This document shows, one piece after another, positions 1 to 41,745 of a DNA stretch of 41,745 nucleotides. Below the pieces are notes generated by a model. The model made no database searches, was not told the DNA's origin, and saw only the letters and a list, made by a program, of their open reading frames with translations. The first letter of the stretch is position 1; each line of letters starts with the position of its first letter. The stretch comes from Betaproteobacteria bacterium. Its GTDB lineage: Bacteria; Pseudomonadota; Gammaproteobacteria; Burkholderiales; SG8-41. The stretch is taken from positions 1 through 41,745 of the forward strand of contig CANJQI010000026.1 of assembly GCA_947476215.1 (NCBI GenBank), written 5' to 3'. The position numbers were made by a program, and so were the translations under genes.

Positions 1-21
1 ACCTATTCACACGATCAAATC

Positions 22-207
22 ATGACACCATGGGATCGACTCAAATCCATTCCCCATTTCGAGGCATATTTCAAACTCGGTATAACTTCCGATGCCATCG
101 AACAATATGCCAACAACTTGAGCGATAATGAGGCCGCAAAGAAAGTCCACCTAGCAAGAAAACAGTTGTTCCATTTCATCAACCGTCGATCCAAATCCGC
201 CGCTTGA
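22..207 (+). CDS. Small hypothetical protein (may start before the window)
   Basis: A 61-residue reading frame with no recognised domain, signal peptide or membrane segment. It is rich in charged and aromatic residues and looks helical. The frame is open back to base 1, so the ATG at 22 may be internal and the true start could lie outside the window. No clear ribosome-binding site precedes the ATG. It ends 44 bases before the PilZ gene on the same strand. Function unknown; reality is likely but not certain. Confidence 0.5.
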   Translation: MTPWDRLKSIPHFEAYFKLGITSDAIEQYANNLSDNEAAKKVHLARKQLFHFINRRSKSAA

Positions 208-251
208 TCCGAAACGTTTCGGCCTTATCTTACGATTGGAAGAGTGATCTT

Positions 252-1298
252 ATGGACAAGAAAGCCAATCGTAGAAAAAGCGAGCGTTTCTCGGCGAAAT
301 GGAATGCCGCGGTTGTATTCAACAAACCGGATAACAAACCAGTGCTGTGCACGCAGACCGAGGATATTTCGCAGGACGGCACGGCGATCTGCAGTGAATA
401 CCCTGATATTGCGGGGGCGGAAATCACACTATTGCTCGCGCCGCCGGCGCGTAGCAAGGATGGATCATCCAAGCCCGTGAAAATACGGGCTCGCGTGGTG
501 TCTGCGGTAAGAATGCTGAACAAATCTCTTTATCGACACGGCGTCAGGTTCCTGAGCACGCCTGACAACGGGCTCGACATCCTGTCCGAGCTGCGCAAGA
601 GCGCCGTGGAGGCGAACGCAGGCGCGGCGATACCGGAGGCCGGGGCACCTGTCATGAGCCGCCTTGCACAACTCAAGGCGCTTGCACAAGCCAAGGCTGC
701 CGGGGACCACAGATCCGATCCAGGCGAAGAGCGGGATCTTAGGGTCAGTGATATGCTGAATCGCGTTCACGTCCATCTCAAGGATCTCGCCACCCAGCTC
801 GACATACTAAAACCGGTTTTCACGCGCAGAAATTACGCAATCGCGGGGGTCCCCGAATTCGCGGACCTGGTATGGGCGGATGCCCGTGTTTTCTACAACA
901 CCAAGGAAGTTGGACTCGATCGTAAGCTGCTGACTTCCGTTTCGCTGCACTATCGATTGTCGGGGAAAAGGCAACTGCAGATTACGCGTGATTATCCCGC
1001 CAACCAAAGACTCAAACGCACGCTGACCGAGAACGGGATTGAGTTCAACGAGCATGACGTGAAAACCGAGACTGGCGCCATTGCTGGATCGACATTCATT
1101 TTTCCGTGCGAAGTAACGGCAGGTCTTGTTTTTGCCGCTCGTTTAGCGGACGGCGAAATTTCCGTGAAAATGCGCAATGTGGAGCGTTTCGGCGACACGG
1201 AAGTCATTCTTGGCCTCGATCAGTTCGACGACGGGGCACTTGACGAATTGACCCGCTTCATCCTCGGTGAAACCAGCCGTATCGGATGGTTGCGTTGA
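252..1298 (+). CDS. PilZ-domain protein, probable c-di-GMP receptor
   Basis: A 348-residue protein. Residues 8-12 (RKSER) and 38-43 (DISQDG) match the two signatures of the PilZ domain, RxxxR and (D/N)xSxxG, which bind cyclic di-GMP in known members. So the first ~110 residues are a PilZ domain. The following ~230 residues are not recognised; they hold no membrane segment and may be the output module. I chose the ATG at 252 because a GGAAGAG sequence lies about 7 bases upstream; the frame runs open further 5' without a comparable site. It ends 88 bases before the convergent S41 protease gene. c-di-GMP binding is inferred from the motifs; the cellular target is unknown. Confidence 0.8.
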   Translation: MDKKANRRKSERFSAKWNAAVVFNKPDNKPVLCTQTEDISQDGTAICSEYPDIAGAEITLLLAPPARSKDGSSKPVKIRARVVSAVRMLNKSLYRHGVRFLSTPDNGLDILSELRKSAVEANAGAAIPEAGAPVMSRLAQLKALAQAKAAGDHRSDPGEERDLRVSDMLNRVHVHLKDLATQLDILKPVFTRRNYAIAGVPEFADLVWADARVFYNTKEVGLDRKLLTSVSLHYRLSGKRQLQITRDYPANQRLKRTLTENGIEFNEHDVKTETGAIAGSTFIFPCEVTAGLVFAARLADGEISVKMRNVERFGDTEVILGLDQFDDGALDELTRFILGETSRIGWLR

Positions 1299-1352
1299 AA
1301 GTTGGCGACCGTTAAGACCGGTAGCAGGCGGGCAACCGCGTGTCGGGTCGGT

Positions 1353-1376
1353 AAGTCAGGCCAATTTGCCTGACTT
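1353..1376. terminator. Inverted repeat between convergent genes, likely bidirectional terminator
   Basis: AAGTCAGGC, a six-base loop, then GCCTGACTT: a perfect 9-bp stem. It sits between the ends of the PilZ gene (+) and the S41 protease gene (-). No long T-run follows on either strand, so it is not a textbook intrinsic terminator, but the position suits transcription termination from both sides. Confidence 0.55.
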
Positions 1377-1386
1377 GTGCCACGGA

Positions 1387-2814
1387 CTATCGCGCGGGTA
1401 AACCCACCGAACCGAGTGCGGTCACAAAATTATCAATCGTACCAGCCTTGATAAAGGCCAGTGCACACGCCAACGCCTGGCCGTCCGTGGATTTCGCGGG
1501 CCCGCAGCGTGACTGTTCCACGCGCGCTTTCGGTGGCATCGGCTCGTCCGCGCCCGGCAGCGCACGCGTACGATCGGCTTCACGGCGACCGCCGCGTTGC
1601 GCCTGCGCGGCTGGTGCGGCCACCAGCTCGATATCGGGCCCCACGCCGGTGCGCTGCACCGTTCGGCCTGAAGGTCCGTGATACAGCGCGGTGGTCAGGC
1701 GCAACGCGCCTTTGTCCACGCCCAGCGGCATAATGGACTGCACGCTGCCTTTGCCGTAGCTGCGCTGACCCATGACGACCGCGCGGCCATTTTCCTGCAA
1801 TGCCGCCGCGACCAGCTCGGCGGCCGACGCCGATGCGCCATTGAGCAGCACCACCATCGGTAGCCCTGCGAGTTGCTCGGCGGCGTCGGCCGTCCAGGTT
1901 CTGCGATTGCCGGCGGTGCGTCCGCGCAGTGACACGATATCCCCTTCGCTCAGGAAAGCGTCGGCAAGTGTGATCGCCTGACGAAGCAGACCGCCCGGGT
2001 TGCTGCGCAGGTCTAGTATGACGGCGCGCGGCGTGTGCGTCGCGGTTGCGTCCTTGATCGCCTTGTCGAGCAGCGCGCCCAGCGAACCGGTGAAACGCGC
2101 CAGCCGCAGCACCAGAACGTCTTCCTCCATGCGCCAACGCAGCACTTGCGACTGAATAATCTCCCGCACCACCGACACCGGGAATTCATCGCCACGCCCC
2201 GGCCTGCGCACGACCAGTGTGATCGTCGTGCCGGGCTGGCCGCGCATGCGCGATACGACATCCGACAATGTCATGCCCGTTAGCGGCTGGTCGTCGAAGC
2301 GCACGATCAGATCACCGCTGCGCAATCCGGCGCGCGCCGCCGGAGAGCTCTCCATCGGCGTTACCACCCGGACCAATCCCTCGCTCATGTCTACTTCTAT
2401 GCCCAGACCGCCGAAGCTGCCGGATGCCGACGTGCGTTGCTCCCGGTATTCGCGAGCGTCGTAGTACCTTGAGTGCGGATCGAGCGCCGCGAGCGCTGCA
2501 TTGACCGCCGTCTTGAAAATAACGTGCGCTTCTGCCGACTCGGATTTGAGAGACTCGAGCGTGCTGATCGCAGCGCCTGTGAGGATACGTATATCCACTT
2601 CCTGCGCGTAGCTGCGTTGCACACGCTGCAGTACGCTGACCATCAGTTCACCGTACGTATTCAGGTCTTCGCCCGGTTTTGCCGCGCGCGTGTAGGCTGC
2701 CAACAGCGGGGCCATCGTGTCTTCCACCGGCGCCGAATCGGCTGCCGAGGCGAAAGACGCACAGAGTCCCGACAGCAGCCACGCCGTCGCAAGCATGCGA
2801 ATAAGCGTAATCAT
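1387..2814 (-). CDS. S41-family C-terminal processing peptidase (Ctp/Prc-like)
   Basis: About 475 residues from the ATG at 2814, which begins a Sec-type signal peptide (hydrophobic stretch ending ASA-ADS). An open extension of 26 codons upstream has no better start. A PDZ domain covers roughly residues 132-205 (it includes GLGIEVDM and SGDLIVRFD). The S41 protease core follows. The catalytic serine lies in NGASASAAE near residues 328-330 and the catalytic lysine in SYGKGS near residue 355, forming the Ser-Lys dyad of tail-specific proteases. The C-terminal ~70 residues are a family-variable tail with two cysteines. It is expected to act in the periplasm on protein C-termini. It is divergent from the Bug receptor gene. 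Confidence 0.88.
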   Translation of the reverse strand: MITLIRMLATAWLLSGLCASFASAADSAPVEDTMAPLLAAYTRAAKPGEDLNTYGELMVSVLQRVQRSYAQEVDIRILTGAAISTLESLKSESAEAHVIFKTAVNAALAALDPHSRYYDAREYREQRTSASGSFGGLGIEVDMSEGLVRVVTPMESSPAARAGLRSGDLIVRFDDQPLTGMTLSDVVSRMRGQPGTTITLVVRRPGRGDEFPVSVVREIIQSQVLRWRMEEDVLVLRLARFTGSLGALLDKAIKDATATHTPRAVILDLRSNPGGLLRQAITLADAFLSEGDIVSLRGRTAGNRRTWTADAAEQLAGLPMVVLLNGASASAAELVAAALQENGRAVVMGQRSYGKGSVQSIMPLGVDKGALRLTTALYHGPSGRTVQRTGVGPDIELVAAPAAQAQRGGRREADRTRALPGADEPMPPKARVEQSRCGPAKSTDGQALACALAFIKAGTIDNFVTALGSVGLPAR

Positions 2815-2902
2815 GTCTCTGAAGTGCCTGGTGGTCCGAACGCTTATAAGGTTTGTCACGCCCAGCCAAAAGCGCGCGGTTTTCCGTTGCATCGAATGGT
2901 CG

Positions 2903-2933
2903 CTGACATAGGATCTCCGTTTAGCAGGATAAT
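2903..2933 (+). promoter_or_regulatory. Candidate sigma-70 promoter of the Bug receptor gene
   Basis: CTGACA (2903-2908) and GATAAT (2928-2933), each 5 of 6 to consensus, separated by 19 bp, which is slightly long. They lie 35 bases upstream of the ATG at 2968, in the gap to the divergent protease gene. Called by eye. Confidence 0.4.
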
Positions 2934-2967
2934 AATACGGAATGAACAGGAAAAGAGGAACAGCGAC

Positions 2968-3951
2968 ATGTCTAAGATCCGTTTAATCGGTGCGTGCTTG
3001 TTTTGGCAGGCGTTACTTGTCAATATTGCTGCAGCCCAGCAATATCCGTCCAAACCCATACGTTACGTCGTGCCGTTTCCGCCGGGCGGCGGCAATGACA
3101 TACTCGCACGCGAGATCGGGCAGCACCTTGCGCTTCAGCTCGGCAAAGCGGTGGTCGTCGATAACCGCGCTGGCGCCAGTACCGTGATCGGCACGGATAT
3201 CGTGGCCAAGTCCCTGCCCGACGGCTACACCATACTGATGGGAAACAACACTGCGCTGGCGATCAACTCGGCTTTGTATGACAAGCTGCCGTTCGACCCG
3301 GTCAAGGACTTCGCGCCGGTTACCATGCTGGCAACGGCGCCTTTCGTGCTGATGGTGCATCCAGCCCTACCGGCTAAATCCCTGAAGGAACTGATCGATC
3401 TCGCGAAGGCCCGTCCGGGCAAGATTCATTTTGCATCCGCCGGCACCGGCGTGTCTACGCACCTCGCCGGCGAACTGCTCAAGTCCATGGCGAAAATAGA
3501 TATCGTCCACGTGCCGTACCGCGGCGCGGGTCCGGCGCTGGTGGATGTGATCGGCGGACAGGTCGAAATGACATTCAACAATATCGTGTCGTCGATTCCG
3601 CACATCAAGTCGGGGCGCCTGCGCGCGCTTGCGGTCACCGGCATGAAACGCTCGCCCGTGCTCCCGGATCTTCCGACCATAGACGAACCCGGTGGCTTGA
3701 AGGGTTATGAAGCCAGCGTCTGGTACGGCGTGGTGGCGCCGGCCCGCACGCCCGTGGCGATCGTGAGCAGGTTGAGCACGGAACTCAATCGCGTGCTGAA
3801 TAATCCGCAGGTGCGCGAACGTCTGAATGCGGATGGTGCGACGATCGTAGGCGGTACGCCGGAACAATTCGGACTGGTCATACGTGAGGATGTGGTCCGT
3901 TGGGCGAAGGTGGTCAAGCAGGCGAATATCCGGCTCGATAAGCTGGAGTGA
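2968..3951 (+). CDS. Bug/TctC-family tripartite tricarboxylate transporter receptor
   Basis: A 327-residue periplasmic binding protein. A signal peptide (residues 1-23, ending NIAAAQQ) is followed by YPSKPIRYVVPFPPGGGND, the hallmark start of mature Bug receptors. DGYTILMGNNTALAIN and VPYRGAGPALVDVIGGQ also fit the family. The frame is open far upstream over the protease gene, but the ATG at 2968 has GAGGA 8 bases before it and starts the signal peptide. Bug proteins bind carboxylates, amino acids or related small acids. No TctA/TctB membrane genes are beside it, so it is an orphan receptor, as is common in betaproteobacteria. The ligand cannot be read from sequence; the convergent 2-hydroxyacid dehydrogenase-like gene hints at a hydroxy-dicarboxylate. 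Confidence 0.9.
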   Translation: MSKIRLIGACLFWQALLVNIAAAQQYPSKPIRYVVPFPPGGGNDILAREIGQHLALQLGKAVVVDNRAGASTVIGTDIVAKSLPDGYTILMGNNTALAINSALYDKLPFDPVKDFAPVTMLATAPFVLMVHPALPAKSLKELIDLAKARPGKIHFASAGTGVSTHLAGELLKSMAKIDIVHVPYRGAGPALVDVIGGQVEMTFNNIVSSIPHIKSGRLRALAVTGMKRSPVLPDLPTIDEPGGLKGYEASVWYGVVAPARTPVAIVSRLSTELNRVLNNPQVRERLNADGATIVGGTPEQFGLVIREDVVRWAKVVKQANIRLDKLE

Positions 3952-3976
3952 GTGAATCCGTACCGGGAATTACGTC

Positions 3977-5032
3977 TCAAGCCAGGCGGCTCGCCACGGC
4001 CTGCGCAAACGCCTGCGTACCCAGTGTTCCACCCAAGTCGCGGGTTCGAGTAGCCGCATCAGCCAGTACCGCGTCCACCGCCGCGGAGATCGCCTTGGCG
4101 GCCTGCGCGTATCCGGCGCCGTGTATCGGAGCCAGCCATTCATACAGCATGGCGGCTGACACGATGAGCGAGGTCGGATTGGCGCGATCCTGTCCTGCGA
4201 TATCCGGTGCGGAACCGTGCTGCGCCTGAGCGATGCATTGCTGATCGCCGGCCATGACCGATCCGGCGAGTCCCAGACTGCCTGACAATTCGGAAGCCTC
4301 GTCGGATAGGATGTCACCGAACATATTGCCGGTGACGATCACGTCGAATCGGGCGGGCTCGCGCACCAAGAGGGCCGCCATGGCATCGGCATTCACTTTC
4401 TCCAGTTGTACTTCGGGAAAATCCGCGGCGACTTTGTCGACTTCGCGCAGGAACAGGCCGTCGGTCATGGGCAGCACGCCCACCTTGTGCACCGCCGCGA
4501 CTTTTTTGCGCCGCGCCATCGCGCCTTCAAAGGCGCGCCGCGCAATGCGGTTGCTGCATTTGGCGGTGACTCGCCGTATCGCCAGCGCCGTATCGTCGGT
4601 CGGCATGAATTCACCCAAGCCCATGTGCATGTTGCGGTCTGCGTAGAAGCCTTCGGTACACTCTCGATAGATAACCAGGTCCATGGGTTTGCCGCCATGG
4701 GACAGGCCCGGCCGTGATCGTGCCGGCCGGATGTTGGCGTAAAGATCGAGTTTGACGCGGAATTCGGCGGAAATGTTTATCCCGCCCCGCGCGCGCTCCG
4801 GGTAGTCGGCGCGCGACATGGGGCCGAGTATCACGCCCGGCGCGCTGGCGGCCAGTTCCATTACATGCGGCGGCAGTGTGGAACCGGATTCGCGCAGAGC
4901 ACGCAGGCCGATTTCCTCTCGCTGCCATTGAACGTCGAGCTTGAACATCTGGTTGGCACGATCGAGTACGTGCAGTGTCGCGGGCATGATTTCCGGGCCG
5001 ATACCGTCACCGGGGAGTATGAGGATCTTCAT
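3977..5032 (-). CDS. Isocitrate/isopropylmalate dehydrogenase-family enzyme, substrate unknown
   Basis: A 351-residue member of the beta-decarboxylating dehydrogenase family. It starts ILILPGDGIGPEI, has YRECTEGFY around the substrate-binding arginine and tyrosine, KVGVLPMTDGLF in place of the usual K-x-N-V segment, and the metal-binding signature GNMFGDILSDEASELSGS. The family oxidises 2-R,3-hydroxy diacids (isocitrate, 3-isopropylmalate, homoisocitrate, tartrate/malate) with NAD(P). The sequence does not look like LeuB of a leucine operon and no leuCD genes are near, so a tartrate- or malate-type substrate is plausible but unproven. Its ATG follows the cnoX stop after one base (TGACATG), suggesting translational coupling. 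Confidence 0.82.
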   Translation of the reverse strand: MKILILPGDGIGPEIMPATLHVLDRANQMFKLDVQWQREEIGLRALRESGSTLPPHVMELAASAPGVILGPMSRADYPERARGGINISAEFRVKLDLYANIRPARSRPGLSHGGKPMDLVIYRECTEGFYADRNMHMGLGEFMPTDDTALAIRRVTAKCSNRIARRAFEGAMARRKKVAAVHKVGVLPMTDGLFLREVDKVAADFPEVQLEKVNADAMAALLVREPARFDVIVTGNMFGDILSDEASELSGSLGLAGSVMAGDQQCIAQAQHGSAPDIAGQDRANPTSLIVSAAMLYEWLAPIHGAGYAQAAKAISAAVDAVLADAATRTRDLGGTLGTQAFAQAVASRLA

Positions 5033-5033
5033 G

Positions 5034-5894
5034 TCAGTTCATCGCGCTGGCCAGCTTGCGTCGGTAGTCACTCACCAGACTACCCTGATTGCCCAGCAGG
5101 CTGAACACCTGGAGCATGGTCTTACGTGCGATGTCGTCACGAAACTTGCGATCACGCCGCACGATTTCGAGTAACTGCTCAAGCGCGGTGCCATAGTCTT
5201 TTCGTGCAACGCCCAGATTGGCAAGTTGCAGCCGCGCTTCCAGGTCGTCGGGATTGTTCGCCACGCGTGTATTGAGTGATGTCGCATCGGGCGCTTCCAC
5301 CGCGGCGCACGCAAACTGAAGCTTGGCTGTCACTTCGTTGGTGCGCGCGTCCATCTTGACCAGCGCGGAGAGGCTGTCCAACAGTTTGCGCGCTTCGTCC
5401 AGTTTGCCTATGTCGATGAAGATATCCGCAGTATCTATGCGTACCAGCTCGTTAGTGGAATCAGCCTGTGCAGCTTCCACCAGCAGTGCCAGTGCCGCTT
5501 TCGCGTCTTGGTTGGACGCATATCCGGCCATCGCCGCGTGCCGCAGTTCTTCCGCGCGCGACGGGATGATGCGCGCCAGAAATTCGCGCACGCGGCCTTC
5601 GGGCAGTGCCCCGGAAAATTCATCGACGACTTTGCCGTTGACGACCGCTTTGACATTGGGTATGCCGCGCACGCCAAATTGTGCTGAAAGTGCTTGATTC
5701 TCATCGGAATTTATCTTGGCCAGCGTGAATTTTCCGGCATATTCGGCGGCCAGTTTTTCGAGCACGGGTCCCAGCGCGCGGCAAGGTCCGCACCATGGCG
5801 CCCAGAAATCGATGATGACCGGTGCGTCTTTCGATGCATCAATGACGAGTTGTTGGAAATTGCTTTCGTTGACTTCTATGGTGTGCGCGGGCAT
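5034..5894 (-). CDS. cnoX: Thioredoxin/TPR chaperedoxin, CnoX (YbbN)-like
   Basis: A 286-residue cytoplasmic protein. Residues 1-110 form a thioredoxin fold with the complete WCGPC active site at 34-38 and the cis-proline in RGIPNV. Residues ~120-286 are helical TPR-like repeats. This domain pair defines CnoX, a holdase that protects proteins during oxidative stress. E. coli CnoX has lost the redox CxxC, whereas this one keeps both cysteines, so it could also act as a thiol oxidoreductase. It is followed directly by the dehydrogenase gene and is divergent from the adhesin-E-like gene. Confidence 0.88.
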   Translation of the reverse strand: MPAHTIEVNESNFQQLVIDASKDAPVIIDFWAPWCGPCRALGPVLEKLAAEYAGKFTLAKINSDENQALSAQFGVRGIPNVKAVVNGKVVDEFSGALPEGRVREFLARIIPSRAEELRHAAMAGYASNQDAKAALALLVEAAQADSTNELVRIDTADIFIDIGKLDEARKLLDSLSALVKMDARTNEVTAKLQFACAAVEAPDATSLNTRVANNPDDLEARLQLANLGVARKDYGTALEQLLEIVRRDRKFRDDIARKTMLQVFSLLGNQGSLVSDYRRKLASAMN

Positions 5895-5924
5895 GGTGGA
5901 AACGATAAGACAGCAATAGAACGG

Positions 5925-5952
5925 AATATGCGGGTCGCGGCAGGATTTTCAA
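5925..5952 (-). promoter_or_regulatory. Candidate promoter of cnoX
   Basis: Reading on the minus strand, TTGAAA (5952-5947) and CATATT (5930-5925) with a 16-bp spacer lie about 30 bases upstream of the cnoX start, in the divergent gap to the gene at 5978. Eyeball match only. Confidence 0.35.
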
Positions 5953-5977
5953 TGCGCCGCGCCCTGCATTTTAGGCC

Positions 5978-6394
5978 ATGACGAGATTTGTCACAGCAGC
6001 GATTTTCGCAACCATGAGCAGCGCCGCCACCGCGGAATGGGTGGTGGTCAGCGTTAGCGACGGCTATGTCGCATATGCGGCCCCCGAAACCATTTCCCGA
6101 GTAGGCGATCTTGCGCGCATGGACGATATGATGGATCTCAAGGGGCCGCGCCCGTCCCCTTACGGCAGCCTCCATGCGTCGTCCCACACGCACAGCGAGT
6201 TTGACTGTCAAACCGCGCGCTTGCGCACGATCGCGTTCTCTCTGCATAGCGGCCAGATGGGCGACGGTGAGGTCATCGAAACCGTTGCCGAATCGGCACG
6301 CTGGTTGTCTGTCGCACCGGGGACCTTGCTTGAAGTTCTGTGGAAGTTTGCATGCGCAAGCTCCCATGCGACGCCGGAACGCGCGTCGCAGTGA
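5978..6394 (+). CDS. Periplasmic protein resembling surface-adhesin protein E domain
   Basis: A 138-residue protein with a short signal peptide (MTRFVTAAIFATMSSAATA) and a mature part of about 118 residues. WVVVSVSDGYVAYAAPETISR, a central acidic/basic segment, EFDCQTARLRTIAF and the end segment with APGTLLEVLWKFAC follow the spacing of adhesin-E domains, including the two cysteines that probably form a disulfide. In betaproteobacteria many small secreted proteins with this domain have no known role, so an adhesive function should not be assumed. It is followed after 19 bases by the YqiA-like gene on the same strand. Confidence 0.65.
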   Translation: MTRFVTAAIFATMSSAATAEWVVVSVSDGYVAYAAPETISRVGDLARMDDMMDLKGPRPSPYGSLHASSHTHSEFDCQTARLRTIAFSLHSGQMGDGEVIETVAESARWLSVAPGTLLEVLWKFACASSHATPERASQ

Positions 6395-6413
6395 CGGTGG
6401 GCTGACTTCTGCC

Positions 6414-6992
6414 ATGATCACGGCCATCGCCTACATACACGGATTTAACAGTTCCCCGGCCTCATTCAAGGCGACACTGTTACGGGCCGAGATCACGCGC
6501 CGCGCACCGCAAGCGGTGTTCATTGCGCCGCAGCTGCCGCATTCACCGGCCGCCGCCGCCGGCCTGCTCGAAAATCTTGCGCGCACGCATCCGCGCATGG
6601 TGCTGGTCGGCAGTTCTTTGGGTGGCTACTATGCGACGTGGTTGGCGGAAAAATTTGCATTGCGCGCCGTCCTGCTCAATCCCGCTGTGCGGCCTTACGA
6701 GCTGTTGGCGGGTCATATCGGGCGCCAGAAAAACCTTCATACCGGCGAGGAATACGATTTCACCGCGCAGCATGTCGCGCAACTGCAGTCGCTGGAAGTG
6801 GACGTCATCACTCCGCAACGCTATTTGCTGCTCGCGGCCCGCGACGACGAGGTTCTCGACTACCGAATGGCCGTTGCCAGGTATCGAGACGCCCGTCAAA
6901 TCGTGATTGATGGCGGTGATCACGGACTCAGCAACTTCGCCGATTACGTCGGTACTGTGCTGGATTTCTGCGGCAGTACAGAGACGGATTGA
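6414..6992 (+). CDS. yqiA: YqiA-type alpha/beta-hydrolase (esterase)
   Basis: A 192-residue small esterase. IAYIHGFNSSPASFKA near the start supplies the oxyanion region. VGSSLGGYYATWLAEKF carries the nucleophile serine in GSSLGG. LLAARDDEVLDY and DGGDHGLSNF carry the acid and the histidine of the triad. This matches the UPF0227/YqiA family of short-chain acyl esterases. The ATG at 6414 was preferred because the family begins with the I-x-Y-(I/L)-H-G-F segment; the frame is open upstream across the previous gene. The physiological substrate is not known. Confidence 0.85.
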   Translation: MITAIAYIHGFNSSPASFKATLLRAEITRRAPQAVFIAPQLPHSPAAAAGLLENLARTHPRMVLVGSSLGGYYATWLAEKFALRAVLLNPAVRPYELLAGHIGRQKNLHTGEEYDFTAQHVAQLQSLEVDVITPQRYLLLAARDDEVLDYRMAVARYRDARQIVIDGGDHGLSNFADYVGTVLDFCGSTETD

Positions 6993-7097
6993 CTGGGTTA
7001 CCTCTGCGCGTGCTGAATACCCAAGGCGTAGCAAAACCATGTTGACGGCGGCGCGACCTGCACTGCGGGCGTTTAATTCCGCCACACACTCTTAGGC

Positions 7098-7103
7098 TAT
7101 AAT
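7098..7103 (+). promoter_or_regulatory. -10 element upstream of the RNB ribonuclease gene
   Basis: A perfect TATAAT in TAGGCTATAATCC, 54 bases upstream of the ATG at 7158. No convincing -35 hexamer lies 16-18 bases upstream. The position between yqiA and the ribonuclease gene supports an own promoter for the latter. Confidence 0.5.
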
Positions 7104-7157
7104 CCGCGCCTCGCCCGACCTGTATGCGCTTAGCGCGCGTTGAATTTCTATCACCAG

Positions 7158-8999
7158 ATGAACGTTTTTTACGAAGAAGACGGCGGCTTCAAGGTCGGCG
7201 CGGTGCTGGTCGATAACGACACGTCGTTGCAGGTCGAGGCCACGCATGGCAAACGCAGCAAGATCAAGGGCGGGTCGGTACTGGTTCGATTTGGCGAGCC
7301 GCCGCTGGCGGCTTTCATGGACGCGGCGCAACGCGTGGCTGACGGCATGGACCTCGATTTTCTGTGGCAGTGCTGCGGCGCCGACGAGTTCGCCTTCGAT
7401 GTGCTGGGCAAGGAATACTTCGGCCACCCCCCGACGGCGGCTGAAGCAGCGGGGTTGCTGCTCAAATTGCACGGCGCGCCCATGTATTTCTACAAGCGCG
7501 GCAAGGGGCGGTACAGAGCGGCCCCGGCCGATGCACTGAAGGCGGCACTGGCCAGTGTTGAGAAGAAACGCCTCGCGGCCGAACAGAAGCAACGCTATGC
7601 GGAGTCGCTGACCGCAGGCACGCTTCCCGACGAGTTCAGGGCTCTGGTGAGCCAGTTGCTGTATGCGCCCGACAAGAACAGCCTTGAGTGGAAAGCACTG
7701 GACTCCGCATGCGTGGCGCTGAAATTGACGCCGCCGCAGGTGTTTGAAAAATGCGGTGCGCTGGCAAGCGCGCACGATTATCACCTGAATCGCTTCCTTT
7801 TCGAATACTTTCCCGCGGGTGTAGCCGACGGGGCGATGCCGGAAATCGGGGCGCTGCCTGGCTTGCCGGCCGCTGATGTCAAGGCATTCAGTATCGATGA
7901 TGCGACGACCACGGAAATCGATGATGCTTTTTCGCTTACGCCGCTGGCCGACGGCGCTATGCGAGTGGGCATACATATCGCCGCGCCGGCGCTGGGCGTG
8001 GGCGTGGGTGCGCCGGCCGATGAACTGGCGCGTACCAGGCTTTCGACGGTCTACTTTCCGGGACGGAAGATCACCATGCTGCCGGCACCCGCGATCGGCG
8101 CATACACACTGGCGGCCGGGCGCACGTGCCCTGCGCTGTCGCTGTATGCCGAGGTCGCCGCGGATGGGACCATACTTTCCACCACCAGCCGCAGCGAGCA
8201 GATCAGCGTCGCGGCCAACCTGCGCCACGGCGAACTGGACGAAGTATTTAATGCGGATACGGTGGCGGCGGGCGACATCAGCCACGAGTTTGGCGCCGAG
8301 CTGAAGTGGTTATGGCAGTTCGCGCAGCAACTGCAGGCCGGGCGCGGCAAGTCCGATCCGGAAGGGGAGCAACGCGCGGAGTTCAATTTTTATGTCGACG
8401 ACGACCGGGTTCGCATCGTTGAACGCGAACGCAATACGCCTGTAGACAAGGTGGTGTCGGAGTTAATGATCTATGTGAATTCCGAGTGGGGAAAACTGCT
8501 GAGCACGGCCGGTTATGCCGGCCTCTATCGCGCACAGTCGGGCGGGCTTGCGCGCATGACGACCGTGCCTGCGCCGCACGACGGCCTGGGCGTGGCTCAG
8601 TATGCGTGGTCGAGTTCGCCGCTGCGGCGTTACGTGGACCTGATCAACCAGCGTCAGCTGCTGGCGCTGCTTGCAGGGCAGCCGGCACCCTATGCGGCTG
8701 GTGACGAGACGCTGTTGGCGGCGCTACGCGACTTCGAACTTGCCTACAGCGCCTACGGAGAGTTTCAGCGCAACATGGAGCGCTACTGGTGCCTGCGCTG
8801 GATACAGCAGGAAGGCGCAACCACGCTCGAGGCAACCGTGATACGCGACAGCCTGGTACGGTTCAAGCGCCTGCCGCTGGTCGTGCGTGTGCCATCGTTA
8901 CGCGACGTGGAGACGGGCGCGCTGGTGCGCATCGCCATATCGCGCATCGATCTTTGGGAACTCACGCTGCATGGCGAATTCGAAGGCAAATGTCCTTAA
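7158..8999 (+). CDS. RNB-domain exoribonuclease (RNase II/R family)
   Basis: About 613 residues. The N-terminal ~230 residues hold a small beta-rich cap and a winged-helix-like part. The RNB catalytic domain starts near residue 240 with FSIDDATTTEIDDAFS, which holds the cluster of aspartates that bind magnesium in RNase II (I-D-x-x-x-T-x-x-x-D-D). MTTVPAPHDGLG and SSPLRRYVDLINQRQL are the conserved end of the domain, and a short S1-like tail follows. The enzyme should degrade RNA 3' to 5'. It lacks the long extensions of RNase R. The ATG at 7158 is preferred; a TTG at 7140 is in frame. The gene has its own -10 element. Confidence 0.85.
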   Translation: MNVFYEEDGGFKVGAVLVDNDTSLQVEATHGKRSKIKGGSVLVRFGEPPLAAFMDAAQRVADGMDLDFLWQCCGADEFAFDVLGKEYFGHPPTAAEAAGLLLKLHGAPMYFYKRGKGRYRAAPADALKAALASVEKKRLAAEQKQRYAESLTAGTLPDEFRALVSQLLYAPDKNSLEWKALDSACVALKLTPPQVFEKCGALASAHDYHLNRFLFEYFPAGVADGAMPEIGALPGLPAADVKAFSIDDATTTEIDDAFSLTPLADGAMRVGIHIAAPALGVGVGAPADELARTRLSTVYFPGRKITMLPAPAIGAYTLAAGRTCPALSLYAEVAADGTILSTTSRSEQISVAANLRHGELDEVFNADTVAAGDISHEFGAELKWLWQFAQQLQAGRGKSDPEGEQRAEFNFYVDDDRVRIVERERNTPVDKVVSELMIYVNSEWGKLLSTAGYAGLYRAQSGGLARMTTVPAPHDGLGVAQYAWSSSPLRRYVDLINQRQLLALLAGQPAPYAAGDETLLAALRDFELAYSAYGEFQRNMERYWCLRWIQQEGATTLEATVIRDSLVRFKRLPLVVRVPSLRDVETGALVRIAISRIDLWELTLHGEFEGKCP

Positions 9000-9108
9000 T
9001 CAGTGCCAGTGCCGCCCGGAATTATTGTGTAATGTGAGTGATTACCAACGTTTACGCCATTGCCCCATATCTTCTTAAATAACATTAGAAGAAACTTGCA
9101 AATACTTG

Positions 9109-9117
9109 TGATATAAG
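9109..9117 (+). promoter_or_regulatory. Extended -10 promoter of the TonB-like gene
   Basis: TG-A-TATAAG, an extended -10 (TGnTATAAT with one mismatch), in an unusually AT-rich stretch (about 9060-9125) between the ribonuclease gene and the TonB-like gene. It lies 88 bases upstream of the chosen start at 9205. Confidence 0.45.
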
Positions 9118-9204
9118 GTATTTTTGTCGATCCAATTGCTGCTCGCGTGGAATCTAACGATGAACTGGACTGGCTCGAAATCCTTGCAGTTTTTTGGAGC
9201 TGGC

Positions 9205-10128
9205 ATGATCCAGTTTGGTAATCTGTCGCTGGTGAAAAATTTTCTTGGGATGCGACACAAACTGCTCGAATCTGGTGCACGGTCACGTTTTCAGACCGCG
9301 ATGCTGGCATCGCTGGCGGTGCATGCCCTTGTTATTTTTGGGATCGGCATACGTCCGCCCGATGCGCAGAAGGCCAGCAACGTTTCTCCGGCGCTAGAAA
9401 TCATACTCGTCAATTCGAAGTCGACAACGCGGCCCGCAAACGCCCAAATACTTGCGCAGCAGGATCTCGACGGCGGCGGCAACACCGACGCCGACCGGCG
9501 AGCCAAGAGCCCGCTGCCGGTTACGCCCACCGACAAGCAGACCAGCGAAGTGAATCTGGAGTCGCGCCGCGTGGAGCAGCTTGAACAGGAAGCACGCCGG
9601 CTGATGACGCAAATCAATTCGCAATCGAAAATTGACACGGCCACCACGCAACCTCAACCGCAGACGGAAACTCGAATCTCCCCGAGTGCCGCGGACATCA
9701 TGAACCGCAGTTTTGAGATCGCGCGGCTTGAGGCGGAAATCAGCAAGACCATGGACGATTACAGCAAGCGTCCGCGCCGCCGGTTTCTGGGGCCCAGCAC
9801 GCAGGAATACCGGTTTACCCGGTACATAGAAGACTGGCGCGTGAAGGTCGAACGCGTCGGCACGCAGAACTATCCGCAGGCGGCACGCGATCAGAAAATT
9901 TACGGCAGCCTGCGCTTGACCGTATCCATCCGGGCGGATGGCTCGGTCGAAAAGGTCGAGATTGACCGTTCCTCGGGGAAGAAAGTTCTCGACGAAGCCG
10001 CGATACGCATTGTCAACCAGGCAGCGCCGTATGCGGCGTTTCCGGCCAACATCTCCAAGGAAGTCGATATTCTCAGCATCACCAAGACGTGGACCTTTAC
10101 CACATCCGATCAGCTTTCAACGGAATAG
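9205..10128 (+). CDS. TonB-family energy transducer protein
   Basis: About 307 residues. One N-terminal membrane helix (AMLASLAVHALVIFGIGI) is followed by a long charged, proline- and glutamine-containing periplasmic linker with a coiled-coil-like part. The C-terminal ~90 residues form a TonB domain: YPQAARDQKIYGSLRLTVSI, GSVEKVEIDRSSGKKVLDEAAIRIV. I chose the ATG at 9205 because GGAG lies 5 bases before it; the ATG at 9250 is a shorter alternative, and a TTG at 9124 would overlap the promoter. No exbB/exbD genes are adjacent, so it may serve a general TonB or envelope role. In betaproteobacteria a TonB-like gene commonly precedes aroE and mtgA, as here. Confidence 0.85.
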   Translation: MIQFGNLSLVKNFLGMRHKLLESGARSRFQTAMLASLAVHALVIFGIGIRPPDAQKASNVSPALEIILVNSKSTTRPANAQILAQQDLDGGGNTDADRRAKSPLPVTPTDKQTSEVNLESRRVEQLEQEARRLMTQINSQSKIDTATTQPQPQTETRISPSAADIMNRSFEIARLEAEISKTMDDYSKRPRRRFLGPSTQEYRFTRYIEDWRVKVERVGTQNYPQAARDQKIYGSLRLTVSIRADGSVEKVEIDRSSGKKVLDEAAIRIVNQAAPYAAFPANISKEVDILSITKTWTFTTSDQLSTE

Positions 10129-10204
10129 TGGCGTTTGTCCCTGTCCGGCGACCACCGGCATTTCGCTTGGGTAAACACTCTCTGACTTCTCGGCTCCGCT
10201 TTCC

Positions 10205-11050
10205 ATGACCGACCACTACGCGGTGATAGGCAATCCTGTCGCGCACAGCTTGTCGCCGCACATTCATGTAGAGTTCGCACGCCAGACCGGTCAGGACATG
10301 GACTACGTGCGCTTGCTGGCGCCGCTAGACGCGTTTCGCGCGACCGTGCTGCAATTTCGCGACGCAGGCGGCAGGGGCGTGAATGTTACTCTGCCGTTCA
10401 AACGCGCCGCCTGGGAGTTCGCGGATCGTCATACGGATACCGCGCGCGATGCCGAGGCGGCCAATGTTCTCGATTTCCGGGACGGCAGCATCGTGGGCCA
10501 CAACACGGATGGTGTCGGTGTGGTCACCGATCTCGAGCGCAACCTGGGTTTTGCCATTGCCGGCAAGCGAGTGTTAATTATGGGCGCAGGCGGCGCGACG
10601 TACGGCGTGATGTCGCCGATACTCGATGCCGGACCTACATTGCTGATCGTCGCCAACAGGACAGTAAACAAAGCGTTCAGCGTGGTTGAAAATTTCAGGA
10701 ACCATCGGAATACTTCTGGGGGCAAGGTTTCCGCGCTCCCTTATCCGGAACTCGCAGGAACGCAATTTGACCTGATCTTAAACGCCACGTCGGCGGGCCT
10801 GACGGATGAAATGCCGCCGTTGCCCCCCGGAATATTTGCCCCAGGGGCAGCCGCCTACGATATGGTGTACGGCAAACGCACGCCATTCATGACGTTCGCA
10901 GCCCGGCAAGGCGCAACTTTGGTCGCGGACGGGCTGGGGATGCTGGTTGAGCAGGCGGCGGAATCGTTTCGTATTTGGCGCGGCGTGCGGCCGGAAACCG
11001 CATCCGTCATTTCCGCGCTGCGCTTGGAGATCGGTAAGCAGAGGCAGTAA
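10205..11050 (+). CDS. aroE: Shikimate 5-dehydrogenase
   Basis: A 281-residue enzyme of the chorismate pathway that reduces 3-dehydroshikimate with NADPH. GNPVAHSLSP (9-18) and NVTLPFK with catalytic K66 bind the substrate, D102 in NTDGVG is the partner residue, and GAGGAT (127-132) is the nucleotide loop. ANRT supports NADP specificity. Length is normal. The TAA stop (11048-11050) lies inside the first unit of a heptamer repeat array, AGTAAGC, so the repeat borders or provides the end of the gene. mtgA follows on the other side of the array. Confidence 0.95.
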   Translation: MTDHYAVIGNPVAHSLSPHIHVEFARQTGQDMDYVRLLAPLDAFRATVLQFRDAGGRGVNVTLPFKRAAWEFADRHTDTARDAEAANVLDFRDGSIVGHNTDGVGVVTDLERNLGFAIAGKRVLIMGAGGATYGVMSPILDAGPTLLIVANRTVNKAFSVVENFRNHRNTSGGKVSALPYPELAGTQFDLILNATSAGLTDEMPPLPPGIFAPGAAAYDMVYGKRTPFMTFAARQGATLVADGLGMLVEQAAESFRIWRGVRPETASVISALRLEIGKQRQ

Positions 11051-11203
11051 GCGGTGAGTGGTAAGCAGTTCGTAGTGAGCAGTGCGTCTGGAGGGCTATG
11101 ACTTTATTTATTGCGCGACACAGTGGACGCGAGAGCGGCTTACCACCGCTCACCGCTTACTGCTTACCGCTCACGATCTACCACTTACCGCTCACGCCCT
11201 ATC
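11044..11203. repeat. Heptamer inverted-array element A (aroE-mtgA junction)
   Basis: Six 7-base units at 11046-11087 (AGTAAGC, GGTGAGT, GGTAAGC, AGTTCGT, AGTGAGC, AGTGCGT) face nine units at 11138-11203 of the complementary type (GCTTACC, GCTCACC, GCTTACT, GCTTACC, GCTCACG, ATCTACC, ACTTACC, GCTCACG, CCCTATC). One 3-base slip occurs at 11145-11147, and the core (11088-11137) is about 50 bases. Bases 11044-11058 and 11149-11163 are a perfect 15-bp inverted repeat. The first arm contains the aroE stop codon; the second ends 4 bases before the mtgA ATG. TACCGCTCAC occurs here twice and again in element B. The transcript could form a long imperfect hairpin. Confidence 0.9.
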
Positions 11204-11207
11204 CTTC

Positions 11208-11903
11208 ATGCGATTAGTGTGGCGTTGCGCGCTGTACAGTGCACTGCTGGTGCTAAGCGCGCTCGTGGTGGTGCAGTTCTGGTTTTTCATACACATCTGG
11301 TACTGGGCCGATCACAATCCTGCATCAACCGCATTCATGGATGCACGGCGCGAACGCTTGCTGGAAAAGAATCCCGGGTCAGTACTTAAGCATCGCTGGG
11401 TGCCGTACAACCGGATATCGACGGGATTGAAGCGCGCCGTGATCGCCGCCGAAGACGCCAAATTTCTGGACCATGACGGGTTTGACTGGGATGGTATAGC
11501 CAAGGCTTACGAAAAGAACATGAAAAAGGGTCGCATCGTGTCGGGAGGTTCGACCATCAGCCAGCAACTCGCGAAGAATCTGTTTTTGTCCGGCGATCGC
11601 ACGTGGTGGCGCAAGGGGCAGGAGGCCGTCATTACCGTGATGATAGAACGCATCATGGACAAGCGCCGTATTCTGGAAATTTATCTGAACGTCATCGAGT
11701 GGGGTAACGGTGTATTCGGCGCCGAGGCAGCGGCCCAGTATCACTTTGGCACGACTGCCGCTGGTTTGTCGCAACAACAGGCGGCTCAGCTGGCGGCGAT
11801 GGTGCCCAGTCCGCGTCGCTACCGGCCCGGCAGCGACACGCCGTACCTGCAGCGGCGCACCGAGATCATACTGTCGCGCATGAGTTCGGCGGAAGTGCCA
11901 TAG
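11208..11903 (+). CDS. mtgA: Monofunctional biosynthetic peptidoglycan transglycosylase
   Basis: A 231-residue GT51-family enzyme that polymerises lipid II into glycan strands at the outer face of the inner membrane. A single membrane anchor spans residues ~7-32. E82 in AAEDAKFLDHDG is the catalytic glutamate. GGSTISQQLAKNLFL (113-127) and KRRILEIYLNVIEWG (152-166) are the other family motifs. No transpeptidase domain is present. The start at 11208 gives the normal membrane anchor; no ribosome-binding site is visible, because the upstream 65 bases are heptamer repeat. The frame is open through that repeat to a GTG at 11082, so a longer N-terminus cannot be excluded. Confidence 0.93.
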   Translation: MRLVWRCALYSALLVLSALVVVQFWFFIHIWYWADHNPASTAFMDARRERLLEKNPGSVLKHRWVPYNRISTGLKRAVIAAEDAKFLDHDGFDWDGIAKAYEKNMKKGRIVSGGSTISQQLAKNLFLSGDRTWWRKGQEAVITVMIERIMDKRRILEIYLNVIEWGNGVFGAEAAAQYHFGTTAAGLSQQQAAQLAAMVPSPRRYRPGSDTPYLQRRTEIILSRMSSAEVP

Positions 11904-11931
11904 TGATGGCAAGGACGAATCGGCGCGGGCC

Positions 11932-11958
11932 TTGACCATCGTGTACTCATGGAATAAT
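11932..11958 (+). promoter_or_regulatory. Candidate promoter of the sox operon
   Basis: TTGACC at 11932-11937 (5 of 6) with AATAAT at 11953-11958 (5 of 6, short 15-bp spacer) or TAATGT at 11955-11960 (17-bp spacer, weaker). It lies between mtgA and soxX. If real, transcription starts near 11965, which rules out the ATG at 11957 as the soxX start. Confidence 0.4.
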
Positions 11959-11995
11959 GTGTCCAAAAGAAACCAATACGCGATTGTATTCGTCT

Positions 11996-12490
11996 ATGTA
12001 CCCAGGTAACGGCAAACTTTCTCACGTGACCACCGACTTCACTTGCAGAATCAGAATGCTGGTTTTGGTCGCGGGGATCGCCGTGCTAAGTCCCAGGGCG
12101 GATGCTCAAAGCGCGGCGGTTACATTTCGTATCGAAGCTGGAGAAATACGCACACCGCTGGCCGCCGACGCGGGCGATGCGACGCGCGGCCGCGCAGCCG
12201 CAGCGGCACGCGACGGAGGAAACTGCCAGCTTTGTCATGCGCTGCCCGACATGCAGGCGGTTTTTGCCGGAACTCTGGCGCCACCGCTGCACGGCGTGGG
12301 TGCACGGTTGACCGAGGGGCAGTTGCGGTTACGCGTCGTTGATTCGTCCGTGGTCAATCGCGATACCATCATGCCAGCCTACTATCGAGTCGACGGATTG
12401 CGCCAGGTCGCGGCAGCCTTTCGGGAGAAACCGATTTTGTCAGCACAGCAGGTCGAAGACGTGGTTGCGTATCTGAAGACGCTGCGCTGA
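11996..12490 (+). CDS. soxX: SoxX, c-type cytochrome subunit of SoxAX
   Basis: About 164 residues. A Sec signal peptide (hydrophobic MLVLVAGIAVLSPRADA, cleaved before QS) leads to a periplasmic monohaem cytochrome. CQLCH at 77-81 (numbering from 11996) binds haem and M126 in TIMPAYY is the likely axial ligand. SoxX pairs with SoxA to attach thiosulfate oxidatively to the SoxY cysteine. The start is uncertain: ATGs at 11957, 11996 and 12056 and a GTG at 12026 are in frame, none with a good ribosome-binding site; 11996 is compatible with the candidate promoter. soxY follows after 3 bases. Confidence 0.88.
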   Translation: MYPGNGKLSHVTTDFTCRIRMLVLVAGIAVLSPRADAQSAAVTFRIEAGEIRTPLAADAGDATRGRAAAAARDGGNCQLCHALPDMQAVFAGTLAPPLHGVGARLTEGQLRLRVVDSSVVNRDTIMPAYYRVDGLRQVAAAFREKPILSAQQVEDVVAYLKTLR

Positions 12491-12493
12491 TTC

Positions 12494-12943
12494 ATGCCCA
12501 CTCGTCGCCAATTCGTTCACGCCGCCGGCACGCTTGCCGCTGCATCGCTATTGTCGCTAGACGTTGCGGCGCAGTCCGATCCGTTCGCGCCGTTGATCGC
12601 TGATTTTACCGGCGGAGCACCGATCAAGCAGGGCCGCGTGACGCTCGACATTCCCGAATTGGCGGACAATGGCAATGCTGTTCCATTGCGCGTCAGCGTT
12701 GAAAACGACATGAGCTCCGCGAGCCACGTACAGCGAATCACCATACTGTCTGAAAAAAATCCGCGCCCGGTAATTGGCACTTTTCATCTCACGCCGCGCA
12801 ATGGCCGCGCCCTGATATCGACGCGCATAAGGCTTAACGGTGCGCAGCGCCTGATGGCCATCGCGCAGTTGTCGGACGGCACCTACTGGTCGGCGAGCGC
12901 AGACGTGATCGTGACCAGTTCGGCCTGCTGGGACGAGAGCTAA
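12494..12943 (+). CDS. soxY: SoxY-like sulfur carrier with atypical C-terminus
   Basis: A 149-residue protein with a twin-arginine signal (PTRRQFVHAAGTLAAASLL...AAQ), as expected for SoxY, which is folded with SoxZ before Tat export. The immunoglobulin-like SoxY fold is recognisable (PLRVSVENDM, VQRITILSEKNPRPVIGTFHL). Canonical SoxY ends in GGCGG, whose cysteine is the swinging-arm attachment point for thiosulfate intermediates. Here the end reads IVTSSACWDES: one cysteine (C145) is in about the right place but the flexible glycines are missing and four residues follow it. The gene lies 3 bases from its neighbours on both sides, so context supports soxY. The substrate chemistry may differ from standard SoxY. 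Confidence 0.85.
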   Translation: MPTRRQFVHAAGTLAAASLLSLDVAAQSDPFAPLIADFTGGAPIKQGRVTLDIPELADNGNAVPLRVSVENDMSSASHVQRITILSEKNPRPVIGTFHLTPRNGRALISTRIRLNGAQRLMAIAQLSDGTYWSASADVIVTSSACWDES

Positions 12944-12946
12944 ATT

Positions 12947-13270
12947 ATGTCACTTGCGCGAATACAGGTTCCGCCTTCCGCCAAACGCGGAGAAGTGATC
13001 GAGGTGCGCATCGCCATACAGCATGCCATGGAAGCCGGTTTTCGCTATGACAACAACGGCCGCACGATACCCAAGAACGTCATCAATACGCTGGTTGCCC
13101 GCTACAACGGCACGGAAGTGTTCCGTGCCGAACTGGGGTCTGGCATATCCGCAAATCCGTACCTGCAGTTTTTCATGACTGCCGAAGCCAGCGGGGACAT
13201 CGAGTTTTCGTGGGTGGACGACGCGGGAGAACGCGGCAGCGAACGTGCCGCCATCGTTGTAGTTGGCTGA
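12947..13270 (+). CDS. soxZ: SoxZ, sulfur-carrier partner subunit
   Basis: A 107-residue protein without its own signal peptide, as is normal: it is exported with Tat-targeted SoxY. IQHAMEAGFRYDNNGRTIPKN is the typical SoxZ segment (IQHPMETGxR in most members), followed by FRAELGSGISANPYLQFF and a closing beta-strand region. It forms the SoxYZ heterodimer in the periplasm. It is 3 bases downstream of soxY and upstream of soxA in one operon. Confidence 0.93.
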   Translation: MSLARIQVPPSAKRGEVIEVRIAIQHAMEAGFRYDNNGRTIPKNVINTLVARYNGTEVFRAELGSGISANPYLQFFMTAEASGDIEFSWVDDAGERGSERAAIVVVG

Positions 13271-13296
13271 CTCATGTTTCAGTGCAAAGTTGTTTC

Positions 13297-14088
13297 ATGA
13301 CTGGATCTTCCCATCCACGGAGCATGACAGCCTGCTTGTTGGCAATCGTTATTCTGGCAGCGTGTTCCACTCAAGCCGCGCAGCCGGTTCCACTGAAGTC
13401 TGGTGTTGAATTCGCGAGCGCCGACGTGCGCTCGCTGCAGCAAGACGATTTCGCGAATCCCGGCATGTTGTGGGTCACGCGCGGCGCCAAGCTTTGGCTG
13501 GAACCGGCAGGATCCGACGGCAAGGCTTGTGGTACGTGTCATGGAGACGCTAATCGCAGCATGAAGGGCGTGGCGTCGCGGTATCCGCGTATCGATAGCG
13601 TGAGCACCGGGCTTATCAATCTGGAAGGGCGCATCCAGCAGTGCCGCGAACGGCGTCAGCATGCGCCGCTCATGGCCTACGAATCGGACGAATTGCTCGC
13701 GCTGACGGCCTATGTTGCGTCACAGTCGCGCGGCATACCCGTGAACGTCGAAATCGATGGCTTCCACCGCGCGCATTTCGAGCGTGGTCGTGCCATGTAC
13801 TACCAGCGGGTTGGGCAGATGAATCTCGCATGCACGAATTGTCACGATGCAAACTGGAGCAAAAAGCTAGGCGCCGAAACCGTCAGCCAGGGGCACGGTA
13901 ACGCCTATCCGATCTACCGCCTGGAATGGCAGGCAGCGGGTTCGTTACAGCGGCGCTTCAGAAGCTGTTTGTCAGGTGTGCGGGCGGAGATGTTTCCATA
14001 CGGTGCCGCGGAGTACCTCGATCTCGAGCTATATCTGGCGTGGCGTGGGCAGGGATTGGCGATAGAGACCCCAGGTGTCAGGCGTTGA
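13297..14088 (+). CDS. soxA: SoxA, dihaem-type L-cysteine S-thiosulfotransferase subunit
   Basis: A 263-residue periplasmic cytochrome with a signal peptide (…LLAIVILAACSTQAAQ). Two haem-binding motifs are present, CGTCH at 78-82 and CTNCH at 179-183, so this belongs to the dihaem SoxA type rather than the monohaem type that has lost the first motif. C224 in RFRSCLSGVRAEMFPYGA is the conserved active-site cysteine that carries the persulfide and ligates the second haem. With SoxX it conjugates thiosulfate to SoxYZ. The signal also resembles a lipobox (ILAAC), which could matter for localisation. The ATG at 13297 is weakly supported; 13324 is an alternative. It is the last sox gene here; no soxB, soxC or soxD follows. 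Confidence 0.93.
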   Translation: MTGSSHPRSMTACLLAIVILAACSTQAAQPVPLKSGVEFASADVRSLQQDDFANPGMLWVTRGAKLWLEPAGSDGKACGTCHGDANRSMKGVASRYPRIDSVSTGLINLEGRIQQCRERRQHAPLMAYESDELLALTAYVASQSRGIPVNVEIDGFHRAHFERGRAMYYQRVGQMNLACTNCHDANWSKKLGAETVSQGHGNAYPIYRLEWQAAGSLQRRFRSCLSGVRAEMFPYGAAEYLDLELYLAWRGQGLAIETPGVRR

Positions 14089-14117
14089 CCGCGGTCAGTT
14101 TAGAAAAAGCTGATTAG

Positions 14118-14232
14118 CCGCCAAGATCGCCAAGCAAAACAATGGCTTGTAACGTAAGTGCGAAGAACCTGAGTGGTGAGAGCCGGCCGTTCTCATCTTA
14201 GTGTATTTCTTGGCGTCTTGGCGTCTTGGCGG
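14118..14232. repeat. Octamer inverted element E (soxA-kup convergent gap)
   Basis: CCGCCAAGATCGCCAAG (14118-14134) faces CTTGGCG-T-CTTGGCG-T-CTTGGCGG (14209-14232): inverted arms of CGCCAAG/CTTGGCG units at 8- to 9-base spacing. CCGCCAAGA and TCTTGGCGG are exact 9-bp complements. Inside is a second hairpin, TGAGA (14177-14181) with TCTCA (14191-14195) around a GCCGGC core. It lies between convergent soxA and kup, so it may double as a bidirectional terminator. The architecture resembles the heptamer elements but the unit is different. Confidence 0.75.
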
Positions 14233-14253
14233 TTCAACTTGCCGTTCTTAAGG

Positions 14254-16140
14254 TCAAATCTCGATCTGGGTGCCGAGTTCTATGACGCGGTTGCTGGGAA
14301 TATTGAAGTAATCCACGGCGCTACTGGCATTTCGCGACATCGTGGCAAACAATCGTTCGCGCCAGACTGCCATGCCGCCTGGTACATTCGCCATCGGTAT
14401 CAGTGTTTCGCGGCTGAGGAAGAAAGAGGTTGCCATCATCTCAAATTCAAGGCCGTGCTCACGGCATAGTTCCAGCGCCTGCGGAACGTCGGGCCGGTTC
14501 TTGAAGCCGAACTTCATGTGCACACGCCAGCAACCATGGCCCAGCGGCGTGACCGACACGCGTTCGTCGAAGGGTACCCACGGCTCGTCGGTTATGGTCA
14601 CGGTCAGAAACACCACGCGTTCGTGCAGAACCTTGTTGTGTGACAGGTTGTGCAGCAGTGCGTGTGGCACGGCTTCGGTGTCGGCGACCATGAATATCGC
14701 GGTGCCATGCACGCGATGCGGTGGGTCGAGAAACAGCGACTCCAGGAATGCGCCGAGCGGAATCGACGAACTCTTCAGGCGTTCCATGAGGATGGCGCGG
14801 CCGCGGCGCCAGGTCAGCATGACCACCAGAACGAAAGCCGCAATCGTCAGCGGAAACCATCCGCCTTCCCCGACCTTGAGCATGCTGGACGAGAAAAAAG
14901 CGATGTCGACAAAAAGAAACGATGCGGTCGCAAGCAGGCACAGGAGCGGGTTGTAACGCCATACGTAGCGCACCACAAAGTAAGAAAGCAGCGTGTCCAC
15001 CAGCATGGTGCCGGTGACCGCGACACCATACGCTGATGCCAGCTTGGTCGACGATCCGAAGCCGACGACGGCGCCCACAATAATGATCAGCAGTATCCAG
15101 TTGACCGCCGGCAAATACACTTGCCCGATGGAATGCGCGGATGTGTGTACGACATTCAGGCGCGGCAGATAGCCAAGTTGGATCGCCTGTTTGGTAATCG
15201 AATACGCGGCCGATATCGTCGCCTGTGCGGCGATCACCGTTGCTGCTGTTGCAAGTCCGACCATCGGGTAGAGCGCCCAGTCGGGGAACGACAAGTAAAA
15301 GGGATTCCGTATGGCTTCGGGATGCCGCATCAGGAGCGCGCCCTGACCGAGATAATTGAGGGCAAGCGCTGGTAATACCAGGGAAAACCAGGCGAATCGT
15401 ATTGGGTCTTTCCCGAAGTGACCCATATCGGCATAGAGCGCTTCCGCACCCGTGAAAGCCAGTAGTACTGCACCCAGCACCACGAAGGAGGCGAATCCGT
15501 GTTGAGTGAGGAATGCAAATGCATGTGCGGGGTTAAGCGCACGCAGGATCTCCGGTTCCTGAATAATTCCGTACACGCCCACGGCCGCGAGCGACAGAAA
15601 CCACAGTGCGCAGACGGGACCGAACAGCGCGCCCACGACGGCAGTCCCACGACGCTGGAATACGAACAACAGGATCAAGACTACGACCGCGATCGGTACG
15701 ACGTACGGTTTGAATGCGGTCGTTTTGACTTCCAGCCCTTCGACCGCCGACAGCACCGAGATGGCGGGCGTCAGGACGGCATCGCCGTAGAAAAGCGCGG
15801 CGCCGACGATGCCCGCCATGACGATAAAAATCCGGTGGCGTGGAAGTTCGCGCGTTGCCGAATGCGCAAGGGCCAGCAACGCCATGATGCCGCCTTCGCC
15901 TTTGTTGTCGGCGCGCATGATCAGCATTACGTACTTGAGCGACACCACGATCATGATCGCCCAGAAGATCGCCGAAATGCCGCCGAGTATGGTGGCTGTT
16001 TCCAGCGCAATGCCGTGTTCCGGGTTGAAGGTCTCCTTGACCGCGTACAGTGGGCTTGTGCCTATATCGCCATACACGACGCCCAGTGCCGCGATAGTAA
16101 GCGCCGCTTTGGTCTGCTTGGAGCTTGGGTGGGTATCCAA
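14254..16140 (-). CDS. kup: Kup-family potassium uptake protein
   Basis: A 628-residue inner-membrane K+/H+ symporter. The family signature AALGVVYGDIGTSPLYAVKE is near the N-terminus. About twelve membrane helices follow to residue ~440, then a soluble C-terminal domain. The start codon is TTG: an in-frame TAA lies immediately upstream, and GGGAGAGG stands just before it at good spacing, so no upstream ATG is possible. The upstream gap to korB is AT-rich (about 16190-16275) and probably holds the promoter, though no clear -35/-10 pair was found. The gene is convergent with soxA. Confidence 0.95.
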   Translation of the reverse strand: MDTHPSSKQTKAALTIAALGVVYGDIGTSPLYAVKETFNPEHGIALETATILGGISAIFWAIMIVVSLKYVMLIMRADNKGEGGIMALLALAHSATRELPRHRIFIVMAGIVGAALFYGDAVLTPAISVLSAVEGLEVKTTAFKPYVVPIAVVVLILLFVFQRRGTAVVGALFGPVCALWFLSLAAVGVYGIIQEPEILRALNPAHAFAFLTQHGFASFVVLGAVLLAFTGAEALYADMGHFGKDPIRFAWFSLVLPALALNYLGQGALLMRHPEAIRNPFYLSFPDWALYPMVGLATAATVIAAQATISAAYSITKQAIQLGYLPRLNVVHTSAHSIGQVYLPAVNWILLIIIVGAVVGFGSSTKLASAYGVAVTGTMLVDTLLSYFVVRYVWRYNPLLCLLATASFLFVDIAFFSSSMLKVGEGGWFPLTIAAFVLVVMLTWRRGRAILMERLKSSSIPLGAFLESLFLDPPHRVHGTAIFMVADTEAVPHALLHNLSHNKVLHERVVFLTVTITDEPWVPFDERVSVTPLGHGCWRVHMKFGFKNRPDVPQALELCREHGLEFEMMATSFFLSRETLIPMANVPGGMAVWRERLFATMSRNASSAVDYFNIPSNRVIELGTQIEI

Positions 16141-16290
16141 TTACCTCTCCCGCTGAAAGAAGGCAGCGAGGCTGATGCTGCGGCGCACAAAAATAAAATG
16201 TATGTCGCGTTCGAAAAAATAGTTAGCGCACGCAAACAAAAATTTAATCATTAATTCAATTGGTTATGTGAATTATCAGGAGTTGCAAGT

Positions 16291-16419
16291 ATGCAGCAGG
16301 ACGCTCGCGCCGGTCTGAACAGAGGCTACAATCAGATGCGGGTTATAGCAGTAAATGCGGTCCGCGGGAAAATAAGCTCGCGTGTGCTCGCACCTCAATG
16401 CCGCCGACGTGAAATCTAG
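16291..16419 (+). CDS. Possible 42-residue basic peptide in the kup-korB gap
   Basis: A 42-codon frame starting MQQDARAGLNRGYNQMR and ending with a basic CRRREI tail. AGGAG lies 8 bases before the ATG (16278-16282), one of the better ribosome-binding sites in the window. The stop overlaps the korB stop from the opposite strand. No homologue is recognised and no promoter is assigned. It could be a chance frame; I report it because of the strong initiation site in the only plus-strand opening between two minus-strand operons. Confidence 0.3.
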   Translation: MQQDARAGLNRGYNQMRVIAVNAVRGKISSRVLAPQCRRREI

Positions 16420-17471
16420 CGCAATGCAGCGTTCAGCTTTTCCAACGCGACATTGCCTGGGCACAGTTCGCGTTCGGACAGGCGGTTGAGGGGGATATCC
16501 ACGGTATTCAGGTACTCGTGCAGATCCGCCGAGTCGGGATCCACGTATAACAGTCCGGTAACGACTTCACCTGCCGCGGCGCGTTCCTGCAGATAATTCA
16601 TGACCTTGATTCTGTCGGTTGCGTCGTAATCCTGCGCCAGTTTGCGCAGGCGCATGACCGAGCCATCATGCTGGGTAATGTTGGTGACCGTGCCGGGCGC
16701 GTAGTCGGCTGTGATCTCATCGCGGCTGGTGACGAAATCGAGCCGGTTTACCGCCTCATTGTGTTCGCGCACGTAATCGTAGCTCTTGGTCGAACCTGGA
16801 TGGTTGTTGAACGCTACGCACGGACTCGCCACGTCTATAAAGGCCGCGCCCTTATGTTCGATTGCCCCCTTGATCAGCGGCACCAGTTGCTTCTTGTCGC
16901 CCGAGAAACTGCGCCCCACGAAAGTAGCGCCGAGCTGCAATGCGAGCCCGACCATGTCGATCGGCGCGTCGTTATTGGTGATGCCGCGTTTGGACTTTGA
17001 TCCTTTATCGGCGGTCGCGGAAAACTGCCCTTTGGTAAGACCATAAACACCGTTGTTCTCTACGATGTAGACCATATTCACGCCACGCCGCATGCAATGC
17101 GCAAACTGGCCTAGACCTATGGATGCCGAATCACCATCGCCCGATACGCCCATGTACAGCAGTTCGCGATTGGCAAGATTGGCGCCGGTCAATACCGAAG
17201 GCATGCGGCCGTGCACGCTGTTGAAACCATGCGAATTGCCCAGAAAATAATCCGGCGTCTTGGAGCTGCAGCCTATTCCCGACAACTTGGCCACACGGTG
17301 CGGCTCGATCTCCATTTCCCAGCACGCCTGGATAATGGCCGCCGATATCGAGTCGTGGCCGCAACCTGCGCACAAAGTGGAAATCTTGCCCTCATAGTCG
17401 CGTCGCGTATAGCCGACCTGATTCTTGGGGAGATCGGGATGATGCAGCTTGGGTTTGGTCAGGTAGGTCAT
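16416..17471 (-). CDS. korB: 2-oxoacid:ferredoxin/NADP oxidoreductase, beta subunit
   Basis: A 351-residue thiamine-diphosphate-binding subunit. C34 and C37 in LCAGCGH, C68 in GIGCSS and a later cysteine in SPCVAFN are candidate [4Fe-4S] ligands. GDGDSASIG (111-119) and ENNGVYGLTKGQ bind thiamine diphosphate and Mg2+. These are the features of KorB/OforB. It follows korA by 39 bases. Substrate is probably 2-oxoglutarate, by analogy with Azoarcus/Thauera Kor enzymes, but other 2-oxoacids are possible. Confidence 0.92.
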   Translation of the reverse strand: MTYLTKPKLHHPDLPKNQVGYTRRDYEGKISTLCAGCGHDSISAAIIQACWEMEIEPHRVAKLSGIGCSSKTPDYFLGNSHGFNSVHGRMPSVLTGANLANRELLYMGVSGDGDSASIGLGQFAHCMRRGVNMVYIVENNGVYGLTKGQFSATADKGSKSKRGITNNDAPIDMVGLALQLGATFVGRSFSGDKKQLVPLIKGAIEHKGAAFIDVASPCVAFNNHPGSTKSYDYVREHNEAVNRLDFVTSRDEITADYAPGTVTNITQHDGSVMRLRKLAQDYDATDRIKVMNYLQERAAAGEVVTGLLYVDPDSADLHEYLNTVDIPLNRLSERELCPGNVALEKLNAALR

Positions 17472-17510
17472 GATGTGCCTTTGAATCGATGCCGGCTCCG
17501 AGCGCCGCGC

Positions 17511-19346
17511 TCAGGAAACCGCTTTCTTGAGAGGTACTACGGAGCGCGCGGCTGCGTGCTGGGATATCTGCTCGACGATAAAGCGTGCCGTGATCGGAGT
17601 GCCGTCGTAGTGCAGTACCGACAGCAGACGCGTCTGGTTTACCTTGGCTTCGGTGACGAGCAAGGTCTTGAGCTGGGCATCGCGGTTCTGTTCGATGACG
17701 AATACCCACGGGTGCGATGCCACAAAGTCGGCGATTTCGTCCGGAAACGGGAAACCGCGCACGCGCAGCGCATTGACGTGGATGCCGCGCTCCGCCAGCA
17801 CGTCGAGCGCTTCCTGCATCGCCGGACTGGTCGAGCCGTAAAATATCGCTCCGAAACGCGCGGGCTTCGCCGCAGGATAAAGCAACGGCACGGGAACAAG
17901 TTTCTTGGCGGTTTCGAATTTGCGCAGCAACCGCTGCACATTGTAAATGTAGTCCGGCCCGGTCTCGCTATACTGCGCGTAGCGGTTCTTGGTCGTGCCG
18001 CGCGTGAAATAGCTGCCGCGCGTCGGGTGCGTGCCCGGATACGTGCGATATGGGATGCCGTCGCCATCGACATCGTTATAGCGGCCGAAATCCTTGCCCG
18101 CTTCGAGTTCTTCGCTGGTCATGACCTTGCCGCGGTCGTACGCTTGTTTGTCGTCCCACTCCAGAGGGGCGCACAAACGCGTATTCATGCCGATGTCGAG
18201 GTCGGTCAGCACGAATATCGGTGTTTGCAGGCGCTCGGCGAGATCCAACGCCTTGGCTGAAAACTCAAAACACTCGCGCGGGTCTTCGGGGAACAGCAAT
18301 ACGTGCTTGGTGTCGCCGTGCGACGCATAGGCGCATGCCAGCACGTCGGACTGCTGCGTGCGTGTCGGCATGCCGGTTGAAGGTCCGCCGCGCTGCACGT
18401 CGATGATAACCGCCGGAATTTCCGCGAAATAGGCGAGGCCGATGAACTCCGTCATCAACGAAATGCCCGGACCCGAGGTGGTGGTGAACGCGCGCGCGCC
18501 GTTCCATCCGGCGCCTATCACCATGCCTATCGAAGCCAGTTCGTCTTCCGCCTGCACGATCGCATATTTCTGTTTGCCGGTCGCGGGGTCGACACGGTAC
18601 TTCTGGCAGTGCTTGATGAAAGATTCCGCAAGTGAAGACGACGGTGTGATCGGATACCACGCACACACGGTGGCGCCGCCATAGACCGCGCCCAGTGCCG
18701 CGGCATTGTTGCCTTCAAGGAATATCTTGTTGCCGACTGCGTTAGCGCGTTTTACGCGTATACCCAGCGGGCAGTTGAGATTGGCCAGCGCATAGTCGCG
18801 TCCCAGGCGCAATGCCTTGGCATTCGACTTCAGCAGGGCTTCCTTGCCTTTGTACTGCTCCGAAAAAAGCCGCTCGATTTCATTCGGATCGATTTCCAGC
18901 AGCGCGGACAACGCGCCGACATAAATGATGTTCTTGAACAACTGGCGCTGGCGGGGATCGCTGTAGGTCGCATTGCAGATCTCGGTCAGCGGCATGCCGA
19001 TGACATTGATGTCGTCGCGAAACTTCGATTTCGGCAGCGGTTTGGTATTGTCATAGAACAGGTAGCCGCCGGCTTCAAGTTCCTTGACGTCGGCATCCCA
19101 TGTCTGCGGGTTCATGGCCACCATCAGATCAATGCCGCCGCGCCGTCCCTGATAGCCGGCTTCGCAAACACGCACTTCGTACCAGGTCGGCAGGCCCTGT
19201 ATGTTGGACGGGAAGATATTGCGCGGGGAAACCGGCACGCCCATGCGCAGTATGGCACGTGCGAACAACTCGTTGGCCGAGGCGGACCCCGAGCCGTTGA
19301 CGTTGGCGAATTTGACGACGAAATCGTTGGTGGCCTCGATACGCAT
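17511..19346 (-). CDS. korA: 2-oxoacid:ferredoxin/NADP oxidoreductase, fused gamma-alpha subunit
   Basis: A 611-residue protein. The N-terminal ~190 residues are the gamma domain (FANVNGSGSASANELFARA, VAMNPQTW). The rest is the alpha subunit: GAVYGGATVCAWYPITPSSSLAE, QAEDELASIGMVIGAGWNGARAFTTTSGPGISLM, and DVQRGGPSTGMPTRTQQSD. This gamma-alpha fusion is typical of KorA. The ATG at 19346 overlaps the korC stop (TAATG) and has GGAAAG 7 bases upstream, so the two are translationally coupled. An in-frame start at 19379 inside korC is less likely. The enzyme cleaves a 2-oxoacid with CoA, passing electrons to ferredoxin or, through KorC, to NADP. Confidence 0.93.
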   Translation of the reverse strand: MRIEATNDFVVKFANVNGSGSASANELFARAILRMGVPVSPRNIFPSNIQGLPTWYEVRVCEAGYQGRRGGIDLMVAMNPQTWDADVKELEAGGYLFYDNTKPLPKSKFRDDINVIGMPLTEICNATYSDPRQRQLFKNIIYVGALSALLEIDPNEIERLFSEQYKGKEALLKSNAKALRLGRDYALANLNCPLGIRVKRANAVGNKIFLEGNNAAALGAVYGGATVCAWYPITPSSSLAESFIKHCQKYRVDPATGKQKYAIVQAEDELASIGMVIGAGWNGARAFTTTSGPGISLMTEFIGLAYFAEIPAVIIDVQRGGPSTGMPTRTQQSDVLACAYASHGDTKHVLLFPEDPRECFEFSAKALDLAERLQTPIFVLTDLDIGMNTRLCAPLEWDDKQAYDRGKVMTSEELEAGKDFGRYNDVDGDGIPYRTYPGTHPTRGSYFTRGTTKNRYAQYSETGPDYIYNVQRLLRKFETAKKLVPVPLLYPAAKPARFGAIFYGSTSPAMQEALDVLAERGIHVNALRVRGFPFPDEIADFVASHPWVFVIEQNRDAQLKTLLVTEAKVNQTRLLSVLHYDGTPITARFIVEQISQHAAARSVVPLKKAVS

Positions 19347-21169
19347 TATGCGGCTTTCCGTTGTGGTTTGTTGCGGCATCCAGGGCCGGCGTGTGTCATC
19401 TTAAGCAGGAATTTTTGCATATCCCAGGCGCCTGTCGGGCAGCGCTCCGCGCACAATCCGCAGTGCAGGCATACGTCTTCGTCCTTCGCCATGATGCGGC
19501 CCGTTTTGAGCGGCTCGGAAACGTACAGATCCTGGGTCAGATCCAGCGCCGGTGCATTAAGCTCCGCGCGCAGTTCTTTTTCCTCGCCATTTGCCGTGAA
19601 GGTAATGCAGTCCATCGGGCAGATATCGACACAGGCGTCGCACTCTATGCACAGCTTGGGGGCGAACACCGTTTGCGCATCGCAGTTCAGGCAGCGTTCC
19701 GCTTCCGCAAGCGCGAGTTTCGGATCGAAGCCGAGTTCGACCTCGACCTTGATGTTCTTCAACGAGATCTTCTGGTCCTTGAGCGGCACCTTGTAGCGCT
19801 GATCGTTTGAGATTGCGTTATCGTAGCTCCACTCGTGGATGCCCATCTTCTGCGACGTCAGGTTAACCAGCGGCGACGGACGATCTTTAATGTCGTCGCC
19901 GTTGCACAGCTTGTCGATCGAGATCGCCGCGTCGTGGCCGTGCGCGACCGCCCAGATAATGTTCTTGGGACCGAAAGCGGAATCGCCGCCGAAGAACACG
20001 TTGGGTATCGTCGCCTGCATCGTGACTTTGTCGACAACCGGCATATCCCATTTGTCGAACTCGATGCCGATATCGCGTTCTATCCATGGAAACGAGTTTT
20101 CCTGGCCGACGGCGACCAACACGTCGTCGCACTCGATCAGCACATCGGGTTCCCCGGTGGGCACGAGATTGCGGCGCCCCTTGGCGTCGTAATCGGCTTT
20201 CACTTTCTCGAACGTGACGCCGGTGAGTTTGCCGTTGTCATGCTTGAATTCCTTGGGCACCAGAAAATTCAGTATCGGTATGCCTTCGTGCTGCGCATCT
20301 TCCTTTTCCCAGGGAGACGCTTTCATTTCCTCATAGCCGGAACGCACTATGACCTTGACGTCTTCGCCGCCCAGCCGCTTTGACGAACGGCAGCAGTCCA
20401 TTGCCGTATTGCCGCCGCCCAGCACGATCACCCGTTTGCCTATTTTGTCGACGTGGCCAAACGACACGCTCGACAGCCAGTCTATGCCGATGTGTATGTT
20501 CTTCGCGGCTTCCTTGCGTCCCGGAAGATCGAGGTCGCGGCCGCGCGGTGCACCGGTACCTACAAAAATGGCGTCGTACTTTTCGGCAAGTATCTGCTTC
20601 AGGCTGTTGATTTCGACATTGCTCTTGAACTGGACGCCGAGATTAAGGACGTAGCCGACTTCTTCGTCGATCACTTCCATGGGCAGGCGGAAGCGCGGAA
20701 TCTGCGACCAGATCATGCCGCCGGCACGTGCATCCCGATCGAACACCGTGACCTCATAGCCCAATGGCGCGAGATCGCGGGCAACGGTCAGCGACGCCGG
20801 ACCTGCACCGATACAGGCAATGCGCTTGCCGTTCTTTTTCGCCGGTGCCTTGGGCAGTCGGTCGCGTATGTCTTCCTTGTAGTCGGCGGCGACGCGCTTC
20901 AAACGGCAGATCGCGACCGGTTCGGGCTTCTCGCCGTTGTTTTCCTCGACACGGCCGCGGCGGCATGCGGGTTCGCACGGGCGGTCACAGGTGCGTCCCA
21001 GGATACCCGGGAATACATTGGACTCCCAGTTGACCATATAGGCGTCGCCGTATCGTCCGGCGGCTATCAACCTAATATATTCGGGAACGGGGGTGTGGGC
21101 AGGGCACGCCCATTGGCAATCGACAACTTTATGAAAATAATCGGGATGCGAAATATCGGTTGGATTCAA
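19346..21169 (-). CDS. korC: FAD/NADP and iron-sulfur oxidoreductase subunit (GltD-like, KorC)
   Basis: A 607-residue protein in three parts. Residues 1-100 are a GltD-type N-terminal domain with cysteines C18, C22, C61, C65 and C69. The centre has two nucleotide folds: CIGAGPASLTVARDL for FAD and VIVLGGGNTAMDCCRSSKR for NAD(P). The C-terminus has two ferredoxin motifs (CIECDACVDICP and CLHCGLCAERCP). From memory, the Azoarcus evansii 2-oxoglutarate:NADP oxidoreductase has such a third, flavin-containing subunit beside KorA and KorB. The start is TTG: a strong AAGGAG lies 5 bases further, and an in-frame TAA five codons upstream excludes longer versions. It heads the operon korC-korA-korB. 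Confidence 0.88.
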   Translation of the reverse strand: MNPTDISHPDYFHKVVDCQWACPAHTPVPEYIRLIAAGRYGDAYMVNWESNVFPGILGRTCDRPCEPACRRGRVEENNGEKPEPVAICRLKRVAADYKEDIRDRLPKAPAKKNGKRIACIGAGPASLTVARDLAPLGYEVTVFDRDARAGGMIWSQIPRFRLPMEVIDEEVGYVLNLGVQFKSNVEINSLKQILAEKYDAIFVGTGAPRGRDLDLPGRKEAAKNIHIGIDWLSSVSFGHVDKIGKRVIVLGGGNTAMDCCRSSKRLGGEDVKVIVRSGYEEMKASPWEKEDAQHEGIPILNFLVPKEFKHDNGKLTGVTFEKVKADYDAKGRRNLVPTGEPDVLIECDDVLVAVGQENSFPWIERDIGIEFDKWDMPVVDKVTMQATIPNVFFGGDSAFGPKNIIWAVAHGHDAAISIDKLCNGDDIKDRPSPLVNLTSQKMGIHEWSYDNAISNDQRYKVPLKDQKISLKNIKVEVELGFDPKLALAEAERCLNCDAQTVFAPKLCIECDACVDICPMDCITFTANGEEKELRAELNAPALDLTQDLYVSEPLKTGRIMAKDEDVCLHCGLCAERCPTGAWDMQKFLLKMTHAGPGCRNKPQRKAA

Positions 21170-21270
21170 AACTTCTCCTTGTTACGTCAATATTGCGTTC
21201 TGGCGCCTGGGGAAGTCTCAAATCACGGTTCCGAAGCGGTGCTAGACGCATTCTGTGGCACATATATTAC

Positions 21271-21296
21271 GCCCCTGTTGGGGGGCTGAAAAGCCC
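21271..21296 (-). promoter_or_regulatory. Two mutually exclusive hairpins in the korC leader
   Basis: In the minus-strand RNA, GGGCU-UUUC-AGCCC (from 21296 to 21283) can form a 5-bp stem. GCCCC-CCAACA-GGGGC (from 21286 to 21271) can form another. They share bases 21283-21286, so only one can exist at a time. They lie about 100 bases upstream of the korC start within the predicted 5' leader. This layout suits an attenuator or antiterminator, but no U-run is present. Confidence 0.35.
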
Positions 21297-21306
21297 TGTA
21301 ATTTCA

Positions 21307-21333
21307 AGCATTAATGCTACGCAATGGCATTGC
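21307..21333. promoter_or_regulatory. Tandem palindromes in the korC upstream region
   Basis: AGCATTAATGCT (21307-21318) is a perfect 12-bp palindrome and GCAATGGCATTGC (21321-21333) a perfect 6-1-6 palindrome. Their centres are about 14.5 bp apart. They lie between the candidate promoter and the leader hairpins. They could be operator sites for a dimeric regulator of the kor operon, or RNA hairpins. Confidence 0.4.
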
Positions 21334-21410
21334 ACAAGGGCTCGAATTGCGCTCTGCCGGGGATATTCGTGAAATCGTCACGCGACACCACGTTTAAGCT
21401 GTTAATTTAA

Positions 21411-21440
21411 ATAAGATTTGTGTGTGACTGGGGGTGTCAA
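21411..21440 (-). promoter_or_regulatory. Candidate promoter of korC-korA-korB
   Basis: On the minus strand, a perfect TTGACA (21440-21435) and TCTTAT (21416-21411, 4 of 6) with an 18-bp spacer. Transcription would start near 21404, giving a leader of about 235 bases before the TTG start of korC. The 301-base gap 21170-21470 holds no gene; it contains only this promoter, the palindromes and the hairpins. Confidence 0.45.
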
Positions 21441-21470
21441 TTCACGATCGGCAGCCAGCGGCCGCTGGGA

Positions 21471-21848
21471 TTACTTCTTTTTGGGCGCGGCAGTCGCGGG
21501 CGCAGCAACCGTGGCCGCGCGCTTGACCGGGCGAGCGCGCGGCTGCGGCTCTATGACCACGTCCGGCCCGCGCAGGAACACTTGCACCTTCAATTCCAGA
21601 AATCCGTGGCGCAGTCCGTCAAATTCGCGCTTGGGATCGGGGGCGTAGTCGCGTATCTGATCAAAACCCAGCATCGCGACCTGATCGGTGCGGGTATTTC
21701 GTATCCGCACGCCCAGCCTGGCTTCAACCTCCTGCACCAGCCAGTCGTCGTCCATGATGCGCAATTCGGTCAGGCCGCGAAAACGCCGGGCGGGCGGACG
21801 CAGCCGGACACGATGATGGAAATATTTTGCGAGTTTGCTCGGCGTCAT
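21471..21848 (-). CDS. Conserved-looking hypothetical protein
   Basis: About 125 residues from the ATG at 21848 (a GTG two codons earlier is also possible). The body (residues 1-100) is a mix of strands and helices with LRPPARRFRGLTELRIMDDDWLVQ near its start and LKVQVFLRGPDVVIEP at its end. The tail is a low-complexity Ala/Pro/Lys stretch ending APKKK. No signal peptide or membrane helix. I do not recognise the family. It lies in the same direction as the small gene upstream (35-base gap). Confidence 0.6.
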   Translation of the reverse strand: MTPSKLAKYFHHRVRLRPPARRFRGLTELRIMDDDWLVQEVEARLGVRIRNTRTDQVAMLGFDQIRDYAPDPKREFDGLRHGFLELKVQVFLRGPDVVIEPQPRARPVKRAATVAAPATAAPKKK

Positions 21849-21883
21849 GGTCACTACTTAGGATGAGTGCAGCAGGGAGGCTT

Positions 21884-22051
21884 TCAGGCAGGTTCACCCG
21901 AAGTTGGCGGTAGGGGCGGCGCGGAGGGATCCTGACCGCCGGCGGGCGGTGGGGAGTCTTCAGCCAGTTTGCGCAGGCGTTTTTCTTCTTTCTTTCTTTT
22001 CTTCGCGAGCTCTTTCTGGCGCTTTTCGAATTGATAGTTAGGCTTTGCCAA
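21884..22051 (-). CDS. Small highly basic conserved-type protein, TTG start
   Basis: A 55-residue protein starting MAKPNYQFEKRQKELAKKRK, then a Lys/Glu-rich helix and a Pro-rich tail. Short proteins with the beginning AKPNY-x-FEKRQKELAKK occur, as far as I recall, widely in betaproteobacteria, without known function. The start codon must be TTG: no ATG or GTG is in frame nearby, and AAGGA lies 11 bases upstream. The charged composition suggests nucleic-acid or ribosome association, but that is a guess. Confidence 0.65.
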   Translation of the reverse strand: MAKPNYQFEKRQKELAKKRKKEEKRLRKLAEDSPPPAGGQDPSAPPLPPTSGEPA

Positions 22052-22157
22052 TGGTCATCCCGTCCTTTCAGTCATTGTTCGCCTATTATGCCTACTATGC
22101 TCGCCGATTTGTATCAATTTCCACGAATACGATTGCGTGGTCTCAATACGAAAGCGC

Positions 22158-23309
22158 TCATCGCCGATCGGCAACGCTGTCTTGCTTGTGGCTGCGGCGG
22201 CTAAGCGCGCCCCCAGCCAGCAGCATCAAGCCGTTAATTCCAAACACGGCCATCGCACCGAATGCCGCGCCCAGAAACCCAAACAAAGTCGGAGTAACCA
22301 CACGTAGCACATTGTTGGTGGTTTGCCGAAGGCCGAAGGTCGCGCCGGAGCGTCCTTCCGCGGACTGGCTGAACAAAAGCATGGAAAGTATGGGCTGACC
22401 ACAGCCCATGCCGAGCCCGAACAGGAAACACATGGCGCTTAGCGCCATTGCACTGCCGGTAAATGGAATCAGGAAGAACCCGGCTGCCGCCACCGACAAT
22501 GCATAGGCAAGCACCTTTTGCTCGCCCAAGCGGTTAATCAATTGCGGTACGACGAACCTGACGACGAAGCATGCTACCGCAAAGGTTGCCAACGCCCCGC
22601 CTATGGCGGACGCCGAAAGGCCGATGCCGTGGCCATATATCGGTGTGTAGTATTGAAAGAAGTCCTGCCCGACCTGCACGAATCCGCTGACCAGCAGTAT
22701 ACGCACGATGGCCGGGTCTGCCAGCGCATCGCGTATGCTGTTTCCTGTTGCCGGCTGTGCGCTGCCGCCCGGCAGCAGCGCGCCCCACGCAAGCAGGAGG
22801 AAGGTCCCGACCAGTGACAGCCCCACCATGTAGAGGCAGGCTGCACCGTGACCAAAAACGTCGATGGAGATTCCGGCGATCGGCGGCCCGACAAAATGGG
22901 TCACCGAGCCTATCATGCTGGCATTGCTGAAGTTTCTCGCGCGCTCGTGCGGTTTGCTCAGTATGCCGACGAGATTTTCGAGCAATACTTTGTAAAACGA
23001 AAACGCAAGCCCGATCATGGTTCCGGCGATAAAGATGACAGTCATGCTGCTTATAAAATAGGGTATCAGCATGCCGCATGCGCCGCATAGGGTGCCGATA
23101 AAGAGCAGCCAACGCGGTCCAAAGCGGTCGGAAAGCGCGCCTATGGGCCACGAGAGCAGCAGCGGGAATACGAAAAAAGTTGCATAAAGCAACCCGACAG
23201 CGGCGGGTTGCGCGCCCAGGTGCAACGCGTACAGCGACAGCAGCAGTCGTGCCGAATTTATGCTGCTAAAACAAAACAGCATCAGCGCATAGTTGAGGTA
23301 AATCGCCAT
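22158..23309 (-). CDS. MFS-family transporter
   Basis: A 383-residue membrane protein with about twelve predicted helices. IGALSDRFGPRWLLFIG after helix 2 is the MFS motif A (GxLaDrxGrkxxl). A matching position occurs between helices 8 and 9 (VPQLINRLGEQKVLAY). This is the two-times-six helix layout of the superfamily, with a short length typical of drug or metabolite exporters. The sequence starts directly in helix 1. Substrate unknown. It lies downstream of lpdA on the same strand, separated by 124 bases with a hairpin. Confidence 0.85.
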   Translation of the reverse strand: MAIYLNYALMLFCFSSINSARLLLSLYALHLGAQPAAVGLLYATFFVFPLLLSWPIGALSDRFGPRWLLFIGTLCGACGMLIPYFISSMTVIFIAGTMIGLAFSFYKVLLENLVGILSKPHERARNFSNASMIGSVTHFVGPPIAGISIDVFGHGAACLYMVGLSLVGTFLLLAWGALLPGGSAQPATGNSIRDALADPAIVRILLVSGFVQVGQDFFQYYTPIYGHGIGLSASAIGGALATFAVACFVVRFVVPQLINRLGEQKVLAYALSVAAAGFFLIPFTGSAMALSAMCFLFGLGMGCGQPILSMLLFSQSAEGRSGATFGLRQTTNNVLRVVTPTLFGFLGAAFGAMAVFGINGLMLLAGGALSRRSHKQDSVADRR

Positions 23310-23357
23310 TCAGGCCAGTGCGTAATTCATAGTCCGGAGGGAGCATGGTTCCACACT

Positions 23358-23376
23358 CCTCGCCCACCGGGAGAGG
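23358..23376. terminator. GC-rich hairpin between lpdA and the MFS gene
   Basis: CCTCGCCC-ACC-GGGAGAGG: an 8-bp stem with one mismatch and a 3-base loop. It lies after lpdA in the minus-strand direction and before the MFS gene. It may be a terminator or a palindromic repeat; there is no T-run. Confidence 0.35.
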
Positions 23377-23433
23377 TGGAAGGAAGGCAGGAAAAAGTTC
23401 ATAACAGGTGCCAGCGTTGCAGTGCCGGTCACA

Positions 23434-25203
23434 CTATTTCTTCGGCATGTAAAGATCGGTAATCGATCCCTCTGCGATCTCCGCGGTAAAGAACACGGTT
23501 TCGGATAATGTCGGGTGCGGATGTATGGTAAGACCGAGGTCAGTCGCATCGGCGCCCATTTCCAGCGCAAGCACCGTTTCCGCAATCAGTTCTCCGGCAT
23601 TCACGCCTGTGATACCCGCGCCTATGATGCGTTTGCTGCTCTTGTCGAACAACAGCTTGGTCACGCCTTCGTCTCGACCACTCGCAATCGCGCGTCCGCT
23701 CGCCGCCCATGGAAATACCGCTTTCTCGTATTCGACACCTTGCGCCTGTGCCTGCGTTTCGGTGAGTCCCATCCATGCCACTTCGGGGTCGGTGTATGCC
23801 ACGGAAGGAATCGTGCGTGCATCAAACGCGGCCTTGTGGCCGGCGATCACTTCGGCGGCAATTTTCGCCTCGTGGGTGGCCTTGTGCGCGAGCATGGGCT
23901 CGCCCACGATGTCGCCTATGCCCAAGATATGCGCAACGTTGGTGCGCATTTGCCGGTCGACAGGAATATAGCCGCGTTCATTCACCGTGACGCCTGCTGC
24001 GTCGGCTCCGATATCGCGGCCGTTGGGACGTCGTCCCGCGGCCACCAGTACGTAGTCGTAGGTGTCGCTCGTGGTGGCGCCCGCGCTTTCGAAGGTCACC
24101 GCGAGGCCGTCCTTCACCGGTACTATTTTCGATACTTTGGTTTTGAGCAGTATCTTTTCGTAGCGCCGGGTAATACGTCGTTCGAGTGGTTTCACGAGGT
24201 CACGGTCGGCGCCCGGCATGAGGCCGTCCATCAGTTCAACCACACTGACCCGGCTGCCCAGCGCGTCGAATACCGTGGCCATCTCAAGACCGATGATGCC
24301 GCCGCCGATGATCAGCAGGCGCTTCGGTATTTCCGGAAGCGCGAGCGCACCTGTCGAATCGATGAGTCGCGGGTTGTCATAAGGAAACCCCGGGATGCGC
24401 GTTACGCTCGAACCGGCGGCAATAATGCAGTGGTCGAAAGTAACGGTTTTGACACCGTTCGCGGTTTCAACACGAATGGAATGGGATGATGCGAATTGAG
24501 CCTTGCCCTGCACGACATCCACTTTGCGCTGCCGGGCGAGCGCCGTCAGGCCCTTGGTGAGCTTGCCGATTACACTATCCTTCCACGCTCGTACTTTGTC
24601 GATCTCGATTTTTGGTTTTCCGAAAGTGACGCCGTGGCGTGCCAGCGCGTCCGCTTCCGCAATCACCTTCGCAACGTGCAGCAGCGCTTTCGAGGGTATG
24701 CAGCCGACATTCAGACATACACCGCCCAGCGTCGGATAGCGTTCTATCAACAGCGTTTTCTTGCCCAGATCCGCTGCGCGAAACGCCGCGGTATAGCCGC
24801 CGGGCCCGGCACCCAGCACCACCACTTCGGCATGAAGATCGCCGCGAGGTCCTGCGTAGGGGGCGGCTATCGCGGCCGTGGCGGCCGGCACTTTCTCGAC
24901 GACGCTTATAGGCTCGGCATCGGCTTGCGGTGCTGGGTCTGCGGTCGCGATGGCGCTCGCATCCACGGCCTCCAGCGTGAGTATCAAGCTGCCTTTGGAT
25001 ACCTTGTCTCCAATTTTGACAATGATGTCCCTGACCGTGCCGGCCAGCGGCGCGGGCACTTCCAGCGTCGCTTTGTCGGACTCGAGCGAAATCAGCGGAT
25101 CCTCTGGATGGACGCTATCGCCGGGTTTGACCAGGATATCCACTATCGGGATATTCTTGAAATCCCCGATATCGGGAACCTTGACTTCAATCGTGTTGCT
25201 CAT
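23434..25203 (-). CDS. lpdA: Dihydrolipoyl dehydrogenase with N-terminal lipoyl domain
   Basis: A 589-residue E3 component. Residues 1-80 are a lipoyl domain with the modifiable K44 in LESDKATLEV. An Ala/Pro linker to ~125 leads to the flavoprotein disulfide reductase: FAD loop GAGPGG near 131, redox cysteines C163 and C168 in GGVCLNVGCIPSK, and H563/E568 in the C-terminal HPHPTLSE that complete the active site from the other subunit. Such lipoyl-E3 fusions are common for betaproteobacterial pyruvate dehydrogenase, but no E1 or E2 gene is adjacent. It reoxidises dihydrolipoamide with NAD+. The gene sits alone between proA and the MFS gene. Confidence 0.95.
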   Translation of the reverse strand: MSNTIEVKVPDIGDFKNIPIVDILVKPGDSVHPEDPLISLESDKATLEVPAPLAGTVRDIIVKIGDKVSKGSLILTLEAVDASAIATADPAPQADAEPISVVEKVPAATAAIAAPYAGPRGDLHAEVVVLGAGPGGYTAAFRAADLGKKTLLIERYPTLGGVCLNVGCIPSKALLHVAKVIAEADALARHGVTFGKPKIEIDKVRAWKDSVIGKLTKGLTALARQRKVDVVQGKAQFASSHSIRVETANGVKTVTFDHCIIAAGSSVTRIPGFPYDNPRLIDSTGALALPEIPKRLLIIGGGIIGLEMATVFDALGSRVSVVELMDGLMPGADRDLVKPLERRITRRYEKILLKTKVSKIVPVKDGLAVTFESAGATTSDTYDYVLVAAGRRPNGRDIGADAAGVTVNERGYIPVDRQMRTNVAHILGIGDIVGEPMLAHKATHEAKIAAEVIAGHKAAFDARTIPSVAYTDPEVAWMGLTETQAQAQGVEYEKAVFPWAASGRAIASGRDEGVTKLLFDKSSKRIIGAGITGVNAGELIAETVLALEMGADATDLGLTIHPHPTLSETVFFTAEIAEGSITDLYMPKK

Positions 25204-25247
25204 GAGTGGTCAGTGACTTGTTAAGAGTAAGGAGTAACGTCCTCGCG

Positions 25248-26504
25248 TCATATCCTGATCTGTCCGTCGCCGAAGACCACCCACTTCAGCGAAGTCAGTC
25301 CTTCGAGTCCCACCGGACCGCGCGCGTGCAGTTTGTCGGTGGAAATGCCGATTTCCGCGCCCAGGCCGTATTCGTAACCATCGGCGAAACGCGTGGACGC
25401 ATTCACCATCACGGAACTGGAGTCGACTTCGCGCAGGAAGCGCTGCGCATGCGCCTGATCTTCCGTGACGATGGTGTCGGTATGCTGGGAGCCGTATTTG
25501 GATATGTGTTCTATCGCTTCGTCGAGTCCGCTGACGACGCGGATCGAAAGTATGGCGGCCAGATACTCGGTATGCCAGTCCTCTTCAGTCGCGGCATTCA
25601 TGCCTGGAACTATATTGCGCGCGGCTTCGTCGCCGCGCAGTTCTATACCTTTGTCCTGATAGATTCTGGCCAGCCGCGGCAGCACGCGATCCGCGACGGC
25701 ACGCGCAACGAGCAGGGTTTCCATCGCATTGCACACGCCCAGGCGCTGCGTCTTGGCGTTGTCGGCGATGCGGACCGCCTTGTCGAGATCGGCCGCGTCG
25801 TCGATATAGACATGACATATGCCGTCAAGATGCTTGATCATGGGGATGCGTGATTCCTGCATCACGCGCTCGATCAGGCTTTTGCCGCCGCGCGGCACGA
25901 CGATGTCGACATACTCGTTCATGCGCAGCAGTTCTCCAACGGCGGCACGATCCGTGGTTTCCACGACTTGCACTGCGGTTTCCGGCAGGCCTGCCGCTTT
26001 CAGGCCCTCGTGCACACAGCGCGCGATCGCCTGATTGGAATGGAAGGATTCCGAACCGCCGCGCAGTATCGTGGCGTTGCCGGATTTGAGGCACAGCCCT
26101 GCCGCGTCGGCCGTGACGTTGGGGCGCGATTCGTAAATGATGGCGATGACGCCGAGTGGTACGCGCATGCGGCCGACCTTGATGCCGGTTGGCCGTTGTT
26201 TGAGATCGCTGATCTCGCCGATAGGGTCGGGAAGTTCTGCGATTTGACGCAAACCGTCGGCCATCGCGGCTATGGTTTTCTCGGTAAGCGTGAGTCGGTC
26301 GATGGACGCCGGATCCAGGCCTTTGGCCCTGGCCGCGGCCACATCCCGTGCGTTCTCCTCCAGCAGGCGCGTGCTATTTCGCGTGATAGCCTCGGCGGTA
26401 AAGACGAGGGCGTTGTTCTTGGTGGACGTGTCTGATTTGGCGACCAGTAACGAGGCAGCGCGCGCCTGCCTGCCAACCGCCAACATGTATTCGTGTATGT
26501 CCAT
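25248..26504 (-). CDS. proA: Gamma-glutamyl phosphate reductase
   Basis: A 418-residue enzyme of proline synthesis that reduces gamma-glutamyl phosphate to glutamate semialdehyde with [38 protein letters not shown] and [12 protein letters not shown] (catalytic cysteine near residue 257) are the family motifs. I chose the ATG at 26504, which gives the usual ProA length; 20 more codons are open upstream, partly through heptamer-like repeat. The ribosome-binding site is weak. It lies downstream of holA on the same strand and no proB is near. Confidence 0.95.
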
Positions 26505-26510
26505 ATCCGC

Positions 26511-26538
26511 GTAAGGCGTGAGGGGGCGGCGGTAAGCG
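26511..26538. repeat. Possible decayed heptamer array F before proA
   Basis: GTAAGGC, GTGAGGG, GGCGGCG and GTAAGCG in immediate succession, similar to the units of elements A and B. They abut the proA start codon on the minus strand, where they read CGCTTAC, CGCCGCC, CCCTCAC, GCCTTAC. No inverted partner arm is evident, so this may be a remnant or coincidence. Confidence 0.35.
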
Positions 26539-26582
26539 GAACTCCGCCGTATAACCGTGTCCACCCCTAATGGCGAACGATT

Positions 26583-27617
26583 TTACCTTGTAATGGCTGC
26601 GTCCATGCGCCGTGGCGCGGCGAAGCGCAATCCGAGCTGCAGCAATTCGTCCCACACGTCGCCTTTGGCGAGACCCTTGATCATGCGATCTATGCGCGCG
26701 GCGTGCCTGAGCGCGGCTTCGATCTGCGCGGTCGAGTGGCGTTTGACATGGCGCTGTAACATCGCCTGGCGTCCCTGGCCCCAGATGCGCGCGTCGCGCA
26801 TCGCCTGCTGCATGGGGCGGCCCATGTTGAGCATGGCCACTAATCGGCCCGCGGCGCGTATTTCCTCGGTCATCGTCCACAGGATGAGCGGCGGCGCGAT
26901 GCCTTCGCCTTCCAGTCCGGCTAGCATGCGCGCAAGATGTTTCGCGTCGCCAGAAATCACGATCTCGCCCAGATCGAAGACGTCGAAGCGCGCGACATCG
27001 AGCACGGCTTCCTTGACTCGTTCAAAGGCAAGCTTTCCCGGCGGAAACAGCAACGCGAGTTTTTGCGTTTCCTGAAAAGCGGCGAGCAGATTTCCTTCGA
27101 CTTTGTCGGCAATAAACGCCAGCGTCTCGTCGTCGGCCTGCTGGTCCTGTGTTTTGAGCCGGCCACCGAGCCATGCCGGCAGCTCGGCGCGCCCGACTTG
27201 CTTGGCCTCGACCATGACACCGGCCGCATCCAGGGCGCCGAACCACGCGCCTTTTTGAGCACGCCAGTCTATTTCCGGCAGTTGTATCAGGACTATGGTC
27301 TCGGCCGGCAATGCGTTACACAGGCTTTGCAGTGCTTGGCCGCCCTCGTTGCCGGGCTTGCCGCTGGGTATCCGCACTTCGAGTATGCGCTGCGTGGCGA
27401 ACAGTGACTGCGACGCGCCGCTTATTCTGAGTTGAGACCAGTCAAAATGCTGATCCGCGGTCAGCACCTCACGCTCGCTATGGCCGCGTTCCCGCGCGTT
27501 CGTGCGGACACGGTCCGCCGCCTCGATCGCAAGCAACGGTTCATCGCCGTATATCGTGTAGAGCGGCGCAAGGGTGCGTTTTAGTTGCTGCGGCAGTTGC
27601 TCGGTAGTGATACGCAT
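26583..27617 (-). CDS. holA: DNA polymerase III delta subunit
   Basis: A 344-residue clamp-loader subunit. YTIYGDEPLLAIEAADRVR near the N-terminus is the standard HolA opening, and VEGNLLAAFQETQKLALLFP, ILWTMTEEIRA and the helical C-terminal domain (RIDRMIKGL) match the rest. Delta opens the beta sliding clamp. The ATG at 27617 follows the lptE stop by 4 bases, which fixes the start and indicates one transcript leuS-lptE-holA, the usual arrangement in proteobacteria. Confidence 0.93.
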   Translation of the reverse strand: MRITTEQLPQQLKRTLAPLYTIYGDEPLLAIEAADRVRTNARERGHSEREVLTADQHFDWSQLRISGASQSLFATQRILEVRIPSGKPGNEGGQALQSLCNALPAETIVLIQLPEIDWRAQKGAWFGALDAAGVMVEAKQVGRAELPAWLGGRLKTQDQQADDETLAFIADKVEGNLLAAFQETQKLALLFPPGKLAFERVKEAVLDVARFDVFDLGEIVISGDAKHLARMLAGLEGEGIAPPLILWTMTEEIRAAGRLVAMLNMGRPMQQAMRDARIWGQGRQAMLQRHVKRHSTAQIEAALRHAARIDRMIKGLAKGDVWDELLQLGLRFAAPRRMDAAITR

Positions 27618-27621
27618 TAAT

Positions 27622-28179
27622 CTATGAATCGAGACGCGTTGCTTGCAACCGGCGCACCATTTGTTGCACGGCATCGCTTTGCATGTCGCGGTACAGCAGC
27701 GCTTCTTCGTGTTCCTTGCCCACGACGTCGGTATCGGTATAGGACAGGTCGCGGCGCAGCGCGATCTCGGAATTTTGCACGTACTCTTTCTTTATTTGAT
27801 CGTAGATCCGGTACGACACGCGATAGTTCAGCGTGATTTCGCGCACGCGCCCGCTGCTCGACAACGACAGTATCGCGCGTTCGCGCTGTTCGCCGAGGAT
27901 TTCCAGCGTCACGCGTGCTTCCTGAGGATTGTTCGTGACGCGGGTTTGGCTTCCGGCGCGCACCGTGCGCGTGAGCTGACCGGCGAATTGCGGCGAACCC
28001 GAGATGTACAGCGTATCGAACGGCAAAGAAGCCTGTCCGCGCAGCTGGAAGCCGCAGGACGACAGCAGCAATGCTGCTGCAAGAAGGATGAGGGAGGCTG
28101 TTTGAGGGATGAAGGCGGAGGGATGAGGGATGAAAGCGGAATCCACTCCTCTGCTTGGCTGCGACTCAAATTTACTCAT
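27622..28179 (-). CDS. lptE: LPS-assembly lipoprotein LptE with repeat-derived N-terminus
   Basis: A 185-residue outer-membrane lipoprotein that plugs LptD and helps deliver LPS to the cell surface. The lipobox LLLSSC places the acylated cysteine at residue 42; CGFQLRG is the usual mature start. Known LptE signal peptides are about 18-22 residues, but here 41 residues precede the cysteine. The first ~26 (MSKFESQPSRGVDSAFIPHP...) are encoded by heptamer element C: its proximal arm gives GGAGG 8 bases before the ATG (28192-28188) and the ATG itself. The h-region (SLILLAAALLL) is intact, so export should still work. No other good start is visible. Confidence 0.9.
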   Translation of the reverse strand: MSKFESQPSRGVDSAFIPHPSAFIPQTASLILLAAALLLSSCGFQLRGQASLPFDTLYISGSPQFAGQLTRTVRAGSQTRVTNNPQEARVTLEILGEQRERAILSLSSSGRVREITLNYRVSYRIYDQIKKEYVQNSEIALRRDLSYTDTDVVGKEHEEALLYRDMQSDAVQQMVRRLQATRLDS

Positions 28180-28205
28180 CCCTCATCCCTCCGCCTTCAT
28201 CCCTC
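28085..28205. repeat. Heptamer inverted-array element C (leuS-lptE junction)
   Basis: Eight 7-base units at 28085-28140 (AGGATGA, GGGAGGC, TGTTTGA, GGGATGA, AGGCGGA, GGGATGA, GGGATGA, AAGCGGA) face TCATCCC, TCATCCC, TCCGCCT, TCATCCC at 28176-28203. Bases 28104-28133 and 28176-28205 are a perfect 30-bp inverted repeat around a 42-base core, the strongest palindrome in the window. It overlaps the 5' end of lptE completely and lies just beyond the leuS stop (28214-28212). ACTCATC at 28174-28180 is the same unit as in uvrD (element D). Confidence 0.95.
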
Positions 28206-28211
28206 GAAACT

Positions 28212-31043
<2,832 letters not shown>

Positions 31044-31102
31044 TCAAACTTCGGATCCCGCTGCGCTGCGCTTGTGGCGGTTATGCATACAAGGAGACTG
31101 CA

Positions 31103-31914
31103 ATGAGAATAATCGCCGTAATCATGACGACGCTGATGATGCTGGCGATTGCGCCCGCCAATGCCGCGCTGCGTCCCGGCGTGCTGGTCGAGGGCGTACA
31201 GATGCCGGCATGGGTCGAGCACGCCAGTGGCGCCCGCAATCCGCTGGCAGTGGGAACGGCGCTCTCGGACAAAGACCGGACAATCACCGGCCCTGGCGCG
31301 CGCGCGCTTTTGCGGCTCGCCGACGGCAGTGCGATCAAGCTTGGCGAAAACGGCGTGCTCGGGCTTGACGATGTCGGGCAGAAGAAGATGCAGATGAAAG
31401 ACGTGGTAACGGCGACGCTTGACGTGGTGAGCGGCGCATTTCGCTTCACGACGCTGGCGCTCAACCGATTTCGCGGCTAACGCGATGTCAAAGTGAGGAT
31501 AGTCACCATTACCGCCGGTATACGTGGCGCCGATTTATGGGGCAAGGCGGAGAGTGCGCGCGATATCGTTTGCCTGATCGAAGGCAAGATCACGGTGACC
31601 CGTGACAAGGATGCGTTTACCATGGACCAGCCGATGTCTTTTTATATTGCTCCGCGCAATGAGCAGGCGCAGCCCGCCGCGCCGGACGCTGGCGCGTGCA
31701 GTTGTTGGAGGCGAATAGTCAGGCGGACGCACTCGCGCTGTACGACCGTCTGCGCGGCGCAGGTTATGCCGCGGAAATCCGTCCGGTGAAAAGCGAGAAC
31801 GCGATGTTGTACCGTGTCCGGCTCTCGAATTTGCCCAGCAGGGCGGATGCACAGGCGCTCGCCAATATGCTCAAAGGCACGCTGGGTGTGAGCGAGCCGA
31901 CAATATCCATGTAA
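31103..31914 (+). pseudogene. FecR-domain and SPOR-domain protein, broken by a stop and a frameshift
   Basis: Three pieces of one gene. 31103-31480 encodes a signal peptide (MRIIAVIMTTLMMLAIAPANA; AAGGAGA precedes the ATG) and the first half of a FecR-like domain (GARALLRLADGSAIKLGENG). It stops at TAA 31478-31480, but the same frame continues with RDVKVRIVTITAGIRGADLWGK, the second half of that domain, so the stop looks like a single-base change of a lysine AAA codon. Near 31685-31692 the frame must shift to give RWRVQLLEANSQADALALYDRLRGAG, a SPOR peptidoglycan-binding domain, ending at 31914. Two independent lesions suggest a pseudogene; a shortened secreted protein from the first part may still be made. 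The last frame overlaps the uvrD start (TAATG). Confidence 0.8.
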
Positions 31915-34190
31915 TGAATTCTTCGTTTCTCGCAGGTCTCAATGAGCCGCAACTCGAGGCTGTCACTCTCCCGCATCAATCCGCGCTGATACTCGCCGGC
32001 GCCGGCAGCGGCAAAACACGAGTGCTGACCACGCGCATTGCGTGGCTGATCCAGGCCGGCCAGATCGGGCCGTCCGGATTGCTGGCGGTGACGTTCACCA
32101 ACAAGGCGGCGAAGGAGATGCTGGCACGCATCAGTGCCATGTTGCCGATCAATACGCGCGGCATGTGGGTGGGAACATTTCACGGCCTGTGCAATCGCAT
32201 GCTGCGCGCCCACTTTCGCGACGCGGGACTGCCGCAACTGTTCCAGATCCTCGACAGCCAGGATCAGCTCGCGCTGATCAAGCGTGTGATGAAAGCGGCC
32301 AACGTCGACGACGAACAGTTTCCACCGCGCCAGGTTGCGTGGTTCATCAACAGCCACAAAGACGCCGGCAAACGCGCGAAGGACGCCGAGGAATACGACG
32401 GACACTCGCGGCGCATGAGGGAAGTTTATGCCATGTACGAGGCGCAATGCCAGCGCGAAGGCGTGGTGGACTTCGCGGAACTGCTGCTGCGTTGCCATGA
32501 GTTGCTGTCGCGCAATGAATTGCTGCGCGATCACTATCGCGGCCGGTTCCGTCATATTCTCGTCGACGAGTTTCAGGACACCAATCGCCTGCAGTACCTG
32601 TGGCTGCGCCTGCTGGCGGGAGGAGAAAACGCGGTTTTCGCGGTCGGAGACGACGATCAGTCCATCTACGCTTTTCGCGGTGCGTCGGCTGCCAACATGC
32701 AGGACCTGCAGAAGGACTTCGCGGTCGAAAAAGTTATCAAGCTCGAACAGAACTACCGCTCGCATGGTCACATACTCGATGCCGCCAATGCGCTGATCGA
32801 ACACAACGAAAGGCGGCTGGGCAAGAATTTGTGGACCTCGGAAGGCAAAGGCGAGCCGTTGCGGGTTTACGAAGCCGGCACCGATCTCGACGAAGCTGGA
32901 TTTATCGTCGACGAAGTCAAGTCGCTGCACAACGAAGGCGTGCGCCTGAATGAAATTGCGCTGCTCTACCGCTCCAATGCGCAATCGCGCGTAATCGAAC
33001 ATGCGTTGTTCAATGCCGGCATGTCATACCGTGTTTATGGCGGACTGCGCTTTTTCGAGCGCCAGGAAATCAAGCATGCGCTCGCTTATCTGCGACTGCT
33101 GGCGAGCGATGAAGACGACGGTGCGTTATTGCGCGTGATCAATTTTCCAACGCGCGGCATCGGAAACCGCAGCCTCGAACAACTGCAGGGCCTTGCCAAA
33201 GCGCAAGAGACCAGTCTGTGGAGAGCAGCGAAGGAAAAGACAGCGCGAAGTGCGGAGTGCAAAGTGCAAAGTGGAAGTGCAAGTGCAAGTGCAAGTGAGA
33301 AAGGGAGCGCCGCCGGTAACTCATCACTCATCACTCATCACTCATCGCTGGGCAAAGGCCTCCCCGCCTTCGTAGTCTTGATCGAATCCATGCGCGCCGC
33401 GACTGCGAGCCTGCCGCTGCCCGAAATCATAGACCACGTCATCGAGCACAGCGGCCTCAAGCAGCATTATCAGGGCGAGCGTGAGGGCGCCGATCGGCTG
33501 GAAAACCTGGGCGAACTGGTCAACGCCGCCGCGGGCTTTGCGTCCAACGACCAGCAGGACGATACCAGCCTGGCGGCGTTTCTTGCGCACGCGGCGCTCG
33601 AAGCGGGGGATAACCAGGCGCAGGCTGGTATGGATGCACTGCAGTTGATGACCGTGCACTCGGCCAAGGGGTTGGAATTTCACAGCGTTTTTATCAGCGG
33701 CCTAGAGGAAGGGCTGTTCCCGCACGAAAACAGCTTGACCGAAGCCGACGGCAAGGAAGAGGAAAGACGACTCATGTATGTGGCGCTGACGCGTGCACGG
33801 CGGCGGCTGTATCTGTCGTTCGCCCAAAGCCGCATGCTGCACGGGCAGACCCGCTACAACGTCGCGTCCAGTTTTTTTCACGAAATTCCGGAGCCCTTGC
33901 TCAAGCGCATCAATCGCGGTGGAGCATACGCTTTGCATGCTCCGCCATCGCAGCAATCCGGCTCGCGCCAGCGCTATGGCAGGGGCAAAGTGGAAGTCTA
34001 TTCGGAGCGCGGCATCCCTGATGCGTCATCGCCGTGGAGCGTGGGCCAAAACGTGGTGCATCCGAAGTTCGGCGCCGGCATTATCGTCAATGCCGAAGGG
34101 CGGGGCGGTGACGCGCGTGTGCAGATTAACTTTGGCCGGGCCGGTACAAAATGGCTGGCGCTGGAGTATGCCAAGCTGACGCCGGCCTGA
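31914..34190 (+). CDS. uvrD: UvrD/Rep-family DNA helicase with repeat-encoded insertion
   Basis: A 758-residue superfamily 1A 3'-5' helicase. Walker A GAGSGKT (29-35), DEFQDT near 218-223, GDDDQSIYAFRGA, NYRSHGHILDAANALI, LMTVHSAKGLEF and VALTRARRRLYL are motifs I-VI. The C-terminus (GQNVVHPKFGAGIIVN...) is the Tudor-like domain seen in UvrD/PcrA. Residues ~440-482 (KEKTARSAECKVQ...SLITHHSSL) form an in-frame insertion made of heptamer element D, in a place where homologues have a short linker before LPAFVxLIE. The ATG overlaps the stop of the broken upstream frame, so translation may once have been coupled. Roles: nucleotide-excision and mismatch repair. Confidence 0.95.
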   Translation: MNSSFLAGLNEPQLEAVTLPHQSALILAGAGSGKTRVLTTRIAWLIQAGQIGPSGLLAVTFTNKAAKEMLARISAMLPINTRGMWVGTFHGLCNRMLRAHFRDAGLPQLFQILDSQDQLALIKRVMKAANVDDEQFPPRQVAWFINSHKDAGKRAKDAEEYDGHSRRMREVYAMYEAQCQREGVVDFAELLLRCHELLSRNELLRDHYRGRFRHILVDEFQDTNRLQYLWLRLLAGGENAVFAVGDDDQSIYAFRGASAANMQDLQKDFAVEKVIKLEQNYRSHGHILDAANALIEHNERRLGKNLWTSEGKGEPLRVYEAGTDLDEAGFIVDEVKSLHNEGVRLNEIALLYRSNAQSRVIEHALFNAGMSYRVYGGLRFFERQEIKHALAYLRLLASDEDDGALLRVINFPTRGIGNRSLEQLQGLAKAQETSLWRAAKEKTARSAECKVQSGSASASASEKGSAAGNSSLITHHSSLGKGLPAFVVLIESMRAATASLPLPEIIDHVIEHSGLKQHYQGEREGADRLENLGELVNAAAGFASNDQQDDTSLAAFLAHAALEAGDNQAQAGMDALQLMTVHSAKGLEFHSVFISGLEEGLFPHENSLTEADGKEEERRLMYVALTRARRRLYLSFAQSRMLHGQTRYNVASSFFHEIPEPLLKRINRGGAYALHAPPSQQSGSRQRYGRGKVEVYSERGIPDASSPWSVGQNVVHPKFGAGIIVNAEGRGGDARVQINFGRAGTKWLALEYAKLTPA
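33248..33346. repeat. Heptamer array element D inside uvrD
   Basis: Left array 33248-33299: AAGTGCG, GAGTGCA, AAGTGCA, AAGTGGA, then 6-base units AGTGCA x3 and AGTGAG. Right array 33319-33346: four perfect ACTCATC units. A 19-base spacer lies between. The arrays are not strict complements of each other. The whole segment is open in the uvrD frame. In ACTCATC repeats all three frames give the same cyclic heptapeptide (SSLITHH), with no stop. Confidence 0.93.
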
Positions 34191-34197
34191 TCCGCCG

Positions 34198-34977
34198 TTA
34201 CGGCGCAGTACCGGCCGCTGGGGCGTGCGCAAACACATCCTTGTAGCTCAGGTATATGGACGGCACAACGACAGGGGCCAGCAGCCATATCGCAAGGTCG
34301 GCCTGGTGCGTCGCGATACCGAGAGGCATCAACATCATCATCGGCGCGAGCAGCATCACGCCGTACAGCAACAATGGCCACAGGTTGCGCACGCAAGCCA
34401 CCAAACTCAGCGCGAGCGCGCGCCGTGGCGGCACATCATCAAAAAAAACCAGCAGCGGCGAAAACCAGGCGGCCATCAGAAACGGCAGCGATACGGCCAA
34501 TCCAGCAACGAACGCGTTCATCAACGCCGGTCTGGCGATACGAACAGCGTCCATGGTTTCCTGGGTGACGGCGCCGGCTGCCATGGTCTTGGCAATCTCG
34601 GTGATGGCTTCACCACCCATCACTGTGACCACTATCATGCCGACGAATTTACCGACCAGCGACACGCCGCCGATCGTGATCAGATGTGCCGCATTCTTGA
34701 GAAATCCGCTTGCCAGGTAACTCACGCGCAATGGCTTGCCCTGCTCAAGCGCCTGGGCGCCGTGACTGAGGCCCGCCAGTATATTGGGCACCACAAGCAG
34801 GGCGATGATGCCCAGAACGGGAATCGCATAAAGTATGCGGCTGCCGACAAACAATATCGCGCACAGAAAAACCCATTGCGCGGGACTCTTGCGAAAGAGC
34901 GTGATGCCGTCGGAGATCCAGCGCCAGCCGCGCGAGGCTTCCACCTTGCGGACAGTGATGTCGGGAGTGCCTAACAT
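34198..34977 (-). CDS. BPSS1780-family inner-membrane protein
   Basis: About 259 residues with six or so membrane helices. VEASRGWRWISDGITLFRKSPAQWVFLCAILF near the start, the repeated GLSHGAQALEQGKPLRVS segment and WFSPLLVFFDDVPPRRALALS fit the BPSS1780 membrane family common in betaproteobacteria. Function unknown; the family resembles small multi-helix permease-like proteins without transport motifs. The ATG at 34977 and a GTG at 34989 are both possible; neither has a clear ribosome-binding site. It is convergent with uvrD (7-base gap) and downstream of thrB. Confidence 0.78.
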   Translation of the reverse strand: MLGTPDITVRKVEASRGWRWISDGITLFRKSPAQWVFLCAILFVGSRILYAIPVLGIIALLVVPNILAGLSHGAQALEQGKPLRVSYLASGFLKNAAHLITIGGVSLVGKFVGMIVVTVMGGEAITEIAKTMAAGAVTQETMDAVRIARPALMNAFVAGLAVSLPFLMAAWFSPLLVFFDDVPPRRALALSLVACVRNLWPLLLYGVMLLAPMMMLMPLGIATHQADLAIWLLAPVVVPSIYLSYKDVFAHAPAAGTAP

Positions 34978-35011
34978 GGGGAAATGCACCGCGTGTGCCC
35001 TGGATTCAGAG

Positions 35012-35971
35012 TCATGGTATCAAAAACCGTTCGAGCTTCAATGCTTCCTGGTTGGCAATGCGTAGTTCAAGTATGCGCTGGAAATGGCGCGGATCCTTGG
35101 CATAAATCAGCGCTCCGGCGCGTGGCATATGCAGATCCTGCAGGCGCGACAGCCAGAAGCGCAGCGCGCCGGCACGCAGCATCGCGGGCCATGTATTGTA
35201 CTCCGTACCGGTAAATGGTCGAATCTTTTGGTATTCCCCCAACAATGCCTTCGTCCGGTCGTCGTCCAGGGTACCGTCCGCATCGACACACCAGTCGTTG
35301 ACCGCAATGGCAACGTCGTACAGCAGGACATCGTTGCACGCAAAGTAGAAGTCGACGATGCCACCCAAGCGGTCATCGTCCCACAACACGTTGTCGCGGA
35401 AAACGTCGGCATGTATGACGCCGCAAGGCAGATGCTCGCATTCCTGGGCTGACTGGAAGCTCACTTCCTCGCACAGCAACGCAGACGTATCGGCGTTCAG
35501 GTAGGGCAATATTTCCGGCAACACCGCATTCCACCAGCCGCGCCCGCGCGGATTCGGCATTTTGGCGCCATAGCTGGCCGCGGCCATATGCAGGTTGGCA
35601 AGCAGTTTGCCCAGTGTCGCACAGTGCCCGGCATGGACTTGCGTTATGTGAGCGCCGGGCAGGAAACTGACGATGCTCGCCGGTTTGCCGTTCAGTTCGC
35701 CCAGAAAACGCCCGTGGTTGTCGGCGAGCGGCGCCGGACACGGTATGCCATGACGGGCTAGGTGCGCCATCAGGTCCAGAAAGAACGGCAATTCGCCTGC
35801 ACTGAGTTTTTCGAACAGCGTCAGGACGTAGCGACCGCGCGTCGTGCTGACAATGTAGTTTGTGTTCTCGACGCCAACCAGGATACCTTTGAGGCTGGTC
35901 AGTGCGCCCAGGGAATAGTGAACGAGCCACGCCGATAATTGCTCAGGCGTAACCGGGGTAAAAACAGACAT
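35012..35971 (-). CDS. thrB: Homoserine kinase (ThrB type II, APH fold)
   Basis: A 319-residue kinase of threonine synthesis. MSVFTPVTPEQLSAWLVHY is the typical ThrB_alpha_beta start. GVIHADVFRDNVLW is the catalytic loop (HxDxxxxN) of the aminoglycoside-phosphotransferase fold and IVDFYFAC holds the Mg-binding aspartate. It phosphorylates homoserine with ATP. No thrA or thrC is beside it; the DUF2782 gene lies upstream on the same strand. Between them is heptamer element B, whose edge is 14 bases before the ATG; no ribosome-binding site is visible. Confidence 0.93.
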   Translation of the reverse strand: MSVFTPVTPEQLSAWLVHYSLGALTSLKGILVGVENTNYIVSTTRGRYVLTLFEKLSAGELPFFLDLMAHLARHGIPCPAPLADNHGRFLGELNGKPASIVSFLPGAHITQVHAGHCATLGKLLANLHMAAASYGAKMPNPRGRGWWNAVLPEILPYLNADTSALLCEEVSFQSAQECEHLPCGVIHADVFRDNVLWDDDRLGGIVDFYFACNDVLLYDVAIAVNDWCVDADGTLDDDRTKALLGEYQKIRPFTGTEYNTWPAMLRAGALRFWLSRLQDLHMPRAGALIYAKDPRHFQRILELRIANQEALKLERFLIP

Positions 35972-35985
35972 GCGGTGTTGAAGGC

Positions 35986-36079
35986 CGTGAGCGGTAAACG
36001 GTTAACCGTAAGCGGTAGATCGCAAGACTTCGCCACCGGCTACCGCTCACCGCTAACGGCTTACCGTTAACGGTCTACC
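35986..36079. repeat. Heptamer inverted-array element B (DUF2782-thrB junction)
   Basis: Six units at 35986-36027 (CGTGAGC, GGTAAAC, GGTTAAC, CGTAAGC, GGTAGAT, CGCAAGA) face six at 36038-36079 (GGCTACC, GCTCACC, GCTAACG, GCTTACC, GTTAACG, GTCTACC), with a 10-base core. GTGAGCGGTA (35987-35996) and TACCGCTCAC (36041-36050) are exact complements; the same decamer is found twice in element A, 25 kb away. On the minus strand the TAG stop of the DUF2782 gene (36077-36075) is part of the first unit met, GGTAGAC. Confidence 0.92.
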
Positions 36080-36410
36080 AAGAATGTATGACCCACATCG
36101 GTGGGCGCAGGCCGCTGTCAAAGCTGTCCTGGCGCGTCATGCGGCCATCGCCTTTTTCGTCGATCATGTAGTAGGAGATGCCGTGAGCCGGCGTGACCTT
36201 GATCATGTAGAGTTTGCCGGCGACCCGGTACTCCTCGACGGTATCGCTGCCGCGCTTCAAGATCGTAACCTGGGCTTCGAGCGCGGGATCCAGCGTAGGA
36301 CCCGGCGGCGGAGGTCCGGGGTCCGGAGCCGGCTGCAGATTGGCTGGGCGTTCCGCGGCAATGGCGGTGACCGCGATGCTGAACAGCATGGCAGAGAGCA
36401 GATTGCGCAT
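36075..36410 (-). CDS. DUF2782-family periplasmic protein
   Basis: A 111-residue protein. A signal peptide (MRNLLSAMLFSIAVTAIAAE) is followed by a Pro-rich stretch (PAPDPGPPPPGP) and a compact domain: VTILKRGSDTVEEYRVAGKLYMIKVTPAHG and YYMIDEKGDG. This matches DUF2782, found between thrB and polA in many betaproteobacteria, as here. Role unknown. The ATG at 36410 has AGGAG 8 bases upstream; the last codon and stop lie inside heptamer element B. It is divergent from polA. Confidence 0.85.
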   Translation of the reverse strand: MRNLLSAMLFSIAVTAIAAERPANLQPAPDPGPPPPGPTLDPALEAQVTILKRGSDTVEEYRVAGKLYMIKVTPAHGISYYMIDEKGDGRMTRQDSFDSGLRPPMWVIHSW

Positions 36411-36436
36411 GGTCAATACTCCTACGTCGAATTCCT

Positions 36437-36471
36437 ATTATGTGCTTGCTGGTGCGATTTTAACAGCAAGC
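36437..36471 (-). promoter_or_regulatory. DUF2782-gene promoter region with an inverted repeat
   Basis: CATAAT on the minus strand (36442-36437) is a -10 candidate 26 bases before the DUF2782 ATG. Directly upstream, GCTTGCTG (36444-36451) and CAGCAAGC (36464-36471) form a perfect 8-bp inverted repeat with a 12-base spacer, covering the -35 zone. This may be an operator. On the plus strand a short T-run follows (36477-36481), so a terminator-like hairpin is the alternative, but no plus-strand gene ends there. Confidence 0.4.
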
Positions 36472-36567
36472 ATGCCTTTTTATTACAGCATGTATTCGCA
36501 ATGCGCACTATGACGTACGGCTAGCGTGGTCTCCACCGCAGGTTGCGGACGGCCGAAAGTCGATTTC

Positions 36568-36576
36568 TGACATAAT
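36568..36576 (+). promoter_or_regulatory. Extended -10 promoter of polA
   Basis: TG-A-CATAAT, an extended -10 with one mismatch, 47 bases upstream of the polA ATG at 36624. A TTGCGG at 36543-36548 is too far upstream (22-bp spacer) to be a good -35. Confidence 0.5.
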
Positions 36577-36623
36577 GCCCCCATGCGATCACATGACAAA
36601 ACGTCGGGCTGGACAGCGTGCCC

Positions 36624-39353
36624 ATGAAAACGCTGCTGCTGGTTGACGGTTCATCTTATCTGTACCGGGCTTTCCACGCGATGCCCGATCTGCGCAATCG
36701 CAAAGGAGAACCCACCGGTGCGGTTTATGGGGTCCTCAATATGCTGCGGCGGCTGCACAAGGATTATGCAGCCGACTACAGCGCCTGCGTATTCGATGCC
36801 AAGGGAAAAACCTTTCGCGACGTCGCCTATCCCCAGTACAAGGCAAACCGACCATCGATGCCGGATGATCTGGTCAGCCAAATAGAGCCGCTGCATCATG
36901 CGATACGCGCCATGGGCTGGCCCATACTCGTTGTCGAAGGCGTAGAGGCCGACGACGTCATCGGTACGCTGGCGGTCGAGGCGCAGAAACTCGGCATGCG
37001 GACCGTAATCTCGACCGGCGACAAGGACATCACCCAGCTCGTCAATCCACACGTGACGCTCGTCAATACGATGTCGAACGAAATCCTGGACGAAGCCGGT
37101 GTCGAGAAAAAGTTCGGCGTGAAACCGGAACGCATTGTCGACTACCTGACTTTGGTCGGCGATGCCGTCGATAACGTGCCCGGCGTGGAGAAAGTAGGCC
37201 CCAAGACCGCGGTCAAATGGCTGACTCAGTACGGCACGCTGGACTCGGTGATAGCGCATGCCGCGGAGTTCGGCGGTGTGGTCGGCGGCAATCTGCGCAA
37301 GAGCCTGGATTGGCTGCCGCAGGCGCGACAGCTGCTGACGATCAAGTGCGACGTCGAGTTGCCGGTCAAGCTCGAAGCTCTCGGGCATGTGCAACCCGAC
37401 AAGGCCAAGCTCGTTGAGCTGTATGAGCGTTTCGAGTTCAAGACGTGGCGCGGCGAACTGGAGGGAGGTTCCGGGACTGAGGCTGGCGCAACGATGACCG
37501 AGACTACGGCGGTTGTGCGCGTGGCGACCGACGCTCCGCCGGCCGTCGCGCGCAACTATGAAACGATACTGACCGATCAACAATTAGCCGACTGGCTGAC
37601 GCGCATACAGGCAGCTCCGCTGGTGTCATTCGACACGGAAACCACCAGCCTGGATCCCATGCAGGCACGCTTGGTGGGGATGTCATTTGCCATCGAGCCC
37701 GGCTGCGCCGCCTATCTGCCGCTCGCGCATAACTACGCGGGCGCGCCGCAGCAACTGGGGCTGGACGCAGTATTGGCGAAACTGCGGCCATGGCTGGAGG
37801 ATGCGCGCGCATCCAAGGTCGGGCAAAATCTCAAGTACGACGCGCACGTTTTGGCGAATCACGGCATCCGCCTGGACGGCGTTGCGCACGATACCTTGCT
37901 GCAATCGTATGTGCTGGAAAGCCACAAGCCGCACGATATGGACAGCATGGCGGCACGACACCTGGGCGTAAAGACCATAACCTTCGAGGAAGTGGCAGGC
38001 AAGGGTGCGGGCCAGATCGGTTTCGATCAGGTATCGGTTGAGCGCGCGTCTGAATACGCCGCGGAAGATGCCGACATCACGCTGCAGCTGCATCGCACGC
38101 TTTATCCGCAGGTCGAGAACGACGCCAAGTTGATGAAGATTTACCGCGACATCGAAATGCCGGTCATGAAAGTGCTGCATACGATGGAACGTCATGGTGT
38201 GCTCATAGACACGCGGCTGCTCGATGTTCAGAGTCGTGAGCTGGGACTCAAAATGATGGACATCGAAGCTGCCGCGCATCGGCAGGCGGAGCAGCCGTTC
38301 AACCTCAATTCGCCCAAGCAGATACAGGAAATTCTTTTTACAAAACAAGGACTTCCAGTCATAAATAAGACCCCGGGCGGGACGCCTTCGACGGATGAGG
38401 ACGTGCTGGCGCAACTGGCACTCGACTATCCGCTGCCCAAGCTGTTGCTCGAATACCGCGGCATTGCCAAGCTCAAGTCGACCTACACCGACAAACTGCC
38501 GCGCATGATGAATCCCGTCACCGGGCGTGTGCACACCAATTATGCGCAGGCGGTGGCGATCACGGGACGGCTCTCCAGCACCGAGCCTAATCTGCAAAAC
38601 ATTCCGGTGCGTAACGCGGAGGGCAGGCGCATACGCGAAGCGTTCGTCGCGTCCGCCGGCAGTTGTATTGTGTCGGCCGACTATTCGCAGATTGAACTGC
38701 GCATCATGGCGCATATCTCGCAGGACGCCAGCCTGTTGATGGCGTTCGAAGCCGGCGAGGATATTCATCGCGCGACCGCCGGAGAAATCTTTAGCGTGGA
38801 GCCGGACAAAGTGGACGCGGAGCAGCGGCGCTACGCGAAAGTGATCAACTTCGGACTCATCTACGGCATGTCGGCATTTGGACTTGCCGGCCAGCTCGGC
38901 ATAGAGCGTTCCGCCGCGCAGCAATACATGGAACGGTATTTCGCCCGTTACCCGGGTGTGGCCGAATACATGCGCGTGACTCGTGAAAAAGCCCGCGAAC
39001 AAGGGTATGTCGAAACCGTATTCGGGCGTCGCCTGTGGCTGGCCGAGATCAGAAGCAGCAACGGCGCCCGCCGCCAGGGAGCCGAGCGCGCGGCGATTAA
39101 CGCACCCATGCAGGGCACGGCCGCGGACCTGATCAAGATGGCAATGATCGCGGTGCAGCGCTGGCTGGAGTCCGAACGTCTGGCAACCAAGCTGATCATG
39201 CAGGTGCACGACGAGCTGGTCCTCGAAGTGCCGGATGCGGAGCTGGCGACCATACAGGCGAACCTGCCGGGCTTGATGTGCGGCGTCGCGCAACTTTCCG
39301 TACCGCTGGTTGTTGAGATGGGAACCGGACCCAACTGGGACCAAGCCCACTGA
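36624..39353 (+). CDS. polA: DNA polymerase I
   Basis: A 909-residue enzyme with all three activities. Residues 1-~290: 5'-3' exonuclease/FEN domain (LLLVDGSSYLYRAFHA, YKANRPSMPDDL, TGDKDITQLV, GDAVDNVPGVEKVGPKTA). Residues ~310-500: 3'-5' exonuclease with the acidic residues intact (SFDTETTSLDP, QNLKYDAHVL, YAAEDADITLQL), so it is likely proofreading. The C-terminal part is the family A polymerase: SADYSQIELRIMAHIS, RRYAKVINFGLIYGMSAFGLA and MQVHDELVLEV are motifs A, B and C. A GTG two codons upstream (36618) is in frame; I prefer the ATG. The methyltransferase gene follows after 8 bases. Confidence 0.97.
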   Translation: MKTLLLVDGSSYLYRAFHAMPDLRNRKGEPTGAVYGVLNMLRRLHKDYAADYSACVFDAKGKTFRDVAYPQYKANRPSMPDDLVSQIEPLHHAIRAMGWPILVVEGVEADDVIGTLAVEAQKLGMRTVISTGDKDITQLVNPHVTLVNTMSNEILDEAGVEKKFGVKPERIVDYLTLVGDAVDNVPGVEKVGPKTAVKWLTQYGTLDSVIAHAAEFGGVVGGNLRKSLDWLPQARQLLTIKCDVELPVKLEALGHVQPDKAKLVELYERFEFKTWRGELEGGSGTEAGATMTETTAVVRVATDAPPAVARNYETILTDQQLADWLTRIQAAPLVSFDTETTSLDPMQARLVGMSFAIEPGCAAYLPLAHNYAGAPQQLGLDAVLAKLRPWLEDARASKVGQNLKYDAHVLANHGIRLDGVAHDTLLQSYVLESHKPHDMDSMAARHLGVKTITFEEVAGKGAGQIGFDQVSVERASEYAAEDADITLQLHRTLYPQVENDAKLMKIYRDIEMPVMKVLHTMERHGVLIDTRLLDVQSRELGLKMMDIEAAAHRQAEQPFNLNSPKQIQEILFTKQGLPVINKTPGGTPSTDEDVLAQLALDYPLPKLLLEYRGIAKLKSTYTDKLPRMMNPVTGRVHTNYAQAVAITGRLSSTEPNLQNIPVRNAEGRRIREAFVASAGSCIVSADYSQIELRIMAHISQDASLLMAFEAGEDIHRATAGEIFSVEPDKVDAEQRRYAKVINFGLIYGMSAFGLAGQLGIERSAAQQYMERYFARYPGVAEYMRVTREKAREQGYVETVFGRRLWLAEIRSSNGARRQGAERAAINAPMQGTAADLIKMAMIAVQRWLESERLATKLIMQVHDELVLEVPDAELATIQANLPGLMCGVAQLSVPLVVEMGTGPNWDQAH

Positions 39354-39361
39354 CGGCGGCA

Positions 39362-40183
39362 ATGAAAAGGCAGGCCAGTCATTGGAACGCGCACGCGTTG
39401 CAATGGAATCTGATCGGCAGTCCTTTGCGTCCAGACCGGGACGATATAGTCACGCTCGAAAAGGAAGCCGAACGCTGGCATGCGTCGGAAAGGGTCGCCA
39501 AGCCGCAAGCTATGTTGCTGGGCGTGACACCGGAGATAGCGTCGATGCGCTGGCCCGCTCATACCCGGCTCGTGAGCATGGAACATTCGCTAGCCATGAT
39601 CCGGTCGGTGTGGCCCGGTGCGAGACTCGGACACAGCGCGGTCTGCGCGGAATGGCTGGCCCTACCCGTGCCGGATGCTTCGCAGGATATCGTCGTCGGC
39701 GATGGATGTTACAACATGTTGGGCAATACGCAGTACCGTGCCATGACGCGGGAAGTCAGACGTATTATTCGTCCACATGGTATTTTCATCATGCGATTCT
39801 TCATACGTCCTGACAAGTCTGAGTCAGTTTCCCGTGTTGCCGACGACTTGATGCGAAAACGCATTGGGAACTTTCATATATTCAAATGGCGCCTTGCCAT
39901 GGCATTGCACGCCAGTCTGGATGCCGGCGTCAAACTTGCCGACATATGGGACGCCTGGAATTCCCTGGTTCCCGCACCTGGAGAATTGGCGGCAAAACTG
40001 GGTTGGCCTCTTGCGGTGCTGGATACCGTGCGGGCCTACCGTGGCGTTGATACGCGTTACACATTTCCCACCATGATGGAAGCGCGCGAGGCGCTGCTGA
40101 ACGCATTTTCGGAAATTGATTGTCATGTGCCCCACTACGAAATGGGCGATCGCTGTCCGACCATCGTTTTTCAGCCGCGTTAG
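39362..40183 (+). CDS. SAM-dependent methyltransferase, class I
   Basis: A 273-residue cytoplasmic protein. HWNAHALQWNLIGSPLRP is a conserved-looking start. AMLLGVTPEIASMRWP replaces the usual GxGxG loop of motif I with LGVTPE, a variant seen in some class I methyltransferases. Then VSMEHSLAMI would hold the acidic residue that binds the ribose, and DASQDIVVGDGCYNML and VRRIIRPHGIFIMRFF are motifs II/III. The last ~110 residues are a separate, mostly helical region of unknown role. It is tightly placed after polA (8 bases) and before a PaaK-like gene (36 bases). The target molecule cannot be read. Confidence 0.72.
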   Translation: MKRQASHWNAHALQWNLIGSPLRPDRDDIVTLEKEAERWHASERVAKPQAMLLGVTPEIASMRWPAHTRLVSMEHSLAMIRSVWPGARLGHSAVCAEWLALPVPDASQDIVVGDGCYNMLGNTQYRAMTREVRRIIRPHGIFIMRFFIRPDKSESVSRVADDLMRKRIGNFHIFKWRLAMALHASLDAGVKLADIWDAWNSLVPAPGELAAKLGWPLAVLDTVRAYRGVDTRYTFPTMMEAREALLNAFSEIDCHVPHYEMGDRCPTIVFQPR

Positions 40184-40219
40184 CGAGCAGCGGCTAAACC
40201 GCGATAGCGATGTGATTAC

Positions 40220-41599
40220 ATGACCGATCAAGAGGCAGAGATCCGCAGCGGCGTGGCGGGCAACATCTGGCCGGCTATACCATCGCAGGCCGGTGCCCGC
40301 CTGCTGGCCATGCTGTTCCAGTTGGAGGGCACGCAATGGTGGACTGCGCGACAACTGATCGATCACCAGTTGATGCAGCTTCGGATGTTGCTCAGGCACG
40401 CGCGCGAGACAGTGCCCTATTACAAGGATCGTTTGCCGCACATCCGTGCGGACGAGGACCTGACGCTGACCGAATGGCGTGCCTTGCCGCTGCTCACGCG
40501 TCGCGACATTCAAGACGCAGGTAACGCGCTTTTCAGTCGAGTCGTGCCCGCGGAATTCGGCGATGTATTTCAGACACAGACCTCGGGTGCGACCGGTGAG
40601 CCCGTCATAGTCCGAAAGACCGCAATCGACCAGTTGATATGGGAGGCGGTAACGTTGCGTGAGCACGAATGGCACCGTCGCGATCTGTCCGGCAAGCTGG
40701 CTTCGATACGCATATTCCCGAAGGGTGGCGCGGAAGCGCCTCACGGCGTGCTATTGAACGATTGGGGTGTGCCGTGCAGTCATGTTTGCTCCACCGGGCC
40801 GATGGCCTTGCTAAGTCTCGCCACGGACGTGGCTGCCCAGGCGCGGTGGCTGTTGCACCAGGATCCGGACTACTTCCTCACCTACCCCACCAATCTTGCA
40901 GCGCTGATTGCGCATATGTCCGCTCGCGGCGAGCGTTTGAAGCGATTGCGTGGTGTAAGGACCGTGGGAGAGACGGTAACGCCGGCACTGCGCGCGGCGT
41001 GTAGCGATGCGTGGGGTGTGCCGCTCACCGATGTCTACAGCTCACAGGAGGTCGGTTACGTTGCATTGCAGTGTCCGGTCAGCGGGCAGTATCACGTCAT
41101 GGCGGAGAGCGCGATGGTCGAGATACTTCGGCCGGACGGAAGCGCCTGTCAGCCGGGCGAGACAGGCAGGCTGGTCGTCACCAGCCTGCACAATTTCGCA
41201 ACGCCGCTGATACGTTACGAACTGAGGGATTACGCCGAAGTAGGCTCACCTTGCCCTTGCGGGCGCGGATTACCGACGCTGGCCCGCATACTGGGGCGCA
41301 GCCGCAACATGCTAACTTTGTCGTCGGGTGAGCAGCGCTGGCCTCTGGTCGGTTTTGATAAGTATCGTGAGATCGCGCCGGTGCGCCAGTATCAACTGAT
41401 TCAGAAATCGCTGGAGGAGATGGAAGCGCGTTTCGTGGTCGAGCGCACGCTCACGGATGCAGAGGAAGAAGGACTCAAGCGTGCTATCCAGAATGCGCTT
41501 GGTTACGCATTTCGTTTGACCTTCAAATATTTCCCGAACGAAATTCCACGTGGGACAGGCGGCAAGTTCGAAGAGTTTGTCTCGGAACTCGCGTCCTGA
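40220..41599 (+). CDS. PaaK/CapK-like acyl-adenylate-forming ligase
   Basis: A 459-residue member of the phenylacetate-CoA ligase branch of adenylate-forming enzymes. The ATP-loop TQTSGATGEPVIVRKT lies near 119-134; HARETVPYYKDRLP near 60 is typical of the group; YSSQEVGYVALQCP near 270-285 and GETGRLVVTSLHNFATPLIRYELRDY match core motifs. SPCPCGRGLP precedes the hinge (ILGRSRNML). GGKFEEFV at the C-terminus has the family lysine position. The substrate is probably an aromatic or fatty acid, but canonical PaaK context is absent. Together with the upstream methyltransferase it may form a small natural-product or cofactor-modifying pair. Confidence 0.8.
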   Translation: MTDQEAEIRSGVAGNIWPAIPSQAGARLLAMLFQLEGTQWWTARQLIDHQLMQLRMLLRHARETVPYYKDRLPHIRADEDLTLTEWRALPLLTRRDIQDAGNALFSRVVPAEFGDVFQTQTSGATGEPVIVRKTAIDQLIWEAVTLREHEWHRRDLSGKLASIRIFPKGGAEAPHGVLLNDWGVPCSHVCSTGPMALLSLATDVAAQARWLLHQDPDYFLTYPTNLAALIAHMSARGERLKRLRGVRTVGETVTPALRAACSDAWGVPLTDVYSSQEVGYVALQCPVSGQYHVMAESAMVEILRPDGSACQPGETGRLVVTSLHNFATPLIRYELRDYAEVGSPCPCGRGLPTLARILGRSRNMLTLSSGEQRWPLVGFDKYREIAPVRQYQLIQKSLEEMEARFVVERTLTDAEEEGLKRAIQNALGYAFRLTFKYFPNEIPRGTGGKFEEFVSELAS

Positions 41600-41612
41600 C
41601 GCCGGTCACCAA

Positions 41613-41745
41613 TCAAGCCATCCAGTTTTTCGAGTAAAACTCGCACACCACGCGTTTTTCAGCGTCGTAAGATAAACCCTCCCCGGACTTGAGGTCGGCG
41701 GCGGTGTAGGAGTGATATTCGACGCCCAGGTTGTTGACCAGCACC
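41613..41745 (-). CDS. C-terminal fragment of an unidentified protein (cut by window end)
   Basis: 43 codons and a TGA stop (41615-41613) on the minus strand, starting inside the gene: VLVNNLGVEYHSYTAADLKS...FYSKNWMA. The frame is open to the window edge and the codon usage is like the neighbours. The ligase gene converges on it with a 13-base gap. I do not recognise the family from this part. Confidence 0.55.
   Translation of the reverse strand, partial: VLVNNLGVEYHSYTAADLKSGEGLSYDAEKRVVCEFYSKNWMA

Follow-up and report, generated by a model that had tools for sequence, protein, structure and literature searches.

How does an essential gene come to carry its predicted start codon on one arm of a long inverted repeat? 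The question is raised by lptE, which is essential, in a window (the whole stretch of DNA analysed, 41,745 nucleotides) that is contig C26 of a 5.75-Mb draft genome in 326 contigs. On the minus strand, leuS is followed by lptE (identified by PF04390, E 2.7e-17) and then by a holA-like gene (PF06144). An inverted repeat lies in the 32 nt that separate lptE from the leuS stop and runs on into lptE. Its two arms are 33 nt each, 97% complementary and separated by a 42-nt loop (Table 1), and complementarity is exact over 30 nt (28176-28205 with 28104-28133). In a scan with exact 11-base seeds and partners no more than 160 nt away, this 30-bp arm pair is the longest inverted repeat in the window, the runner-up having 15 bp.

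Table 1. Features of the leuS-lptE junction, and the second element in uvrD, by position in the window.
Feature	Position	Strand	Remarks
5' arm, purine-rich heptad array (R arm)	28176..28208	-	holds in-frame TGA, SD GGAGG and lptE ATG; a mini-ORF, MKAEG-stop, precedes
Shine-Dalgarno-like GGAGG	28188..28192	-	8 nt 5' of ATG
lptE ATG, predicted start codon	28177..28179	-	in-frame TGA at 28185-28183
Core (hairpin loop)	28134..28175	-	LptE residues ~2-15; no match across the core elsewhere in the genome
3' arm, pyrimidine-rich heptad array (Y arm)	28101..28133	-	lptE frame reads FIPHPSAFIPQ
lptE, 185 aa from arm ATG	27622..28179	-	lipobox Cys is residue 42
leuS, upstream gene	28212..30989	-	stop just outside the element
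Second heptad element (purine array, core, pyrimidine array), in frame in uvrD	33238..33360	+	SAECKVQSGSASASASEKGSAAGNSSLITHHSSL; similar build

The arms are themselves tandem arrays. On the plus strand the arm reads as four heptads (TCATCCC, TCATCCC, TCCGCCT, TCATCCC); on the lptE strand its units are GGATGAG and GGCGGAG, with three GGG runs. The lag-7 score of the junction is 16 (p 0.005, the smallest value that 200 shuffles can give), indicating tandem units of 7 bp, and the two arrays lie close together in convergent, inverted orientation. The original prediction had described the element as a pair of repeat arms. The inverted repeat is confirmed, but it is better described as a pair of heptad arrays, of which arm sequence alone recurs elsewhere in the genome. 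Further heptad arrays (GCGGTGA and TCACCGC types) lie at 11040-11178, where there is a 15-bp exact inverted repeat, and at 36032-36066. A different dispersed repeat is present in leuS itself, where DNA for residues ~250-305 (window 30060-30300, minus strand) matches five other places in the genome.

The lptE frame opens 29 nt past the leuS stop, directly after a TGA within the arm and one codon before the ATG. Because this in-frame TGA closes the lptE frame, translation of lptE cannot begin anywhere upstream of the arm. As read from the DNA, the purine array of the arm thus carries a stop, a putative Shine-Dalgarno (SD) sequence and an ATG, while the lptE frame continues without a stop through the core and the pyrimidine array and on into the predicted signal peptide. 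We infer that ribosomes start LptE at 28179, giving a predicted leader of 41 residues before the lipobox cysteine. The earlier description of the minus-strand arm as GGAGG, eight bases and ATG is accurate, as is its estimate that core and second arm encode the first ~26 residues of LptE (counted from the ATG, the second arm ends after 79 nt, or ~26 codons).

Is this arrangement peculiar to one genome? Among 74 genomes of the family, lptE was found in 67, yielding 64 distinct readable leuS-lptE junctions. The full set comprised 136 distinct junctions after merging of repeated ones and omission of those that were unreadable (L011, L028, L043, L074, L160, L180, L193 and L199); of these, 64 come from known members of the family. 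Heptad arrays are present at 27 of the 64 family junctions, 25 by the lag-7 test (p<=0.01) and two (L012 and L054) added by eye, and the remaining 37 have no element. The test is also passed by four of the other 72 (L025, L130, L137 and L141). An event of this genome alone is ruled out by the arrays in the 27 family junctions. It had been proposed that the element replaced the native start of lptE; that the arm holds the SD and start, with a TGA barring any start upstream, agrees with this, but replacement in this genome alone does not hold. Spellings among the relatives vary, with GGATGAA, GTGAGGC, GAATGAT, GGCAGAA, GGCACAA and GGGTAAA types. The LptE proteins of three metagenome bins titled Bordetella parapertussis (L133, L142 and L162) resemble those of this environmental group, and the record names look doubtful.

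Mapped onto the leuS-lptE tree, the state of the element requires at least 10 changes, compared with a mean of 21.3 when labels are shuffled; the 10 changes are partly an overcount because L012 and L054 (scored as element-free) and L004 keep remnants. Presence of the element is thus clustered on the tree, yet it has been lost or gained often. Given arrays at 27 of 64 junctions and at least 10 changes, the element is either old, with losses and respelling, or recurrent. The sister species L064 and L077 have different elements at the lptE site, and the purine arms of L012 and L013 are one 7-bp unit apart, with substitutions in addition. Across the 27 family elements, the two arms of an element match each other better (mean 16.4) than they match the arms of other species (11.5; none of 20,000 permutations as high). 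The own-arm match exceeds the same-genus mean in 18 of 22 cases and lies above every cross match in just four of the 27. This comparison repeats, on the family elements, one made with 27 elements picked by eye, which included L025, L137 and L141 and were without L017, L054 and L068. Arm pairing is weak in many relatives, which rules out a single, strictly kept hairpin.

Leaders are long where the element is present. With the start that has the best SD, the median leader is 37 residues in 26 element junctions and 17 in 36 element-free ones (p 6e-9); with the shortest possible start the medians are 34.5 and 17 (p 1e-7), both p values being uncorrected for relatedness. These counts drop L016 and L070, in which no ATG or GTG gives a leader of at least 14 residues. 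The 41 residues here are about twice the usual length, as had been predicted. A long N-terminus was also sought in the 37 element-free family junctions, where it is not the rule: in the 36 that offer a start, the interquartile range is 15-19. Where translation begins upstream, the pyrimidine array contributes FILHPSS-like residues leading into the hydrophobic core.

The position of the start in relation to the arrays varies across the family. An in-frame stop and start both lie within the detected purine array in nine of the 27 elements (L001, L002, L005, L007, L008, L044, L054, L071 and L077); in L013 the start is inside the array and the stop abuts it, and five more (L003, L050, L055, L064 and L065) have an in-frame start inside the array. 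No in-frame ATG or GTG lies inside a detected purine array in the other 12, five of which have no detected purine array (L012, L017, L046, L053 and L068), L017 and L068 having a pyrimidine array only. The usable start falls 3' of the pyrimidine array in L045 and L059, and in L016 a TTG is the sole start on offer. Starts within purine arrays follow from the array sequence itself, and nine of 27 is a raw count. Taking junctions and leaders together, we consider it quite likely that the element, a convergent pair of 7-base arrays made up of a purine array, a short core and a pyrimidine array at the leuS-lptE junction, has taken over the 5' end of lptE.

Similar arrays are found elsewhere in the genome. 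Apart from matching itself over its full length and as its reverse complement, the element matches the genome at 15 places, all on arm sequence or arm edges; none spans the core at E<=0.001, so copies have no shared interior. A pattern of three GGATGAN units, allowing as many as three mismatches, gives 100 matches in the genome (overlapping ones counted), against 39 for the backward pattern, indicating a dispersed repeat in many copies. At 20 other array loci, the detector found arrays of both kinds, purine and pyrimidine, in six cases (L209, L212, L213, L215, L216 and L222) and one array or none in the remaining 14; the two arms of L209 have different units. A scan of seven other array loci for exact 10-mer inverted repeats found no heptad pair, the pairs there being imperfect. 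In this genome, frames open inside a purine array in murB, hldE, a GT2 gene, folA and xerC, murC ends in such an array, and in uvrD, recJ, uvrA and tilS heptad elements lie inside the gene, open in its frame. These genes were found by heptad patterns, so are not a random sample, and were named by Pfam; xerC and hldE are what we take the genes to be from Pfam families and neighbours. The loci with a purine heptad array at the gene start are L089, L092, L093, L097, L206 and L208 (hldE, a Nudix/ThiE gene, murB, GT2, folA and xerC).

The element in uvrD (Table 1) is a repeat insert that a conserved gene carries in frame and that some relatives lack. Heptad inserts at this site were detected (lag-7 p<=0.01) in six of 28 readable genomes, this one included (L226-L230 and L235), with units that vary. 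The other 22 are above p 0.01, among them L232 (0.035), L253 (0.025) and L236, which looks filled by eye; L254 and L255 were unreadable and are left out. Sites filled in some genomes and empty in others are what would be expected of a mobile element, MITE-like or REP-like, with terminal inverted repeats and a transposase acting in trans, which was inserted between leuS and lptE and brought a start with it by chance. The inverted-repeat build is in keeping with this, as are the genome's three above-cut-off matches to PF01797 (Y1_Tnp), one of which has an internal stop, and the quite different lptE-site elements of the sisters L064 and L077, which look as if swapped whole. We nevertheless regard mobility as an unlikely explanation. 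The matches in the genome stop at the arms and leave out the core, the arms of one element can differ in unit, as in L209, and no target-site duplication was seen by eye between filled and empty uvrD sites, in species too distant for a firm test.

A second alternative, slightly less likely, is that the hairpin is a selected RNA regulator that buries the lptE start, so that LptE output depends on the hairpin being opened or on how transcription and translation are timed. Folded as RNA on the strand read as lptE, the element is very stable (-75.5 kcal/mol, z -9.15; none of 200 shuffles as good), and in the finished mRNA the SD and ATG are predicted to be completely paired. They remain fully paired when the model places a stationary ribosome at the leuS stop. 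Folding of growing transcripts gives a different picture. The SD is predicted unpaired at 0.62-0.81 up to 34 nt past the ATG, at 0.24-0.31 at 44-54 nt, at 0.60 at 59 nt and at 0.00 from 64 nt, and the ATG at 0.59-0.38 up to 54 nt and at 0.00 from 59 nt. On these predictions, either initiation would be co-transcriptional or the hairpin would cost expression. On our preferred account, in which the element has taken over the 5' end of lptE, ribosomes most likely load while the transcript is still nascent and lacks its second arm, since the complete hairpin should hide the lptE start.

There is also a small second inverted repeat (28062-28080, minus strand) over the codons of the hydrophobic core 5' of the lipobox cysteine. 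Against a null of synonymous codons, a second hairpin over the signal-peptide codons is supported (p<0.05) in 12 of 27 element-bearing lptE genes and in one of 36 element-free ones (Mann-Whitney p 3e-5 for folding, relatedness uncorrected); L022, being too short, is left out of the 36- and 42-nt tests of folding. This association favours regulation by RNA, but among nine sequences in one register we found no covariation for the second hairpin beyond that of shuffles (105 of 500 at least as high), and outside the family only one of four element junctions reaches p<0.05. Weak arm pairing in many relatives, the pyrimidine array standing alone in L017 and L068, and the 37 family junctions with no element all argue against a selected regulator. 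A known RNA family is ruled out: Rfam returned 36 matches, mostly to miRNA precursors, none of which reaches the gathering score.

It is least likely of all that translation starts at the loop's GTG, which is codon 12 of the long form and would leave a 30-residue leader, the SD and ATG of the arm being a coincidence of purine-rich sequence: this GTG is in frame and is the sole other ATG or GTG with a leader of at least 14 residues, but its SD match is of 3 bases (AAG, 7 nt), compared with GGAGG at 8 nt for the ATG, and eight other family elements have an in-frame stop and start inside the purine array. Since that SD is weak and nothing upstream is possible, the arm supplies the best lptE start.

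If arrays provide gene starts, what makes a unit of seven suitable? Since 7 is not divisible by 3, each of the three frames of a 7-base array runs through one and the same heptapeptide cycle, and common purine heptads read a stop and a start in all frames while their complements are open. An array of GGATGAG thus reads Gly-stop-Gly-Met-Arg-Asp-Glu in three frames, with its own SD-like purines, and its complement is open in three frames as Leu-Ile-Pro-His-Pro-Ser-Ser. GGATGAA, TGATGAG, GAATGAT, GTGAGGC and GGGTGAA likewise hold, whatever the frame, a stop together with an ATG or GTG, and their complements are open in all frames. AGTGCAA, GGCAGAA and GGCACAA are open on both strands, and GGGTAAA has a stop with no ATG, GTG or TTG.

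We propose that convergent heptad arrays are frame-independent gene-start cassettes. Whichever frame is read, the purine array would provide stop, SD and start, and the pyrimidine array a hydrophobic leader that stays open. Cassettes of this kind would have rebuilt the starts of lptE, folA, murB, hldE and xerC again and again in this betaproteobacterial family, their sites staying fixed and the genes open as the elements are respelled or swapped. We give this reading a probability of roughly 0.4. Such an element would fit a gene junction in any phase, ending the upstream frame and starting the downstream one. On our preferred account of the lptE element, arrays may grow and shrink by slippage of whole heptads, and template switching between arms (a process that is the subject of PMC8794818 and PMC8604942) could keep their spelling alike. 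Selection would retain arrays at sites that can accommodate a linker or a hydrophobic N-terminus, and LptE initiation would take place on the nascent mRNA ahead of synthesis of the second arm.

The closest known kind appears to be the convergent heptamer arrays of Xanthomonas. In the parts of the account of Rehm et al. (2015, PMC4692102) that concern us, GGGNATC heptamers form tandem arrays dispersed over the genomes of Xanthomonas and Nostoc, 70 convergent pairs being listed among 186 repeat patterns in Xcc and 75 among 183 in Xac. Sites are mostly common to related species with extensive variation in length and sequence, 89% and 93% of the repeats are intergenic, and they form G-quadruplexes. 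The lptE element resembles these in its 7-bp tandem units, its convergent pair, its dispersal over the genome and its shared sites with varying sequence. It differs from what is described there in that its units are GGATGAG-like, with other spellings, and occur within genes as well as at their starts; in the lptE arm there are three GGG runs rather than four G-tracts, and the unit is not GGGNATC. Moreover, a GGGAATC array has no stop and no ATG, GTG or TTG in any frame.

Heptamer arrays near start codons are described in marine Beggiatoaceae, where TAACTGA direct repeats stop all three frames in one orientation, as MacGregor noted, and are open in the other; some arrays lie within or overlap ORFs, mostly near ORF ends (MacGregor 2015, PMC4679880, in the relevant sections). 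Unlike the lptE element, which is an inverted pair of another unit, these have one fixed unit in direct arrays (with one indirect repeat) and, in those sections, mostly lie just 5' of the start codon and do not supply it; in frame, the TAACTGA unit has no ATG, GTG or TTG. In the available portions of these two accounts, heptamer arrays in bacteria are without a settled function. Rickettsia palindromic elements (RPE), with a family sequence of 105-146 bp, are read in frame in conserved protein genes, and some small bacterial repeat fusions carry predicted signal peptides (reviewed by Delihas 2007, PMC2229807). The heptad elements of lptE and uvrD are similarly read in frame in conserved genes but, unlike RPE as described there, have no common consensus: heptad units differ between copies and species, and no match elsewhere in the genome spans the lptE core. 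In the literature searched we found no account of heptad arrays supplying the stop, SD and start of a downstream gene, and a search on six heptad runs gave matches that concern plants and rodents.

The arithmetic property explains why a gene junction could tolerate heptamer arrays whatever its reading phase, and it points to a candidate role for them, the making and remaking of gene starts. If this is true, lptE would show repeat DNA turned, in nature, into a stretch of the signal peptide that an essential lipoprotein carries, and start sites called automatically in genomes with such arrays would have to be treated with caution.
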